DNA of 64,000 nt, taken from positions 310,001 to 374,000 of the forward strand of contig NZ_SEWG01000002.1 of NCBI RefSeq assembly GCF_004168255.1, given 5' to 3'. The notes under the pieces were generated by a model. The model was not told the DNA's origin, did no database searches, and saw only the letters and a list, made by a program, of their open reading frames with translations. Positions 1 through 64,000 of this stretch are shown here, in pieces. Both the position numbers and the translations under genes were made by a program. The number at the start of each line of letters is the position of its first letter. The stretch's first letter is position 1. The DNA comes from Mucilaginibacter terrigena. Lineage in GTDB: Bacteria > Bacteroidota > Bacteroidia > Sphingobacteriales > Sphingobacteriaceae.

Positions 1-479
1 GCAGCACTTTCGCCAACGGCATCCAAAAATTCCGGGAATGATGCGGGTCGCAAGACTTTATATTCTACCCTGCCAACTGGAAAACTTAGGTTTTTGTTAA
101 ATAAAGTTTCGAGCATACTACCCGCTGCAACTATAGCTATATCAGATTCCGACTCATAGAAATAGCGTAAAATATTCAATGCCTCCGGCACCTCTTGTAT
201 TTCATCAATGAAGATAAGGGTTTTTCCCTTTTTTGATAGGGCTTTGTCTTTTATAAAAAATAAGGTTTGTACTAATACCTCAATGTTACTGAACTGCTCA
301 AAAGGTAATCTATCGTTTGCCAATTCCAAGTTCAGATAAATGTATTGCTCAAACTGCTTTGCGAATTGGTTGATTATTGTTGTCTTTCCAACTTGCCTTG
401 CACCTCTAATTACCAAAGGTTTACGGTCATTTTTAGTCAACCATTTTTCCAATTCTACAATTATAGTCCGCTTAAACAT
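1..479 (-). CDS. AAA_14/DUF4143-type ATPase, 3' part cut by window edge
   Basis: This is the N-terminal 159 residues of an ATPase of the AAA_14/DUF4143 family, read on the minus strand from an ATG at 479; the C-terminus lies left of the window. Walker A (GARQVGKTT) is at residues 26-34 and Walker B (LIFIDE) ends near residue 93, in the spacing usual for the family. Members are about 380-400 aa and their cellular role is poorly defined; many sit on mobile or accessory DNA. A perfect TAATTTTG promoter element lies only a few bases upstream of the ATG, which suggests a leaderless or near-leaderless transcript. The family call is firm, the function is not. Confidence 0.85.
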   Translation of the reverse strand, partial: MFKRTIIVELEKWLTKNDRKPLVIRGARQVGKTTIINQFAKQFEQYIYLNLELANDRLPFEQFSNIEVLVQTLFFIKDKALSKKGKTLIFIDEIQEVPEALNILRYFYESESDIAIVAAGSMLETLFNKNLSFPVGRVEYKVLRPASFPEFLDAVGESA

Positions 480-482
480 GTT

Positions 483-563
483 ACAAAATTAGGGTAAATA
501 TTTCTATATTTTGGCACAAAATTAGGGTAATTATTGACGATTAATGGCGCAGAATTAGGGTAA
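483..563 (-). repeat. Three direct repeats with exact 33-bp period in promoter region
   Basis: The 15-mer ACAAAATTAGGGTAA occurs at 483-497 and 516-530, and a near copy (GCAGAATTAGGGTAA) at 549-563. The start-to-start spacing is exactly 33 bp, about three helical turns. The ends of the repeat units are also similar (TTTTGGC / TTAATGGC). Read on the minus strand, the first two copies contain TAATTTTG, a perfect match to the Bacteroidota -7 element. They could be operator sites for autoregulation of the ATPase gene or stacked promoters; the sequence does not decide between these. Confidence 0.7.
484..491 (-). promoter_or_regulatory. Predicted -7 element TAATTTTG of the ATPase gene
   Basis: TAATTTTG on the minus strand fits the Bacteroidota TAnnTTTG consensus exactly. 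It ends four bases before the ATG at 479, so transcription would start at or next to the start codon. No good -33 TTG is seen at 19-21 bp. Confidence 0.4.
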
Positions 564-1681
564 ATTCACTATTGACATAATAATTTCGATATCAGTTAAT
601 TATATTCCTTTAGTTGTGACTCAGTGCGTCACAAATTTAAAGGCTTCATTTCAACTTACATTTCAGACCAGCCAAGCCTACTGAACAGACCTCGTCATAT
701 TTAACGCTTGAGCAACCAAAAGCGCGAGCCGGGTAAATAGTCAAGGCCGGGCTACCGCTAAACAAAACACCTTAGCCCGCTCTGCATGGCCTTTACTTTT
801 TACCCCGGCGGTCGACTATCTTCGCGAGTGTGGTGAATATGACATTGAAAAGCTTTATTTATGTTAACTTTTCAGTTTGTTATATATTGGAATTGAACTG
901 CTCGAACAATTCGAGTAGTTCAATAATATTTATCCACTATACTTTTTATTGTCATCGTCAGTTGTTTCCATTTGGAAATAAGTATTGTCTTATTGCAATT
1001 AGTTTAATATCGGTATCAGAAAACCATAATGCATCCAACTCAATTTTCCACGCATTGCGTGGAGAATTGCTCTCAGATATTTTTTATTTGTATTTTAATT
1101 TTAGTGAATTGTACTTTAGTTAAAATTCCTCGCGATTAGTAGGAGTTTGTTTTATCAGAGAAAATATATTTTTCTGGCATCAGAGTGGCTGAATCAGGTA
1201 TGTTAGGAGCGACAGCGAATTTCATTCCTGATTGTGTGGCAACGAGGCTGAAGGCGAAAAGAAACCCGCCGCGATAGTACGCGTGGTGTAATGTAGGCGC
1301 CTGCCGAAGCGGCTTGGTGAAATGAGTATAGCGGACCTATAATTCCACCAATAACAGATACCATTGTAACACAAACTCATAAAACTATCAATTTCTAACT
1401 GTAAAATCGTCCGCATTGCGGACGAAATAGTATACAACAAAAAACTACGCACTTCGCGGAAATGGCCTATTTGGGTAAGATTGGGATTATGGAATTGAAG
1501 TCAAGGACACAAATGAAGATTCTCATTTAAAAGAGCAAAAAACTTCTTTCGTAATACAGACCGCTCAAGTTATCTTTATTTGAAATTATAACTATATTCA
1601 TTAATAAATTAAAAATTTTAGACACTTGCAAATAGGTAGTTTTAACAAATTATGTAACTTCACCAGATATATATATAATTA
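564..1681. other. Non-coding 1.1-kb stretch with several hairpins
   Basis: I see no convincing gene here. The only longer open frame (830-1123) has no recognisable composition or family. The stretch instead holds inverted repeats. One is a long imperfect one (729-753 with 774-807), whose arms share GGGTAAA, AAGGCC and GGGCT with their complements. Another is a 15-bp stem at 892-924. Small palindromes of the type CCACGCATTGCGTGG (near 1049) and CGTCCGCATTGCGGACG (near 1408) also occur. It may be decayed mobile DNA or the regulatory upstream region of the dnd operon. Confidence 0.5.
892..924. repeat. 15-bp inverted repeat with 3-nt loop
   Basis: The arms 892-906 and 910-924 are complementary over 15 bp with a single G:T-type mismatch, around the loop CAA. 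There is no T-tract on either side, so it is not an obvious intrinsic terminator. Confidence 0.6.
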
Positions 1682-2995
1682 ATGTCTTTAAATATAAAAT
1701 TTTTAGAGGATGAAATAATTGATCAGTATTTGTATGATGAAAACACTACAAGGCCGTGGATTATAGGGTTTAGTGGCGGTAAAGATTCAACAATGTTACT
1801 TCAATTAGTTTGGTCTGCTATAAAAAAGATACCGTCCGAACTTAGAAATAGAGATGTATTTGTGGTTTGCAATGATACCTTAGTTGAAAACCCTAAAATT
1901 GTTCAGTTTATTAATCAAACGCTCAAAAGCATACAAAGGGAAGCCACTGTTCAAGGGATGCCTATTCAAGTACATCAAACTACTCCCAGGTTAGAAGATA
2001 CTTTTTGGGTCAATTTGATAGGAAAAGGTTATCCAGCGCCTAATAATTTATTTCGGTGGTGTACAGAACGTTTAAAAATTACGCCGACCACGAGATTTAT
2101 ATTAGATAAGGTAAGCGAAAAAGGTGAGGCGATTATTCTTTTAGGAACAAGATCTGATGAAAGCGCTACCCGTTCGCGGTCAATGAAAAAACACGAGATT
2201 TATGGTCAGCGGTTACGGAAACATATCTTGGCTAATGCTTTTGTTTACGCGCCAATAAAAGACGTGATTACCGATGAGGTATGGCAATATTTACTACAAG
2301 TAAACCCACCCTGGGGGGGGACAAATAGAGATTTGGTTACACTTTATCGTAATGCCAGTGGTGGTGATTGCCCATTAGTAATCGACGTAACTACCCCCTC
2401 TTGTGGTACAAGTAGATTTGGCTGTTGGGTCTGTACCGTTGTCAAGCAAGACAAATCAATGGCAGGATTAATTGAAACTGGCGAAGATTGGATGGAACCA
2501 TTGGTTGATTTTAGAGATACATTGGTTGAAACACGTGATAATCCGGATTTCAGGCAGGGTATTAGAAAAAATGGCGCAGAAGGTCCGGGGCCTTATAATG
2601 AATATGCAAGGGCGTTATATTTGGAAAAATTACTTGAAGCGCAAAAGTCAATAAATCAAGTTGAACCCGATGTTCAGTTAATTACACATCAAGAATTAGT
2701 TGCCATTCAAATTACTTGGTACCGAGATTCTTTGTTTAAATATAAAGTATCTGATATCTATAATAAAGTCTACAAATCTGAAATGGTTATGAGTAAACAC
2801 GATGAAAAATTCCGCAAAGAAGAGGAATTACTAAAAAAATCATGTAATGATAGTAACAATGACTTCGATTTAGTTCAAGAGTTATTAGCTCTGCAAAAAT
2901 CAAAATCTTTAATGGTACGAAAACGGGGTTTACAGGACGATATCGAAAAACGAATTCAAGATTATTTAGGTACTGAAAAAAAGCAAGCTAAATAA
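1682..2995 (+). CDS. dndC: DndC, DNA phosphorothioation sulfurtransferase
   Basis: DndC is the PAPS-reductase-like ATP pyrophosphatase that activates DNA for sulfur insertion into the backbone. The 437-aa product has the PP-loop motif SGGKDS at residues 31-36. It also has four cysteines placed as expected for the 4Fe-4S cluster of DndC: C127 (in RWCTERLK), C241, C248 and C251 (pattern Cx6Cx2C). It opens a tight five-gene operon, and its stop overlaps the dndD start by one base (TAATG). No dndA cysteine desulfurase is nearby, so sulfur probably comes from a chromosomal IscS-type enzyme (inference). The DNA is visibly AT-richer than the core genes right of 12.5 kb. Confidence 0.93.
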   Translation: MSLNIKFLEDEIIDQYLYDENTTRPWIIGFSGGKDSTMLLQLVWSAIKKIPSELRNRDVFVVCNDTLVENPKIVQFINQTLKSIQREATVQGMPIQVHQTTPRLEDTFWVNLIGKGYPAPNNLFRWCTERLKITPTTRFILDKVSEKGEAIILLGTRSDESATRSRSMKKHEIYGQRLRKHILANAFVYAPIKDVITDEVWQYLLQVNPPWGGTNRDLVTLYRNASGGDCPLVIDVTTPSCGTSRFGCWVCTVVKQDKSMAGLIETGEDWMEPLVDFRDTLVETRDNPDFRQGIRKNGAEGPGPYNEYARALYLEKLLEAQKSINQVEPDVQLITHQELVAIQITWYRDSLFKYKVSDIYNKVYKSEMVMSKHDEKFRKEEELLKKSCNDSNNDFDLVQELLALQKSKSLMVRKRGLQDDIEKRIQDYLGTEKKQAK

Positions 2996-5088
2996 TGATC
3001 ATTAAAACCATAGAGCTTAATAATTTTAGAATATATCATGGTTTAAATGTCATTGATCTTTCTAAAGATTCTGATAAAAATATCTTTATTGTATCTGGGA
3101 GAAATGGGTTTGGAAAAACTACTTTCCTAATGTCCCTTGTTTGGTGTTTATACGGTCGCCAAATGGAAGATGTTGATGATCTTTATCGCAAAGAAATAAT
3201 AGAGCAAGGAGGGTATTCAAAATACATTAACAATGCATTAAACCGATTGGCAGAGGTTGAAGGTGATTACACATTTCATGTTGCCATAACCTTTACCGAC
3301 CTTACTATACCCGAGTTACCTTGTCGGGAAATTAAGGTAATACGCACGTACAACAAATTAACTGGTGCCAATGACGCAATTGAAATTTTAATTGATGGTT
3401 ACCCTAACGAACTAACCAAAGAAGTAGGGCCTGAGACTTTTATTCGTGACTTTATCTTACCTAAAGAAATAGCCAAATTTTTCTTTTTTGATGCAGAGAA
3501 GATTGTAAACCTTGCCGAAGTTAACACCTTAGAACAACGCAAACAACTAAGCTTGGCTTATTCCGAGGTATTGGGCATAAAAAAATATGAGGATTTAAAA
3601 AAGGAATTGGAAGAACTCCAATATAAACTTCGAAAAGATTCAGCAAATTTCAAAGAACGGCAAGAATTAATACAGTTTGAAGCTGACATAAAGAAAAATG
3701 AAAACCTAATCGAAGAAAACACTAAAGAACTTTATACAATTACCGAATCCATAAACTCAAAGAAACAAGAGTTAAATCTCATTCAAGAAAAATTAATTAA
3801 GGCTGGGAGTTCTATTACAGTTGAAGAACTAAATGAATTAAGGTACCGAGATGAGGAATTAACCAAAAGGGCTGAACAACTTTCGGACGAATTAAAAGAA
3901 TCTTTTGATTTAGTTCCTTTTGCAATAGCTGGCAGTTCTATGCTATACGTCCATATAAAACTTGAACAAGAAGCTAGCATTAAATTGGCTGAATTTCAAA
4001 CTGAGACAGTTATTCAAAAGACGGAAAGTGTTATAAACGAATTATTAGATACTGATCCAGATACATCATTAGTAATTCCGTTCAAAGTAAAAGAGTTTTA
4101 CGCAGACACACTAAGGGTATTAATAAAAAAACATTTTTTTTCCGAAGTTCCAGATATGCCGGATAATTATAAATCATTGCATGACTTTTCAGAACCGGAA
4201 CGAAAGGAGTTTAACGCTTTAGTAAGCAATATAAAAAACTCTTTTAAAGAATCTTTTAAAAGGATAAGTGGAGACAACGTTCAAGTTAAAAATGAACTAA
4301 CAGCTATTAGAAAAAAATTAAGGGATGCCGAGGCTAATCAAGAAGATCCTTTGATCGCGGTTTTAAAATCACAAAAAGAAAATTTAGAAAGCGAGGTTGA
4401 AAACAATTTGCGAAAGAAGTTCGATCTGGAAAACCAAAACGTTACCATAGAGAAAGAAATTCACGGTAAAGGTCAGCAAATCCAAGAAATAACTAAGAAA
4501 TTAAGGGTTTCCGAACAGAATAAGGACAAAGATCAAAAGGCAAGCGATTTGATACTTTACCTAAAAAACTTCATTGCCACATTTAAGGAAGAGAAAAAGA
4601 AATCTCTCGAAGAGGCAATTTTGAGTGGGTTACATATGTTGATGCACAAGAAAGATTTTATAACTGATGTTGAAGTTGAAATTATTAACGACATTATTGA
4701 TATAAAATTATATAATGGCAGGAAGCAAGAAATCAAAACTGGTAGTCTTTCCAAAGGTGAACAGCAAATGTACGCTACAGCATTATTAAGAGGCTTAGTA
4801 GAAGAATCCGATATTGATTTTCCTGTCTTCATCGACAGCCCTATGCAAAAGTTTGACGAACAGCACTCTGAAAATATAGTAAAATATTTTTATCCAAGCG
4901 TTTCAGATCAAGTAGTTATTTTCCCGTTAATAAATAAAGAATTAAGTGCCAAAGAATATGAGTTGTTAAAACCAAACATTGCAAGAGCATACTTGATAGA
5001 AAACATAAATCAAGATCAATCTCAATTCATAGAACTAAATCCGACTGACTTTATTGAAAATTACAATTTAAAATATAATGCTAATTAA
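2995..5088 (+). CDS. dndD: DndD, SMC/Rad50-like ATPase of DNA phosphorothioation
   Basis: This is a 697-aa SMC-like ATPase with the layout of DndD, which is thought to open or scan DNA for the modification complex. Walker A (GRNGFGKTT) is at 35-43. A long charged, coiled-coil-rich middle spans about 190-560. The ABC signature (LSKGEQQ) is at 585-591, and Walker B (PVFIDSP, with D614) at about 610-616. It starts on the last base of the dndC stop codon, so translation is probably coupled. Its 3' end overlaps the next gene by 11 nt. Length and position after dndC support DndD over a generic RecF/SbcC protein. Confidence 0.92.
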   Translation: MIIKTIELNNFRIYHGLNVIDLSKDSDKNIFIVSGRNGFGKTTFLMSLVWCLYGRQMEDVDDLYRKEIIEQGGYSKYINNALNRLAEVEGDYTFHVAITFTDLTIPELPCREIKVIRTYNKLTGANDAIEILIDGYPNELTKEVGPETFIRDFILPKEIAKFFFFDAEKIVNLAEVNTLEQRKQLSLAYSEVLGIKKYEDLKKELEELQYKLRKDSANFKERQELIQFEADIKKNENLIEENTKELYTITESINSKKQELNLIQEKLIKAGSSITVEELNELRYRDEELTKRAEQLSDELKESFDLVPFAIAGSSMLYVHIKLEQEASIKLAEFQTETVIQKTESVINELLDTDPDTSLVIPFKVKEFYADTLRVLIKKHFFSEVPDMPDNYKSLHDFSEPERKEFNALVSNIKNSFKESFKRISGDNVQVKNELTAIRKKLRDAEANQEDPLIAVLKSQKENLESEVENNLRKKFDLENQNVTIEKEIHGKGQQIQEITKKLRVSEQNKDKDQKASDLILYLKNFIATFKEEKKKSLEEAILSGLHMLMHKKDFITDVEVEIINDIIDIKLYNGRKQEIKTGSLSKGEQQMYATALLRGLVEESDIDFPVFIDSPMQKFDEQHSENIVKYFYPSVSDQVVIFPLINKELSAKEYELLKPNIARAYLIENINQDQSQFIELNPTDFIENYNLKYNAN

Positions 5089-6634
5089 TATAAAGACCTC
5101 AGAAGAAAATAAGAGAATTGTAACTGAGCTTACTAACAAGCTCAGTTTAGGATCTGAGAACTACATTGCTCGTATAGCATTTGCATATTCCTTGGCAAGG
5201 CGCCAATTGTTAAATCTCGAAACCGACGTTAAAGATAGCAAGGGAAAGGAATATAAAGAAGAAATCCTATTTGGCAAGCATGTAGATTTTTATATCGCTA
5301 TGATATGCCAGCAATACAATTTATATAAAACGGACAAGGATATACCTAAGTATATTAAAATGCATATTGATCACGGATTAGAGTCGATCAATAGGATTTT
5401 TGAACTAAATAAAAATTACACAAGCATTGACTTCTTAATAGAAAATATCGAGAAAGGAATTAGCGCTTTGGAAGATGTAGAAATCAGCCCAGAAGCAGTA
5501 AAGAACTTTAATCAGCGAGTTAAAAAAAGTTCATACAATGGTTTAATTAAGATTTTAGTAGGGAAAGACCTTACAACAAATGAGCCTATTTATTTCCAAT
5601 CGAACGATCTGAGTGTACACAATAACGCTCACGTTGCAGTAGCAGGTAATTCAGGTACTGGCAAAACATATTTTGCGCTTAACTTTCTCAAACAATTTGT
5701 AGCATCATCACAAGGTCAAGTCAATTTTATTTATTTGGATTTTAAAGGCTTAAAAAAGGAGGATGAGGAAAGTTTAAGACCTTTTTTTACCGAAACGAAC
5801 ACCACCTATATAGATGCGCCACATAAGCCTTTTCCATTAAATCCGCTTTCTTTCATTGATAATATAAACGAAAAAAACAAACTAATGGGTATTAGTAAGT
5901 TTGTTGATATAATAACCAGTTATTCAGGCATTGGCAAAAATCAACAACAAACATTAAAAGATGCCGCTAAAGAAGTGTTTTTTGGAAAAAAACACGGCGA
6001 ATACCCGTCAATGAAAGAAATTTACGAAAATGTAATTGAAAAAGAAGGCGATAAGCCGAGTACTCTTAGAGAAATTTTAGAAAGTTTAAGCGATTATGAC
6101 ATATTTGAAACCACTGTTGATCCTAATAAAAGTTTTTTAAATAGCAATTATTACTTATCGCTTTCAGGAGATTTAAATAAGGCAGTTAGGTTTACGTCTG
6201 TATTTCTCGTTATTAATTATATTTATAATATTTTTATGAATATGGAGAACGCGCCGATTGAAAATAATATCCAATCGATGCGTTATGTACTTTTAATTGA
6301 TGAAGCACATGTCATATTTAAAGATAAAAAGTCGCAAGATTTGTTAGAGAAGATACTTAGAGAGATTAGATCCAAAGGGGTATCAGTAGTGCTTTTATCG
6401 CAGGGTATTGAAGAATTTAATCAGCCATCATTTGATTTTTCAAGTATGTGTGAAAATGCCTTTTTGTTTGATATTAAAGACAAAACAAATTTAAAGATGA
6501 TGGCAAAGTTTATGGGGGTTGGCGAAAAAGATATTCAGAAACTTAAAAATAGCATGGAAAAGATTCAGAAATACCAAGTTGTTTCCAATATTAAAGAGCA
6601 TAGGGTTGCAGATTTGTTTACAACTAAATTATAA
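5078..6634 (+). CDS. dndE: DndE fused to HerA/FtsK-like ATPase
   Basis: The first ~125 residues resemble DndE, normally a stand-alone protein of roughly 110-130 aa that binds nicked DNA in the phosphorothioation complex. They include the KEYKEEILFGKH segment and the IKMHIDHGLESI segment typical of the family. The rest of this 518-aa protein is a HerA/FtsK-type P-loop ATPase, with Walker A GNSGTGKT at 190-197 and Walker B LLIDEAH with D408/E409. The reading frame is continuous, with no linker stop or restart, so it is a true fusion. It overlaps dndD by 11 nt and is followed two bases later by a membrane-protein gene. A translocase fused to DndE could move the complex along DNA or supply restriction in place of DndFGH; that is inference. 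DndE-ATPase fusions may already be described, which I cannot check here. Confidence 0.85.
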   Translation: MLINIKTSEENKRIVTELTNKLSLGSENYIARIAFAYSLARRQLLNLETDVKDSKGKEYKEEILFGKHVDFYIAMICQQYNLYKTDKDIPKYIKMHIDHGLESINRIFELNKNYTSIDFLIENIEKGISALEDVEISPEAVKNFNQRVKKSSYNGLIKILVGKDLTTNEPIYFQSNDLSVHNNAHVAVAGNSGTGKTYFALNFLKQFVASSQGQVNFIYLDFKGLKKEDEESLRPFFTETNTTYIDAPHKPFPLNPLSFIDNINEKNKLMGISKFVDIITSYSGIGKNQQQTLKDAAKEVFFGKKHGEYPSMKEIYENVIEKEGDKPSTLREILESLSDYDIFETTVDPNKSFLNSNYYLSLSGDLNKAVRFTSVFLVINYIYNIFMNMENAPIENNIQSMRYVLLIDEAHVIFKDKKSQDLLEKILREIRSKGVSVVLLSQGIEEFNQPSFDFSSMCENAFLFDIKDKTNLKMMAKFMGVGEKDIQKLKNSMEKIQKYQVVSNIKEHRVADLFTTKL

Positions 6635-6636
6635 TA

Positions 6637-7116
6637 ATGGAAACTTCATTTTTACAAGAATTATATACAAGATTTAAACAACCCTGGAGTCAATCTGCTT
6701 TTATTTCGTATTTCATACTCTTAGTATTGTTAGCCGGAGGATTCGGGGTTATAATTTCTATAACTGAATGTTATCATGGCAATTGGGATAAACCTGAAAT
6801 TATCAGTAAAAGCATGGCAACGTATTTTGTTGCTGTAATTGGAAGTAGTATTGTAGATCTCAATTTATCGTACAATATTAAAAATGTCCCAAGTTGGCAA
6901 ATAAATAGTACAGGAGCCGTTTTAATATCTGCGTTGCTATTTTATCTATCATACAATTTAAATGGCTGGTTAAGTATTTTACCAGCCTTTTTTGGCGTTT
7001 TACTGGCGATATCTATTTGGGTCTTAGCCAACGCTGACAATGAACGCTTAAATGATAGTGCTTTTTTTCAAAAAATGAGAGGAAAGGAGGAGGGTCATGG
7101 AAACAATTGGGGATAA
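6637..7116 (+). CDS. Small four-helix membrane protein in dnd operon
   Basis: I do not recognise this 159-aa protein. It has about four hydrophobic segments (near residues 20-42, 60-76, 91-108 and 111-131), a short polar N-terminus, and a charged C-terminus ending KMRGKEEGHGNNWG. It starts two bases after the dndE-ATPase stop and its last 20 nt overlap the dndB start, so it is co-expressed with the phosphorothioation genes. A membrane partner is not part of the classical DndABCDE set. It could anchor the complex at the inner membrane or act as a toxic effector, as in abortive-infection systems; nothing in the sequence decides this. Confidence 0.8.
   Translation: METSFLQELYTRFKQPWSQSAFISYFILLVLLAGGFGVIISITECYHGNWDKPEIISKSMATYFVAVIGSSIVDLNLSYNIKNVPSWQINSTGAVLISALLFYLSYNLNGWLSILPAFFGVLLAISIWVLANADNERLNDSAFFQKMRGKEEGHGNNWG
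7080..7096 (+). promoter_or_regulatory. Strong Shine-Dalgarno run before dndB
   Basis: The bases before the ATG at 7097 include AGGAAAGGAGGAGGG, an unusually strong Shine-Dalgarno match for a Bacteroidota genome. It sits inside the end of the upstream membrane-protein gene and fixes the dndB start despite the 20-nt overlap. It suggests that dndB can be initiated independently of upstream translation. Confidence 0.6.
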
Positions 7117-8500
7117 GGCAAATTCTACGACAATTAAAGATGGTCGAATTCTTGGGTTACCAGTCTTACAAAATCAGCAGGAATTTATTGTAAGTGTTTT
7201 TTCTATTAGCCAGATTTTAAAATTCACAAAATTCACTAACCGATTTATAGTAAGTTACGATGAAGATAACAAGCCAATTTATAATGAAGAAATACAAAGA
7301 GAGGTAGAAAAAGGCCGGGTTGAAAAGATCGCAGATTTTTTAATAGATGATCCGGAAGCTACATTTCCGACTAATTTAGTACTTCATATTCCTCAACAAG
7401 TAATTGAGGAGCAGTTAGTATCAAATGGTTACCTGGAATTATTTCTTAAAGAGGAGGTCTTTGAAGAGGTAAAAAAGGAAAAAGAAAAGGAAAATACCGG
7501 GAATATTTACATCACAATTATTGATGGCCAGCATCGTATCAGAGGTATAGAGGTCGCGATAGAAAGACTGGTGCTGGACATTGATTTATTACATAAAGCT
7601 TTATATAAAAACAATACAAATGAAACTTTAAATGCAAGATTAAATTATTTTCAAAAGAGATTAGACAGTCTATTGAAAATACAACTTGTCGTTTCTTTTT
7701 TTATAGACAAGTCGTTAGAGTATCAAGCGATGATATTTTCGACTATTAATAGAACGCAAAAAAGAGTTTCAGAAAGTTTAGTCGCAAGTCTTTTTGGGTT
7801 GACAACTAATGATTCCCCCCAAAAAACGGCTCTTCAAGTAGTGCTGTCTTTAAATAGCCATGAGCAATCTCCATTCTATAACAGAATAAATTTATATGGT
7901 GGTGATTATCCTCGTAATGAGAGTCCTCCGCTTTCTCAAGCTACCATGATTAAATCAATTGTAGATTTAATATGTGAAAACCTTCGAGAAGCAGAAAGAG
8001 ACCGATTCAAGAACAGAAAAGAACTTCTAAAAAGAAATTTAGGTTCACAAAAGTTTCTTCCATTTAGATTGTGGTATGCAAATGATTCTGACACAAAGAT
8101 CTCGGATGCTATTTACTATTTTTTTACAGCGGTGAAGAAAGTCTTTTTAGATAGGAACGCTAAATCATTATGGGAATTTGACCCTCAAATTGGATTCAAG
8201 CCTAAAAATATCCTACAAACTACTGTTGGATATCTTGCATTACTTTCAATTATGGTTGACATTTTAAAGGATTGTAGTGAAAGAAGTAACTTAAACCAAT
8301 TCAGTTTAAACACCACGGTCTTTGAAAACTTTTTGAACAAGGCAAAAGGAATTAATATTCTCGATTCTTCAAGGTATCAATTTACCAGTCGATCAAAAAA
8401 TATTTTATATTACGATATCTCTTTACTTATATGGCCTCCTATTTCTCAGAATGACGAAAGATTTGGCAAATTGTCTGAACTATTGAAAACCCCTATATAG
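7097..8500 (+). CDS. dndB: DndB, DGQHR-domain protein of the phosphorothioation system
   Basis: This 467-aa protein carries the diagnostic DGQHR motif at residues 143-147 (in ITIIDGQHRIRGIE), followed by conserved helices with TINRTQKRVSESL, the layout of DndB/DGQHR-domain proteins. In known systems DndB acts as a regulator of the dnd operon or modulates modification frequency. Here it is the last gene of the operon rather than the first, as in enterobacterial dndBCDE. It begins 20 nt inside the preceding gene behind a strong ribosome binding site. The family call is firm; the regulatory role is taken from relatives. Confidence 0.85.
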   Translation: METIGDKANSTTIKDGRILGLPVLQNQQEFIVSVFSISQILKFTKFTNRFIVSYDEDNKPIYNEEIQREVEKGRVEKIADFLIDDPEATFPTNLVLHIPQQVIEEQLVSNGYLELFLKEEVFEEVKKEKEKENTGNIYITIIDGQHRIRGIEVAIERLVLDIDLLHKALYKNNTNETLNARLNYFQKRLDSLLKIQLVVSFFIDKSLEYQAMIFSTINRTQKRVSESLVASLFGLTTNDSPQKTALQVVLSLNSHEQSPFYNRINLYGGDYPRNESPPLSQATMIKSIVDLICENLREAERDRFKNRKELLKRNLGSQKFLPFRLWYANDSDTKISDAIYYFFTAVKKVFLDRNAKSLWEFDPQIGFKPKNILQTTVGYLALLSIMVDILKDCSERSNLNQFSLNTTVFENFLNKAKGINILDSSRYQFTSRSKNILYYDISLLIWPPISQNDERFGKLSELLKTPI

Positions 8501-8534
8501 CATTCATATAGTCAGCTAAAAAGTAGGTGTCTCT

Positions 8535-8603
8535 GTGACGATATCAAATTCATTTCTATTAGCAGGGCTTGCCGCAGCTATATTGGTATGGATTATCATC
8601 TAA
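8535..8603 (+). CDS. Possible 22-aa hydrophobic peptide after dndB
   Basis: A GTG-initiated frame of 22 codons encodes an almost entirely hydrophobic peptide, with the middle reading LLAGLAAAILVWIII. Its stop codon abuts a 16-bp hairpin. It could be a tiny membrane peptide, such as a type I toxin-like product, or chance. There is no clear Shine-Dalgarno sequence and no family match that I can name. Confidence 0.2.
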   Translation: MTISNSFLLAGLAAAILVWIII

Positions 8604-8644
8604 TGTAACGATAAGACCTAAAAATTGAGTCTTATCGTTACATT
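8602..8644. terminator. 16-bp perfect hairpin between convergent dnd and mob genes
   Basis: The arms 8602-8617 and 8629-8644 (AATGTAACGATAAGAC and its complement) pair perfectly around an 11-nt loop. The hairpin separates the rightward dnd operon from the leftward relaxase gene, the place expected for a two-way terminator. It lacks a T-tract on both sides, so factor-dependent or 3'-end-protecting functions are also possible. Confidence 0.55.
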
Positions 8645-8661
8645 GGAAGTAACGAATTATA

Positions 8662-9861
8662 TTACTTTAAACTTTGTCCTCGTTTCTTCTTCCTACTCCG
8701 TTCAAACTGATTCAGCGCATTTTGATCCATATTATTAGCATTGTTATTAACGCCGAGCAAACCCCCGATAAGATTGCCACCGCGTATAGCCGAATTACCC
8801 ATCTGCTGCCGACCCGATTGTTGGATTGATAGATCTGCTCCGCGCTCGCCACTATACTTTTTATTTGAAAGGATAGGTTTGCCGCCGTGCTCTCCAACTG
8901 ATTGAGCCGCCTTGCTGTTGTTTCTATTTGCTTTTCCGATTTGATCCTGTAATTTTCCAGCGCCCTGCTGTACATCATTTCTATTTCCGGCAGTAACTTT
9001 TGTATCTGCGATAGCTCGCTTTGTTGCTCCGGTAGATTCTCCGGTTCGTTCAGGCTGGTTGGCTCTTGTCCTAATATTAGCCTGGTATATTGTTGTGCGA
9101 TCTCTTTCTTGTTCATAATTGATAGCATTTTTAACAGCCTGCCATTTGTAAGCGTTTCCTAAATGAGCGCCTTTAAACTGCATCCCATCGTAACCGTAAG
9201 AAACACCACTTACGAAACCTGTGCTGGCCTGGTTAAATAAAACATTAATACCCTGTGCTTCTAAGTGCGTGACAAATTGCTCTGCGGTTGGCTTTTGATT
9301 CAGTATGTTTTTTATAGTAACCTGCAACTTCATTTTTACGGATGGCTCGTCCGTGCGCTTCATCATTTCCAACTCATTCTTAGTCATGGCTCTTTCCTTT
9401 GCCTGGCGACTGGAAATTACCTCGGTTAAGCCGTAGTGCTTTTCCAACTTCCGAAGTATTTGTTCGCTTCGCTGATAGTCGTTACTATCGGAAAGGACTG
9501 TACCATCATAACCAATGCGGTTAACCAAAATGTGCATGTGGGGATGGTCTGCATCAAAGTGACGGAAGATTGCATATTGGTGTTGATTAAATCCCATTGC
9601 TTCCAGATAATCTTTGGCAATTGTTACCATTTGCTCATCCTTCAAATTTTCATGCGGTGGGAAGTTAACCGAGGTGTGATAAAAGTATTTAGCCAGGTTG
9701 GGCCTCAACACCCGGATCATTTTTACTTCATCCATAATGGTCCGCTCGTAGTGTTGAGCAAATGAAGTATCAAGCCACTTTGCTACACCCTTGTTCACTT
9801 TTTCAAGGTTATAATTAAGTGCTCCCCTAAACCCCTTCCCTTTGACCTGATCCGCTGTCAT
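8662..9861 (-). CDS. MobB-type relaxase (relaxase/mobilization nuclease family)
   Basis: This 399-aa relaxase should nick oriT and pilot the transferred strand during mobilisation. The histidine triad is at residues 101-110 (HFDADHPHMH), followed by ILVNRI, as in Bacteroidota relaxases of the PF03432 group. The N-terminal KGKGFRGALNYNL segment contains the likely catalytic tyrosine (Y17). The C-terminal ~145 residues are polar, low in complexity and rich in Q, N, G and R, and that part of the DNA also encodes another ORF in a different frame. Its ATG overlaps the stop of the MobC-like gene (ATGA). No type IV secretion genes are visible, so the island looks mobilisable rather than self-transmissible. 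Confidence 0.9.
   Translation of the reverse strand: MTADQVKGKGFRGALNYNLEKVNKGVAKWLDTSFAQHYERTIMDEVKMIRVLRPNLAKYFYHTSVNFPPHENLKDEQMVTIAKDYLEAMGFNQHQYAIFRHFDADHPHMHILVNRIGYDGTVLSDSNDYQRSEQILRKLEKHYGLTEVISSRQAKERAMTKNELEMMKRTDEPSVKMKLQVTIKNILNQKPTAEQFVTHLEAQGINVLFNQASTGFVSGVSYGYDGMQFKGAHLGNAYKWQAVKNAINYEQERDRTTIYQANIRTRANQPERTGESTGATKRAIADTKVTAGNRNDVQQGAGKLQDQIGKANRNNSKAAQSVGEHGGKPILSNKKYSGERGADLSIQQSGRQQMGNSAIRGGNLIGGLLGVNNNANNMDQNALNQFERSRKKKRGQSLK
8712..9116 (-). CDS. Overlapping ORF inside relaxase gene, coiled-coil plus one membrane helix
   Basis: This frame lies wholly inside the relaxase gene, same strand, different frame. Its product is protein-like: it begins MNKKEIAQQYTRLILG, continues through a polar helical region with spaced leucines (residues ~30-95), and ends with one hydrophobic segment (VIRLYAVAILSGVCSALITM) and a short basic tail. 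The overlapping relaxase segment is the low-complexity tail, as expected when one frame has been relaxed to accommodate the other. I chose the ATG at 9116; one four codons earlier, at 9128, is possible. It could be a membrane-bound mobilisation accessory protein. Coding is likely but not proven. Confidence 0.6.
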   Translation of the reverse strand: MNKKEIAQQYTRLILGQEPTSLNEPENLPEQQSELSQIQKLLPEIEMMYSRALENYRIKSEKQIETTARRLNQLESTAANLSFQIKSIVASAEQIYQSNNRVGSRWVIRLYAVAILSGVCSALITMLIIWIKMR

Positions 9862-10193
9862 TTCAGCAAACAGTTTAAAATATCCTTTTGCGTTTTTATT
9901 AATCCTAAAAGGATAGATAGATATGCCGGTGATAATTTGCCAGCGTGTAATTGCTTTACGGCTTGATTTAGATTTACGCCAACCTTGTGCAGTTCACGGT
10001 AAAGCGAGGCATTTACTGGCGATAACTTTATGGTAGGAAATCTTCCCGTAAATGCTTTCTGCCTGATCCAGTTTGCCGGTGTCATTCCCGATGCTTCGGC
10101 ATAATTTAAGACAGTATCATTTTCATCTTTTGTCAGGCGGAGATTCACTTGTATGATTCTTTTTTCTTCCTCTTGCAATGTTGGCCTTCCCAT
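9858..10193 (-). CDS. MobC-like plasmid mobilisation relaxosome protein
   Basis: The product, about 111 aa from the ATG at 10193 (MGRPTLQEEEKRII), resembles the small ribbon-helix-helix mobilisation proteins that bind oriT and help the relaxase. Supporting segments are VNLRLTKDENDTVLNYAEASGMTPANWIRQKAF and a C-terminal helix with LHKVGVNLNQAVKQL. The open frame continues upstream to 10268, but the extra residues do not look like this family, so the later start is preferred. Its stop overlaps the relaxase start by four bases, which indicates translational coupling. Confidence 0.8.
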   Translation of the reverse strand: MGRPTLQEEEKRIIQVNLRLTKDENDTVLNYAEASGMTPANWIRQKAFTGRFPTIKLSPVNASLYRELHKVGVNLNQAVKQLHAGKLSPAYLSILLGLIKTQKDILNCLLK

Positions 10194-10296
10194 GATCTTA
10201 GATTTTAAACGAAGTGCAAAATCAATTTTACTCCGAAGGAGCAAGCCGTTTAAGCGTAGCGAAAACATGGCTTGCTCCTAACAGATGAACACACAT

Positions 10297-10587
10297 TTAT
10301 TTACTGAAGCTAATACGTTTGCTTTTTACTTCCCCTCTCAAAACTTTCATAATATCCTCATAATTGTAATAAAGGATTCCACCTATTTTAGTGAATGGTA
10401 TAGTTCCATTCTGCCGCAAGTTTTGCAGGGTGTTGTCGGAAATTTTCAGAAGATTCTTAACCTGGTAACTCTTTAAAAACTTTTTCTGTTCCTCTGTTGA
10501 GCCGCCGCCCAACAAAGCTTTCATTTGATTTAACAATCGTTCTCCGAACTCCTGCAAATCCTCTCTGGTGATAATTTCTGCTGCCAT
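10297..10587 (-). CDS. Helix-turn-helix protein, excisionase/MerR-like fold
   Basis: This 96-aa protein has an N-terminal helical lead and then a HTH_17-type DNA-binding core (residues ~40-88: YQVKNLLKISDNTLQNLRQNGTIPFTKIGG, then YNYEDIMKVL). Such proteins in Bacteroidota mobile elements act as excisionase-like recombination directionality factors or regulators of the mobilisation genes. It lies upstream of mobC and downstream of the integrase, all on the minus strand. The fold call is firm; the excisionase role is inferred from position. Confidence 0.75.
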   Translation of the reverse strand: MAAEIITREDLQEFGERLLNQMKALLGGGSTEEQKKFLKSYQVKNLLKISDNTLQNLRQNGTIPFTKIGGILYYNYEDIMKVLRGEVKSKRISFSK

Positions 10588-10979
10588 AATAAATATTCGT
10601 TTTTATTAGTTAAAACTTAAACCTGTTGTGATATAAGGTATTGGACAAGTCCAACTTTCGGCTGTACCCATGGCGCAAAGTTGGACCCTTTGTTTGAATA
10701 AAATTCACCACCTGTACCTAACTGATGTGTTTTTTTTTCCAAAATAATTTACCATCACTTCAAGCTTCAGCACAAAAGTGAAAGTAAGGCTTGAAAAAAC
10801 TTCACACCTCATGTATGAGGTAGGTGTTTTTTTACAAAAATGAGTGAAGTGAATCGGAAATTACTCCGAGGTTATCCGAGTCGGACTTAACTTTTTTAAA
10901 AAAGCTAGATTGAGCTTGTCCATTCTAAAACAACTTGATGTTCCAAATTGGAACATCAAGTTGTTGAATTTAATAACCA
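10588..10979. other. Non-coding region between integrase and HTH gene with dyads; candidate oriT/regulatory region
   Basis: No gene is seen in these ~390 bases. The stretch holds an inverted repeat TTGGACAAGTCCAA (10641-10654) with a further TTGGAC at 10681. It also holds a tight dyad ACCTCATGTATGAGGT (10806-10821) followed by AGGTG and a T8 run. Finally there is a perfect 18-bp inverted repeat at 10929-10965. Its place upstream of the HTH and mob genes suits promoters, operators or an oriT; none is proven. Confidence 0.45.
10929..10965. repeat. Perfect 18-bp inverted repeat downstream of integrase
   Basis: The arms 10929-10946 and 10948-10965 (core CAACTTGATGTTCCAA) are perfectly complementary around a single central A. 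It sits 15 bp past the integrase stop. On the minus strand only a short T4 follows, so termination is possible but not the obvious role. A recombinase, Xis or relaxosome site is an alternative. Confidence 0.75.
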
Positions 10980-12236
10980 TTACTGATTGGTGACTTTCTT
11001 AAGGACGGCAGATTTTTTGGCTTCCATCTTACCTCTAAGCATATCCATATCCCGGCTAACTGTACTATCTAAAATTTTTGCATAATGCTGGGTAGTGCGA
11101 ATATTCTTATGTCCCAACATTTTTGAAACGCTTTCTATAGATACCCCGTTGGCAAGCGTAACCGTAGTGGCGAACGTGTGCCTGGCGATATGAAACGTCA
11201 ATTCTTTTTCAATCCCGCATACGTCAGCTATCTCTTTTAAATAGGCATTCATTTTTTGATTACTTAAAACTGGCAGCAATTTCCCTTCATTAATACATGC
11301 CGGATAATCCTCATACTTTTTCAATAGGTCAAGGGCGACGGGCAGCAAAGGGATGCGGGAAGCAGTCTCAGTTTTTTGCCTTGTTGTAAATATCCACTTT
11401 TGGCTATCAATGCCTGTGCTTATCTCAGAACGTTTCAATTTGTTCACATCGGCGTAGGCCAAGCCTGTATAACAACTAAACAAAAATACATCACGAACTT
11501 GGTTAAGTCTTTCTGAAACAAAGCGCTTTTCACTAATCGAATCCAGCTCGTCGCTTGATAAGAAATCTCTGATTACCTCCTTGATCTTAGTTTTATAATT
11601 AATAAAAGGGCTACGTACAAGCCAATTATTAGCCACGCAGATATGAATAATCTTTTTTAGGTTCTTAATGTACTTAACGGCTGAGTTGTTATTGCAATGC
11701 CTTACCGTTCTAAGATAAAATTCAAGCGATGTCACAAACTCATGATCCAAATCTTGAATATTGATATCAGAGACTTTATACTTCCACTTTAAGAAGTTTT
11801 TTACGTGTTTAATTGTGGTCTGATAGCGAATGGCAGTAGCGGGTGCATATTCTTTCCCAATCAGCGCTTCAACCTGCCTGTTATGATCTTCAAAGATTGG
11901 GATCAACATCCGGCAGACAACTTCCTCTTCAATGCCATTCATGCGGTCTTTAAAGGTTTGCGCTGTAATGGGGATATTCCGTTCGATCATTTCCCGGTAA
12001 ACCTCGTAGGCTTTTTGTTCAACCGTTTTTAAATGGTTGTTGACGGATTTGGCTTCATCAGTGTTACCCATCACTTTTTGGGCGATAGTATTCCATTTAT
12101 CAGGAGGGGCATTTCGCTTAGTTGCGATCTCAACTCGCTCACTGTCAATAGTTATCCGTAGATAAATAGGGGCGTTGCCATTGGGTAACGCCTTGGTTCG
12201 TTTCATCTGAAACAAAAGGGCAAAAGATTTTGTCAT
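10980..12236 (-). CDS. Tyrosine recombinase (site-specific integrase)
   Basis: This is a 418-aa integrase of the Bacteroidota tyrosine-recombinase type, with an N-terminal arm-binding/SAM-like part (about 1-200) and a C-terminal catalytic part. The box H349-IA-R352-H, the GHK histidine near 376 and the nucleophile Y385 (in TTQHYAKIL) are all present. The usual first catalytic Arg (TGxR) is replaced: the motif reads TGLAYADV. A comparable substitution is known in the CTnDOT integrase, so the enzyme can still be active. It points away from ssrA and lies 250 bp from its 3' end, which marks ssrA as the target of the island. Confidence 0.92.
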   Translation of the reverse strand: MTKSFALLFQMKRTKALPNGNAPIYLRITIDSERVEIATKRNAPPDKWNTIAQKVMGNTDEAKSVNNHLKTVEQKAYEVYREMIERNIPITAQTFKDRMNGIEEEVVCRMLIPIFEDHNRQVEALIGKEYAPATAIRYQTTIKHVKNFLKWKYKVSDINIQDLDHEFVTSLEFYLRTVRHCNNNSAVKYIKNLKKIIHICVANNWLVRSPFINYKTKIKEVIRDFLSSDELDSISEKRFVSERLNQVRDVFLFSCYTGLAYADVNKLKRSEISTGIDSQKWIFTTRQKTETASRIPLLPVALDLLKKYEDYPACINEGKLLPVLSNQKMNAYLKEIADVCGIEKELTFHIARHTFATTVTLANGVSIESVSKMLGHKNIRTTQHYAKILDSTVSRDMDMLRGKMEAKKSAVLKKVTNQ

Positions 12237-12240
12237 TTTC

Positions 12241-12478
12241 AGGTCTCTAAAGGGTTAAAAAATTAGTCCTTTACACAGCAGATTTCAATGAGTTGATTTT
12301 GGATAACAAATTGAAATACAGTATCTTCCATCGTTTCCAGAGACCTAAGGTAAGAAACTTGTTGAGGTCTCCGAATAGGTCTCCAGAACGTTGAGCTATT
12401 TTGACATCTTTTGAGTTCGAATTCATAAAAAAACGCTATAAAACCGGGTTTTATAGCGTTTTGATCTTCTTTAGACCT
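12241..12478. repeat. Cluster of AGGTCTC repeats between integrase and ssrA; candidate arm-type sites
   Basis: The heptamer AGGTCTC is repeated between the integrase start and the ssrA 3' end. Direct copies are at 12241-12247, 12365-12371 and 12377-12383, an inverted copy is at 12340-12346, and a partial inverted copy (AGACCT) is at 12473-12478. The two middle direct copies are 12 bp apart. Such spacing beside an attachment site is what integrase arm-binding or excisionase sites look like (inference). Confidence 0.55.
12427..12461 (-). terminator. Intrinsic terminator downstream of tmRNA
   Basis: The arms 12431-12443 and 12449-12461 (AAACGCTATAAAA and complement) form a 13-bp stem; on the minus strand it is followed by a T7 run. 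It lies 25 bp past the tmRNA 3' end and would end ssrA transcription. If the island's core crossover is in the ssrA 3' end, this terminator is either carried by the island or marks a crossover further out. Confidence 0.8.
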
Positions 12479-12483
12479 GTAAG

Positions 12484-12512
12484 AGTGGAGCCGGAGGGAT
12501 TCGAACCCTCGT
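12484..12512. other. Candidate attachment site at the ssrA 3' end
   Basis: The tmRNA T-arm and acceptor 3' strand (minus strand GGGTTCGAATCCC and following) is a typical integrase target. The integrase lies next to it and the AT-rich cargo stretches leftward. No second copy of this sequence is found between 1 and 12,240, so the partner att copy must be beyond the left edge. Confidence 0.5.
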
Positions 12513-12852
12513 CCAAACATGGTATAAGTAAAGCTTTCTACATGTTTAGCTGTTATTTAATTGTAGGGACTATGGAAGGTTAACCGCTTACCTGTACCTT
12601 AATCCTTAGGTGCTTTGTTTCGCTTGCTTACCACACCTTAAGCAGGCTATTCTCATTTTTCGATGCCCCAATTGCCGATCCAATGAGAAGGAAAACCGGC
12701 GGGACAAAAGCTATGCTAATTCTAAATTAGGCAGCTAAGGCGTAGTTATTTTCGCCATTTGTAAGTTTGAGCGTTCAGATTTAAGCGCTAATTCACACAA
12801 CGCGCTACATGCTTACTTAGTTATCTCCATCCTGTCAATTCCGGTCGACCCC
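12486..12852 (-). ncRNA. ssrA: tmRNA (transfer-messenger RNA)
   Basis: tmRNA rescues ribosomes stalled on broken mRNA. The 5' end GGGGTCG (top base 12852) pairs with the 3' acceptor strand CGGCTCC, with wobble pairs, and the T-arm GAGGG-TTCGAAT-CCCTC is complete. The tag frame ends GENNYALAA followed by TAA (12727-12756), the tag form seen in Bacteroidota. The CCA end is not encoded (ACT instead), so it would be added after transcription. The gene is intact although a genomic island abuts its 3' end. Confidence 0.95.
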
Positions 12853-12900
12853 ATTTTTGGTTAGCAGTTGTTAGTTGCCAGTTTGCAGATATTTCAACTA

Positions 12901-12908
12901 CAAATATA
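12901..12908 (-). promoter_or_regulatory. Predicted -7 element TATATTTG of ssrA
   Basis: TATATTTG on the minus strand matches TAnnTTTG exactly and lies about 50 bp upstream of the mature tmRNA 5' end. This leaves a ~40-nt leader for RNase P to remove. No clear -33 TTG is seen. Confidence 0.5.
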
Positions 12909-13001
12909 CTCAAATAAGTTTACAGTGGGCTGTTTAAACATTTGCAAAATGTCAAACTATTGTTTTCTGACTGCAAAAAGAATACTACCAACTGCAAACT
13001 A

Positions 13002-14207
13002 TTAAATGTCAGCCGCGCGTCCCGGATATACTTTTAACGCTTCTGCCAAACAAAGCATAGCCTTATTAAGATCATCGTTGTTAAGCACGTATGCCATTCT
13101 CACTTCGTTTGATCCGGCGCCCGGTGTGCTGTAAAAGCCTGTAGCAGGAGCCATCATTACAGTTTGGTTTTCGTAGCTAAAGCTTTCCAGCATCCACTGG
13201 CAAAACTTATCGGCGTTATCAATCGGGAACTTAGCTACTACGTAAAATGCGCCGCCCGGGTTTGGGCAGTACACACCTTCAATTTTATTAAGGGCGGTTA
13301 CCAGGGTATCGCGGCGTTTGGTATATTCTTTATTTACTGCAGCGAAATATTCATCAGGTGTGTCAACAGCGGCTTCGCCGGCAATTTGCTCTACCATGCC
13401 GGCCGAAAGCCTTGCCTGTGCAAATTTTAACCCGGCTGCTAATACTGCTTTGTTCTTGGTTATCAGGCACCCCAGGCGTGCCCCGCATGCGCTGTAACGC
13501 TTGCTCACAGTATCCATCACAATTACATTCTCGTCCAAACCACTCAGGTGCATGGGCGATATAAACTGGCGGCCATCATAACAAAACTCGCGGTATGCCT
13601 CGTCGCTAAATAAATACAGGTCATACTTTAAAGCAAGTTCTTTCAAGGCATCCAGTTCTTCTTGCGAATACAAATAACCTGTAGGGTTATTAGGGTTGCA
13701 AATGATGATAGCTTTTGTTTTATCGGTTATCAGTTTCTCAAATTCGCTGATAGGGGGCAGGGCGAAACCATTGTCAATATAAGACAGGATAGGTTTTACC
13801 ACCACATCGCTTTGGTTGGCAAAGCCGTTATAGTTAGCATAAAAAGGCTCGGGGATGATCACCTCATCGCCCGGGTCAAGGCAGGCCATCATACCAATTG
13901 TGATGGCTTCAGAACCGCCCGTGGTAACAATTATATTTTCGGGCGTAATGTTATAACCCAGCTTATTGTAGTATTCGGTAAGCTTTTTACGATAGCTCAA
14001 CGTGCCCTCAGAAGGAGTATAGGCCCATACCTTAAAGTCGATATTTTTAATGGCATTAAGCATTCCTTCAGGTGTTTCAATATCCGGCTGGCCAATGTTA
14101 AGATGGTACACTTTTTTACCTTCAAGCTTGGCTTTATCAGCAAACGGCGTTAATTTACGTATAGGCGATGCGGGCATGCGCTGCCCTTTTTGCGAAATTT
14201 TTGGCAT
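13002..14207 (-). CDS. Class I/II pyridoxal-phosphate aminotransferase
   Basis: This is a 401-aa aspartate-aminotransferase-fold enzyme that transfers amino groups between amino and 2-oxo acids in the cytoplasm. It shows the N-terminal HLNIGQPDIETP motif, the NPNNPTGYLYS cofactor/substrate motif, SDEAYREFCYDG, and the PLP lysine K236 in DTVSKRYSACGARLG. Substrate specificity cannot be read from sequence; aspartate or an aromatic 2-oxo acid is likely for this group. The gene stands alone on the minus strand, with terminator-bearing DNA upstream of its start. Confidence 0.9.
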   Translation of the reverse strand: MPKISQKGQRMPASPIRKLTPFADKAKLEGKKVYHLNIGQPDIETPEGMLNAIKNIDFKVWAYTPSEGTLSYRKKLTEYYNKLGYNITPENIIVTTGGSEAITIGMMACLDPGDEVIIPEPFYANYNGFANQSDVVVKPILSYIDNGFALPPISEFEKLITDKTKAIIICNPNNPTGYLYSQEELDALKELALKYDLYLFSDEAYREFCYDGRQFISPMHLSGLDENVIVMDTVSKRYSACGARLGCLITKNKAVLAAGLKFAQARLSAGMVEQIAGEAAVDTPDEYFAAVNKEYTKRRDTLVTALNKIEGVYCPNPGGAFYVVAKFPIDNADKFCQWMLESFSYENQTVMMAPATGFYSTPGAGSNEVRMAYVLNNDDLNKAMLCLAEALKVYPGRAADI

Positions 14208-14280
14208 ACTGCAAAATTAGTAAAAAGATGTAATACACCTTTTGTAAAATCTATGCATACATAATAATATTTAAGGGCAT

Positions 14281-14308
14281 AAAAAAAGGCATCCGTTAAG
14301 GATGCCTT
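14281..14308 (-). terminator. Intrinsic terminator of the DUF1573 gene
   Basis: The arms AAGGCATCC (14286-14294) and its complement (14300-14308) enclose a 5-nt loop. A run of A on the plus strand (14281-14287) gives a U-tract for the leftward gene ending at 14334. Confidence 0.8.
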
Positions 14309-14333
14309 AAATTTTTATTTGCATAAGGGTTTT

Positions 14334-14735
14334 TTACCTGCTGCTTACCGCGGGCTTCGCAACAACCTCGCCTACAATATTTAAATACTTGGTAGGTGTT
14401 TTAGCGTTTGATGTTACTACAATGGTTTTATTAAATGCCGAAGCTGCCGCCGCGTTGTAAGTTATCTTGATAGATCCTTTACCATTTGGCGCTACAGGCG
14501 TTTTGGTATAATCTGCAACTGTACAGCCGCAGGTTGGCTTAACCTCGGTTAATATTAACGGCGATTTGCCAACGTTGGTAAATTCAAACACAGTAGTAAC
14601 AGGGGTGCCTTGTGGAATTTTACCAAAATCGTGTTTTTCCTCGTTAAATTTAAATTCGGCTTGTGTGTCGGTTTGGGCAGATGCGTTAAAGGCGAAGCCT
14701 AAAACAACTGCGCATATTAATAGTAGTTTTTTCAT
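14334..14735 (-). CDS. DUF1573 exported protein
   Basis: This 133-aa exported protein has a clear signal peptide (residues 1-20, ending FNASAQ) and one DUF1573 domain. That Ig-like fold is very common in Bacteroidota, with the hallmark segment FEFTNVGKSPLILTEVKPTCGCTVADY. Its molecular role is not established. It is monocistronic, with its own terminator, and is divergently arranged to the E1 dehydrogenase gene. Confidence 0.88.
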   Translation of the reverse strand: MKKLLLICAVVLGFAFNASAQTDTQAEFKFNEEKHDFGKIPQGTPVTTVFEFTNVGKSPLILTEVKPTCGCTVADYTKTPVAPNGKGSIKITYNAAAASAFNKTIVVTSNAKTPTKYLNIVGEVVAKPAVSSR

Positions 14736-14872
14736 GGTTGCATGTTTGATTATTACAAATATAAAAGGTTTAACCTAAATACAAAACTATTGTAAAAACT
14801 ATATGTTTTACACTAACCAATACAAATAACAGAATAGAATTTCCTAATTTTACCGCCTAAACAAAATTTTAT

Positions 14873-17305
14873 ATGCCCGAAACTGGAATACACACAGGCA
14901 ATAGTACAAACACTGCCGAACTCAGTTTTGACGATTTTAGAAAAATTGTAATTGATGATTACCGTGTTGGCTTCGAGAGCCGCCAGGCCAGTATTATTGG
15001 CAGGCGCGAGGTTTTAACCGGCAAGGCTAAGTTTGGTATTTTTGGCGACGGTAAAGAGGTTGCCCAGCTTGCTATGGCCAAGGTTTTCCGTAAGGGCGAC
15101 TGGCGTGCAGGTTACTACCGCGACCAAACTTTTATGTTTGCCACCGGCATGAGCAACCTTAAGGAGTTTTTTGCCCAGCTATATGCCAACCCTGATATTG
15201 AAAAGGACCCCGCATCGGCCGGCCGGCAAATGAACTGCCACTACGCAACACGTTATGTAAATGCAGACGGCAGCTGGACAAACCAGGCCGAAACCATGAA
15301 CTGTGCCGCCGATATATCAACCACAGGCGGCCATATGCCCCGTTTACTGGGTTTGGCATATGCATCAAAATTATATCGCCAAAATAAAGAGCTGGAATAC
15401 CTTAAACAGTTTTCGGTTAACGGTAACGAGGTTGCCTTTGGCACCATAGGCAATGGCTCCACATCCGAAGGGTTGTTTTTTGAGGCATTTAACGCGGCCG
15501 GGGTTCTGCAAGTGCCTATGGCTATCTCTATTTGGGATGATGCATATGCGATATCTGTGCCTGCAAGGTTACAAACTACAAAAGAAGATATATCAGAGAT
15601 ATTAAAAGGTTTCCAGCGCGATAGTAACGCCAACGGATACGAGATATTTAAAGTACGCGGATGGGATTATGTTGCCCTTTGCGAAACTTACGAGCGCGCC
15701 ATAAAAGTTTGCCGCGAAGAACATGTGCCGGTTTTGATCCACGTTATCGAGATGACACAGCCGCAGGGCCACTCTACATCGGGCAGCCACGAGCGGTATA
15801 AATCAAAAGACAGGCTAAGCTGGGAAGAGGAGCACGATTGCCTTTTGCAAATGCGCAAATGGATGATCCAGTCGGCCATTATTTCTGCCGAAGAAGTTGA
15901 TGCTTTAGAGGCAGAAGCTAAGAAGCATGTACGTAATTGCCAGCGCGAAGCATGGGGCGAACTGGAGGACGAGATAAAAGCAGAAATGGCGCAGTCTGTT
16001 GAACTGATAGATCGAATAGCGCAATCATCCACCCATCGCGATGAGTTGCTTGGCCTGATGTCCTCGCTGCAAACCTGTATCGATCCGGGCCGCAGGGATA
16101 CCATTGCCTGCGTGCGTAAAGTTTTGCGCTTAACTGTTAAAGAAAACAACGATGCAAGGCAAACTCTTATTAGCTGGCTAAGTGGCGAAACAGAGAAAAA
16201 TGTAGAGCGCTTTAATTCAAAACTGTTTACAGATACGCCAAAGTCGCCGTTGTATGTGCCGGTTGTGGCACCGCAGTACGATAGCGATGCCCGTTTGATG
16301 GACGGCCGCGAGGTGCTAAACGCCTGCTTCGACGCTAACTTTGAGCGCGATAAAGCTATTGTGGCTTTCGGCGAAGATGTTGGTTCTATTGGCGATGTAA
16401 ACCAGGGATTTGCCGGGTTGCAAAACAAATACACAGATCTGCGCATTACCGATACCGGCATCCGCGAAGCGACCATAATAGGGCAGGGTATGGGCTTGGC
16501 CATGCGTGGCCTAAAGCCAATAGCCGAGATCCAATATCTTGATTACCTGCTGTACTCCATCACCGTTTTGAGCGATGACCTGGCAAGCTTAAGCTACCGT
16601 ACCCGTGGAGGACAGCGCGCGCCGCTTATAGTACGTACCCGCGGCCATCGTTTAGAGGGCATCTGGCATTCAGGTTCGCCGCTTGGGTTAATATTGAGCG
16701 CTATGCGTGGTATGCACATCTGCGTTCCGCGCGATATGACACAGGCTGCAGGTATGTATAACACCCTGCTGCGTGGTGACGAACCCGCGCTGGTTATTGA
16801 ATGCCTTAACGGATACCGTTTAAAAGAAAGGTTACCTGCCAACGTTGGCGAATTTACCGTGCCATTGGGCAAGGCCGAAATTATAAAACAAGGCACCGAT
16901 GTTACCGTAGTTACCTATGGCTCAACCCTGCGCATTGTAATGGAAGCAGCCGAAGAACTGGAGAAGATGGGCATCAATATCGAAGTGATAGACCCGCAAA
17001 CCTTATATCCGTTTGATACCGATAACCTGTGCGGTACATCCCTGCAAAAAACCAATAAGCTATTGGTAATTGACGAGGACCTGCCGGGCGGTGGTTCCGC
17101 CTATATCCTGCAAAAGGTAATAGAAGCGCAGAACGGCTATTACTCGCTGGATTCGCAACCCAAAACCCTCTGCGCCGCCGAACACAGGCCGCCATACGGT
17201 TCAGATGGCGACTACTTCAGCAAGCCATCAAATGATGATGTTATAGAAGCCGTTTACAAAATGATGAACGAGGCTAACCCGGGTAAGTATCCGGCGATAT
17301 ATTAA
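14873..17305 (+). CDS. Fused alpha/beta 2-oxoacid dehydrogenase E1 (branched-chain type)
   Basis: This 810-aa protein joins the E1 alpha and beta subunits that decarboxylate a 2-oxo acid with thiamine diphosphate and pass the acyl group to lipoyl-E2. The alpha part (1 to ~400) includes GNGSTSEGLFFEAFNAAGV and HSTSGSHERYKSKDRL. The beta part (~465-810) includes AFGEDVGSIGDVNQGF and QYLDYLLYSITVLSDDLA. Such fusions are usual in Bacteroidota and are mostly annotated as branched-chain 2-oxoacid dehydrogenase E1. E2 and E3 are not adjacent. An intrinsic terminator follows. Confidence 0.9.
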   Translation: MPETGIHTGNSTNTAELSFDDFRKIVIDDYRVGFESRQASIIGRREVLTGKAKFGIFGDGKEVAQLAMAKVFRKGDWRAGYYRDQTFMFATGMSNLKEFFAQLYANPDIEKDPASAGRQMNCHYATRYVNADGSWTNQAETMNCAADISTTGGHMPRLLGLAYASKLYRQNKELEYLKQFSVNGNEVAFGTIGNGSTSEGLFFEAFNAAGVLQVPMAISIWDDAYAISVPARLQTTKEDISEILKGFQRDSNANGYEIFKVRGWDYVALCETYERAIKVCREEHVPVLIHVIEMTQPQGHSTSGSHERYKSKDRLSWEEEHDCLLQMRKWMIQSAIISAEEVDALEAEAKKHVRNCQREAWGELEDEIKAEMAQSVELIDRIAQSSTHRDELLGLMSSLQTCIDPGRRDTIACVRKVLRLTVKENNDARQTLISWLSGETEKNVERFNSKLFTDTPKSPLYVPVVAPQYDSDARLMDGREVLNACFDANFERDKAIVAFGEDVGSIGDVNQGFAGLQNKYTDLRITDTGIREATIIGQGMGLAMRGLKPIAEIQYLDYLLYSITVLSDDLASLSYRTRGGQRAPLIVRTRGHRLEGIWHSGSPLGLILSAMRGMHICVPRDMTQAAGMYNTLLRGDEPALVIECLNGYRLKERLPANVGEFTVPLGKAEIIKQGTDVTVVTYGSTLRIVMEAAEELEKMGINIEVIDPQTLYPFDTDNLCGTSLQKTNKLLVIDEDLPGGGSAYILQKVIEAQNGYYSLDSQPKTLCAAEHRPPYGSDGDYFSKPSNDDVIEAVYKMMNEANPGKYPAIY

Positions 17306-17325
17306 GGGGTGAAAGCCAAGCATTT

Positions 17326-17354
17326 AAAGGCCTGATATTCATCGGGCCTTTTTT
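17326..17354 (+). terminator. Intrinsic terminator after the E1 gene
   Basis: A stem AAAGGCCTGAT / ATCGGGCCTTT with one wobble pair and a short loop is followed by a T-rich run, just past the stop at 17305. Confidence 0.8.
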
Positions 17355-17387
17355 GTTTTTAAACTATCTAATTCACTATCTTCATAA

Positions 17388-17765
17388 ATGAAAAAACTAC
17401 TATTAAGTATAGCTATAATAATTTCGTGTTCAGCAAGCGTTATGGCACAACAAAAGGAACAAATGGTAAGGCTTGCAAAAATTCAGGTAGACACAGCGCA
17501 ATTGGAACAATATAACGCGGCACTTAAACTGCAAATGACAACAGCTGTCGCGCTTGAACCGGGCGTGCTGACCTACTATGCCGTGGCCGATAAAAAGGAT
17601 GCGTCGCATATCACTATCCTGGAAATATATGCTGATGTAGACGCCTATAAAGCACACATAGAAACCCCGCACTTTAAAAAATACAAAGATACAGTACAAA
17701 ACATGGTTAAATCGCTGGAGTTGGTTGATGTTGATCTTATTGGAAAAGCTGTAAAACCTAATTAA
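17388..17765 (+). CDS. Exported ABM-domain protein (putative quinol monooxygenase-like)
   Basis: This 125-aa protein has a signal peptide (about 1-20, ending SVMAQ) followed by an antibiotic-biosynthesis-monooxygenase fold: a ferredoxin-like domain with LEPGVLTYYAVADKKDASHITILEIYADVDAYKAHIETPHFKKY. Relatives are cofactor-free oxygenases or stress proteins. Its substrate is unknown. Its stop overlaps the convergent symporter stop by four bases. Confidence 0.8.
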   Translation: MKKLLLSIAIIISCSASVMAQQKEQMVRLAKIQVDTAQLEQYNAALKLQMTTAVALEPGVLTYYAVADKKDASHITILEIYADVDAYKAHIETPHFKKYKDTVQNMVKSLELVDVDLIGKAVKPN

Positions 17766-18982
17766 GTATGCTGTACCTGCTTCTCCCCCGCAAATCTATT
17801 AATTACCATCGCGGCCGCTGTATCGCCTGTGGCATTCAAAAGTGTGGCTATCGGGTCAATTAATGTGCCGATGATAATTGCAGGCGGAAGGGCCTCGGGT
17901 GGAAAACCGTAAGCCGAAATAAACAGCAGTTCGCCTATGTAACCCCCGTTGGGGATGCCGCCTTCAACAATGCTTACCAATACCGTCATACCCAGCGCCA
18001 GGACGATCACCCCGGCGCTGTCAAAGCCCCGCCCGAACATGGCAAACACCACCGACATTTTCAGGATGGAAGAAATGCTGGAGCCATCTTTATGCAGAGT
18101 ACCCAACAGTGGGATAGTTATCCCGGATATCGCATCTGTGATTCCCATTTTTTTGGCAGCAACTAAATTGGCAGGTATGGTGGCAATACTGCTGCAGGTA
18201 CCCACCGCCGTAGCCGATGGGATAATGTTATTTTCCCAATACCTTTTAATGCCTTTTACACCACCCGCAATAAAGGCATATAGGCTGTAAAACACAGCGT
18301 AGTAAAATAAGCTTACACCATAACCAATGCCCAGTACATGGGCATAAGTACCAAATAACGATGGGCCAAACACGGCCACCTGGTAAGCAAAATAAGCGCC
18401 TAAACCAATTGGGCCGGCTTTCATAATAATACCGAATACCTGCTTAAAAACCTCGTTGCCTGCGTTTAAAAACTGTACAAACGGTTTGCCTTTTTCTGCC
18501 GCGCTGCGCGCGCCAAAACCAACCAGCAGGGCAAATATGATCATGGCCAGCATATTCTTACGCGATAGCAGGTTGAAAAATTCGCTGGTGGTAAAAAGCT
18601 GAGTTATCTGGTCGCCGGATAGGTTTTTGCCTGTTACAGCGGGCACAGCGCCAGCCGCCGCAAACGATGTTTTCCCAATGGGAAACAGCCATAAAGCAAT
18701 AATACTAAGCAGCGCCGCCATAATGAGCGTACCCAAAAACACTGCCGACATAACACCCATAATGCGCCCTAATTTTTGCGAACCCTCTAAATTGGCAATG
18801 GCCGAGGAAATGGCAAAAAATACCAAAGGTATCACGGCTACAAACAGCAGGTTCAGGAATATATCGCCAATAGGTTTTAGTACTTCGGCCCGTTCACCAA
18901 GTACAATACCAGCCACGCTACCTGCAATAATACCGGCTATCAGCCATATCATCCCGCTATAATTTTTTATCCAGTTACTCAT
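17762..18982 (-). CDS. Dicarboxylate/amino acid:cation symporter (DAACS family)
   Basis: This 406-aa integral membrane protein is of the glutamate/aspartate/dicarboxylate:Na+ or H+ symporter family. It has eight-helix-type hydrophobic segments throughout, starts with WIKNYSGMIWLIAGIIAG, and contains GTCSSIATIPANLVAAKKMG (re-entrant serine-rich loop) and LGTLHKDGSSISSILK. The late motif GGIPNGGYIGELL is a variant of the family's substrate-binding region. The precise substrate is unclear. Downstream it abuts the ABM gene; upstream it is divergent to a nitroreductase gene. Confidence 0.88.
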   Translation of the reverse strand: MSNWIKNYSGMIWLIAGIIAGSVAGIVLGERAEVLKPIGDIFLNLLFVAVIPLVFFAISSAIANLEGSQKLGRIMGVMSAVFLGTLIMAALLSIIALWLFPIGKTSFAAAGAVPAVTGKNLSGDQITQLFTTSEFFNLLSRKNMLAMIIFALLVGFGARSAAEKGKPFVQFLNAGNEVFKQVFGIIMKAGPIGLGAYFAYQVAVFGPSLFGTYAHVLGIGYGVSLFYYAVFYSLYAFIAGGVKGIKRYWENNIIPSATAVGTCSSIATIPANLVAAKKMGITDAISGITIPLLGTLHKDGSSISSILKMSVVFAMFGRGFDSAGVIVLALGMTVLVSIVEGGIPNGGYIGELLFISAYGFPPEALPPAIIIGTLIDPIATLLNATGDTAAAMVINRFAGEKQVQHT

Positions 18983-19071
18983 TTATTTGCCTGCTGTATT
19001 GCTGTAAATTAAACGCTTTGAAAGGTAAATATTATCCTCCTTAAATTATCCTATCATGTAACTTATTTCTC

Positions 19072-19079
19072 TATTTTTG
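19072..19079 (+). promoter_or_regulatory. Predicted -7 element TATTTTTG before nitroreductase
   Basis: This is an exact TAnnTTTG match 36 bp before the ATG at 19115. No good -33 element is seen. Confidence 0.4.
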
Positions 19080-19114
19080 CGCATGTCTAAATCAGGCTAT
19101 ATACTTTTACAACT

Positions 19115-19693
19115 ATGGATACTACATTTTCAGCAATCGCAAATAACATTAAGGCCCGCCGCACCATCAAACCGTCGACCATGAACGGTAACAAGATCCC
19201 GAACGGCCACATCGCATCTATATTAGAACTGGCCGACTGGGCACCGAACCACGGTAATACCGAGCCATGGCGTTTTATTGTATTTGAAGACCCTAAAATT
19301 TATTGTGAACAACATGCCGAATTGTACAAAGCTGCCAACCCCGGCGAAAGCTTTAATCCTACTGCTTACACCAACTTTCAAAACCAGGCTAATGCCGCAT
19401 CGCATGTTATAATCGCTTATCAAAAACGTGGCGATCTGCCAAAGATCCCGCAGTTTGAGGAAGTGATAGCTACTGCATGCGCGGTGCAAAACCTTTTATT
19501 GGGTGCAACGGCATTAAACATAGGTGCCTTTTGGAGCACCGGTGGTATGGTGTTAAAACCTGCTTATGCCGAACATTTTGGTTTAGGGGCCGAAGATAGC
19601 GTGCTTGGAGTATTGTTTATGGGCTACACCGATAACCAGCCCGAAGGCAAAAGAAAAACCCCGATAGAAGAAAAGATCACCTGGAATAAGTAA
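19115..19693 (+). CDS. Nitroreductase family flavoprotein
   Basis: This 192-aa protein of the NfsB/YdjA-like nitroreductase fold is an FMN-dependent NAD(P)H oxidoreductase. It shows the FMN phosphate-binding start IKARRTIKPSTMNG, the ELADWAPNHGNTEPWRF segment (FMN/substrate pocket), and the later LLGATALNIGAFWSTGG. The length is typical. The physiological substrate is unknown. It stands alone, divergent from the symporter. Confidence 0.88.
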   Translation: MDTTFSAIANNIKARRTIKPSTMNGNKIPNGHIASILELADWAPNHGNTEPWRFIVFEDPKIYCEQHAELYKAANPGESFNPTAYTNFQNQANAASHVIIAYQKRGDLPKIPQFEEVIATACAVQNLLLGATALNIGAFWSTGGMVLKPAYAEHFGLGAEDSVLGVLFMGYTDNQPEGKRKTPIEEKITWNK

Positions 19694-19808
19694 TAATTAC
19701 AGGTTTATTTTTACTTTCTTTTATTGAGCTGGCATTAACTTTTTAGCAATAATTTTTCTTTGAAGTGGATGATTAGACTGCTGTGACAATAATTTTAGGT
19801 TTTTTACG

Positions 19809-19816
19809 TATATTTG
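19809..19816 (+). promoter_or_regulatory. Predicted -7 element TATATTTG before L,D-transpeptidase-like gene
   Basis: This is an exact TAnnTTTG match about 75 bp upstream of the ATG at 19893. The -33 region is weak. Confidence 0.4.
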
Positions 19817-19892
19817 TCTTAACAATTTCAACTAATAATACATCATTAGCAGATTTGTTACCAATTAATTTAACAGATTAAACCCAATTATT

Positions 19893-20684
19893 ATGAGGAA
19901 ACACATTTGGTGGATCATTGGCGCTTTATTGTTATTTTCTATTACGGTTATCAGTTGGAAACCGACAAGCGCGATCAAAACAAACAAAATTACGGATACA
20001 AAAACGTTAGGTGCTAAAGAACTTTTTGCACAATACGTTTCTGATATATACAACACTGCAAACCTGGCGCAAACAGGTATGGATGTAGCGGTATTGCAAA
20101 AAGCGGTTACAGGTTATTTAAACCTTAAGCTTGCCAATAAGCTATCTAATAACAGCAATATTATCACCGTTATCGATTTTACAAAATCGAGCCGTGAAAA
20201 ACGTATGTGGATAATTGACGTATTGAATAAATCGTTGGTGTTAAATACATGGGTTGCCCACGGGCAGGGTAGTGGCGATGATATGGCCAGCCGTTTCTCA
20301 AATAATAACGAGTCGCACCAAAGCAGCTTAGGTTTTTATTTGGCAAGCGAGGTTTATTTTGGTAAACACGGCCGCTCGTTAAAACTGGATGGTTTGGATG
20401 CAGGCATTAATAGCGCTGCGCGTGCACGAGGTATTGTTGTACATGCTGCCGATTATGTATGCCAGAATACCATTAACCAGATAGGCCGTTTGGGCCGCAG
20501 CTTTGGTTGCCCGGCCGTATCGCCCGAAGTATCTGATCAGGTTATCAATACCATCAAAGGTGGCTCTGTAATGTACATCAACGGTAACGATAGCAACTAC
20601 ACATCTAAACTATTAGATGAAACAGCACCTGCCAACTTTATTGCTCCTGATACTACAGGCGCTGCTACAATGGCAAAACTTTAA
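19893..20684 (+). CDS. Murein L,D-transpeptidase catalytic-domain protein
   Basis: This 263-aa exported protein has an N-terminal hydrophobic anchor/signal (about 5-21). Its YkuD-like catalytic domain is of the kind annotated 'murein L,D-transpeptidase catalytic domain family'. The catalytic cysteine C206 lies in GRSFGCPAVSPE, preceded by a conserved histidine (IVVHAADYV). Such enzymes cross-link or trim peptidoglycan through meso-DAP residues in the periplasm. A perfect hairpin terminator follows; a larger L,D-transpeptidase lies convergently next to it. Confidence 0.85.
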   Translation: MRKHIWWIIGALLLFSITVISWKPTSAIKTNKITDTKTLGAKELFAQYVSDIYNTANLAQTGMDVAVLQKAVTGYLNLKLANKLSNNSNIITVIDFTKSSREKRMWIIDVLNKSLVLNTWVAHGQGSGDDMASRFSNNNESHQSSLGFYLASEVYFGKHGRSLKLDGLDAGINSAARARGIVVHAADYVCQNTINQIGRLGRSFGCPAVSPEVSDQVINTIKGGSVMYINGNDSNYTSKLLDETAPANFIAPDTTGAATMAKL

Positions 20685-20710
20685 AACCAAGCTAACAAAT
20701 TATAAATAAG

Positions 20711-20745
20711 AAGCCCGTCTGCAGCAATGCAGACGGGCTTTATTA
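20711..20745 (+). terminator. Hairpin terminator between the two L,D-transpeptidase genes
   Basis: The 13-bp arms 20711-20723 and 20728-20740 (AAGCCCGTCTGCA and complement) enclose the tetraloop GCAA, followed by TATTATTG. It can serve both converging genes. Confidence 0.8.
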
Positions 20746-20841
20746 TTGTGTTGGGGTTTTATTGATCATGATCCGGTTTCATCGATTAACACTAATCTCT
20801 AATCACCACTCTCTAATCTCTAAAGCGTAGCATTTCAATCT

Positions 20842-22398
20842 CTACAAAGCTGCTATCTGGTCATTGTTGGCCAGGAACTTTTGCAGATGTCCGTACAATA
20901 CAATATCCAGCCCATAAACATCCGGGCGGTACTGCAGGGTGCCATTGCTATCTGCCCAGCAGGTTACATAAGTTATATAAACCGGCATTTTATCAGGAAC
21001 GGCAATGGTTGTAGGCTCGGGGTTATCCTCGCTCATAGCTTTTGCAATTTTATTGTAAGTAGCACCTTCGCCAAATACCACTTTAGCTAAAGCCTGCGGG
21101 TCGCCAAGGCGAACACAGCCATGGCTCAGGGCACGCATAGTTTGTGTAAAGCCACTTTTAGCAGGCGTATCGTGCAGGTAAACACTGCTGTTATTATTAA
21201 ACAAGAACTTTATTTTGCCCAAAGAATTATCATCACTCGGGCGCTGTTTAAACTCATACTTATCTTTTGGCGCGCTGCTCCAGTTAATCGTTTCGGGGTC
21301 TTCTACCTTTTTGCCGTTTTCGTATACGTCGATGCCTTTGTTAGACAGGTAATAAGGGTCCTGCGCAGCTTCAACCATTATCTCTTTACTGGCTATACTC
21401 TGCGGAATGTTCCAAACCGGGTTAACCTGTACGCTGTGGATCAGGCTGTTCAATTGCGGTGTTTCGCGGCTAAAGGGGCGGTCTTTTTTATCGCTTTCGT
21501 CGTAATCAACTAAAGTGTTGGTATTGTCTGTATTGCGGCCTTCTCCCACAACTACCTTCATGTTCAGGATAGATTGGCCGTTATCCATTACATCCAAACG
21601 GTAATCGGGAATGTTAACGATAACATATTTTGGCTGGCTCGGCTTGTTCTTCCATCTTAAACGTTCCATGTTTACTACCAAATAGCGGGTAGTTTCTTCC
21701 TTGGTCATGCCCTGTGCGGTACCGCCGGCTATCAATGCTTTTTGCAGCATCAGATATTGTGGGTCTTTAGGCTGGATGCTATCCAGGTAAGTCTTCAGGT
21801 TGGTGGCGGTTAACGCCTGCATCATCGATGTGCTGTCGGGGCGTTTGGTGGCGGTAAAATAACGGGCATATATTTTACGCGGGCTTACCATCCCAAACTG
21901 CAAAGCGCTGGAATAATTGATAAGCGAATTGGCGGTTAATATCTCCAGGTCAGCAATATCATGATACGCTTCGTCTAAAGTTTTAATACCCTTTTTGTCT
22001 TTAAATTTGGCAACCAGTTGTTTTATCTGGTCGGCCTTAAACATTTTTGGGTCAAGGCCGTGCTGTCCGGCTTTTTCAAAATAATTCGCGGTAAGGTCCG
22101 CATCGCCATTAAATATATGGTCCATTACAAAAACGGGGTCGTAATCATTTTTCTCGTAAAAGCTGGTAATCAGGTTAGGGTTATCCATCTTGCTTTTGTT
22201 ATCGGCAAGTACCTGTTTAAACACCTCGGCAAGGCCTTCGGGCGTGGCATCTTTAAATACTTTGTTCTTTGTTTTTTCGTACAGTACCTTACCCAGGTCA
22301 GAGCGGCTTTTTTTACAGCTTTGAAAGGTTAGGCTAAGTACACAAATCAGCATAACTAACACCTGCAGGGCCGACTTTTTTATAGTAGAATTTATCAT
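20842..22398 (-). CDS. L,D-transpeptidase, YcbB/LdtD-like lipoprotein
   Basis: This 518-aa protein begins with a lipoprotein signal (LSLTFQSCKK, lipid on the Cys near residue 27) and an N-terminal scaffold region. Its C-terminal YkuD catalytic domain has HDTP and the SHGCVRL motif (H426, C428). This is the layout of YcbB/LdtD enzymes that form 3-3 peptidoglycan cross-links. The catalytic residues are intact. It is convergent with the smaller L,D-transpeptidase and divergent from a DinB-like gene. Confidence 0.88.
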   Translation of the reverse strand: MINSTIKKSALQVLVMLICVLSLTFQSCKKSRSDLGKVLYEKTKNKVFKDATPEGLAEVFKQVLADNKSKMDNPNLITSFYEKNDYDPVFVMDHIFNGDADLTANYFEKAGQHGLDPKMFKADQIKQLVAKFKDKKGIKTLDEAYHDIADLEILTANSLINYSSALQFGMVSPRKIYARYFTATKRPDSTSMMQALTATNLKTYLDSIQPKDPQYLMLQKALIAGGTAQGMTKEETTRYLVVNMERLRWKNKPSQPKYVIVNIPDYRLDVMDNGQSILNMKVVVGEGRNTDNTNTLVDYDESDKKDRPFSRETPQLNSLIHSVQVNPVWNIPQSIASKEIMVEAAQDPYYLSNKGIDVYENGKKVEDPETINWSSAPKDKYEFKQRPSDDNSLGKIKFLFNNNSSVYLHDTPAKSGFTQTMRALSHGCVRLGDPQALAKVVFGEGATYNKIAKAMSEDNPEPTTIAVPDKMPVYITYVTCWADSNGTLQYRPDVYGLDIVLYGHLQKFLANNDQIAAL

Positions 22399-22515
22399 TT
22401 TATGATTGTTTATTTGCTGTTATGCAATAGCTATACCACAAAGCTGTGCCAACATTTATTTACAGATTTACTTTGGGCTGATGCTGAGCCACGGCGTTTA
22501 CATTATATTTGGTTT

Positions 22516-23034
22516 ATGGCGAATACAAACCTCCCGGAAGTTTGGCTGCGCGGGCCGTTGCCGCAACTACACCCTCTGTTACAACCGGTTGCGCATGCAT
22601 TATTACAGGCGCGCGAAGAATTGAATGAATTAATGGCAGATTTCCCGAATGAATTGTTGTGGAATAAAGTGGCAGGGATGGCATCGCCGGGCTTTCACCT
22701 GCAGCATTTAACAGGTGTGCTTAACCGCTTATTTACTTATGCCCGCGGCGAGGCATTGAGCGAAGAGCAGTTAAACTATCTGGCAACCGAGGGCAAACCG
22801 ACCAATAAAATATACACCGTTACCGAATTAGTTGAAAATTTTAACTACGAGGTTAACGAAGCCATCCAGCAATTGGGTACAGCCAGCGAGGCAAACCTTA
22901 CCGACTTTAGAGGTGTTGGCCGGGCGCAATTGCCATCCACAATTATCGGGCTTTACACGCATAGCGCCGAACATACTATGCGCCATTTGGGGCAATTGAT
23001 AGTAACGGTGGGGGTGTTGAAAGAGTTGTTTTAA
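22516..23034 (+). CDS. DinB-like four-helix protein
   Basis: This protein of about 172 aa from the ATG at 22516 has the DinB/YfiT-like four-helix bundle. A first histidine lies in GFHLQHLTGVLNRL, and the C-terminal HSAEHTMRHLGQL supplies the two further histidines of the metal site. The frame opens 38 codons earlier, but that stretch does not look like the family. DinB proteins are often metal-dependent thiol transferases; the substrate is unknown here. Confidence 0.8.
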   Translation: MANTNLPEVWLRGPLPQLHPLLQPVAHALLQAREELNELMADFPNELLWNKVAGMASPGFHLQHLTGVLNRLFTYARGEALSEEQLNYLATEGKPTNKIYTVTELVENFNYEVNEAIQQLGTASEANLTDFRGVGRAQLPSTIIGLYTHSAEHTMRHLGQLIVTVGVLKELF

Positions 23035-23090
23035 GTTAACGGTTTCTGTTAATTAGATTTATAAGTGTAAATTAGGAACATATTTAATAT

Positions 23091-23435
23091 ATGAAAATCA
23101 CAACCGGTACATTAGAATTGATGGAAAGTGGGATACTTTTCACTCAAGGCAATAATACTTTAACATTTGATTTGGGCTTCGAGTTAAAATTAACTCTGAA
23201 ATTTATAGATGATAGTAATGCTAAGGAATCAACGCATGATTTTAAAAAAATAGACAATAATTCTGGACTTTGGACTTTCAAAAATTTCAACAACTTATAT
23301 GGTTCTGGTTTCTCTGAACCACTAAAATTAGGAACCTTTAATGGCTCTGATATCTATTTATCAATATGGGTTACCAGATTATTTAATGAACAAGTAAATA
23401 AAAAAGTTGAATACACTTTTTACAAGGAACAATAA
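23091..23435 (+). CDS. Small hypothetical protein, beta-rich
   Basis: I do not recognise this 114-aa protein with confidence. The alternating hydrophobic pattern suggests a beta-sandwich, and there is no signal peptide. Its DNA is clearly AT-richer than the flanking genes, which suggests recent acquisition. Its stop overlaps the start of the next gene by one base (TAATG), so the two form a coupled pair. Confidence 0.6.
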   Translation: MKITTGTLELMESGILFTQGNNTLTFDLGFELKLTLKFIDDSNAKESTHDFKKIDNNSGLWTFKNFNNLYGSGFSEPLKLGTFNGSDIYLSIWVTRLFNEQVNKKVEYTFYKEQ

Positions 23436-23757
23436 TGGCACTAAATATTGACCCAAACATTTTACAACGAGATGATTTGGCTGTAAAGGCTTTAGATCAT
23501 GAAACAGATTTAGCGAAAGCAAAGGCTGAAAGAGGATGGCTCGGTCAGTTTTGGGGGAGTGCTACAAGCATTCCTAATAATGTGGCCGCATTAATTGCTT
23601 CTGCTGCTTTTTTTTTTAGGGATGATCTATACTTTTTGCGCATTAAATACACCAAACGACAAACTTGGCATTTCAATAAAAGATTTTTGGGCGATAATGG
23701 TGCCAATAATAACGTTGACAGTTGGTTATCTTTTTGGTATCAAAGGAAAAAATAAAT
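23435..23757 (+). pseudogene. Small two-helix membrane protein interrupted at a T10 run
   Basis: The frame from 23435 reads MALNIDPNILQRDDLAVKAL and on to VAALIASAAFFF, then loses sense after ten T bases at 23608-23617. Removing one T continues the protein as LGMIYTFCALNTPNDKLGIS, then FWAIMVPIITLTVGYLFGIK and a lysine-rich end. That restores a second membrane helix and gives a natural ending at a TAG. The frame given without the shift ends in an unlikely polar tail. It is therefore a broken gene, a sequencing error, or a gene whose full form needs slippage at T10. Confidence 0.75.
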
Positions 23758-23768
23758 AGTCCAATTTT

Positions 23769-24398
23769 CTATTTCATCACTATTTCCGCTACATCCCTGT
23801 AATCGCGGGCATGGTAGGTGACACCGGCATTGGTGTACTTATCCATCGGGTCAAAAAGGAAGGTATCGATGTCCAGCTCAATCGCCGCCTTGATCTCCGA
23901 TTGTGGATCGTCGCCAATAACCAAAACATCGTTTACCGCGTACCCATTCTCCTTCATTATTTTTTGGAAAATATCTTTCTTGGTTTGGGTGCTTTGCTCA
24001 GGGTCTACTACATATACCTGTTTAAAATCCGCGGTGATGTTCAGCATCTCTACCTTACTCATTTGCAGTTTGGTAAAGCCTGTGGTCACCAAAAATTTAT
24101 CAATAGGGATCTGGCGAAGCAGGCTATATTCAGGGTAAGGGAACATCGGTTCTTCAAACCGGATGTTACGCAACATTGCCATCCCTTGCTCTTTTAGTTG
24201 GGCGCTAAAGCCAAACTCATCGGCCACATGCTGGTAAGGGCGGCGTGTAAGCTCTTCTTTAGCCCTATTGGCGGCCTGCCTGTCTTCTTCGCCCAGGTTC
24301 TCATCAATCAGCTTAAACAGCTTACCAAACAGGTGGTGGGCAATAGAACTAACGGGGTAGATGGTATTATCAAGATCAAGTATTAAAACACGTTTCAT
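23769..24398 (-). CDS. HAD-family hydrolase, pyrimidine 5'-nucleotidase-like
   Basis: This 209-aa haloacid-dehalogenase phosphatase has the nucleophile motif LDLDNTIYP (D8, D10). A late motif contains VIGDDPQSEIKAAIELDIDTFL. The overall pattern resembles the SDT1/pyrimidine 5'-nucleotidase group. The substrate is not certain. It begins nine bases after the MFS gene on the same strand, so the two are probably co-transcribed. Confidence 0.82.
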   Translation of the reverse strand: MKRVLILDLDNTIYPVSSIAHHLFGKLFKLIDENLGEEDRQAANRAKEELTRRPYQHVADEFGFSAQLKEQGMAMLRNIRFEEPMFPYPEYSLLRQIPIDKFLVTTGFTKLQMSKVEMLNITADFKQVYVVDPEQSTQTKKDIFQKIMKENGYAVNDVLVIGDDPQSEIKAAIELDIDTFLFDPMDKYTNAGVTYHARDYRDVAEIVMK

Positions 24399-24407
24399 GG
24401 ATGCAAT

Positions 24408-25661
24408 TTATGGTAATTGTTGGGGCAAAGCCGCAATGTCTTCGGCATCAACAATTTCAATAATATTATTGTTGCTTTTATAAAGTAAATAATACCCACC
24501 GGCGGTAAGGAGCGATAATATGCCAAGTAGCCACCATAACGAATCAAAGCCGCCATAGTTGATTACCTGGCTGCCCAAAGCCGGCGCAAATACCTGTGCC
24601 GCCGACCACGACATGGTGTAAAGCGCAGCGTATTCGCCGCGGTTGTAATTATTGGTACGGGTTATCCAAAAGGAGTTCATGAACGGCATGCTCATGATCT
24701 CGCCCAAAGTTACCAGCACCACCACAAGGGTAGCAGTTGCCAGGCCTGCGGGTAAGATATTAAGCAGTACAAAGCCCAGGCCCGTTATCAAAACTCCCCA
24801 TACAATAAAAATAAGGGCATGCCGCTTACCTTCCAGGTAATTGATAAGCACCATTTCGACAATTACTATCAAAATGCCATTAAGCGCCAGCAACGCACCT
24901 ATCAGGCGTTCATCTAAATGCCAGCTGATCTTATAAAATACCGGCTCCATGATAAAGAACTGGAAAAAGCATAAACCGAATATGGTAGACAGGAAAATGA
25001 ACCACAGGTAAGTAGTATCCTTATACGCCGATGAAACCGGGCCGCTTGCTACCGGTTTTACCTCCGATTTTTTAATGGCGCCCCGTGGCATCAGCTTAAG
25101 CAACAGCAGCGCGGCGAGGATATTGGTGCAGCCATCAACCCAAAAAAGTAAATGGTAATTGATAGATGCCAGATAGCCACCTAAACCGCCGCCAAATGCC
25201 CAGCCCAGGTTTACTGCCAACCGGTTTAGCGAGTATGAGCGGGTCTTATTTTCGGGCGAACTGTAATGTGCTATGGCCGTTGAGTTAGCCGGGCGAAAAG
25301 CTTCGCTGCAAAAACTTAATACAAACGTGCCAATGGCTAATGATAAAAAAGTACGTTGATAGCCCAATATAATAAACAGTATGCCCCCACTCAAAAGTGT
25401 GACAAATTGCAGATCGTAAAAGCCTATCTTATCTGTTAGCTTGCCGCCTATAAATGCACCTAATATTGCGCCAATACCAAACAGGGCCATAATATACCCC
25501 GCCTGCACCACATTAAAGCCAAGCTGATTGATACAATAAATGCTGAGGAAAGGCACCACCATGGTACCACTGCGATTAACAAACATCGCCGCGCTTAAAT
25601 ACCAGCTGTTTGGCGATAATCCGCTGTAAGCTTTTTTATATAAGTGGATAATGTTAGGCAT
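24408..25661 (-). CDS. MFS transporter
   Basis: This 417-aa major facilitator has about 12 hydrophobic segments. The loop 2-3 signature is recognisable (GGKLTDKIGFYDLQ), and the start PNSWYLSAAMFVNRSGTMVVPFLSIY is typical of the drug/sugar-efflux-like groups. The direction and substrate of transport cannot be read. It is the upstream member of a two-gene unit with the HAD hydrolase. Confidence 0.85.
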   Translation of the reverse strand: MPNIIHLYKKAYSGLSPNSWYLSAAMFVNRSGTMVVPFLSIYCINQLGFNVVQAGYIMALFGIGAILGAFIGGKLTDKIGFYDLQFVTLLSGGILFIILGYQRTFLSLAIGTFVLSFCSEAFRPANSTAIAHYSSPENKTRSYSLNRLAVNLGWAFGGGLGGYLASINYHLLFWVDGCTNILAALLLLKLMPRGAIKKSEVKPVASGPVSSAYKDTTYLWFIFLSTIFGLCFFQFFIMEPVFYKISWHLDERLIGALLALNGILIVIVEMVLINYLEGKRHALIFIVWGVLITGLGFVLLNILPAGLATATLVVVLVTLGEIMSMPFMNSFWITRTNNYNRGEYAALYTMSWSAAQVFAPALGSQVINYGGFDSLWWLLGILSLLTAGGYYLLYKSNNNIIEIVDAEDIAALPQQLP

Positions 25662-25831
25662 TGTTAGTGATGTGCAGATTTTTTAGATGAGCACATGTGC
25701 AAATATGCAGATGTGCAAATTAAGAGACGCACAGATGTTAGGTAATGATACAGATGTGCAAAAAATCAATAAATGTATGGCTATGTTGATTTTTAATTAT
25801 CTACACATCCGCACATTTGAAACCTGTACAT

Positions 25832-26929
25832 TTACAATTTTGAATTCCGGTTCCTCAGCCAATGATCGGCTAATACCAGCGCGGCCATAGCTTCCACAAT
25901 AGGTACAGCGCGTGGCACTACACAGGGGTCGTGACGGCCTTTACCGGTGATCTCGGCGACGTTACCTTCGCCATCAATAGTTTGCTGGTTATGCATGATG
26001 GTGGCAACCGGTTTAAAGGCAACCTTAAACTCGATAGGCATCCCGTTACTGATGCCGCCCTGTATCCCACCCGAAAAATTGGTGCGTGTACCAACACTGC
26101 CGTCGGCGTTTTTGATGAAAATATCATTATGCTCTGATCCGCGCATTTCGCTGCCGCTAAAGCCCGAACCAAATTCAAAACCGTGCACAGCGTTAATGCT
26201 CAGCATGGCTTTGCCCAAATCGGCGTGAAGTTTATCGAAAACCGGATCGCCCAGGCCAACAGGTGCGCCAATGATATGGCAACTAACCTTGCCGCCAACG
26301 GTATCGCCTTGCTTGCGGATGCTGTCGATAAATTCTATCATTTTATCGGCGGTATCAAGATCAGCACACCGTACTATATTCAATTCCCTATGATTAATTA
26401 AAGCGTTAATATGACTGAGATTGATATCAATTTCAGGAGAATTTATTTTTCCTACGCTACTCACATGCGCGAATATTTCTATGCCTTGTGTCTTTAATAA
26501 CAGCTTGGCTAAAGCGCCTGCAGCTACACGCGCTGCAGTTTCGCGCGCCGACGAACGGCCGCCGCCACGATGATCGCGGATGCCGTATTTGGTAGCGTAG
26601 GTATAATCTGCATGCGAGGGGCGAAAAACATCCACGTTGTGCCCGTAATCTTTTGAGCGCTGATCTTCGTTAGGGATGATCATGGCGATAGGGGTGCCGG
26701 TGGTTTTACCCTCAAACATACCGGATAGTATTTTTACGATATCGCTTTCCTTACGCTGCGTCGTAATTTTTGATTGCCCCGGTTTGCGTTTATCCAGTTC
26801 GCCCTGAATATAATTCAGGTCAACATCAAGCCCGGCAGGGCAGCCGTCGATAATTACGCCAATAGCCTCGCCATGCGATTCGCCAAATGTTGTTATTCTG
26901 AATAATTGACCGAATGAATTACCTGCCAT
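25832..26929 (-). CDS. aroC: Chorismate synthase
   Basis: AroC converts 5-enolpyruvylshikimate 3-phosphate to chorismate with reduced FMN, the last shikimate step. The 365-aa product starts [20 protein letters not shown] and contains [20 protein letters not shown], both family hallmarks. The length is normal. It lies near aroA, DAHPS/CM, pheA and aroB, all on the minus strand, but with gaps of 100-180 bp that contain repeats, so several transcripts are likely. Confidence 0.97.
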
Positions 26930-27005
26930 TTTTATATTGATTTCACCGATTAGATGATTTACACTGATTCTTTTATAGTTCGCAATTACGGTTTGTTTAT
27001 ATATG

Positions 27006-27089
27006 TTATTGCGAGGAGCGACAGCGACGTGGCAATCTCAGCATATCCGCCTGTCCTTTGAGATTGCCACGCTACGCTCGCAATGACAT
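27006..27089. repeat. REP-like palindromic repeat between aroC and aroA
   Basis: The two arms share ATTGCGAG, GTGGCAATCTCA and their complements (TGAGATTGCCAC, CTCGCAATGACA) around a short centre. This form of intergenic palindrome is widespread in many bacterial genomes, Bacteroidota included. No second full copy is in the window; a weak resemblance occurs near 1203-1217. Confidence 0.7.
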
Positions 27090-27105
27090 ATTGGTTTATT
27101 TAACT

Positions 27106-28404
27106 TTAAGCTTTTTTCACTTCAAACCCAACCTTTACCAGATCTGTCCAAAATGCCGGGTACGATTTTTCTACTACGTCGGCATCTTCAATTTCGAGTT
27201 CGGGGATCAGCGTGGCCAGCGGCGCGAAGGCCATTGCCATACGGTGATCGTCGTACGTGTTTACAAACATACGCTGCGGGATTTGCTTTTCGCTGCAATC
27301 CAGTTTATAAACCTGCCCTTTTTCAATCAGCTTAACACCAATTTTTGCCAGCTCGGTTTGCAGGGCTAATATACGGTCGGTTTCTTTAATTTTTAAAGTT
27401 TCCAGCCCGGTAAAGCTTGCCTCGTGGTCTAAAGCCGCGCACACCACAATAATGGTTTGGGCCAGGTCGGGACATTCCTTCAAATCAAAGATCTTACGGA
27501 AGATGGGCTTCGGCTCTTTAGTTAAAAATACGCCGCCATCCTTAAACTGCGATGTGATACCAAAGTTGGCCATCAGCTCGGTGATCACGCTATCGCCCTG
27601 CAGGCTGTATGAAGTTAATCCCGGCAGGAAAAGCTCCGCCTCGTCGCTTAAAGCGGCAATGGCGTACCAATATGATGCCGCGCTCCAATCCGGCTCTACA
27701 TGCAAAGATGTTTCGGCATAATCCTGTTTTTCAATAGCGATAACATTATCTGCCCAGCTATGCTGGATGCCTGCCTGCCTAAGCATGGCCAGGGTCATTT
27801 CCACATACGGGCGCGAAGTAAGATCGCCCTCGATATGTATCTCTAAACCTAAAGGCAGTTTGGCGGCTATGAGTAACAGCGCAGTAATGTACTGACTGCT
27901 GATATTACCTTTAATACTGATCTTACGAGTTTGCTGCTCAAAACTGCCTTTAAGTTTAATAGGGGGATACCCCTCGTTTTCTTCGTAACTGATATGGGCA
28001 CCCAAACCGCGCAACGCATCAACCAATATCCCTATCGGCCTTTGCTTCATCCGCTCACTGCCTGTTAAAATCACTTCCTGGTTACCTATGGCATAATATG
28101 CCGTTAAAAAACGCATAGCTGTTCCTGCGGGGCCAATGTTAATGAGGTGCGGGGTGTGGGTGGCGAGGTGCGGATTTTCATAAACGCCTTGGTCGCTCTC
28201 CGCTCCATAAAGCTGGCTCTCTCTTAAAATTCTTGCCAAAGTCACCGCATCTGCAGCATCAGAAATATTTTCGACTATTACTTTACCATCGCTCAGCGCT
28301 TCGATAATCAGCGCACGGTTACACTCACTTTTTGAACCGGTGAGCTGTACCGTACCATGTACCGTTTTGCCTTGTTTGGTAAGTATGATGTTATGTTTTG
28401 CCAT
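27106..28404 (-). CDS. aroA: 3-phosphoshikimate 1-carboxyvinyltransferase (EPSP synthase)
   Basis: AroA adds enolpyruvate from PEP to shikimate 3-phosphate. The 432-aa product has LTGSKSECNRALI near the N-terminus (S3P-binding motif in the Bacteroidota form), NIGPAGTAMRFL (a variant of the usual NSGTxxR motif), and the C-terminal KETDRILAL. The length is typical. It lies between aroC and the DAHPS/CM gene. All shikimate-pathway neighbours run leftward. Confidence 0.95.
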   Translation of the reverse strand: MAKHNIILTKQGKTVHGTVQLTGSKSECNRALIIEALSDGKVIVENISDAADAVTLARILRESQLYGAESDQGVYENPHLATHTPHLINIGPAGTAMRFLTAYYAIGNQEVILTGSERMKQRPIGILVDALRGLGAHISYEENEGYPPIKLKGSFEQQTRKISIKGNISSQYITALLLIAAKLPLGLEIHIEGDLTSRPYVEMTLAMLRQAGIQHSWADNVIAIEKQDYAETSLHVEPDWSAASYWYAIAALSDEAELFLPGLTSYSLQGDSVITELMANFGITSQFKDGGVFLTKEPKPIFRKIFDLKECPDLAQTIIVVCAALDHEASFTGLETLKIKETDRILALQTELAKIGVKLIEKGQVYKLDCSEKQIPQRMFVNTYDDHRMAMAFAPLATLIPELEIEDADVVEKSYPAFWTDLVKVGFEVKKA

Positions 28405-28419
28405 AATAATAGTTAAGCC

Positions 28420-28507
28420 CCCTCTAAATCTCCCCCGATAGGGGGAGACTTTCAGAAATAAAGTTTCTCATAGCCCCTCTCCTTCAGAGAGGGGTTGGGG
28501 AGAGGCT
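28420..28507. repeat. Two hairpins downstream of DAHPS/CM gene
   Basis: One stem pairs CTCCCCC with GGGGGAG (around 28433-28450) and a second pairs CCCCTCTC with GAGAGGGG (around 28475-28495). The composition is a C/G-rich intergenic repeat type frequent in Bacteroidota. They may end transcription of the upstream gene or be repeat elements. Confidence 0.5.
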
Positions 28508-28509
28508 TT

Positions 28510-29637
28510 TTACGCGTGTGTTAATTTTTCTGTTGCCTGGCCTGCTTCGCTGTTCATGATCTCGGTTTGTTTACGGATAGATTCGCTGTGCATCAGTTCC
28601 AGCAATTTCTCGGTAAATTCGGTACTTAGCTTTAAAGCTTTGGCGTAACCGGTACGTTTCTGTAAGATCTCGTCCCAGCGGTTTACCTGTAAAATGGTTA
28701 TGTTGTTATCTTTTTTGTAGTTACCAATCTTCTCTACAATTTTCATGCGCTCGGCCATTTTCTGGATCACCAGGTCGTCAATTTTATCTATCTGGTTACG
28801 CAGTTCGCTCAGTTTATCGTTCAGTTCGGCACCGCGCACTTCCGGTTTACGTAAAGCAAGGTGCTCAATAATTTCGGCTAAGGCAGCAGGGGTAACCTGT
28901 TGAGCGGCATCCGTCCAGGCAACAGTTGGGTCAATATGCGATTCTATCATCAGGCCCTGCATATCAAGGTCTAACGCTTTTTGCGAGATGTAACCTATCA
29001 AATCGCGGTTGCCGGTAATGTGGCTTGGGTCGTTGATGATAGGCAGGTTAGGCGCAAGCGTTTTTAAAGCGATAGCGATATCCCACATCGGTTCGTTACG
29101 GAAAGCCGATTTTTCGTATGACGAGAACCCGCGGTGAATAGCAGCAAGCTTGGTGATACCTGCATTGTTGATACGCTCTAAGGCACCAACCCATAACGAA
29201 AGATCGGGGTTAACAGGGTTTTTAACCATTACCGGTACATCAACACCGCGCAAAGCATCGGCAATTTCCTGTACGGTGAATGGGTTAACTGTGCTGCGTG
29301 CACCAACCCAAAGGATATCCACACCGGCTTTTAAAGCTTCTTCTACGTGTTTGGCGGTAGCTACTTCAACAGCGGTTGGTAAGCCGGTTTCTTCTTTAGC
29401 GCGTTTTAACCACTCTAAACCAATACTGCCTATACCTTCAAACTCGCCGGGGCGGGTACGTGGTTTCCAGATACCTGCACGCAGAGCGCTTATTTTGCCT
29501 GTTTTTGCTAACAGGTGGGCGGTGGCCACTAACTGGTCCTCGGTTTCGGCGCTGCATGGGCCGGCAATTACAAGAGGTTCTTTACCGGATTTATTGATCC
29601 AGGAATTAAGGGGCTGTATGTCTAAATTATGTTTCAT
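28510..29637 (-). CDS. Bifunctional DAHP synthase / chorismate mutase
   Basis: This 375-aa fusion pairs the first shikimate step (DAHP synthase, residues ~1-265) with chorismate mutase (AroQ type, ~280-360). The synthase part contains VIAGPCSAE, RAGIWKPRTRPGEFEGIGS, WVGARSTVNPF and the ITGNRDLIG segment; the mutase part contains LRNQIDKIDDLVIQKMAERM. Such fusions are common in Bacteroidota and let prephenate or chorismate control flux. It follows pheA by 131 bp. Confidence 0.94.
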   Translation of the reverse strand: MKHNLDIQPLNSWINKSGKEPLVIAGPCSAETEDQLVATAHLLAKTGKISALRAGIWKPRTRPGEFEGIGSIGLEWLKRAKEETGLPTAVEVATAKHVEEALKAGVDILWVGARSTVNPFTVQEIADALRGVDVPVMVKNPVNPDLSLWVGALERINNAGITKLAAIHRGFSSYEKSAFRNEPMWDIAIALKTLAPNLPIINDPSHITGNRDLIGYISQKALDLDMQGLMIESHIDPTVAWTDAAQQVTPAALAEIIEHLALRKPEVRGAELNDKLSELRNQIDKIDDLVIQKMAERMKIVEKIGNYKKDNNITILQVNRWDEILQKRTGYAKALKLSTEFTEKLLELMHSESIRKQTEIMNSEAGQATEKLTHA

Positions 29638-29768
29638 ATCTTTTTTTGTTGTCCGGAAGTCGGTATGCCCGAAAGTCCGGAAGATGCTTTTAAAATTTTA
29701 CTTATTTGTTATGTTAATATTGTGTTTCTATTTCTTTTCGACTTTCGGGCTTTCCCGACTTTCGACTT

Positions 29769-30698
29769 CTACTCTTTCTTCGTACTTGCCGACTGCGGAC
29801 TTCCGGCTTTCTTCATGTTGATATATCGCTTCGTTTTTTCGGCTTTTAAGGGTTTGGGAGAGTCATTTTGATAGCGTTGATACTCGCCCAGTATGTTAAA
29901 GTTGTGGGTGTACTTCAGTATTTGCCGTATAGCGTTATCATATTGTTTGCTTTCATTCCACTCTATGTCTACGTAAAAATTATATTCATTACGCTTGCCT
30001 AAAACAGGCATGCTCTGAATTTTGCTCATGTTAACCTCTTCCTGCGCGAAGATGTTGAGTACCTTGGCCAATGCGCCCACCTGGTTGCTTACCTGGAAAC
30101 AAAGCGACGCTTTATTTGGCGTTCCTTTTTTCCTGGCATTTTCATGCGTGGTAAGGATCAAAAACCGGGTGAAATTCAGTTTATTCGATTCGATGCGGCG
30201 CTCCAAAACATCCAGTCCGTAAAGCTGCGCGGCAAGGGTATTGGCAATGGCAACGGTATCGGTTAGCTGCTCATCGCGGATGCGTTTGGCACAGGCTGCG
30301 GTATCGGTGCTTTCTACAATTTTAAGGTGCGGGTATTCGTCAAAAAAATCGATACACTGGCGGATGGCGATGGGGTGCGAGGTAACATATTTTATTTGCT
30401 CGAACTTTACACCGGGCAAAGCCATCAGGTGAAGCTGGATAGGCACGTAAACCTCGCCCACCACCGGGAAACTGTAGCTCATCATCAGCGAGTAGTTGGG
30501 CAATATGCTGCCTGCTATGCTGTTTTCTATGGCCATTACCACGTAATCGGCCTCATCGTTTTGCAAAGCCTCAAACGTTTGCTTAAAAGAGTTGCACTCT
30601 ATAGTTTCAATTTTTTCGCCAAAAAATTTAAATGCGGCCTCTTCGTGGAAGGAGGCGCGGATCCCCTGTATAGCAACTCTTGGTTTCTCGGTTTTCAT
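29769..30698 (-). CDS. pheA: Prephenate dehydratase
   Basis: PheA makes phenylpyruvate, the committed step to phenylalanine. The 309-aa product has the catalytic domain (about 1-185, with AIENSIAGSILPNY and KLNFTRFLIL) and a C-terminal ACT domain (about 195-280, with SLCFQVSNQVGALAKVLNIF) for Phe feedback. The last ~25 residues are basic and run into repeat-like DNA. There is no tyrA between it and DAHPS/CM. An attenuator leader with promoter precedes it (30712-30885). Confidence 0.93.
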   Translation of the reverse strand: MKTEKPRVAIQGIRASFHEEAAFKFFGEKIETIECNSFKQTFEALQNDEADYVVMAIENSIAGSILPNYSLMMSYSFPVVGEVYVPIQLHLMALPGVKFEQIKYVTSHPIAIRQCIDFFDEYPHLKIVESTDTAACAKRIRDEQLTDTVAIANTLAAQLYGLDVLERRIESNKLNFTRFLILTTHENARKKGTPNKASLCFQVSNQVGALAKVLNIFAQEEVNMSKIQSMPVLGKRNEYNFYVDIEWNESKQYDNAIRQILKYTHNFNILGEYQRYQNDSPKPLKAEKTKRYINMKKAGSPQSASTKKE

Positions 30699-30711
30699 AA
30701 ATGTTATAAAG

Positions 30712-30741
30712 CAAAAAATCCCGGCTTTTAGGGCCGGGACT
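30712..30741 (-). terminator. Attenuator terminator upstream of pheA
   Basis: On the minus strand, GTCCCGGC pairs with GCCGGGA around CCTAAAA and is followed by a T6 run, all before the pheA ATG at 30698. The 5' arm (30733-30741) can instead pair with GCCGGGACT inside the leader-peptide frame (30776-30784), giving a competing antiterminator. Confidence 0.85.
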
Positions 30742-30763
30742 TTTCAGTGTTTTGTATGTTTTG

Positions 30764-30814
30764 TTAGTACATATCAGTCCCGGCTCTTACTGGTAAAGTA
30801 AAAGTAGTAACCAT
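30764..30814 (-). CDS. pheA leader peptide (attenuation)
   Basis: This is a 16-residue peptide, MVTTFTLPVRAGTDMY, ending at TAA. It lies between a good promoter and an intrinsic terminator upstream of pheA. Codons 11-13 (GCC GGG ACT) form the antiterminator arm. A ribosome reaching the stop would mask it and allow termination, while one stalled at the early Thr/Phe codons would leave it free. The peptide has only one Phe codon plus a final Tyr, and three early Thr codons, so which aminoacyl-tRNA is sensed is open. Confidence 0.75.
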   Translation of the reverse strand: MVTTFTLPVRAGTDMY

Positions 30815-30855
30815 AAAAATATGTAGCTTGTAATTTCATTTTTTCGTTGTTGGCG

Positions 30856-30885
30856 TAAATGTACAAGTAAAAATCATTTTATCAA
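30856..30885 (-). promoter_or_regulatory. Promoter of pheA leader
   Basis: Minus-strand TTG (30883-30885), a 19-bp spacer and TACATTTA (30856-30863) fit the Bacteroidota -33/-7 layout with one -7 mismatch. The expected start near 30850 leaves ~35 nt before the leader ATG. Confidence 0.6.
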
Positions 30886-31018
30886 TAGATAATTTTATTT
30901 TTTGTAAAATATTTAAGACGAACAGAATTTTATTGGGTAAAACATAAGGTTTGGTTATTCATCAGTTAATGACAGGCTGATATAATCGCCTGTTCAAATT
31001 AATAATTATATTAGATTG

Positions 31019-31351
31019 ATGAAAAATCTGAAACCATCTTTACTTGCCGTGTTAATGGCTTAGCCATTATTTACTTTTGCCCACGGGGAGGAAGTAATAT
31101 ATGTATTATTAATACCCGCTATCGGATCAGTTTTAATGCTAATCGCCATGTTGTTCATTAAGACAGAAACCACCACAAAAGGTGTGTTATTTGTCACCTA
31201 TATAATATCGGTGATAATTGTATTTGCCCTTGTTAGTAATATGCCGTTTAGGGAAAACCAACAGCTGATCACCGCTTTAGTGATATTTGTGCCTATAGGC
31301 TTGGTAATAGCTATGTATATGCTGATCAAGCGGGTTAAAGCTAATAACTGA
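31019..31351 (+). pseudogene. Small membrane protein with amber codon in its signal region
   Basis: From the ATG at 31019 the frame reads MKNLKPSLLAVLMA, then TAG (31061-31063), then PLFTFAHGEEVIY and three hydrophobic segments to a stop at 31351. The part before the TAG is a normal signal-peptide start, with the cleavage region just beyond, so a single nonsense change explains the break. The remaining open part could only restart at an internal ATG (31136), which would lose the signal. I do not recognise the family. It may be a recent pseudogene or a sequencing error. Confidence 0.7.
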
Positions 31352-31372
31352 TTATTTAAACTAATAAGAATT

Positions 31373-32431
31373 TTACAACCCGGCGTAATACCTCAAACTA
31401 TCGCAAAGTTCATCATCGGTGCAGTTGTTATCGATGCTGTATTGGCCAATGTGCTTTAATAAAGTGCAGTTTATTTTACCGTTCTGGTTCTTCTTATCCT
31501 TAAGCATGTGCTCAAGTAAAGTAGGGAAGGTGCTCTCTTTTATTTTATAATGGGGATACAAACCATTTAATACTTGTGATATTTCTGCAAGTTCGCTGTC
31601 AGGCAATCCGATCTTTTTGTTTGAGAGCCAGGCCTCACAGATCATGCCGATGGCGATGGCTTCGCCGTGTGAGAGCGAATCTTCATCATTCATCAGCGAA
31701 TAAGTTTCAACCGCATGGCCAATGGTATGCCCAAAGTTCAACGCCTTGCGGATGCCTTTTTCATGCGGATCTTCAGTTACCACCTCGTTCTTGATCTCAA
31801 CCGAGCGGTGAACAAGCTCAATAGAAGGTAGGCTCAGGTCGCTGGTTTTTAGTTTGTCCCAGTAAGCGGTATCAACAATAAGTCCATGTTTTAGCATTTC
31901 GGCCAGGCCCGATAGTATCTGGCGGGCCGGCAGGGTTTTCAGGAAATCGCCATGCATGAACACCGCTTTAGGCTGCGTAAATGTGCCGATGATATTTTTT
32001 ATACCATCCACATCTACACCGGTTTTACCGCCAACCGATGCATCAACCTGCGAGAGCAGGGTAGTAGGTACCTGTACAAAATCTATCCCCCGTTTATAGG
32101 TTGAGGCCACAAAGCCGCCCATATCGGTAATTACGCCGCCACCCAGGTTTATCATCAGGGCTTTGCGGTCGGCGCCAAAATCTATCAGCATTTTCCAAAT
32201 GCCGATGCAAAAATCAATGGTCTTGCTTTCTTCGCCTGCGTTTACTTCAATAATATCAAAGTTATCTAAAACATCCAGTTGTCCCTTTACAATAGGCAGG
32301 CAATGCTCGCCGGTATTTTCATCTGTAAGGATAAAAACCCTTGAGTAATTCCCCTGTTTTACAAAGCTTACCAGTTGGGTTATGCTGTTATCAAAAAATA
32401 TAGGATAGCTGTCGCTTTGGATGGTTTGCAT
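31373..32431 (-). CDS. aroB: 3-dehydroquinate synthase
   Basis: AroB closes DAHP to 3-dehydroquinate, the second shikimate step, using NAD and a metal. The protein of about 352 aa from the ATG at 32431 has the NAD-binding run MINLGGGVITDMGGFVASTYKR, GGKTGVDVDGIKN, and the metal-site motifs GLAEMLKHG and NFGHTIGHAVE. The frame is open 13 codons further upstream, but the family starts near MQTIQSDSYPI. One base separates it from the stop of the S4-domain gene, so the two are translationally linked. Confidence 0.94.
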   Translation of the reverse strand: MQTIQSDSYPIFFDNSITQLVSFVKQGNYSRVFILTDENTGEHCLPIVKGQLDVLDNFDIIEVNAGEESKTIDFCIGIWKMLIDFGADRKALMINLGGGVITDMGGFVASTYKRGIDFVQVPTTLLSQVDASVGGKTGVDVDGIKNIIGTFTQPKAVFMHGDFLKTLPARQILSGLAEMLKHGLIVDTAYWDKLKTSDLSLPSIELVHRSVEIKNEVVTEDPHEKGIRKALNFGHTIGHAVETYSLMNDEDSLSHGEAIAIGMICEAWLSNKKIGLPDSELAEISQVLNGLYPHYKIKESTFPTLLEHMLKDKKNQNGKINCTLLKHIGQYSIDNNCTDDELCDSLRYYAGL

Positions 32432-32432
32432 G

Positions 32433-32639
32433 TTATACTGCCTTGATCTGTTGGCCCCTGAATTCAACAATGTCGCCTTGTTTTACTTTAAGCCGTTTGC
32501 GGTAGTCTACCTCGCCATTGTATATTACTTCGCCGTGCTCCACAACAATCTGCGCTTCGCCGCCTGTTGCTACCAAACCTGTTGCTTTAAGTAATTGTAT
32601 CATTGGGATATAGTCGCCCTCTACCTTAAATTCTATCAT
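32433..32639 (-). CDS. Small S4-domain RNA-binding protein (YaaA/YbcJ-like)
   Basis: This is a 68-aa protein from the ATG at 32639 (MIEFKVEGDYIPMIQLLK). It consists of one S4 fold with the core LKATGLVATGGEAQIVVEHGEVIYNGEVDYRKRLKV. Such proteins bind structured RNA, often on ribosome or recombination-linked loci; a specific role is unknown. The longer open frame to 32726 adds residues that do not fit the family. It is the first gene of a unit with aroB. Confidence 0.8.
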   Translation of the reverse strand: MIEFKVEGDYIPMIQLLKATGLVATGGEAQIVVEHGEVIYNGEVDYRKRLKVKQGDIVEFRGQQIKAV

Positions 32640-32781
32640 GTGTGGCAAAAATAAACTATTCGTGGAATAATGAGTTATCATTTTATAATTTTGCACCGAG
32701 TTTATAGTTAATAGATCATAGTTCATGGTAGTGCGTGAAAATGGCTATGATCCATGAACTATGAACCATGAACAGCTATAT

Positions 32782-33954
32782 ATGACCGATAAATTATCCT
32801 TCGAGAATACCGAGATCGCCTTCCGCCATTCAACCAATACTGACCTTAACCGCGCCTACTGGCTGTTTAAAGTTATCAACGTGAATTTTTTAGTGAAGAT
32901 AGGCCCACCGATAACCAACTTTGCCGTTAAGATAGGCCTGCCCATTAAAGGGCTGATAAAGGCTACCATATTTAAGCACTTTTGTGGCGGCGAAACCATT
33001 AAAGAATGCAGCACAACCATCAAAAACCTGGCGGATGGCAAGGTGGGTACGATATTGGATTACTCGATAGAAGGGGAGGATGACGAGAAAGTTTTTGACA
33101 GCACCCGCGACGAGATCATCCGCACCATCATCACAGCATCAAAAAGTAAAAACATACCGCTTACCGTTTTTAAAGTAACCGGTGTGGGCCGTTTTGGCTT
33201 GCTGGAGCGATTGGATGAAGGCATTAAGCTTAGCGTTGACGAGCAGATAGAATGGCAAACCGTGCAGGACAGGGTGCTGGCCATTTGCGAAATGGCACAC
33301 TCGGAAGGTGTGCCTGTAATGATCGACGCCGAGGAAAGCTGGATACAGGAAACCATTGATAACCTGGCATTGAACATGATGCGCTTTTTTAACAAGGAAA
33401 AGGCTATTGTTTATAACACCTACCAATTATACCGCCACGATAAGCTGGCATCTTTAGTGGGCGACCATACCATTGCTGAAAGCGAAGGGTTTATCTTAGG
33501 CGCCAAAATAGTACGCGGCGCTTATATGGAAAAAGAGCGCAAGCGTGCCGAAGAAAAAGCCTACCCATCGCCGATACAGCCTGATAAGGCATCTACCGAC
33601 CGCGACTATAACGACGCCCTTATTTATTGTGCGGATAATGTGGCCAGCATTGCTTTTGTTGCCGGCACCCATAACGAGGAGAGTTGCCGACTGCTTGCCG
33701 ACCTGCTCAACGAAAAACAGATAGACCATAAAAACCCGCATGTGTTTTTTTCGCAACTGCTTGGCATGAGCGATAACCTGAGCTTTAACCTGGCTAATGC
33801 TAACTATAATGTAGCTAAATATGTGCCTTATGGGCCCATAAAAGCGGTACTGCCCTACCTGTTCCGCCGTGCGCAGGAGAACACAGCCATTGCCGGGCAA
33901 ATGAGCCGCGAGTTAAGCTTGATCGTAAAGGAGAAGAAGAGAAGGAACGCTTAA
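32782..33954 (+). CDS. Proline dehydrogenase
   Basis: This FAD enzyme oxidises proline to pyrroline-5-carboxylate. The product of about 390 aa shows the family motifs YNTYQLYRHDKL, the LGAKIVRGAYMEKERKRAEE active-site run, a C-terminal FSQLLGMSDNLSF, and YVPYGPIKAVLPYLFRRAQEN. An alternative ATG seven codons earlier (32761) lies in a short inverted repeat containing TAGTTCATGG and its complement, so I prefer 32782. No P5C dehydrogenase is adjacent. Confidence 0.9.
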   Translation: MTDKLSFENTEIAFRHSTNTDLNRAYWLFKVINVNFLVKIGPPITNFAVKIGLPIKGLIKATIFKHFCGGETIKECSTTIKNLADGKVGTILDYSIEGEDDEKVFDSTRDEIIRTIITASKSKNIPLTVFKVTGVGRFGLLERLDEGIKLSVDEQIEWQTVQDRVLAICEMAHSEGVPVMIDAEESWIQETIDNLALNMMRFFNKEKAIVYNTYQLYRHDKLASLVGDHTIAESEGFILGAKIVRGAYMEKERKRAEEKAYPSPIQPDKASTDRDYNDALIYCADNVASIAFVAGTHNEESCRLLADLLNEKQIDHKNPHVFFSQLLGMSDNLSFNLANANYNVAKYVPYGPIKAVLPYLFRRAQENTAIAGQMSRELSLIVKEKKRRNA

Positions 33955-34446
33955 TTATTCTCTTATCACGTCTGTATCTACAGGGGTGTAGCCCAATTGC
34001 CTGCTCATATTTACCACCTGCCCTTTATGGTGAAATTCATGCGTAATTGCGTGGGTAAATATTTCAAAGGGTGATCGGGTAAGAGTGCTTCCATCCGGGC
34101 GGGTAATAAACATCTGCTGCTCCAGCGATTCTTTAAAGCTTTGCAAAAAGTCGTTCATTATCAGATCTACCTGTTTATAAGCTTTACGTACTGTAGCCAG
34201 GTCGCGGTGGTCTTCGTGCTTAAAATAAGGCCGGTGCTGTTTCATTACACTTTTAGCCAGCCAAAACAGGTAACAATTAGCTACATGCATCATCTGCGAG
34301 ATAATACTTTCGTTATTAAAAGATGGGAGCGGAGTAAGCAGGTGCCCGATTTTTATCGTTTCGCAATAGTTAAATAACGCTTCGCGGGATGATAAAACTA
34401 ACTGATATTGATGAAGCAGGGTTTTGTACATATTATGTTGCGGCAA
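33955..34446 (-). CDS. DinB-like four-helix protein
   Basis: This 163-aa protein of the DinB/YfiT type has helix-bundle composition, with SQMMHVANCYLFWLA and the C-terminal metal-type motif HAITHEFHHKGQV. The substrate is unknown. It ends one base past the proline dehydrogenase stop (convergent) and begins just after a HAD phosphatase gene on the same strand, so the pair is probably an operon. Confidence 0.82.
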   Translation of the reverse strand: MPQHNMYKTLLHQYQLVLSSREALFNYCETIKIGHLLTPLPSFNNESIISQMMHVANCYLFWLAKSVMKQHRPYFKHEDHRDLATVRKAYKQVDLIMNDFLQSFKESLEQQMFITRPDGSTLTRSPFEIFTHAITHEFHHKGQVVNMSRQLGYTPVDTDVIRE

Positions 34447-34449
34447 TAA

Positions 34450-35082
34450 TTAAACCAAATGTTCCCTTTCGGCAAATGCGGCAAGGGTATCCGGCGCTGT
34501 CATTAAAAAGGTTTGTATACCCAGGGTTTTGGCAGCCTCTAAATGCTGGGGGCTATCATCTATAAACAATGTTTCTTCGGGTTTTAAATTATTCTCGCTC
34601 AGTACCTGTTTAAAAAAATCAATCTGAGGTTTACGCTTGCCCACCAGGTGCGAGTAATACGTCTTCTCGAACAAATGCTCGTTATCATCAAACCCAAAAT
34701 CGGTTTTTAAATAATGCATAATGTAGGTGTAATGGATATCGTTGATGTTGCTCAATAAAAAGGTGCGGTATTTCTTTTTAAACTTCAGCAATAGTTCGTG
34801 GTTGCCGGGGGCAATGCCCAATAAAAGGCTGTTCCATGCATCCGTAATTTGCTGATCGGTTACGGCGGGATTGTTAATTTTGCTTTTGACGTAAGCCCTG
34901 AACTCGTCGGCTGTAACTTCGCCGCGGTCAAACCTGTCAAATATTTCATCCTGCTGCCGGTGGCCAAAAAACTCATCGGCGTTGCTGATGCCCAGCTCTT
35001 TAAAAGCCTGTTGTGCCCGCCTGAAATCGATGCTGAATATTACATTGCCATAATCGAATATGATATTTTTTATATTTTTCAT
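34450..35082 (-). CDS. HAD-IA family phosphatase (YihX-like)
   Basis: This 210-aa HAD hydrolase has motif I IIFDYGNVIFSID (D10). Motif II/III elements include FLLSNINDIHYTYI and VGKRKPQIDFFKQ, and motif IV is LFIDDSPQHLEAAKTLGIQTFL. These match the YihX/glucose-1-phosphatase-like group; the natural substrate is uncertain. It is followed three bases later by the DinB-like gene. Confidence 0.85.
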   Translation of the reverse strand: MKNIKNIIFDYGNVIFSIDFRRAQQAFKELGISNADEFFGHRQQDEIFDRFDRGEVTADEFRAYVKSKINNPAVTDQQITDAWNSLLLGIAPGNHELLLKFKKKYRTFLLSNINDIHYTYIMHYLKTDFGFDDNEHLFEKTYYSHLVGKRKPQIDFFKQVLSENNLKPEETLFIDDSPQHLEAAKTLGIQTFLMTAPDTLAAFAEREHLV

Positions 35083-35231
35083 TCTTAAATTAAAATGATA
35101 AATATAGGTTTACCGGCTTAAGTAAAACACACAAATTGCATAAATATTATTATGCCTCAGTTTTCTGTGATCGGTAGTGTTATTATTGTCTTACTCATTA
35201 AAATAAAACCACTTTTTAGCGCCGAAAACTA

Positions 35232-35239
35232 TAATTTTG
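35232..35239 (+). promoter_or_regulatory. Predicted -7 element TAATTTTG before kelch/BTAD regulator
   Basis: This is an exact TAnnTTTG match about 40 bp upstream of the ATG at 35280; the -33 region is A/T-rich without a clear TTG. Confidence 0.45.
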
Positions 35240-35279
35240 CTACGTTGTTTATACTACCTTACTATCATCAGCCTGTTAA

Positions 35280-37838
35280 ATGAAAGTATATAAAAGAATT
35301 TTATTGCTGCCAAAAACGGTGTATAAAATTATATATACGATAATTATTTTATTACCTGCAATGCAAGGCAACGGCCAGGGCCTGCAGTTCAATTCGAACG
35401 ATAGCCTGTTAAGCAAGCGCACATCTTACGTTGTTTTTGCGGAAGAAAAGCCCACGTTTCATGATAACTTATCAATTACGTTCGACCTCTCGCTGTGGGA
35501 TAACGACCATTTGGGCTATGTATTTAACATTACTGATAAAAAGGCCAATTCGTATAGCCTCACGTATATCTATAATCATAATGGTTCGCCAACGCTAAAC
35601 TTTAATATCGATAGCAAAAGCAACAAAATTGAGATCCCACTTAATCTGGCGCAGTTAAAAAAGCGAAACTGGATACGGGTAAGGGCATATATTAACTTAA
35701 AAGCCAGCACCGTAAGCTTTTTGGTGAACGGGAAATGGTACAAGGCCAAGGGTTTTGGGTTTGACGGCGAAATGACCCCCGAAATAACTTTTGGGAAAAA
35801 CAAGCACTACTCTGATGTGCCTAATATGGCCATTAAAGAACTTACCATTAACGACGGAAGCAAAAACTATTATTTCCCGCTAAATGAATGGAACGGAAAG
35901 AATGTGCATACGGATGATGGAGATGCTACCGGATTTGTAGACCACCCCGCCTGGCTTATAAACGAATCGTATTTTTGGACCCCCAAATTTCAACGAACGT
36001 TTACCGATGTAGCGGGCCTTAACTTTGATGCCGTACAGCAAAAGCTGTTTATGTTTAAAAGAGATTCGCTGATATGGTACAATGTGCAGGAAGATAATGT
36101 TACAGGCATGCCATTTAAAAATAAAATGCCCCTTACGCTCTTGCTGGGTAAAAGCGTTATAAATAGCAATAAAAACAAATGTTACGTGTACGAGGTGCAG
36201 CCGCCCGATTCTATGCACAGCATAGCCGCGTTCGATCTGAATACTTTGAAATGGGAAGCCGTTGGTAAGGCGGCCATAAAGGAGCAAAGGCACCATCACA
36301 ATGTGTTTTTTGATAAAGACCAAAACAATTTTTACCTGTTTGGCGGCTATGGGTCGTTCTCGTACCATAAAGAGTTTTTTAAGTACCTGGGAGATAAGGA
36401 TACTTGGGAGAAGGTGCCGTTTAAGGGTGACACCATTTCACCGCGATTTTTTTCGGGGAGCAGCGATGCTGATGAGAATAACGAAGTGTATATATTTGGC
36501 GGCTACGGGAACCAGTCGGGCAACCAGATTGTTGGCGGCAAGCATTTTTATGACCTGTACAGGGTTAACTTAACTACGCGCACTATTAAAAAATGCTGGG
36601 AGATAAACCCCGAAGAGGAGCCATTTGTATCGGCCAATAACCTCATCATCTCCAAAGACAAAAAGTACTTTTATGCATTGTGCTACCCGCATGAGAAACC
36701 TAAAACAGCTTTAAGGCTTTACAAATTTGCTATCAAGGATGGCTCATATGAAATTGTAAGCGGCACTATTCCAGTTACTTCCGAACGTATAGAAAGTGAT
36801 TTTAACCTGTTTTTTAACCCCCAACAGGGCGAGTTTTACTGCACCGCGCAGGAGTTTGTTTCCCCCACGCAATCCACCGTACGGATCTACGCGCTTACTG
36901 CGCCGCCGGTAAGCCAGCAGGCCTATCTGGCATCGCAGCATCCGGGCACGGGTAATTCAAAAAATCTATATAAGTATCTTGCAGGCATCTTGATTGCGGC
37001 ATGCGCGGCTGTATTGTATTTTATTAGAAGGCGCAAAAGGGCCGCCGCCACTATAAATGCCGGTGACGAAATAACCCCCGAATTTTATACCCGTAAAAAA
37101 GAAGCGGATAAAAAGCCGAATGCGGTTTATTTATTGGGCGAGTTTGTAGTGTTTAACAAGCACAGCAGGGATATTACCTATATGTTCAGCCCTAAGATAA
37201 AGCAGCTTTTTATTCTTATTTTATTGAATAGTAAAGATGGGCACGGTGTGGTCTCTAAAAAGATCTCGACCACCTTATGGCCAGATAAGGATGTTGTAAA
37301 AACAAAAAACATAAAAGGTGTTACCATTAACCACCTGCGCAATATAATAGCCGACCTGGAAGGTGTAGAGCTCACTTTTTTAAACGATACATATTGTTTT
37401 AAATTAAGCGACACCTTCTTCTGCGATTACTTTGTAATAATTGATGCCCTGCAGCAAATCCAGGATCATAACTTAACCACCGGCGAATTTATTATCAACC
37501 ATTGCGACCTTTTTGCACGCGGCGGATTGCTGCAATACCTGCCCGAAACCTGGCTTGATGATATTAAGCTGAATTTTGAAGAATCGCTGATAGCGGTGAT
37601 ACTCCCCGAAGTAAAAAAGATCTACGAAAGCGGCGATCATAAAAAAGCTTTCGAAATAACACGCGTTGTATTAAATATCGACCCATTTAACGATACCGCT
37701 TTAAAGTATAAGCTTAAATCCCTCCGGAAAATAAAAGGAATTGATTACGCGAAGCGGGTATACGACGAGTTTACCGCTGAATACCAAAAATCGTTAGGTA
37801 GCGAATATCCAATTCAATTTGATAAGATCTGCAAATAG
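35280..37838 (+). CDS. Membrane-anchored kelch/BTAD-type transcriptional regulator
   Basis: This is an 852-aa predicted one-component regulator. The order is: N-terminal hydrophobic signal (about 14-30); a LamG-like exported sandwich (~40-215); kelch-type repeats (~230-540, with FYLFGGYGSFSYHKEFF and YIFGGYGNQSGNQ); one membrane helix (~563-580, with YLAGILIAACAAVLYFI); and a cytoplasmic winged-helix plus BTAD/TPR-like tail (~620-850). The tail's FSPKIKQLFILILLN and TWLDDIKLNFEESL resemble SARP/AfsR-type regulators. It precedes the SusC gene in the same direction. It probably senses glycan in the periplasm and switches on the PUL (inference). Confidence 0.7.
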   Translation: MKVYKRILLLPKTVYKIIYTIIILLPAMQGNGQGLQFNSNDSLLSKRTSYVVFAEEKPTFHDNLSITFDLSLWDNDHLGYVFNITDKKANSYSLTYIYNHNGSPTLNFNIDSKSNKIEIPLNLAQLKKRNWIRVRAYINLKASTVSFLVNGKWYKAKGFGFDGEMTPEITFGKNKHYSDVPNMAIKELTINDGSKNYYFPLNEWNGKNVHTDDGDATGFVDHPAWLINESYFWTPKFQRTFTDVAGLNFDAVQQKLFMFKRDSLIWYNVQEDNVTGMPFKNKMPLTLLLGKSVINSNKNKCYVYEVQPPDSMHSIAAFDLNTLKWEAVGKAAIKEQRHHHNVFFDKDQNNFYLFGGYGSFSYHKEFFKYLGDKDTWEKVPFKGDTISPRFFSGSSDADENNEVYIFGGYGNQSGNQIVGGKHFYDLYRVNLTTRTIKKCWEINPEEEPFVSANNLIISKDKKYFYALCYPHEKPKTALRLYKFAIKDGSYEIVSGTIPVTSERIESDFNLFFNPQQGEFYCTAQEFVSPTQSTVRIYALTAPPVSQQAYLASQHPGTGNSKNLYKYLAGILIAACAAVLYFIRRRKRAAATINAGDEITPEFYTRKKEADKKPNAVYLLGEFVVFNKHSRDITYMFSPKIKQLFILILLNSKDGHGVVSKKISTTLWPDKDVVKTKNIKGVTINHLRNIIADLEGVELTFLNDTYCFKLSDTFFCDYFVIIDALQQIQDHNLTTGEFIINHCDLFARGGLLQYLPETWLDDIKLNFEESLIAVILPEVKKIYESGDHKKAFEITRVVLNIDPFNDTALKYKLKSLRKIKGIDYAKRVYDEFTAEYQKSLGSEYPIQFDKICK

Positions 37839-37899
37839 CATTTTAATAGCAATACTCATCCATAATGCCTTTTGGGCAATATTTTTTTCTTAGCAAAAG

Positions 37900-37941
37900 G
37901 GTTAATAAATGGCGGTTAATAAATTTTTAACTGTATTAACC
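37900..37941. promoter_or_regulatory. Repeated GGTTAATAAAT operator candidate before SusC
   Basis: GGTTAATAAAT occurs at 37900-37910 and 37914-37924 (14 bp apart), and an inverted half (TATTAACC) follows at 37934-37941. The array lies about 50-90 bp upstream of the predicted SusC promoter, an activator position. The adjacent BTAD-type regulator is the obvious candidate binder. Confidence 0.45.
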
Positions 37942-37975
37942 CCTTTTTTAACCCTCCTTTTAATACACCCCCGTT

Positions 37976-37983
37976 TATACTTG
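37976..37983 (+). promoter_or_regulatory. Predicted -7 element TATACTTG before SusC
   Basis: This is a TAnnTTTG-like element with one mismatch, 88 bp before the SusC ATG at 38072. The lack of a -33 TTG fits an activator-dependent promoter. Confidence 0.4.
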
Positions 37984-38071
37984 TGTGCCGCTTAACCGCA
38001 TGCCTAAGGTTTAACCAGCCTTAAGTATTGTTGGCAGGCATAATTATAAACCAATTTTAAACCAATTACCT

Positions 38072-41000
38072 ATGGATGAAATTTTTACCAATTATGGTGA
38101 ATGCCATCGCATTCATCATGGTGTAAAGATCAAAAGGGTGGTGCAGCATTGTATCACGGCCTTTTTATTTTTACTGATGTGCGGCCCGGCTTTCGCACAA
38201 ACCAAAACCGTTACAGGCGTAGTATCTGATAATGCAGGGCCATTACCCGGTGTATCGGTAGCTGTAAAAGGCACAACAATAGGTGCTATAACAGATGTTA
38301 ACGGAAAGTATTCGTTAAACGCCTCGCCCGGGCAAACCCTTGTATTCTCGTTTGTAGGGTATGCAACCCGCGAGGTTGCCGTTACCGAACAACCTGCCGT
38401 TGACGTAAAATTAGCCCAAAGCTCGTCAACCCTTAACGAAGTTGTGGTGGTGGGTTACGGTACGCAAAAAAAGGCTACCCTAACGGGTTCGGTTGCCAGT
38501 GTTTCGGGCAGCGAGATAACCACCACTAAAAACGAGAACGTTATTAACTCCTTAACCGGTAAGGTAGCGGGTTTACGTGTAACACAAAACTCGGCCGAGC
38601 CGGGAACCTTTAACAGTTCGTTCAGTATCCGTGGTTTTGGCGATCCGCTGGTGATAATCGACGGCGTTCCGCGCGATAACATTACCCGCCTCGATCCGAA
38701 CGACATCGAAAGCGTATCGGTATTAAAAGACGCATCCGCGGCCATTTATGGTGTGCGTGCTGCAAACGGCGTTATTTTGGTTACCACTAAAAAAGGTAAA
38801 AAAGGCTCGCTCGAACTTAACTACTCGGGCAGTTATGGCGTACAGGTACCATCGGGCTTGCCAAAAGCAGTAGGCGCTATAGATTTTATGACCCTGGTTA
38901 ACGAGCAGTTATTGCACAACGTTAATGGGGGGCAGGTAAAATATTCGCAAAGCGATTTCGACGCGTTCCGCAACGGTACCCGCACCAGTACAGACTGGTA
39001 CACGCCTGTTATCAAAAGCAGCGTACCGCAGCAGCAGCACAATTTAAATGCTATGGGCGGGAACGAAAATACTACCTATTTCATAAGTACGGGTATAACC
39101 CAGCAGGATGGCTTTTTACGCAGCGACGATCTGAATTATAAACGCTATAACCTGCGGTCGAATCTGAGCACCCACATCACCAAAAACCTTACCGTTGATT
39201 TAAACATAAACGGCACGTTAGATCAAAAGAACCAGCCTTACCAGGATGCCTGGTGGATCATCCGTTCTTTCTGGCGCCAGGTACCAACCCAGTCTATTTA
39301 TGCCAACAATAACCCAGCTTATTTTAACATAGGCGAGGTTGATGGTACCAACCCGCTTGCCCTGGCCGAGGCTGACGTGAACGGGTATAGGAAATACACA
39401 AACCGCTGGCTGCAATCGCAGGTATCTGCTACCTGGCAATTGCCGTTTGTACCGGGTTTAAGTGCAAAGGGTTTGTACGCTTATGATTATTATCATTCAA
39501 ATAACAAGATCTACCAAAAATCGTACAACCAATACAGCTACGATGCAAACAGCGATACCTACAGGCCAACGTCATACCAATCGCCTGCCACTATCCGTAA
39601 CGAATCGTTTGAGCGCCCGGGCAGTTTAATGCAGCTATCATTAAACTACGACCGCACATTTGGCGACCACAGTTTTACAGGGTTACTATTGTACGAAGAA
39701 AACAGCCGCCAGCAGGATAACTTTTACGCGCAGCGCGAATTAGCCTTACCTGTCGACCAGATCTTTGCCGGTAATGCCCAAAATCAGATAGGGTCTGCCA
39801 ACGTTAATGATATTTACGACTACGTGAACAAATCTGTAGTAGGCCGTATCAACTACAATTACAAATCTAAATACCTGGTAGAGCTTAGCTTCAGGCAGGA
39901 TGGGTCCTCAAGGTTCCCAAATTCTAAAAAATGGGGCTTCTTCCCCGCTGGTTCATTAGGCTGGCGTGTATCGCAGGAGGGTTTCTGGAAAAACTCAACG
40001 GCTTTATCATTCATCAATGATTTTAAACTAAGGGCATCATACGGAAGAGTAGGTGCGGATAATTCACTTTATTACCAGTTCCTTACCGGGTATGATTATC
40101 CCGCAGGCGGTTCAAATAATCAATTGCCCGGTGGTTCTGTATTCGATGGGTCGTTTGTAAACGCCATAGCAAGCCGTGGTATAGCCAACCCTAACCTTAC
40201 CTGGTATAATGCCGAAACTTATAACCTTGGTTTTGATGCAGAAGCATGGAATGGCCTGTTAGGTGCAACGTTTAACGTTTTCAGGCGCGATGGTACCGAC
40301 TTGCTGGCCACCAGGGCGCAAAGTATTCCCAGTGTTTTGGGGGCACGGCAACCGCAGGAAAACTTAAACAGTGATCGCACGCAAGGTTTTGAAGTTGAGC
40401 TAACCCACCGCAGCCATATTGGGGCGTTTAATTATAATGTAAAAGGTAATATAGGTTTTGCCCGTACCAAAAACAGGTATGTGGAGCATTCGCCATATGG
40501 TAACTCGCAGTTAAACTGGCATAATAACCAGAACGACCGCTGGAACAATATTTACTGGGGATACGGCGCTGCGGGGCAGTTTACCAATTACCAGGATATT
40601 TTAAACAGCTCGCAATTTGTATCGCGCAACGCGGTAGTAGGCGATTACCAGTACGAAGACTGGAACGGCGACGGCCAGATAACCGGCGACGACGTACACC
40701 CTATTGCTTACAACAGCGCGCCTTTAACCACATTTGGTTTAAGCCTGGGCGGTTCGTACAAAGGGTTTGATTTTAACATGTTATGGCAAGGAGCAACCAA
40801 TGTTACCGTATCCTACATCGAGCAGCTGAACATACCGCTTTGGGGTGGTGGCAGCGCGCTGGAAATGTTTATGGACAGGTATCACCCGGCCGACCCTAAC
40901 GCCGACCCATACAACCCCAACACCGTATGGGTGCCGGGTAAATATGCTTTAACAGGTACCACTGCCGATGTAAACTCGAGGTTCAACATCCAGGATGCCT

Positions 41001-41218
41001 CTTATGTAAGGCTTAAATCTGCCGAATTAGGGTACAGCCTTTCGCCTAACGCGGCCAAAAAAATAGGCATTAAAGGTGCAAGGTTATTTGTAACAGGTTA
41101 TAATATATTAACCATTACAGGGGTAAAATACCTCGACCCCGAGCACCCGTCAGACACTTACGGTTACCTGTACCCGCTTAACAAAACATTCTCTTTAGGC
41201 GTAAATGTTAAGCTCTAA
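38072..41218 (+). CDS. SusC/RagA-type TonB-dependent outer-membrane transporter (PUL 1)
   Basis: This 1048-aa protein imports oligosaccharides across the outer membrane with TonB energy. A signal peptide (~24-44, ending GPAFAQ) is followed by a carboxypeptidase-D-like plug extension (VTGVVSDNAGPLPGVSVAVKGT), the SusC signature LNEVVVVGYGTQKKATLTGSV, the plug domain (VIIDGVPRDNITRLDPNDIES), and a beta-barrel to the C-terminus ending in a hydrophobic strand (SLGVNVKL). It pairs with the SusD gene directly downstream. The cargo is probably a mannan fragment, judged from the GH92/GH76 neighbours. Confidence 0.92.
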   Translation: MDEIFTNYGECHRIHHGVKIKRVVQHCITAFLFLLMCGPAFAQTKTVTGVVSDNAGPLPGVSVAVKGTTIGAITDVNGKYSLNASPGQTLVFSFVGYATREVAVTEQPAVDVKLAQSSSTLNEVVVVGYGTQKKATLTGSVASVSGSEITTTKNENVINSLTGKVAGLRVTQNSAEPGTFNSSFSIRGFGDPLVIIDGVPRDNITRLDPNDIESVSVLKDASAAIYGVRAANGVILVTTKKGKKGSLELNYSGSYGVQVPSGLPKAVGAIDFMTLVNEQLLHNVNGGQVKYSQSDFDAFRNGTRTSTDWYTPVIKSSVPQQQHNLNAMGGNENTTYFISTGITQQDGFLRSDDLNYKRYNLRSNLSTHITKNLTVDLNINGTLDQKNQPYQDAWWIIRSFWRQVPTQSIYANNNPAYFNIGEVDGTNPLALAEADVNGYRKYTNRWLQSQVSATWQLPFVPGLSAKGLYAYDYYHSNNKIYQKSYNQYSYDANSDTYRPTSYQSPATIRNESFERPGSLMQLSLNYDRTFGDHSFTGLLLYEENSRQQDNFYAQRELALPVDQIFAGNAQNQIGSANVNDIYDYVNKSVVGRINYNYKSKYLVELSFRQDGSSRFPNSKKWGFFPAGSLGWRVSQEGFWKNSTALSFINDFKLRASYGRVGADNSLYYQFLTGYDYPAGGSNNQLPGGSVFDGSFVNAIASRGIANPNLTWYNAETYNLGFDAEAWNGLLGATFNVFRRDGTDLLATRAQSIPSVLGARQPQENLNSDRTQGFEVELTHRSHIGAFNYNVKGNIGFARTKNRYVEHSPYGNSQLNWHNNQNDRWNNIYWGYGAAGQFTNYQDILNSSQFVSRNAVVGDYQYEDWNGDGQITGDDVHPIAYNSAPLTTFGLSLGGSYKGFDFNMLWQGATNVTVSYIEQLNIPLWGGGSALEMFMDRYHPADPNADPYNPNTVWVPGKYALTGTTADVNSRFNIQDASYVRLKSAELGYSLSPNAAKKIGIKGARLFVTGYNILTITGVKYLDPEHPSDTYGYLYPLNKTFSLGVNVKL

Positions 41219-41231
41219 AAACATTAAGATC

Positions 41232-43145
41232 ATGAAAAAAACGATATATATATTGATATGCTTTTTTGTTTGCTGGACATCAGCCTGCAGAAAGATGGAT
41301 ATACCACCTATAAATATTATCCAGGATAAGGATGTGCTGAACAATGCGGGTGGTGTACAGGCCTATATGGCCCGTTTATACTCGCAATTACCGATAGAAG
41401 ATTTCAGGTACTCGCCACAGCGCGGCCTTAACTTCTTTTGGATCATCAGCCCGTTCCCGGCCGGTACAGGCGAGGCCCTGAGCCGCGATCAGCGTGGTGC
41501 CATGCAGGAAAATGTGGACGAATCGCCCTGGGCCGAATCATACTCGCTGATAAGGGATGCCAACTATTTTATGGAAAACCTGTCCAAGTACTCGGGCAAT
41601 TTTACCGAAGCGCAGGTGAACTCCTGGCTTGGCGAAGCCCGTTTTATACGTGCTGCAACCTATTTTGCTTTGGTAAAACGCTATGGCGGTGTGCCTTTGG
41701 TTGATAAGGTTTTGGAATACCCCACGCCCGATCCCGAAAGTTTGAACGTTCCCCGTGCTTCGGAAGAAGCCATTTATGACTTTATAGCTACCGACCTGGA
41801 TTTTGCATACCAAAACATGGACGAGAGCAACCAGGTTGGCCGAGCTAATAAATACGTAGCGGCAGGTTTTAAATCGCGTGCTATGTTATATGCAGGTTCA
41901 ATAGCCAAATACAACAATATTACTTTGGTTGATGCTGCAGGTAACAGGGTTTGCGGTATCCCATCGGCAAAAGCGGTTACCTACTTTAAAGCCGCTTACG
42001 ATGCCGCCGTATTGTTAGAAAACAAATACAGCCTGTACAAAAACGGCTGGAAAGCAGGCGACAAAGCCGCGCAATATCAAAACTTTGTAGACCTGTTTTT
42101 TGATAAAGGCAGTAACGAGAATGTGTTTGTAAGGCAGTATCATTACCCCGAGTCGGTTCATGGGTACGATGCTTACAATGTGCCGCGCCAGCTAATGGGT
42201 GCAAACGGCTATTCTTCGGAAGTTAACCCTACGCTTGATTATGTGGAACTGTTTGACGGCATACCAAAGAATGCCGATGGCACCATTAAAACCACCACAG
42301 GTGGCAAGTATGACCTGTACACTAACACTATGGATCTGTTTGCCAATGCCGAGCCAAGGCTGCGGGCAACCGTAATACTCCCGGGCGACCAGTTTAAAGG
42401 GCAGGGGATCGAGATCCGCCGTGGTATTTATACAGGTAGCTCTGCGGGGGGCATTAGTCCGCTGTTGCCGGCCGGCTCAACAGCCAATTATCCAACAAAT
42501 AACATTGTACAATCATCAAATGCATCACAAACCCCATATACCTTGCCTGATGGCAGCACCATGAACCCAGCCGGGTTAAGTGGTATTTTCACAGGGGATG
42601 GTACGGCTGCAATTTCGGGTTTCTCGGTGCGTAAATGGTTAGTGCCTGATAAACCAACATCCGAGGTATTGGAGAACCGTTCTGATCAAACCTGGATAGA
42701 AATGCGTTACGCTGAAGTTCTGCTGAACCGTGCCGAAGCTGCCTATGAACTTAACGACCTTGGCCAAAACGATAAAAACTACCTGCAGGATGCATTTACA
42801 GATATTAACCAGATCCGCGAACGTGCAGGTGCCGATCTGCTGGCCAGCGCAGCTAACCTGAACAATATCGATATCATCCGCAAGGAGCGCAGGAAAGAGC
42901 TTGGTTTCGAGAATAAGATATGGTGGGATATGAGGAGATGGAGAACAGTTGATAAAGAGCAAAACTCAACTTTATACCGCGTATTGATGCCTTTTTACTC
43001 AGCCAACGATAAAAAGTACTTTTTTGATGCCCGTACCGATGAGCGCAACATCCGTTACACATTTGATGTGCGCTGGTATTACGAGCAGATCCCGAACGGC
43101 GAGATCCAAAAAAGCCAGAAATTAATACAAAACCCAGGTTATTAA
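41232..43145 (+). CDS. SusD/RagB-type surface glycan-binding lipoprotein (PUL 1)
   Basis: This 637-aa lipoprotein from the ATG at 41232 (the first frame ATG, 27 bases earlier, overlaps SusC) has a lipobox ending WTSAC. It has the SusD fold: TPR-like helices including ARFIRAATYFALVKRYGGVPLV (a SusD hallmark), and the C-terminal RRKELGFENKIWWDMRRW. It caps the SusC barrel and delivers glycan. It is translationally close to SusC and to the DUF3823 gene. Confidence 0.92.
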   Translation: MKKTIYILICFFVCWTSACRKMDIPPINIIQDKDVLNNAGGVQAYMARLYSQLPIEDFRYSPQRGLNFFWIISPFPAGTGEALSRDQRGAMQENVDESPWAESYSLIRDANYFMENLSKYSGNFTEAQVNSWLGEARFIRAATYFALVKRYGGVPLVDKVLEYPTPDPESLNVPRASEEAIYDFIATDLDFAYQNMDESNQVGRANKYVAAGFKSRAMLYAGSIAKYNNITLVDAAGNRVCGIPSAKAVTYFKAAYDAAVLLENKYSLYKNGWKAGDKAAQYQNFVDLFFDKGSNENVFVRQYHYPESVHGYDAYNVPRQLMGANGYSSEVNPTLDYVELFDGIPKNADGTIKTTTGGKYDLYTNTMDLFANAEPRLRATVILPGDQFKGQGIEIRRGIYTGSSAGGISPLLPAGSTANYPTNNIVQSSNASQTPYTLPDGSTMNPAGLSGIFTGDGTAAISGFSVRKWLVPDKPTSEVLENRSDQTWIEMRYAEVLLNRAEAAYELNDLGQNDKNYLQDAFTDINQIRERAGADLLASAANLNNIDIIRKERRKELGFENKIWWDMRRWRTVDKEQNSTLYRVLMPFYSANDKKYFFDARTDERNIRYTFDVRWYYEQIPNGEIQKSQKLIQNPGY

Positions 43146-43156
43146 TATTAACAACC

Positions 43157-43915
43157 ATGAAAAAGATATTATATACGATAGCTGTATGCGCAATAGCCTT
43201 AGCGGGCAGCTCGTGCAGCAAATTAGATGATTACGACGCGCCATCCGAAACCTTAACAGGCAGTGTGATAGACGCGGGCACCGGTAAAACCCTGCAAACC
43301 GAGATTGGCGGCGGCGGTACCCGCATAAAGCTGCTGGAAATTAGCTGGAGCGATAACCCAACACCTTTTTACATCAGCTCGATGCAGGATGGTACTTTTA
43401 ATTACACCAAGCTGTTCCCGGGTAAAAATAAAATAAGTGCCGAAGGTGCCTTTGTTCCCCTTGTACAAACAGATGCATCAGGGGCAACTACAGTAGATAA
43501 AAGCCAGACGTTTGATATTAAAGGCACTACAACCGTTAACTTTTCGGTTGATCCGTTTTTAAGGATAGAGTGGCAGGGCGAACCGGTATTAAATGCCGAT
43601 GGTACCATATCTGCCACCTTTAAATTCACCCGCGGAACTGATGATCCAAACTTTCAGCAGGATATAACCGATGTACGCCTGTTTGTAAATTCAAACAAAT
43701 TTATAGGTAACAATAACTTCGACGACCGCTACTCCACCCAAATAAACTACAGCGGATCAGACGGTAACGTACAGGTAGGGCAGTTGATAACCATTACTAC
43801 AAAAGGCGGCCCGCTGCCTGCAAGTCGGGAGTATTTTTTAAGGGTTGGTGCACGCACCAATTATGGCCTTAAATACTACAACTATACAGATGTTAAAACT
43901 GTAACCGTGCCTTAA
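43157..43915 (+). CDS. DUF3823 lipoprotein (SusE/F-position, PUL 1)
   Basis: This 252-aa surface lipoprotein has lipobox ALAGSSC. Its DUF3823 layout is an N-terminal Cna-like sandwich (TGSVIDAGTGKTLQTEIGG) and a C-terminal Ig-like domain. It sits where auxiliary glycan-binding lipoproteins occur in PULs, and starts 11 bases after the SusD stop. A strong hairpin follows before the next gene. Confidence 0.8.
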   Translation: MKKILYTIAVCAIALAGSSCSKLDDYDAPSETLTGSVIDAGTGKTLQTEIGGGGTRIKLLEISWSDNPTPFYISSMQDGTFNYTKLFPGKNKISAEGAFVPLVQTDASGATTVDKSQTFDIKGTTTVNFSVDPFLRIEWQGEPVLNADGTISATFKFTRGTDDPNFQQDITDVRLFVNSNKFIGNNNFDDRYSTQINYSGSDGNVQVGQLITITTKGGPLPASREYFLRVGARTNYGLKYYNYTDVKTVTVP

Positions 43916-43927
43916 TAACAATTACAC

Positions 43928-43960
43928 ACCTGCTTAAGAATGTTTAATTCTTAAGCAGGT
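43928..43960 (+). terminator. 14-bp hairpin after DUF3823 gene
   Basis: The perfect arms 43928-43941 and 43947-43960 (ACCTGCTTAAGAAT and complement) with a 5-nt loop are followed by TTTATAC. It may partly stop transcription or protect the upstream SusCD mRNA, separating it from the enzyme genes. Confidence 0.6.
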
Positions 43961-43975
43961 TTATACTACATCCTT

Positions 43976-46156
43976 ATGAAAAAACTTTTATTTTTTTGCT
44001 GCCTGTCCGCGCTGTCTGCCGGCGTATACGCGCAGGCAACAAAACCCGATCCCTTAAAAGAGAAAACCGCTTTTCAAACCAGCAGCCCGTGGATGCCCGA
44101 GATCGACGTACGGTCTGATATCGCCATTGTGTATGGTGTAAACGACCGCAAAGGAATGACCTTTGAGCAGCGCGTACAATCCTGGCGCGATCACGGCTAT
44201 CAAACCAACTTTATGACCGGCATAGCCTGGGGCGATTACAAAGACTACTTTTTAGGTAAGTGGGATGGCATAAATCACCTGGGTGTAGGCCAGGTAACCC
44301 AAAAAGGCGATACCATTTTTCATGGCAAGGACATGCCTTACGTAGTGCCGGTAAAATCCTTTATCGAATACATGAAAACCGCTGTAATAAAACGTGTGAT
44401 TGACGCGGGCATCAGTAAAATATTTTTAGAGGAACCCGAGTTTTGGGCAAGGGCCGGTTACAGCGCCCCCTTTAAAGAAGAATGGCAAAAGTACTATGGT
44501 TTCCCCTGGAAACCGCAGGATGCATCAGCCGAGAATACCTACCTGTCCAGCAAGCTGAAATATCACCTGTATTACGAAGCCATTAAAGAAACCTCTAACT
44601 ACGCCAAAGCTTACGGTAAAAGCAAGGGGATGGATATCAAGGTGTTTATAGCCACGCACTCGCTGGTAAATTACTCATCGTGGCAAATTGTTAGCCCCGA
44701 GGCCAGCCTTTCATCGCTGCCGGGGATAGATGGTTATATAGCACAGGTGTGGACAGGTACCTCGCGCGAGCCTACTTATTTTGACGGGCAAAAAAAAGAG
44801 CGGGTATTTGAGAACGCCTTTTTGGAGTACGGCTCAATGGTATCTATGACAGCCCCAACCGGCCGCAAAATGTTTTTCCTGACGGACCCAATTGAAGACT
44901 GGCCGCGTGATTGGGCCGACTATAAAAGGAACTACCAGGCCACCTTTACGGCCAAGCTTTTGTACCCCATGGTTGCCAATTACGAGGTGATGCCATGGCC
45001 CGAGCGCATCTACACTCATCCGTATAAAGTGGCAAACAGTACTGAAAAAGTTTTGATCCCGCAGTACTATTCAACCCAGATGCAGGTGATGGTGAATGCA
45101 TTGAACAGCATGCCCGCATCGGCTAACAAAGTAACGGGAGTAAATGGTGTGGGTGTGTTAATGAGCAACTCGCTGATGTTTCAGCGCTTCCCCACACATA
45201 ATGGGTTCGAAGATCCCCAGTTCTCTAATTTTTACGGGCAAACGCTTCCCTTATTAAAGCGCGGGGTACCGGTACAAACTGTGCATATGGAGAACCTGCA
45301 ATACGCGGCATCGCTTAAAAACATTAAAGTGCTGGTGGTAAGTTATTCAAACATGAAACCTGTTTCGCCGGCTGTGCATACATCAATAGTCAACTGGGTT
45401 AAACAAGGCGGTGTGTTGATCTATGCCGGAAGGGATGATGATCCGTACCAATCGGTAATGGAGTGGTGGAACACCAAAGGCAATAAATTTACCGCGCCAT
45501 CGCAGCACATGTTTAAACTTTTGGGTATCGATCCATCCGCAGGTAAGCAAAAATATAAGGTTGGCAAAGGGGCGGTGTACGTGATAAGGCAAAACCCAAA
45601 GGAGTTTGTTTTAGAGGCTAATGCCGACAGCAAATTTGTAGACGTTGTAAAACAAGGCTACGAAACCGACGCCAAAGTAGGCAAGCTGTTATTTAAAAAC
45701 AGCCTGTATTTGCAGCGCGGCCCTTACGATATTATATCGGTAATGGATGAGAACGCCGACAGCAAGCCCTACACCATCAAAGGCCCGGTTATCGACCTGT
45801 TCGACCCGCAATTGCCTGTGCTTGCCCAAAAGGTAATTAACCCCGGCGAGCAATCGCTTTTATACAATGTAAGCAGGGTAGGTAATAAAACCAAGCCACA
45901 GGTTTTAGCCGCCGCTGCACGTGCCTACCAGGAAAAAATTGCAGCGAAAACTTACTCATTTATTGTAAAAAGCCCTATAAAAACATTAAACAGTATGCGT
46001 GTGCTGCTGCCGGCAAAACCTAAAACCACAAAGGTTACCGATAGCAAAGGGCAAGAGGTAACCGATGTAAAAACCTCGTGGGATGCATCCTCCAACACTG
46101 TATACCTCGGCTTTGCAAATGACCCAGATGGAATTAAAGTTAGTTTAAGTTGGTAA
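43976..46156 (+). CDS. Putative exported glycoside hydrolase, unassigned family (PUL 1)
   Basis: This 726-aa protein has a signal peptide (~1-19, ending GVYAQ). Its N-terminal half looks like a TIM barrel, with acid-rich FLEEPEFWARAGYS, an aromatic-rich IDGYIAQVWTG, and FLTDPIEDWPRDWADY. A central part resembles an amidotransferase-like fold of the type found in clan GH-A beta-galactosidases (VLVVSYSNMKPVSPAVH, then GVLIYAGRDDD). The C-terminal part is probably beta-rich. I cannot assign a CAZy family. Its place between SusCD and GH92/GH76 suggests it acts on the same mannan-like glycan. Confidence 0.6.
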   Translation: MKKLLFFCCLSALSAGVYAQATKPDPLKEKTAFQTSSPWMPEIDVRSDIAIVYGVNDRKGMTFEQRVQSWRDHGYQTNFMTGIAWGDYKDYFLGKWDGINHLGVGQVTQKGDTIFHGKDMPYVVPVKSFIEYMKTAVIKRVIDAGISKIFLEEPEFWARAGYSAPFKEEWQKYYGFPWKPQDASAENTYLSSKLKYHLYYEAIKETSNYAKAYGKSKGMDIKVFIATHSLVNYSSWQIVSPEASLSSLPGIDGYIAQVWTGTSREPTYFDGQKKERVFENAFLEYGSMVSMTAPTGRKMFFLTDPIEDWPRDWADYKRNYQATFTAKLLYPMVANYEVMPWPERIYTHPYKVANSTEKVLIPQYYSTQMQVMVNALNSMPASANKVTGVNGVGVLMSNSLMFQRFPTHNGFEDPQFSNFYGQTLPLLKRGVPVQTVHMENLQYAASLKNIKVLVVSYSNMKPVSPAVHTSIVNWVKQGGVLIYAGRDDDPYQSVMEWWNTKGNKFTAPSQHMFKLLGIDPSAGKQKYKVGKGAVYVIRQNPKEFVLEANADSKFVDVVKQGYETDAKVGKLLFKNSLYLQRGPYDIISVMDENADSKPYTIKGPVIDLFDPQLPVLAQKVINPGEQSLLYNVSRVGNKTKPQVLAAAARAYQEKIAAKTYSFIVKSPIKTLNSMRVLLPAKPKTTKVTDSKGQEVTDVKTSWDASSNTVYLGFANDPDGIKVSLSW

Positions 46157-46189
46157 ACTCTTGAGTTGGTTTAAGACAGCTATGGCTAC

Positions 46190-46213
46190 CATACACGGGG
46201 TTTCCCGTGTATG
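46190..46213 (+). terminator. Intercistronic hairpin before GH92 gene
   Basis: CATACACGGG (46190-46199) and its complement (46204-46213) form a perfect 10-bp stem with loop GTTT; flanking bases extend it imperfectly. There is no T-tract. It may modulate the expression of GH92 relative to the upstream gene. Confidence 0.5.
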
Positions 46214-46264
46214 TGTAGTATGGCTGGTATAACCTGCGCCGGTTTATCACATCAAAATATATAC

Positions 46265-48541
46265 ATGAAAAAATTATTCATAATTGCCCTGTCGTTTTTA
46301 CCCATAATGGCTTTGGCGCAGGTTGATAAGGCAAACCTTGCCGACCTGGTAAACCCGCTGATGGGGACGGACTCCAAACCATCGCTTTCAAACGGGAACA
46401 CTTACCCGGCAATAGCATTACCCTGGGGCATGAATTTCTGGACACCGCAAACCGGTACAATGGGCAGCGGCTGGCAATATACCTACAATGCAGATAAAAT
46501 TGTGGGCTTTAAGCAAACCCACCAGCCATCGCCCTGGATGAACGATTACGGGCAATTCTCCATCTTCCCGGAAACGGGTAAAATAAAGGTTGACGAAGCA
46601 GAGCGCGCCAGTTGGTTCTCGCATAAGGCGGAAATTGCCAAACCCTATTACTACAGCGTTTACCTGGCCGATTATGATGTAACAACAGAAATAACACCAA
46701 CTGAGCGGGCAGCAAGCTTCAGGTTTACCTTCCCCAAAAGCGATAGCTCGCATATTGTGATAGATGCTTTTGATAAAGGGTCGTATGTAAAGATCATCCC
46801 CGGCGAGAATAAAATTATTGGCTACAGCACACGCAACAGCGGCTCCGTGCCCGATAACTTTAAAAACTACTTTGTTATTTATTCTGATAAGCCATTTAAC
46901 AGCGCAACCACCTGGCATGGTAAGGATATCGACGACGGCAAGCTGGAATACACCGGCGACCATGCAGGTGCGGTTATCAGTTTTAAAACCACCCAGGGCG
47001 AGGTAGTGAACCTGCGCGTGGCATCCTCATTCATCAGCATGGAGCAGGCCGAGCTGAATTTACAAAGAGAGTTGGGTAGGGAGAGTTTTGAAAATACAAA
47101 GCAAAAGGCAAAAGCCATCTGGAATAATACCTTAAGTAAGCTGGTTGTAGATGGCGGTTCGGTTGATCAGACACGCACGTTTTATTCCTGCCTTTACCGC
47201 ATGCTTTTCTTCCCTAATAAACTGTACGAACTGGATGCCAAAAAGCAGATAGTACATTACAGCCCCTATACAGGTAAAGTTATGCCGGGCTATATGTTTG
47301 CCGGGACCGGTTTTTGGGACACCTTCAGGGCATTGTACCCGTTCTTAAATTTAGTGTATCCATCTATCAACAAAGAAATGCAGCAGGGCCTGATAAACGA
47401 TTACAAAGAAGGTGGCTGGCTGCCCGAATGGAGCAGCCCCGGTTACGCCGATGTAATGGTAGGCAACAACTCAGCATCGGTAGTGGCCGAAGCTTATTTA
47501 AAAGGCGGCCGCGGTTACGATATCAACACCCTTTACCAGGCTTTATTACATGGCGCCAATAACACCGGCCCGGGTGCAGCAGGCAGGCGCGGGGTAGATT
47601 ATTATAACACCCTGGGTTATGTGCCTTACGATGTGAAGATAAACGAGAACGCCGCCCGTACTTTAGAGTACGCGTATGACGATTTTGCCATTTACAAATT
47701 GGGCAAAGCTTTAGGTCGCCCAGCATCCGAGACCGAGATCTATAGGAAGCGCAGCCTCAACTATAAAAACCTGTTCGACCCGCAAACAGGGTTGATGAGG
47801 GGGAAGAATAAGGACGGCAAATTTCAAACCCCGTTTAATCCTTTTAAATGGGGCGATGCCTTTACCGAAGGCAACAGCTGGCACTACACCTGGAGCGTTT
47901 TCCATGACGTGCAGGGGCTTATCGACCTGATGGGCGGCAACCAGAAATTTGTTTCCAAGCTCGATTCAGTGTTTACTCTGCCGCCGGTTTTTGACGATAG
48001 CTATTACCATAGCGTAATTCACGAGATCCGCGAGATGCAGATAGCAGGCATGGGCCAGTACGCGCATGGTAACCAGCCTATACAGCATATGACTTACCTG
48101 TACAATTATGCCGGCCAACCCTGGAAAACCCAGCTGCATGTACGCGATGTAATGAACAAAATGTACAAGCCCACACCCGACGGCTACTGCGGCGACGAGG
48201 ATAACGGCCAAACATCGGCGTGGTACGTTTTCTCGGCTATGGGTTTTTACCCCGTAACCCCCGCCAGCGACCAATACGTGTTAGGCGCACCCTTATTTAA
48301 AAGGGTAACCGTAAAACTGCAAAATGGTAACACCATTAATATAAACGCGGCGAATAACAGTGCGCAAAACAGGTATGTAAGCAGTTTAAATGTTAACGGC
48401 AAGCCATACACCTATAACTGGCTCAGCCACTCGGCGTTGTTAAAGGGGGTAACGCTCAACTTTAACATGTCGGCACAGCCCAATAAGCAAAGGGGCACAA
48501 AGCCCGCTGATGCACCGTACTCATTATCTACCCCCAAATAA
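46265..48541 (+). CDS. GH92 alpha-mannosidase (PUL 1)
   Basis: GH92 enzymes are calcium-dependent exo-alpha-mannosidases. The product of about 758 aa from the ATG at 46265 has a signal peptide (~1-18, ending MALAQ) and then VNPLMGTDSKPSLSNGNTYP, a family N-terminal hallmark. Further hallmarks are WDTFRALYPFLNLVYP, GGWLPEWSSPGYADVMVGN and GDEDNGQTSAWYVFSAMGFYP. The upstream alternative start would place residues before the signal. It would trim mannose side chains before or after GH76 cleavage of the backbone. Confidence 0.93.
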   Translation: MKKLFIIALSFLPIMALAQVDKANLADLVNPLMGTDSKPSLSNGNTYPAIALPWGMNFWTPQTGTMGSGWQYTYNADKIVGFKQTHQPSPWMNDYGQFSIFPETGKIKVDEAERASWFSHKAEIAKPYYYSVYLADYDVTTEITPTERAASFRFTFPKSDSSHIVIDAFDKGSYVKIIPGENKIIGYSTRNSGSVPDNFKNYFVIYSDKPFNSATTWHGKDIDDGKLEYTGDHAGAVISFKTTQGEVVNLRVASSFISMEQAELNLQRELGRESFENTKQKAKAIWNNTLSKLVVDGGSVDQTRTFYSCLYRMLFFPNKLYELDAKKQIVHYSPYTGKVMPGYMFAGTGFWDTFRALYPFLNLVYPSINKEMQQGLINDYKEGGWLPEWSSPGYADVMVGNNSASVVAEAYLKGGRGYDINTLYQALLHGANNTGPGAAGRRGVDYYNTLGYVPYDVKINENAARTLEYAYDDFAIYKLGKALGRPASETEIYRKRSLNYKNLFDPQTGLMRGKNKDGKFQTPFNPFKWGDAFTEGNSWHYTWSVFHDVQGLIDLMGGNQKFVSKLDSVFTLPPVFDDSYYHSVIHEIREMQIAGMGQYAHGNQPIQHMTYLYNYAGQPWKTQLHVRDVMNKMYKPTPDGYCGDEDNGQTSAWYVFSAMGFYPVTPASDQYVLGAPLFKRVTVKLQNGNTININAANNSAQNRYVSSLNVNGKPYTYNWLSHSALLKGVTLNFNMSAQPNKQRGTKPADAPYSLSTPK

Positions 48542-48556
48542 TTTACACATCTACCT

Positions 48557-49687
48557 ATGAAAAAATTATCTTATATCCTGTTAACGGGTTTGTTTATTAC
48601 CGCGATAAGCTGCAGCAAAGGCACCGAAAATAAGCCACAACCTGTAAAACCGGACGACAAACCGCAAACCACCAACCCTGTATTTACCGCGGCTGATGCT
48701 GCAAAAGCTTACACAGCATTTAACCGCTATTACTACAATCCATCAAAAAAACTGTATTACAGCACCACCCTGCAGGAAGGTTTGGGCGCTATATGGACCC
48801 AGGCAATTTACTGGGATATGGCCATGAACGTTTACGAGCGAACCAAGGACCCTGCGCAACTTGCTATGGTAAATGATATGTACCAGGGCGGTTTTAACCA
48901 GTACGATGGTTACAACTGGGATAATACCACCACCTGGTTTATTTATGACGATATGATGTGGTGGGTTATGGCGCTGGCGCGGGCAAATCAACTAACAGGT
49001 AAGCCCGAATACCTGCAAAAGGCTATTGCCGGGTTTAACCGGGTGTGGGCCGGGTCGTACGATAGCGTTGATGGGGGCATGTTCTGGGATTTTCAGCATA
49101 GCGGTAAAAACGCCTGTATCAATTATCCCACAGTTATTGCCGCCATGCGCCTGTATAAAATTACAGGTGATGCAAGCTACCTGGATAAGGCCAAATTAAT
49201 ATACGGCTGGGCAAAGGCCAATTTGTTTGATGTTACCAATGGCCGCGTTGCCGATCATAAAATAGGCAATAACCCACCGGGGTACGAAGATTATACGTAC
49301 AACCAGGGCACAGCAATAGGTGCTGCAATGGCATTATATAATCAAACCAAAGATGCTGCATACCTGGGTGATGCCAAATTAGCAGCCGATTATACCAAAA
49401 CCAAAATGGGCACGAACGGTATTTTACCTGCCGAGGGCGATTTTAACGAGCAGGGCGTATTGAAGGCCATTTTTGCGCAATATATAATGCAGCTGATAAC
49501 CGATGGCGGCCAAACACAATATAAGGATTGGGTTAAAACCAATATTAACACCGGCTGGAACAACCGCGATAAAGACCGCGACCTTACCTGGAGAAATTAC
49601 GCGTTGCCTGCCCCAAGGGGGGTAATGCAATCGTACGAGAGCAGCAGCGTGGTAACCTTTATGCAGCTTTACCTTACAACCAAATAA
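48557..49687 (+). CDS. GH76 endo-alpha-1,6-mannanase lipoprotein (PUL 1)
   Basis: This 376-aa lipoprotein (lipobox FITAISC, then a Pro-rich linker) has a GH76 (alpha/alpha)6 fold. The pair of adjacent aspartates D131 D132 lies in IYDDMMWWVMALA, the position of the GH76 catalytic acids. Family members cut the alpha-1,6-mannan backbone of yeast mannan or mycobacterial glycans. It starts 15 bases after the GH92 stop. Lipidation suggests surface or periplasmic membrane location. Confidence 0.92.
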   Translation: MKKLSYILLTGLFITAISCSKGTENKPQPVKPDDKPQTTNPVFTAADAAKAYTAFNRYYYNPSKKLYYSTTLQEGLGAIWTQAIYWDMAMNVYERTKDPAQLAMVNDMYQGGFNQYDGYNWDNTTTWFIYDDMMWWVMALARANQLTGKPEYLQKAIAGFNRVWAGSYDSVDGGMFWDFQHSGKNACINYPTVIAAMRLYKITGDASYLDKAKLIYGWAKANLFDVTNGRVADHKIGNNPPGYEDYTYNQGTAIGAAMALYNQTKDAAYLGDAKLAADYTKTKMGTNGILPAEGDFNEQGVLKAIFAQYIMQLITDGGQTQYKDWVKTNINTGWNNRDKDRDLTWRNYALPAPRGVMQSYESSSVVTFMQLYLTTK

Positions 49688-49708
49688 TCCAAAACAACAT
49701 CAGCAATT

Positions 49709-49739
49709 TAATAAACCCTGCCAAAAGCGGGGTTTATTA
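49709..49739 (+). terminator. Terminator at end of PUL 1
   Basis: TAATAAACCC (49709-49718) pairs with GGGTTTATTA (49730-49739) around an 11-nt loop, just past the GH76 stop. The U-tract is short. Confidence 0.6.
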
Positions 49740-49847
49740 TTTGGTACTTATGTAATACTCCGTTTTGGTGTTATTAGCATATTGTTTGGTGTAATTAGCA
49801 TATCAGGCGGGTTTTCTTTGTTCCACTTTTATAAAAAAATAGAAGTT

Positions 49848-50312
49848 ATGAAAAAGAAAATATTGATCACCTGTTTAATGTGGGTATTGGGGGGCGCATT
49901 GGTTAATGCTACGCCCGATAGGGAGGGCCGTATGTACGATAAAGTTATAAAAACGTTTATTGAAAGCCACATGACATCGGCCTATCAAAAACTTAACTCG
50001 GTTTTAGCAGATAACGCCGTTTTTAAGCTATCGCGTGGCGAGGGTATCCTGGTGCAGACTAAGTCCGCTTTGGTTGAACAATTAAAGAAAGAACCCGCGA
50101 TAAACCAAAACTGCGATTACTCGTACGATATTATGGCCGAAAGCGATGCCATAGTTATTGCAAAAGTTAACTTTTTTTACCCGGATGGCGTACAGGAAAA
50201 CTATTTAATGCTGGAGCGAAACCCTGATAAGGAATGGAAAATAGCTAACGTATATAAAATGTTCCCTGCTAAACAGGAGGTAAACGATACTCGCGGACTG
50301 GTAAGTAAATAA
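49848..50312 (+). CDS. Exported NTF2/SnoaL-like (lumazine-binding-like) protein
   Basis: This protein of about 154 aa from the ATG at 49848 has a signal peptide (~1-20, ending LVNATP). Its NTF2-like cone fold shows an early AYQKLNSVLADNAVFKLSRG and an end motif VQENYLMLERNPDKEWKIANVYKMF. Such domains serve as small-molecule binding or scaffolding folds, and the ligand is unknown. The longer open frame upstream starts before a more natural signal sequence and is rejected. A hairpin follows. Confidence 0.75.
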   Translation: MKKKILITCLMWVLGGALVNATPDREGRMYDKVIKTFIESHMTSAYQKLNSVLADNAVFKLSRGEGILVQTKSALVEQLKKEPAINQNCDYSYDIMAESDAIVIAKVNFFYPDGVQENYLMLERNPDKEWKIANVYKMFPAKQEVNDTRGLVSK

Positions 50313-50328
50313 TTGTAATTTATTCTTA

Positions 50329-50367
50329 AAAATGCAATATCACCCTAAAAGGGGGATATTGCATTTT
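50329..50367 (+). terminator. 13-bp hairpin terminator before the sensor-kinase gene
   Basis: The arms 50329-50341 and 50355-50367 (AAAATGCAATATC and complement) are perfect, with a 13-nt loop; on the plus strand T bases close the stem. It ends the NTF2-like transcript. Confidence 0.6.
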
Positions 50368-50418
50368 GTTGTTAACAAAGTTTGAGTTTTTGCATCTTAT
50401 AGTAAATAAGTTAACTTA

Positions 50419-53367
50419 ATGAACTGGATAACGGGCAAAATTTTCAAACAAATTTTCATTATCACATTATTTATCCCGTTAGCTTCTTTCGGCCAGAAGT
50501 TTACTTTTTCTCATCTCGACATAGAAGACGGCCTCATACAATCGCAGGTAACTCATTTTTCGCAGGATAGCAAGCATCGTTTATGGATAGCCACATTTGG
50601 CGGTGCCTGCCGGTTTGATGGTAAGGAGTACCTTAAAATATCAAAATCAAAAGGCCTGAGCAGCAACTTCGTTTATTCGGTTTATGTTGATAAGCACGAC
50701 AGGCTGTGGATAGGCACTGATGATGGCCTGGCATGCATCTCCGAGGGCAAAACCGTTAGGTATGCGGTATTCCCCGGGCATAAAAGCAATGCCACAACCG
50801 CTATAACTGCCGATAAGAACGGTACCATATATGCAATTGTAAGTAATAAGCTTTATAAGGTTGATGGTAAAATTCTTGCGCCAGTGCAGATGTCGGATGA
50901 CAAAAACGACCTGCTTACCTGTTTTGCCGTAAACCCTGATGGTACGCTGTATGCCTCGGTATTTAAAAAAGGGATCTACAGCCTTGAACGGGGTAAATGG
51001 GCATTAAAAGTACCATTTGATACTATGGGCCAGCCTGTAGTAATTGTTAAAATATTGTTTGACAAGGTAAAAAAGGGCAATATTTTTCTTTGCTCGGGTA
51101 CCGGGTTGTACCAAGTTGATGGCCCAATGCTGAAACCTTATGCAGAGGACTTGCTTACAGCCGCTGCAAAGCCGTTTAGTTGTTTAGAACAGGATGTAGA
51201 CGGAAATTTATGGATAGGTTCTGTTAAGGGCGCGTACTGTATCAAATCAAATAAACTCATTCAATTTAACTCGCAGAACGGCTTTACCGATAACCCGGTA
51301 ATTGATATTTATAACGATGCCGACTATAATTTATGGCTTGGCACATCGGGCAGCGGCGCTTATAAATACGAAGGCGATGGATACCTTACGGCTAACCCTG
51401 TTATTCAAACCAATAATAACCAGATCATTATCGGCCTCGCCAAAACAAAAAAAGGCGAGGTACTTGCCAATGTAAGCGGCACCGGCATCATGAAATATTC
51501 GCAGGGTGTTTTGTCGCCATATTCCCTCCCTAAAAGTGCCCTTAACGTTACGCTTGTGAATTGCCTTTTTACCGACAGGCAGCAAAATATATGGGTAGGC
51601 ACTAATTTTGGCGGGATGTGGAAATATGACGGAACCAAAATGGAAAGGTTCCCGTGGACTACCAGCAGCATCATAAATGTAATTTGCCAGGATGCCGATG
51701 ATGCCATATGGTTTGGTACATCGTTAGGGTGTTACCGTGTAACTAAAAAGGGCACGCAACGCATTACCGATGCCCCTGTTTTTGTATCAACGTTATTGCC
51801 GCTCGGTAAAGATTCGGTACTAATAGGTACGCATAATGGCGCCCTGCTATCGGTAAATAATAAAGTCGTACTCTCACCAGCGTTGTCGTTTTTAGATCAA
51901 TCGTCGGTATATAGTATGCTGCGTGTTGGCAATAATATATTATTCGGCACAGATGATAAAGGCATCTTTGTATGGCAAATGAACACAAACCGGGTTATCA
52001 ATATAGATGAAACCGAAGGCCTTAAATCAAGCAGTATATACTGCATGGCAGCAGATGGTAATGGCGATGTTTGGGTTGGTACAGGTAAAGGGGTAAACCA
52101 CTTAAAAAAAGCTGCAAAACCACAATTATTTAAAGTTTTAAATAACAACTACCCCAATAGCGAGATAGCGGAGGCCAATCAAAATTCTATTTTATTTAAG
52201 GGTGATGAGGTGTTGCTTGGTACCACAAAGGGGTTAAAAATATATAAAACCAGCCAGGGCAGCAGGCGCATTAACCCACCACAAATAGTTTTAAACGAAA
52301 TAAGGATCTATGATAAAAATGGCAAGTACCAATCGTTAAAAAACGACTCGGCTACCGGGCCTTTAACGCTCGATCATGGCCAAAATCATATCGCCATATC
52401 GTTTTTAGGCATCTATTTAAAAGATCCGGAAGATGTTACGTATCAATACCGTTTAACTGGCTTAAGCGATAAGTTTAGCCAGCCGGTAAAAAACCCTTTT
52501 GTAGAGTACTTTTCGTTGCCTCCCGGTAAATACTGTTTCGAGATCATATCTATTGATGGTAATGGCAGCGAATCGAACTGTTCGATATTAACCAAGTTCG
52601 AAATTGTGCCTGCTTTTTACCAGGGTACTGTATTTAAAATATTGGTATTGTTAACGTTTTTGATATCGGGCATTATTATCCAGGCATTATGGAACCACAA
52701 AAAAAGGCGGCAAAAAACCCTGTTGGAGTTAATGAAAAAACAGGAAGTGGTAAAAATACGCCAGCAAACCGCCGAAGATTTTCATGACGACCTGGGCAAT
52801 AAACTAACCCGTATCTCCATCTTGTCAGAGATCCTGCAATCGCGCAGGGGGGATGGTAAAGAGGAAGAGCGCAAACTGGTAGATCAGATAAAATCAAACA
52901 CACTTTCGTTGTACAATGGCACCAAGGATATACTTTGGGCGCTGAACCCTAAAAACGATAATTTATACGAGATATTAAAGCATATAAAAGAAATTGGGAT
53001 TGAGCAGTTTGCAGATACACCTATAGTTTTTGAGATGCCCGGTTTGCATACCGACCTAAAGCAGTTTAGGCTGAGTATGGAACACAGCCGCAATTTACTG
53101 ATGATATTTAAGGAATTGATAAACAACGTACTTAAACATGCCCACGCAAAAAGCGTAAGGATTATTGCCAGCCGGCAGGATAACGAAAAACTGCTGCTGG
53201 CCATCAGGGATGATGGGGTAGGTTTTGAGAAAAACATGCTTGCCACCGGCTACGGTATGAGCAATATAAAAGCCCGCGCAAAACGCATAAACGCCGAACT
53301 GAGTGTGGAAAGCAGCAAGGGTGCCGGTACCATCACAAAACTTATTATAAACCTAAAACCGGCATAA
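50419..53367 (+). CDS. Sensor histidine kinase with two-component propeller domain
   Basis: This is a 982-aa membrane sensor kinase. It has a signal (~1-24), then a periplasmic two-component propeller (~30-600) with repeated blades such as RLWIGTDDGLACISEG and NIWVGTNFGGMWKYDG, and a Y_Y_Y-type Ig domain (~615-725). One membrane helix (~735-755) is followed by a HisKA_3-type dimerisation/phosphoacceptor domain with H789 in FHDDLGNKLTRIS, and a HATPase domain ending before residue 982. Its response regulator is encoded next. It may sense the PUL 1 glycan. Confidence 0.92.
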   Translation: MNWITGKIFKQIFIITLFIPLASFGQKFTFSHLDIEDGLIQSQVTHFSQDSKHRLWIATFGGACRFDGKEYLKISKSKGLSSNFVYSVYVDKHDRLWIGTDDGLACISEGKTVRYAVFPGHKSNATTAITADKNGTIYAIVSNKLYKVDGKILAPVQMSDDKNDLLTCFAVNPDGTLYASVFKKGIYSLERGKWALKVPFDTMGQPVVIVKILFDKVKKGNIFLCSGTGLYQVDGPMLKPYAEDLLTAAAKPFSCLEQDVDGNLWIGSVKGAYCIKSNKLIQFNSQNGFTDNPVIDIYNDADYNLWLGTSGSGAYKYEGDGYLTANPVIQTNNNQIIIGLAKTKKGEVLANVSGTGIMKYSQGVLSPYSLPKSALNVTLVNCLFTDRQQNIWVGTNFGGMWKYDGTKMERFPWTTSSIINVICQDADDAIWFGTSLGCYRVTKKGTQRITDAPVFVSTLLPLGKDSVLIGTHNGALLSVNNKVVLSPALSFLDQSSVYSMLRVGNNILFGTDDKGIFVWQMNTNRVINIDETEGLKSSSIYCMAADGNGDVWVGTGKGVNHLKKAAKPQLFKVLNNNYPNSEIAEANQNSILFKGDEVLLGTTKGLKIYKTSQGSRRINPPQIVLNEIRIYDKNGKYQSLKNDSATGPLTLDHGQNHIAISFLGIYLKDPEDVTYQYRLTGLSDKFSQPVKNPFVEYFSLPPGKYCFEIISIDGNGSESNCSILTKFEIVPAFYQGTVFKILVLLTFLISGIIIQALWNHKKRRQKTLLELMKKQEVVKIRQQTAEDFHDDLGNKLTRISILSEILQSRRGDGKEEERKLVDQIKSNTLSLYNGTKDILWALNPKNDNLYEILKHIKEIGIEQFADTPIVFEMPGLHTDLKQFRLSMEHSRNLLMIFKELINNVLKHAHAKSVRIIASRQDNEKLLLAIRDDGVGFEKNMLATGYGMSNIKARAKRINAELSVESSKGAGTITKLIINLKPA

Positions 53368-53370
53368 CAC

Positions 53371-53997
53371 ATGGGCACACCAATCAAAATAGTGATCATT
53401 GAAGATGATGACACCATCAGGAACGGTTACGAGTTTTTAATAAACGCCAACAACGGTTTTAAGGTTGTAAATACCTATTCCTCGTTTGATATAGCGCAGC
53501 ACACCATTACCGCCGACAGGCCCGATGTTATTTTGCTGGATATACAGCTGCCGGGTACAGGTGGCATAGCCGCGCTGCCAAAACTAAAAAGGATATTGCC
53601 AAGTACGCTGATACTTATTATTACGGTTTACGAATCGGAGCAGGTGATATTTGATGCACTGATGAACGGCGCATCGGGGTACCTTACTAAAAGCACGCCA
53701 TCTGTAAAGATCATCGAAGCAATACGGGAAGTTTGCGAAGGTGGGGGGCCGATGAGTGTAAACATCGCCCGTATGGTTATCTCGTCCTTCAGGCGAAACC
53801 AGGATTCGCCGCTGTCAAAACGCGAAACACAGATCCTGGAATTAATTGCCAGCGGAAAAAGCCGCAGCATGGTTGCCAAAGAACTTTTTATCGACCTGGA
53901 AACGGTGAGGAGCCATATCAAAAAGATCTACATCAAACTTGATGTAAACTCTCGCTCAGAAGCCATTACTGCCGCAAAAAAGAACAAATTTATCTGA
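53371..53997 (+). CDS. Response regulator, NarL/LuxR type
   Basis: This 208-aa response regulator has a receiver domain with phosphoacceptor D57 (VILLDIQLPGTGG) and a C-terminal LuxR-type HTH (~150-208, with LSKRETQILELIASGKSRSMVAKEL). It starts three bases after the sensor kinase stop and is clearly its partner. Unlike the hybrid two-component systems common in Bacteroidota PULs, sensor and regulator are separate proteins here. Confidence 0.93.
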   Translation: MGTPIKIVIIEDDDTIRNGYEFLINANNGFKVVNTYSSFDIAQHTITADRPDVILLDIQLPGTGGIAALPKLKRILPSTLILIITVYESEQVIFDALMNGASGYLTKSTPSVKIIEAIREVCEGGGPMSVNIARMVISSFRRNQDSPLSKRETQILELIASGKSRSMVAKELFIDLETVRSHIKKIYIKLDVNSRSEAITAAKKNKFI

Positions 53998-54188
53998 ATT
54001 TTACCCCGAAAATATCAGGAAATTTCTTAAAAATCACCCCGACTGGGGGATACGCAGCCCGATTACACACCGTAGATTTGATTAACAATTAATAGAATGA
54101 CTATAGAATTACTATTGTTATTGTTTTGAGCATTAGTAGCTGTGCATCAACTAATTGAAAAATATGATTCAATATTTATAATACGGCA

Positions 54189-54557
54189 ATGGAGATAAAA
54201 TATATTACGCTGTTTGCAGCTGATATAAGCGAGGAAACGGCTTTTTGCCGGGATAAATTAGGCTGCCTGGTAAAAAAGGAAACCAGCTTTTTTGACGGGC
54301 AGCCCTGCACCATTTTAAACGGCCAGCAATTTAATATTAACCTGGTGCTGATGAAGAGTAAAGATGGTGTAAAACAGGCGGGCACGGTAATACTTAATTC
54401 AAAAGATTTCCTTAAAGATCATTACGAGTTAAGGCAAAAAGGCATTCAGTTTCAGTCGGGGCCGGAATATACTGCAGGTGGTTTAGCCGCCGCATTTACA
54501 GACCCGGCCGCAAACCGCTGGTTGCTGGTAGAAGAAAGGGAGTATAACGAGGATTAA
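54189..54557 (+). CDS. VOC-superfamily (glyoxalase/dioxygenase-fold) protein
   Basis: This 122-aa protein has the paired beta-alpha-beta-beta-beta fold of the vicinal-oxygen-chelate superfamily (KYITLFAADISEETAFCRDKLGC to FTDPAANRWLLVEE). The metal-binding residues are not clear, so the activity is uncertain; members include glyoxalases, dioxygenases and antibiotic-resistance proteins. It starts an operon with the AraC regulator, two bases apart. Confidence 0.75.
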   Translation: MEIKYITLFAADISEETAFCRDKLGCLVKKETSFFDGQPCTILNGQQFNINLVLMKSKDGVKQAGTVILNSKDFLKDHYELRQKGIQFQSGPEYTAGGLAAAFTDPAANRWLLVEEREYNED

Positions 54558-54559
54558 TT

Positions 54560-55423
54560 ATGGACTATTTAAAGGTATTAAAGAACAATAATAAGATCAT
54601 CAGCAAAACCACCTACTGCAAGGAGGATGTACAAACCGCTGCCGACCTTACCCTGCGTTGTGTTTTTTCGGGCAACGAGCGGTGCAGTATAGGGCGCAGG
54701 GAGCTATTGATCTACGCCGATTCTTTTATTATGCTTAACAAAGGTACCCAATACAATACTTGCATAAGCTCTGAAATACCTGTTCAATCATTTGCTATTA
54801 CCTTTGATAATGCCTTTGTAACCGATTTTTACAGCAGCTATACCTCATCAAACCATAATTTACTAAATGGCATAATAACAAATAGCGCCGAGGATAAACT
54901 TAACGAAACCCTGTACCCGTTTGCCGGGGATATTAAGTTTAACCTGCTGCACCTTAAGGCGAATTTAGATAGCGGCCTTAACGATGAGTTGCTGATAAAC
55001 GAATACCTGCACCATTGCCTGATAACCTATAGCTCGGTTTACAATAAAGAAATTTTTGAAAAGGCCCGTCTGTTATCTATCCAGAACACCGGTACCCGGC
55101 TGGAGATATTACGCAGGCTTAACCTGGCCAAAGAATACCTGTACAGCAATTACGATAAAAACATAAACCTAAACGAACTTGCCGCTTATGCCTGCCTATC
55201 GGTAAATCATTTGCTGCGCACATTTAAGCAGGCGTTTGGCCGCTCGCCTCACCAGTTTTTGATCGATATCCGCTTAAAAAGGGCGCAGCAGCTATTGCGC
55301 AAAAGCAACTACTCGGTTAACGAGGTGGTAACCCTTATCGGTTTTGAGTGCCCGAGTTCGTTTATACGCCTTTTTAAACAGCGGTTCGAAACTACGCCGC
55401 TTATTTATCGCCAGTCGGCATAA
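54560..55423 (+). CDS. AraC-family transcriptional regulator
   Basis: This 287-aa regulator has an N-terminal cupin-like sensing domain (~1-170) and a C-terminal AraC-type double HTH (~190-287), with LNELAAYACLSVNHLLRTFKQAFG and VVTLIGFECPSSFIRLFKQRF. It lies directly downstream of the VOC gene, upstream of the second SusCD operon, and in the same direction as both. It may control either; the sequence does not decide. Confidence 0.88.
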   Translation: MDYLKVLKNNNKIISKTTYCKEDVQTAADLTLRCVFSGNERCSIGRRELLIYADSFIMLNKGTQYNTCISSEIPVQSFAITFDNAFVTDFYSSYTSSNHNLLNGIITNSAEDKLNETLYPFAGDIKFNLLHLKANLDSGLNDELLINEYLHHCLITYSSVYNKEIFEKARLLSIQNTGTRLEILRRLNLAKEYLYSNYDKNINLNELAAYACLSVNHLLRTFKQAFGRSPHQFLIDIRLKRAQQLLRKSNYSVNEVVTLIGFECPSSFIRLFKQRFETTPLIYRQSA

Positions 55424-55588
55424 ATCACACTGTTTATAACAGTTGCGCCTGCCTTAAAATAGGTGCATCCCGTTACGAATGGTGATTCTCGCATATCCGC
55501 ACAAATCCGCATCGGCTAATATTGCTACATAAAGCCATACCTGTGCACATGGGTGTTTTAACTGATTTCTTATTATAAAAACAACTAA

Positions 55589-58500
55589 ATGAAAAAAATT
55601 TTACTGATTTGCATGTGTTTTTTATTGCTCTTCAAAACACAGCTATTTGCGCAGGAGCGCACCGTTAGCGGTACGATTACTGCAAAAGAAGATGGGCAGC
55701 CCATACCCGGGGTTACCGTAAAAATTAAGGGCACAACCATAGGTATGCAAACCGGCATAGATGGTAAATATTCGTTAAAAGCGGCCAATGGCGCGGTTTT
55801 AACGTTTTCGTTTTTGGGATATAACGACCAGCAGGTAACCGTATCCAAGGATATTGTAAATATTGTGCTAACCGTTAACAGCCGCCAGCTTGGCGAGGTG
55901 GTAGTTACAGGCCTTGGTATAAATAAAGCCAAAAAAACGCTGGGCTATGCGCAAACCTCTGTTAAAAACGAGGAGATAAATAAATCGGCCCCTATAAACC
56001 TGTTGGGTGGTTTGCAGGGTAAAATATCCGGTGTAAATATCTCTAACGTATCGGGTGCTTCGGGCGGTTCAACCAAGGTAATATTAAGGGGTTACACCTC
56101 TATTGGCGGTACAAACCAGCCTTTGTACGTTGTTGATGGTATACCATTGAACAACGCGCGCAGCGGCTCTGACGATAACTTCGACTTTGGTAACAACGCC
56201 AATGATATCGACCCTAACCTGATAGATAACATCAGTTTCCTTAAGGGTTCTGCAGCGAGTGCAATTTATGGATCGCGCGGTTCAAACGGTGTTATTGTTA
56301 TCACCACAAAAAAGGGTAAAACCGGCAAACCGGTTGTCGATTTTTCATCGGCATCTACCATGACTAATGTAGCCTTTATTTACAAGCCGCAGGAAATATT
56401 TGGCCAGGGATGGGACGGGCATTTTGTACCCGGCGAAAACGGTAACTGGGGCCCTAAATACGATGGGCAGCTAAGGCCATGGGGAGCAGTTGTAAACAAT
56501 ACGCAGCTGATAAAACCATTTTCGTTCATCAAGGATAATGTGAGGAGTACTTATGACAGCGGTATGGAGTTTAATAACAACATTACCATTAGCGGGGGTA
56601 CCGATGCTTCTAACTACCTGTTATCGTATAATAACATTACCAGCGATGGGGTACTGCCGGGTAATGTTGATGGGTTTGCAAGGAATAATTTTACACTAAA
56701 AGGCGGTACCAATTATAAAAATTTCTCGGCCGATGCTACACTTAATTATGTGGCTAAAAACGGAAACTTTGTGGCAACCGGCCAGGGCCCAACTGGCGTG
56801 GCCAACACTTTTTATGAAAGTGTGCTACAAATACCAGGCGATATCCCTATAAAAGACCTTAGGGATTACAAAAACCTGTATTTTAACACAGATAACTATT
56901 ACACGCCATTTGCCGAAAACCCGTATTATACTTTATACGAAAACGGCAGTAAAACCAAAAGCGACCGTTTCTTCGGTAATATCAACTTAAATTATAAGCT
57001 GGCGCCGTGGTTTACCTTACAATTGCAGCAAGGTGCGGATGTAAGTAATTCGGGCACGAAGATCTGGTATAACAGTAACTCGCCTACACCGGGCAGCTGG
57101 GTTGGCGGCGGCAACACCGAGGGCCAGTCGCGCACGCCTGATGATGGTGGTGTTGAAGAAGACAACTATCAAAACTACGAGTACGATACCAAATTGCAGG
57201 GAATCTTTGTGAAAAAGATAGGCTCGGATTTTGACATCAATGCGTTAGCTGGTATAAATTATAACGATAGGGGAAGCCGCAGCGTAGCTACATCAATACA
57301 AGGTTTGGCTATCCCGGGTTTCTTTAACTTATCAAACAGTGTAAATAAACCATCAAGCGCCGAAGCTGAAAGCCATCGCCGTTTGTTAGGCTTTTACGCG
57401 CAGGGTACTGTTGGTTACAAAAACTATTTATACCTTACAGTTACCGGCCGTAATGATATTACATCTACACTGGCCACCGGCAACAACAGCTATTTTTATC
57501 CTGCTGCCAACGCGTCTTTTATATTATCGCAGGCGCTTGATATGAAGAGTTCGGCGGTTAGCTACATCAAATTAAGAGGTAGCTATGGCGAAACCGGTAG
57601 CGATACCGACCCATACAGCGTATCTAATATATTGTCGTCTACAAGTGTTGCGCTTGGGTTTGGTAACCTTAGTTTCCCCTTCCAGGGCGTACCGGGCTTT
57701 ACGATCAGTAACACGCTGTTAAACTCTAACCTGAGACCAGAACGTGTAAAAGAATACGAGTTTGGCGGCGAGTTCAGGTTCCTGAACGACCGTTTAGGCT
57801 TAGATGTTACTTATTACCAAAGGACACGCAGAGACCAGATCTTAGCTGTGCCTATAGCCCCAAGTGGTGGCTACTCGTTCGAGCTGGTAAATTTTGGCGC
57901 TGTACGTAACCGCGGTATCGAGCTTGCATTTAGCGCTACGCCGGTAAAAACCAACCTGGTTAACTGGGATATTAACTATACCTTCTCAAAAAGCCGCAGC
58001 ATAGTAACTGCCTTACCTGAAGGTTTAGATAAAGTTATATTGAATGGTGATGGTTACGGTGGCGAGTTTGTAGCCATGAAAGACCAGCCCCTTGGTATTT
58101 TACAGGCACCGGTACCTACTTATGACCCACAGGGACATATAGTGGTAGATAGCCAGGGTTTCCCTATTGCGGCATCAGCTAACGGCAGCTACGGTAATTT
58201 CCAACACGATTTTGTGATGGGCTTTAACAGTAATGTTAGGGTACAGAATTTCACCTTAGGCTTTACAGTTGAGTGGGATAAGGGCGGCAAGTTCTATTCT
58301 GGTACAGCCGATCTTTTCAACTTTGTTGGTGCCGATCCGCGTACTACCTATAACGACCGTAACCCTTTTATTGTGCCAAACTCGGTACAGCAGGTTAAAG
58401 ATGCCAACGGCAATGTTACAGGCTACATTGAAAATACTACGCCAATAAGCGAAGCCGATAACGACGACTATTACTACACCAGTTCTAACAAAGCGCAGGC

Positions 58501-58774
58501 ATGGTCGAGAGATATATTGGACAGGAGCTTTGTTAAGCTGCGCGAGGTGGTATTAAACTACAGCCTGCCAAAAAGCTTTACCAACAAGCTGGGTGTTGCA
58601 AAAGCGTCTATTGGCCTATACGGCCGTAACTTATATACCTGGCTTCCGGCCGGTAACAAAGTTGTAGACCCCGAAGTATCTAACTACGGTACAGACCTGG
58701 CCAGCGAATACGGGGAGTTCCGTACGGCACCGCCACTGCGTTATTACGGCGCCGCACTAAAAGTTACATTTTAA
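55589..58774 (+). CDS. SusC/RagA-type TonB-dependent transporter (locus 2)
   Basis: This 1061-aa outer-membrane transporter has a signal peptide (~1-22, ending LFAQ), a carboxypeptidase-like plug extension (VSGTITAKEDGQPIPGVTVKI), the SusC signature LGEVVVTGLGINKAKKTLGYA, the plug (LYVVDGIPLNNARSG), and a long beta-barrel with an aromatic-rich end. It heads a four-gene operon with a SusD, an Ig-like lipoprotein and a Lipid_bd-like lipoprotein. No glycoside hydrolase is encoded here, so the substrate is unknown. Confidence 0.92.
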   Translation: MKKILLICMCFLLLFKTQLFAQERTVSGTITAKEDGQPIPGVTVKIKGTTIGMQTGIDGKYSLKAANGAVLTFSFLGYNDQQVTVSKDIVNIVLTVNSRQLGEVVVTGLGINKAKKTLGYAQTSVKNEEINKSAPINLLGGLQGKISGVNISNVSGASGGSTKVILRGYTSIGGTNQPLYVVDGIPLNNARSGSDDNFDFGNNANDIDPNLIDNISFLKGSAASAIYGSRGSNGVIVITTKKGKTGKPVVDFSSASTMTNVAFIYKPQEIFGQGWDGHFVPGENGNWGPKYDGQLRPWGAVVNNTQLIKPFSFIKDNVRSTYDSGMEFNNNITISGGTDASNYLLSYNNITSDGVLPGNVDGFARNNFTLKGGTNYKNFSADATLNYVAKNGNFVATGQGPTGVANTFYESVLQIPGDIPIKDLRDYKNLYFNTDNYYTPFAENPYYTLYENGSKTKSDRFFGNINLNYKLAPWFTLQLQQGADVSNSGTKIWYNSNSPTPGSWVGGGNTEGQSRTPDDGGVEEDNYQNYEYDTKLQGIFVKKIGSDFDINALAGINYNDRGSRSVATSIQGLAIPGFFNLSNSVNKPSSAEAESHRRLLGFYAQGTVGYKNYLYLTVTGRNDITSTLATGNNSYFYPAANASFILSQALDMKSSAVSYIKLRGSYGETGSDTDPYSVSNILSSTSVALGFGNLSFPFQGVPGFTISNTLLNSNLRPERVKEYEFGGEFRFLNDRLGLDVTYYQRTRRDQILAVPIAPSGGYSFELVNFGAVRNRGIELAFSATPVKTNLVNWDINYTFSKSRSIVTALPEGLDKVILNGDGYGGEFVAMKDQPLGILQAPVPTYDPQGHIVVDSQGFPIAASANGSYGNFQHDFVMGFNSNVRVQNFTLGFTVEWDKGGKFYSGTADLFNFVGADPRTTYNDRNPFIVPNSVQQVKDANGNVTGYIENTTPISEADNDDYYYTSSNKAQAWSRDILDRSFVKLREVVLNYSLPKSFTNKLGVAKASIGLYGRNLYTWLPAGNKVVDPEVSNYGTDLASEYGEFRTAPPLRYYGAALKVTF

Positions 58775-58785
58775 TAATCTTATTC

Positions 58786-60279
58786 ATGAAAAGTAGAAAC
58801 AACCATATAAAAATTCTTTTTGCTACAACTATTGCGTGCATAACGCTGGGTTGCAGCAAGATCAATGAAATAAACGTAAGCCCCAACAATCCCTCGATAG
58901 ATAAGGCAACCCCGCAGGTATTGTTCCCTTCGGGTGTAATATCAACTGCGGGTGTATCGGGCGGCGAATTAAATATTGTTGGCGGGATCTGGTCTCAGTA
59001 TTGGACACAATCGCCGGCAGCCAACCAGTTCAAAACCATCGATTCGTACAACCTGCAGCGGCAGGATTTTATCAGAGGGTATAACGAATTGTTTTCGGGC
59101 GCACTGGCCGATTACCAGCTGGCTATAACCAAAGCTAAAGCAAACGGCCAAAACCAGTTTTTGTTAATGTGTACGGTAATGAAAGCCTACACCTATGAGA
59201 TACTGGTAGACCTGTACGATAAAGTACCATACACCGAGGCATTCCAGGGTGCTGCAAACCTACAGCCTAAGTTTGACGACGGTTATGATATTTATAAAGC
59301 TTTAATTGCCGAGATAGATGCCGCATTGGCCACAGATTATAACGTACCACTTTCGGAAGCTGATTCAAAAATAGACCTTTTGTTTGGAGGCGACGGTTCT
59401 GCTACACCGGCGGCGCAAATGGATAACTGGAGGCAGTTTGCTAATACGCTTAAACTAAAAATGTACCTGCGTATGGTAAACACGCATGCCGCCGAAGCCG
59501 AAGCAGGTGTACGTGCGTTGTACACTGCTAATGCAGATTTCCTACAGAAAAGCGCCGTGGTGAACGTATTTAAAGATGAAACAGATCAGCGTAACCCAAT
59601 ATACGAGTACACAGTAAAAAACCTGGGCGCCAACGATCTGCGGGCAAGTAAAACCTTTACAAGCTGGTTAACTGCAAACAACGATGCGCGTACCGTTAAA
59701 TACTTTGGCACCGCTGCGCCAACCGCTATAGATCAGGGTAATTATAACGCCCCGCAATCGGCACAACCCGGTTACTATATCGCAACAGCGCCTGCTTTTA
59801 GCGCAAAAGATCCGGTTTACTTTTTAAGTGATGCCGAGTCGTATTTCCTGCAGGCCGAGGCAGCCGCAAGGTATGGTGTGGGTAACGCATCATCGCTGTA
59901 TACCAGTGGCGTAAACGCTGCATTTGCACAGTATGACCTTACCGCGCCAACTACAGGTGTATATGCATATCCAAACAGCGCTAATTTCCAAACCAATTTA
60001 AGGGCAATCATTTACCAGAAATGGGCATCGTACCCAAATTCGCATTCATTGGAAGGGTTTTTTGACCAGGAACGCACCGGATACCCCGAGATAAGCCCTG
60101 TATACTCTTTGGATGCCAGCTACAACCCCGGCGAGTGGGTGTATTCAAAAAATGGTGTTACCGGTGGTAAATTCCCTAAACGGATGGTATATCCCGATTC
60201 GGAAAGAAGCCGCAACTCTAACACACCGCCCGAAGTGCCTATTACTACACCGGTATGGTGGGGACTGCCAAATAATTAA
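58786..60279 (+). CDS. SusD/RagB-type lipoprotein (locus 2)
   Basis: This 497-aa lipoprotein (lipobox ending TLGC) has the SusD fold. It includes the conserved helical region around YEILVDLYDKVPYTEAFQG and the C-terminal FLSDAESYFLQAEAAARYG, and belongs to the SusD-like_2 type. It starts 11 bases after SusC and binds the imported ligand together with it. The family call is firm, the ligand unknown. Confidence 0.9.
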   Translation: MKSRNNHIKILFATTIACITLGCSKINEINVSPNNPSIDKATPQVLFPSGVISTAGVSGGELNIVGGIWSQYWTQSPAANQFKTIDSYNLQRQDFIRGYNELFSGALADYQLAITKAKANGQNQFLLMCTVMKAYTYEILVDLYDKVPYTEAFQGAANLQPKFDDGYDIYKALIAEIDAALATDYNVPLSEADSKIDLLFGGDGSATPAAQMDNWRQFANTLKLKMYLRMVNTHAAEAEAGVRALYTANADFLQKSAVVNVFKDETDQRNPIYEYTVKNLGANDLRASKTFTSWLTANNDARTVKYFGTAAPTAIDQGNYNAPQSAQPGYYIATAPAFSAKDPVYFLSDAESYFLQAEAAARYGVGNASSLYTSGVNAAFAQYDLTAPTTGVYAYPNSANFQTNLRAIIYQKWASYPNSHSLEGFFDQERTGYPEISPVYSLDASYNPGEWVYSKNGVTGGKFPKRMVYPDSERSRNSNTPPEVPITTPVWWGLPNN

Positions 60280-60297
60280 CAGCTAAAAAAGGAAATT

Positions 60298-60960
60298 ATG
60301 AAAAAATATATAAGTTACATCGCCCTAATATTAGCAGGGGTAATACTTGTTTCGTGTCACAAGGATAAATTTGATTATAAGCCCGGTTATGTAGGGCGGT
60401 CTAAAATAACAACATACCCTATTATTACCGTTAAGGGATCTGATTATGTGCTGGTAACAAAAGGCGGCACCTATAATGACCCGGGCGCTACTGCCAAGGC
60501 CGGCGCCGAAGATGTTGAAGTAAAATCTTCAACCATTAACGTTAATGTGGCTGGCGTTTATACACAAACCTATACAGCTACCAATGTAGATGGGTTTTCG
60601 GCTACTGCAACCCGCCACGTAGTGGTTTATGATACCGATGCAGGTGCGGCAGCGCATGATTACTCTGGTAATTATGCCCGCAATACCAATGGTTCTGTTG
60701 TTGAGGTAACTAAAATTGCACCGGGCGTTTATTCTGTTTTTAACCCTGGTGGTGCTCCCGGAACAGACCTTACTGTGATAGCATTTAACGACACCGGAAC
60801 CGACTTTTACATCCCGCAGCAAAACGCAAGCGATGGGTCGCCAACCAGTTCATCGCAGGAAACCTCGGTACCGGCGCCCGGTGGTAAACTTGCCGGTTTT
60901 AACTGGGTAATAATAAACCCAACTTATGGCCCAGCGTTACGAATTTTTAGTAAAATATAA
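60298..60960 (+). CDS. Ig-like lipoprotein, DUF5011/BT_2262-type (locus 2)
   Basis: This 220-aa surface lipoprotein has lipobox VILVSC and an Ig-like domain with the DUF5011 hallmark YNDPGATAKAGAEDVEV and GVYTQTYTATNVDGFSATATRHVVV, followed by a second beta-rich part. Such proteins accompany SusCD systems as auxiliary binding proteins. It starts 18 bases past SusD. Confidence 0.78.
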   Translation: MKKYISYIALILAGVILVSCHKDKFDYKPGYVGRSKITTYPIITVKGSDYVLVTKGGTYNDPGATAKAGAEDVEVKSSTINVNVAGVYTQTYTATNVDGFSATATRHVVVYDTDAGAAAHDYSGNYARNTNGSVVEVTKIAPGVYSVFNPGGAPGTDLTVIAFNDTGTDFYIPQQNASDGSPTSSSQETSVPAPGGKLAGFNWVIINPTYGPALRIFSKI

Positions 60961-60970
60961 TTAAGCAACC

Positions 60971-61498
60971 ATGAAAAAAATAAGCAATATAAAACACTTA
61001 CTGTTAACCGTATTGGTTGCGGCAACATTTACTTCGTGCCAAAAGGATGAGGTTATTGGCGGTACAGCCGTGCAAAACCTTTCGGGCGAATTTTGGGTGA
61101 AGCTTGATGACGGCGCCGACCCTACAGGCACATTTGATGATAGCTACTACACCCTGTCAACCTATAATACCGCATCAAACAAGCCGGATAGTTTATGGAT
61201 AGACGATAATAACGACAGCCCATCAGGCAAGCCTTTCTGGGCTATCAAAGGTAAAATATTGGCAAATGTTGGTAACCTGGCCTTTTCAGGTAAGGATGTA
61301 GAAAACCAGATCTACGACAGCCATTTTACCATTACCAATGGCAAAATACTACGAAACGCTGCCACCGCGCCCGGCACCAAATTAAAAACCGATTCGATCT
61401 ATTTCGAGGTACAGTTTGATGACGACCCGGTTCCGGGCACTACCCATAAAGTAAGCGGTTACGCCCGTACCCGGTTTGATGCCGACGACCATTATTAA
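60971..61498 (+). CDS. Lipid_bd-like (BT_2263-type) lipoprotein (locus 2)
   Basis: This 175-aa lipoprotein (lipobox FTSC) is a beta-rich domain of the group annotated as lipid-binding or BT_2263-like (SGEFWVKLDDGADPTGTFDD, then KVSGYARTRFDADDHY). Together with the Ig-like protein it completes a SusC-SusD-BT_2262-BT_2263-type cassette. The ligand is unknown. A perfect terminator follows. Confidence 0.75.
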   Translation: MKKISNIKHLLLTVLVAATFTSCQKDEVIGGTAVQNLSGEFWVKLDDGADPTGTFDDSYYTLSTYNTASNKPDSLWIDDNNDSPSGKPFWAIKGKILANVGNLAFSGKDVENQIYDSHFTITNGKILRNAATAPGTKLKTDSIYFEVQFDDDPVPGTTHKVSGYARTRFDADDHY

Positions 61499-61521
61499 TT
61501 AACCAATCAACTATAACAGTT

Positions 61522-61552
61522 AAGCCGGGGCCATAAAACCCCGGCTTTTTTT
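61522..61552 (+). terminator. Intrinsic terminator of SusCD locus 2
   Basis: The 9-bp perfect stem AAGCCGGGG / CCCCGGCTT (61522-61530, 61539-61547) has an 8-nt loop and a T7 tail. Confidence 0.9.
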
Positions 61553-61657
61553 GTTTTCAGAATAGTGATTTTCACATATTCGCGCTTTTAAACATTGCCT
61601 AAGTTTGACATGCTGACCGTTTAGCAATGTTAATAATATGGTCGGTTAATAGTTATT

Positions 61658-61692
61658 AAAAAGTCAGTCGCGCGAGGTGGGTGACTTTTTTT
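61658..61692 (+). terminator. Second hairpin with T-tract
   Basis: AAAAAGTCA (61658-61666) pairs with the complement ending in a T7 run (61682-61692), around a G/C-rich 15-nt loop. It is bidirectional in form and may serve the leftward DUF892 gene. Confidence 0.5.
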
Positions 61693-61726
61693 ATTAAGCC
61701 TATGGCTGTGCAGCAAAACCGGCAGG

Positions 61727-62218
61727 CTAAAACAGGCTTTCTTCGGTTAAGTGAAGTATAAGCGCCTGATTTGATTTTGTATCGGTATATGTTTCGGTAA
61801 ATATTTTAAGTACTGAGGTAAGCCCGAGTTTTTTTGCAACCAAAATTAATAAGCGCAGCGATGCTACCTCTAAACTTTCGATATAATACAAATACGAAAG
61901 CACAAAAGCGTTGCGTATGGCTTTATTCTCGCTTTGTCGGTTTATGTTTATAAAAGCATCTTCCAGGAAATTTATAAGCGCCTCGCAATGTTCAAAGGTA
62001 TACGATAATTTAAGCTCCTTGTAAACTCCGTTCAATTGCTGAACCTGATCTTCGATATGGCCGGTGGTCTCTTTAATAACATCCTTAAGATCTTCAAAAT
62101 GGCTTTGTTCTTCTAATTCTGACAGGCGCTCCAGTAAATGAGATTTAGCGCAGTATTCGCGATTTAAATGTTCAAAAAGAAAGGACCGTAATTGGATGGT
62201 GTCGAGACTTTTACTCAT
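61727..62218 (-). CDS. DUF892/YciF-type ferritin-like protein
   Basis: This 163-aa all-helical protein matches the DUF892 (YciE/YciF) ferritin-like pattern. It opens with LRSFLFEHLNREYCAKSHLLERL, continues with VIKETTGHIEDQVQQLNGVY, and has a C-terminal EVASLRLLILVAKKLGL segment. Relatives are stress-induced and probably bind a di-iron centre, but their reaction is unsettled. It is monocistronic, with its own hairpin downstream. Confidence 0.7.
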   Translation of the reverse strand: MSKSLDTIQLRSFLFEHLNREYCAKSHLLERLSELEEQSHFEDLKDVIKETTGHIEDQVQQLNGVYKELKLSYTFEHCEALINFLEDAFININRQSENKAIRNAFVLSYLYYIESLEVASLRLLILVAKKLGLTSVLKIFTETYTDTKSNQALILHLTEESLF

Positions 62219-62477
62219 ATTAATAAACTGAAATTAGGCTTAACTATACTTAGTTTTATTATATAAGCATATATCAAAACAAATGCCCGGTTTTGCCATC
62301 GCGTATCTTTTAGGTATGTTATGGTACAAAATAAGTGTTTGGTAATAAGAAGGTTACAATACTGTAAATATAACAGTAAAAAATTTGGAATTGAGCGTGG
62401 TGTAAATTATTATCAGTGTACTATACAATATGTATAATTTACTATAGGTGTTGCAATTTTGGCTTATGATATCCCTG
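62219..62477. other. AT-rich gap with no recognisable gene
   Basis: It holds runs such as TACTATAGG- and TATACAATATG-like A/T-rich stretches. I see neither a convincing gene nor a clear terminator hairpin. Confidence 0.4.
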
Positions 62478-64000
62478 TTATAATTTATTATAGAACAGAT
62501 CCCCTGCAAACAGATCGGCATGTACTCCACTTTCGCGCAGTAACCGCGAATGATCATATTGGCATTGTTTACAAAATTTTGGATAAAGATCTGTTATATC
62601 GGGATTGTTAAGAATAATTGACATTACTGCAATTTTAGAGAGCTTTTGCTGGCCCGCAACCAATGCATGGGATGCTACATCTTCAATTAGATACTTGTAG
62701 TTTTTAGACAACGAATTTACTTTTATCCGCATAGCATAATACATTTCCTTCATATGATCGGGTAAAGCACTCTTATCCCGTTTATAACAAACGGAAAGAT
62801 GGTTAAACATGTTTAACAGCTCATCTTTCCGCTCAAGCCTGAATAAGCAATCGGCTATCAGCGTATTAAGCCGGTAGGTATATTCGTTACATTCAGTCGC
62901 ATCGTTTTTATTAAAATACTTGTCCAGCACCTTTACGAAACGTAATATTTTTTTTGGGTTTTGTGTTATCTGTAAAGTATGTGCAGCCAGTAAAAACATC
63001 ATGTCATTAGCTACAGTGTTATTAAAGTAGTTCCCCTCAATAGGCGGGTTAAAATAAAACTGGGTAAGTTCATAAAACACTTCTTTTTTTATTACCCCGT
63101 TTTTAAGGTAACTATAAATAGCATCGAGGCAACGCAAGGGGTTTATAGCAAACTTGTCGTAATCATCAATGGGTATATTATTTAATTTTTGCAGGTGCGC
63201 TTTTAAAGTGTCCATATCCAGGCTGGTCACCGCAATTAATGCCAATGCAGTATATGTTAATATCTGTTTACGGGGCTTAAGGTTGAATTTAAGCAGGCTG
63301 GTAAGGGTTTTTTCGTAACTGGCGTTTATAAACGCTAATTCAAAAAGGTAATTGAATAATTCGGCGCTACACAAATGCTTACAGTTTTGCGTAAGCGACT
63401 CCGGCCTGTTTTTACCGGTATATTCTTTTTCAAACAGATCGCCCATAAATAGTATTAAGTCAGACTTTTGGCTTAGTGTAAGCCCGGCTTTAACAAGCAC
63501 ATCAAAATTATTATGCTGGCCCGTGCGCGTAACATATAAAATGCACCATTTTAAAATAGGTAACTTATGCTCGCTGTTTTCAAATTCTTTGTTTATGGTA
63601 TTAATAAGTGCCTCATCAAACAAAAGATTGTTGCGGTGTAATAGTGTTTTAGAGTAAGTGTATTCAAAAAATTTAGCATCTGTAAATTGTACAGAAACCT
63701 CATAATGCAGATTGGTGCTGTTATTGATCTCTCTTATAAAACCAATATTTATCAGTTCTATATATGCATGGTGATGTTGTTTTATAAGCGAATTAATACT
63801 TGTTTTGGCAACTACAGACCGTGAATTGCTGCTACACATAATATCCACAAGGCCTTTAAGAAATAAAATTTTATCGGTAGACTGGCTGCCCAGGTAAACC
63901 TTGTTTAACACAAATGTTGATACCAGTTCATATATGCAAACATTATCGGCATTACCTAAACAAAAATCTCCCTTATGCTGCTTGTAATAGAACTGCAGGT
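62478..64000 (-). CDS. Large unrecognised helical protein, N-terminus beyond window
   Basis: The frame is open from its stop (62478-62480) through to the right edge. It continues upstream of the GTG at 63911 with the residues LVSTFVLNKVY and earlier, so the true start lies outside. At least 507 residues are visible, mostly helical with alternating aromatic/charged patterns and several Leu-rich stretches; there is no signal or obvious motif. I do not recognise a family; TPR-like helical repeats are possible. Its DNA composition is close to the core genes. Confidence 0.7.
   Translation of the reverse strand, partial: LQFYYKQHKGDFCLGNADNVCIYELVSTFVLNKVYLGSQSTDKILFLKGLVDIMCSSNSRSVVAKTSINSLIKQHHHAYIELINIGFIREINNSTNLHYEVSVQFTDAKFFEYTYSKTLLHRNNLLFDEALINTINKEFENSEHKLPILKWCILYVTRTGQHNNFDVLVKAGLTLSQKSDLILFMGDLFEKEYTGKNRPESLTQNCKHLCSAELFNYLFELAFINASYEKTLTSLLKFNLKPRKQILTYTALALIAVTSLDMDTLKAHLQKLNNIPIDDYDKFAINPLRCLDAIYSYLKNGVIKKEVFYELTQFYFNPPIEGNYFNNTVANDMMFLLAAHTLQITQNPKKILRFVKVLDKYFNKNDATECNEYTYRLNTLIADCLFRLERKDELLNMFNHLSVCYKRDKSALPDHMKEMYYAMRIKVNSLSKNYKYLIEDVASHALVAGQQKLSKIAVMSIILNNPDITDLYPKFCKQCQYDHSRLLRESGVHADLFAGDLFYNKL

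Follow-up and report, generated by a model that had tools for sequence, protein, structure and literature searches.

The window analysed here, a stretch of 64,000 nucleotides of Mucilaginibacter terrigena DNA, carries on its minus strand four genes of aromatic amino acid synthesis, and it raises the question of how these genes are controlled and which amino acid shortage is sensed. The first, pheA (30698-29769), encodes a prephenate dehydratase (Pfam PDT, 1.1e-56), in agreement with the initial annotation, and has an ACT-like C-terminal region which scored below the curated cut-off. It is followed by a gene encoding a fusion of DAHP synthase and chorismate mutase (29637-28510; Pfam DAHP_synth_1 and CM_2), by aroA encoding EPSP synthase (28404-27106; EPSP_synthase, 5.2e-83) and by aroC encoding chorismate synthase (26929-25832; Chorismate_synt, 8.7e-142). 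Their common strand and their spacing suggest that the four genes form one transcript with pheA first. The proposal of the initial annotation that pheA is controlled by transcription attenuation with a competing antiterminator found strong support. On the grounds of sequence and of folding models, the region upstream of pheA is very probably a ribosome-mediated transcription attenuator which reads the supply of both phenylalanine and tyrosine, and the aromatic genes would probably be switched on only when these amino acids are short.

The pheL-like leader ORF, recognised by its sequence and conservation, has 21 codons (MKLQATYFYGYYFYFTSKSRD) and runs from 30839 to 30774 on the minus strand, with the stop codon TGA at 30776-30774. 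Codons 7-15 read Tyr-Phe-Tyr-Gly-Tyr-Tyr-Phe-Tyr-Phe (YFYGYYFYF). Five of these nine codons are for Tyr and three for Phe, and the signal sensed is accordingly taken to be phenylalanine plus tyrosine, not threonine. A different leader peptide had been annotated initially, a 16-codon ORF (30814-30764, MVTTFTLPVRAGTDMY) which overlaps the true leader in another frame. This frame was rejected, its ATG being kept in 47 of 75 aligned Mucilaginibacter sequences whereas the 21-codon Phe/Tyr frame is kept in all 75. That the shortage sensed had been called unclear was a consequence of this choice of frame; the peptide that is conserved consists of a stretch of Tyr and Phe. Threonine sensing came with the 16-codon frame, which was credited with three Thr codons and actually holds four, and was rejected together with it. 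The expectation that relatives keep the leader frame and the pairing was therefore borne out, but for a frame other than the one first chosen. A joint Phe/Tyr signal also fits the operon, since its products lead to chorismate, prephenate and the precursor of phenylalanine.

The upstream DNA was examined at 198 pheA loci, which were drawn from 101 genomes of the family (87 with a match), from the best 80 loci of named contigs, and from 198 genomes of the phylum (172 with a match). Among the best 80 loci the closest named ones, by pheA, are Mucilaginibacter. A leader was scored when an ATG-started ORF with at least 7 of 10 codons for Phe, Tyr or Trp lay at most 300 nt upstream of pheA. Three loci with less than 250 nt of upstream DNA were omitted, and such an ORF was found in 188 of the remaining 195, compared with 3 of 1950 dinucleotide shuffles; the loci are related and the counts are therefore not independent. 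Two entries (L001 and L002) are both the window's own locus and both were counted, further loci are near-identical, and the 190 leaders, which include two further loci with an aromatic score of 6, comprise 180 distinct leader-to-gene sequences. The other five loci do not satisfy the rule: L025 has a leader with a GTG start, in L121, L123 and L137 pheA is internal to an operon and immediately follows an aroA-like coding region, and in L032 (Mucilaginibacter aurantiaciroseus), whose pheA is 94% identical, there is no leader and the end of another open frame is found there. Both Phe and Tyr are present in all 188 leaders, and Trp in some. As controls, 44 regions preceding hisG, trpE or ilvD in relatives all scored below 7 (one scores 6), and in the window such a leader precedes pheA alone among 35 ORFs with 200 or more codons.

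Within Mucilaginibacter the peptide YFYGYYFYF...SKSRD is strongly conserved and residues 2-5 are variable in the aligned sequences. In 71 Mucilaginibacter leaders of 21 codons, codons 7-9 and 11-15 comprise 568 cells, of which 567 are aromatic (326 Tyr, 237 Phe and 4 Trp) and one is Thr. Tyr and Phe are exchanged through the second codon base, and the changes are mostly such exchanges or synonymous. The peptides of other families are quite different and have the aromatic richness in common.

A Bacteroidota-type promoter is predicted upstream of the leader from sequence and conservation, with TTG at 30885-30883 and TACATTTA at 30863-30856 separated by 19 nucleotides on the minus strand, exactly as initially annotated. 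Transcription would start approximately 5-7 nt downstream of TACATTTA, about 10 nt before the leader ATG. Of 180 distinct loci, 153 have the pattern TTG-N17-22-TAnnTTT[GA] within the 80 nt preceding the leader ATG, compared with 37 of 1800 shuffles, and in 107 of these 153 it is located 16-18 nt from the ATG. The form with a final G, which is the one named in PMC9723704, accounts for 81 of 180 loci (11 of 1800 shuffles), and the window has the A form. A scan for sigma-70-type promoters, which does not cover those of Bacteroidota, gave 3 sites against 2.5 in shuffles. By eye, no Shine-Dalgarno-like sequence is evident before the leader ATG.

The RNA of the leader region can form alternative helices. 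Its minus-strand fold has an energy of -34.7 kcal/mol compared with -21.2 ± 3.3 kcal/mol in shuffles (z -4.09) and is better than all 200 of them. The helices were evaluated in two alignments. A1 consists of the window and 74 of the 76 listed Mucilaginibacter sequences (L083 and L107, with long spacers, omitted), and A2 consists of 77 sequences, namely the window, 71 of 76 family sequences and five Mucilaginibacter sequences (L018, L114, L140, L167 and L180 omitted for length or truncation). The intrinsic terminator (3:4), supported by fold and alignment, has a stem formed by 30743-30733 and 30725-30715 around the core GTCCCGGC (30740-30733) and GCCGGGAT (30725-30718), with six T at 30718-30713; the terminator with its T6 run had been correctly recognised before, and lies on the minus strand. 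In A2, 97.3% of its cells are paired. The antiterminator (2:3), also noticed previously, pairs GCCGGGACT (30784-30776), which overlaps the last codons and the stop codon of the leader, with AGTCCCGGC (30741-30733) in the terminator 5' arm, as indicated by complementarity and by both alignments. Two protector helices (1:2) complete the set. The outer one, P1, obtained from fold and alignment, pairs TACATAT (30825-30819) with ATATGTA (30774-30768) and encloses both P2 and the antiterminator segment. The inner hairpin P2, obtained from the alignment, pairs CTTTTACT (30804-30797) with AGTAAGAG (30791-30784) and covers the last Tyr and Phe codons.

Covariation of the two alternative stems had been put forward in the initial annotation as a check, and it was found for the terminator, where both sides have changed at 7 of 11 pairs. 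For the antiterminator the outcome is divided. Its pairing is kept in 91.8% of cells in A2 and in 99.9% in A1, where it is nearly invariant; covariation cannot be demonstrated within Mucilaginibacter because the segment hardly varies. In A2 its covariation score exceeds that of all shuffles, but doubly changed pairs are not above shuffles (3 vs 2.7). The two parts of P2 are paired in 94.8 and 97.9% of cells in A2, and at one of its pairs 58 of the 77 sequences have CG and 17 have UA. P1 is paired in 82.9% of cells with a change on both sides at 3 of 7 pairs, and its outermost pair is formed in only 30 of 77 sequences; in two family sequences (L172 and L175) it is apparently kept, by eye, with the quite different sequence CAAAC/GTTTG. 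Taken together, protectors and terminator are paired in 93.3% of A2 cells compared with 34-48% after sliding by 1-3 columns, and have 94 doubly changed cells compared with 31 ± 6 in shuffles.

Moreover, the leader end was allowed to bind its own or a swapped terminator arm at the loci with a terminator by the strict rule (20 of 27 from other families and 72 of 77 from the family). Its own arm was bound at -15.2 kcal/mol and swapped arms at -10.3 ± 0.6 kcal/mol in other families (n=20), and the respective values were -17.1 and -15.7 ± 0.2 kcal/mol in the host's family (n=72); none of 5000 permutations matched the own pairing in either set. Across other families the antiterminator sequences differ, for instance GAGACCT/AGGTCTC in L125 and GAGGCTTT/AAAGCCTC in L130. 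Of 190 leaders, 164 have a terminator that satisfies the strict rule; a relaxed rule recovers one in 19 of the remaining 26, and in the last 7 neither rule finds any. Among the terminator-less leaders are L167, with an incomplete sequence, and five of one genus label, g29 (L133, L134, L135, L195 and L198), and the mechanism may differ in leaders of this kind. An antiterminator with at least six contiguous pairs is present in 161 of the 164 strict-rule loci. In 15 of the 164 the stop codon precedes the antiterminator segment, which is kept though untranslated and is thus conserved as RNA and not as peptide. In 18 of the 164 the segment begins at least 20 nt before the end of the stop codon, and masking by a terminating ribosome is therefore less clear there.

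The effect of ribosome position was modelled with an assumed footprint covering 15 nt on the 5' side and 12 nt on the 3' side of the first base of the A-site codon. Before the terminator 3' arm is made, a ribosome at any of codons 2-15 gives an antiterminator probability of 0.96-0.99, which falls to 0.65 for codon 16 and to 0.00 for codons 17-22, so that the boundary between open and closed lies immediately behind the last Phe codon. When the ribosome stands at the stop codon, the antiterminator is at 0 and the terminator forms in the fold model. For a ribosome at codon 13, the model continues to form P1 at transcript lengths 72-84 (0.43-0.76), and the antiterminator reaches 0.99 at lengths 108-116 and 0.59 at 124. 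In the model, therefore, the antiterminator excludes the terminator and is exposed or masked according to the position of the ribosome. Without a ribosome P1 stands at 0.99 at lengths 76 to 100, and the equilibrium shifts to the antiterminator at lengths 108-116 (0.96-0.97), which makes the termination of untranslated leaders uncertain. In the full-length equilibrium the terminator wins at every ribosome position (0.92-1.00); the choice must therefore be kinetic, as in classical attenuation, and the model works only if the antiterminator is the first to form and then persists.

We infer from these elements that the leader is translated, that ribosome and polymerase are coupled and that the system responds to starvation, which would proceed as follows. 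RNA polymerase would begin some 10 nt upstream of the leader ATG, and translation of the 21-codon peptide by a ribosome would follow. When charged tRNA-Phe or tRNA-Tyr is short, the ribosome would stall on codons 7-15 and cover the 5' sides of the protector helices, leaving GCCGGGACT free to pair with the terminator 5' arm; with the antiterminator formed, the polymerase would read into pheA, the DAHP synthase/chorismate mutase gene, aroA and aroC. When both tRNAs are charged the ribosome would reach the stop codon, which overlaps GCCGGGACT, so that this segment would be masked and the terminator would form. If the leader is not translated the protectors would form first and may hold the antiterminator segment in a loop, which is the least certain step.

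The same RNA switch could also be operated by nascent-peptide arrest, in which the ribosome would be halted by the amino acid sequence of the leader inside its exit tunnel, with free Phe or Tyr possibly acting as a cofactor. TnaC-type systems are an example of such arrest. The RNA switch would look identical, and the strong conservation of YFYGYYFYF...SKSRD in the genus could be read in this way, but Phe and Tyr interchange at several positions, residues 2-5 vary, and the peptides of other families share little besides their aromatic richness. The conserved SKSRD end is explained by the RNA, as the antiterminator segment is retained behind the stop codon at the loci mentioned above, and peptide arrest is accordingly regarded as improbable. 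Still less credit can be given to an ordinary terminator accompanied by a chance short ORF, whose hairpin would end upstream or convergent transcription without controlling pheA. The hairpin is indeed terminator-like on the plus strand also, and a simple terminator scan reports it on that strand and not on the minus strand, we think because the stem was let run on into the T tract. Moreover aroB lies upstream on the same strand, but it ends at 31373, approximately 530 nt before the leader ATG, and the leader, promoter, protectors and antiterminator are conserved jointly in the family and beyond. Just as improbable is a functional small protein of 21 residues, or a peptide acting in trans, whose gene the terminator would set apart from pheA: a trans role has been proposed for an attenuator leader peptide elsewhere (PMC7298713), but here the N-terminal residues vary, the aromatic ones interchange, the length differs, and the C-terminal part is absent where the RNA is kept.

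The Phe/Tyr leader extends beyond the family. In the class outside the family a leader (score of at least 6, one with a GTG start) is present in 30 of 33 genomes examined. The three without it are those with internal pheA genes; 39 genomes had a pheA match, and the six left out include the three weakest matches. At L277 an ORF with a TTG start, located far upstream, was put down to chance and is not included in the counts. Outside the class a leader was found in 4 of 37 genomes examined of 127 (L118, L119, L128 and L290), three of them having been chosen because their pheA is among the best 30. In each of these four the match to the query is better than in other genomes with the same family label, and this suggests that the leader was transferred along with the operon. 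A covariance model gave one strong match (at least 107 bits) in each of 13 Mucilaginibacter genomes, in all 13 right before pheA. In other families of the class a clear match before pheA was obtained in only 2 of 8 genomes (G304 and G308) and a weak one in a third; matches of about 41 bits and below were set aside, except L319 (36.7 bits), which is located before a pheA.

The pheA (pheL) and trp attenuators of enterobacteria are the classical cases of ribosome-mediated attenuation. The element described here resembles them in having a short leader ORF in which codons for the product abound, 1:2, 2:3 and 3:4 helices and a T-run terminator, and in preceding the first gene of a biosynthetic operon. 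Enterobacterial pheL has Phe and is not known to have Tyr, whereas the Mucilaginibacter leader mixes the two, as do all the leaders found in relatives. The enterobacterial ilv (Leu, Val, Ile) and thr (Thr, Ile) leaders are multivalent, and the present attenuator would be like them in responding to a combination of amino acids and unlike them in that the pair is Phe and Tyr. It differs from enterobacterial pheA also in that the operon holds the DAHP synthase/chorismate mutase gene, aroA and aroC, in having no Shine-Dalgarno-like sequence evident by eye, and in matching no Rfam leader family. Indeed, none of the Rfam leader families searched (Phe_leader, Trp_leader, T-box and others) reached its gathering score in the window, and the best sub-threshold match, to Thr_leader, was rejected (25 bits against a cut-off of 55). 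The only family detected was tmRNA (RF00023), the gene of which is located elsewhere in the window, at 12483-12852 on the minus strand. The Bacteroid-trp motif (RF01692) had no gathering-score match in the window or in seven loci (five pheA leaders and the trpE and hisG regions of the same genome).

No description of a mixed Phe/Tyr leader was found in the literature searched. Surveys by Vitreschak et al. in 2004, some Bacteroidetes/Chlorobi included, and by Lopatovskaya et al. in 2010 reportedly sought attenuators across bacteria and may possibly hold an earlier one. The remark of the initial annotation that amino acid attenuation is little documented in Bacteroidota is fair, yet such control is not undocumented. 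Passages of PMC9723704 give strong clues for leader-peptide attenuation upstream of amino acid operons in Flavobacterium psychrophilum, and report a 5' element upstream of pheA conserved in Flavobacteriaceae; this kind of attenuator is therefore already known. That element is a transcribed, structured 5' region at the same gene in the same phylum and may well be a homologue of the one in Mucilaginibacter, while the leader peptide, its Phe/Tyr code, the switching helices and their covariation are what the present description adds to the account in those passages. Table 1 of PMC2864571 lists the Bacteroid-trp motif, by its name located at trp genes, as a probable cis-regulatory RNA of Bacteroidetes, and short ORFs reminiscent of leader peptides appear in passages on Bacteroides thetaiotaomicron in PMC7366714. 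A passage of PMC2965389, which in 2010 added Firmicutes, states that Proteobacteria and Actinobacteria were until then the only groups for which its authors were aware of a demonstrated leader-peptide system. To judge from our searches, what is new is the code mixing Phe and Tyr, the switch in its entirety and the breadth of its occurrence. The attenuator is fully specified and testable in a phylum where the control of amino acid synthesis is little explored, and it suggests that coupled transcription and translation drive gene control in Bacteroidota. Moreover, the dense natural variation of the leaders is a ready data set for attenuation models.

A wider reading, to which we give about an even chance, is that exchangeable TTY and TAY codons make an either-or Phe/Tyr switch, that in much of the Bacteroidota this switch represents the ancestral way of controlling the common aromatic pathway, with ribosome starts that dispense with a Shine-Dalgarno sequence, and that here the same operon may have to supply phenylalanine for both amino acids. 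The search for prephenate dehydrogenase in this genome gave at best 24.4 bits against a Pfam cut-off of 26.5, and matches barely pass the cut-off in 3 of 12 other Mucilaginibacter genomes. An aromatic amino acid hydroxylase domain is found in this genome and in 8 of the 12 others. It may be guessed that tyrosine is made from phenylalanine in this genome. The hydroxylase domain of this genome is located in an open frame of 593 residues; this frame and the dehydrogenase match are on contigs C3 and C4 (L339, L355).

In the gap between aroB and the pheA leader there is also an ORF on the plus strand (31019-31351) for a small membrane-like protein, which reads MKNLKPSLLAVLMA, then an in-frame TAG after 14 codons, then PLFTFAHGEEV and onwards. 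It is either a disrupted gene or one whose start is further in.

Other amino acid leaders were observed in the same genome and its relatives. On contig C6 (L226, 1291-1456) trpE is preceded by a candidate Trp-Trp leader, MKNTNLNTNWWHYVKTWQPDSF, and a strong terminator (z -3.16), with no Rfam family at cut-off for this leader; by plain count, 15 of 16 trpE loci have an ORF in which ten codons include two or more for Trp. Upstream of ilvD a simple rule revealed no convincing Ile/Leu/Val leader. On contig C9 (L208) hisG is preceded by a putative His-rich leader, MNGLNTYHLHLHHHHHVVIR. By eye no T-run terminator is evident in L208, and control of hisG may therefore be translational. His-rich ORFs precede hisG at all 12 Mucilaginibacter loci examined and in three genomes of other families (L199-L201, the last without an ATG), and the hisG genes of Mucilaginibacter appear to start with GTG or TTG.
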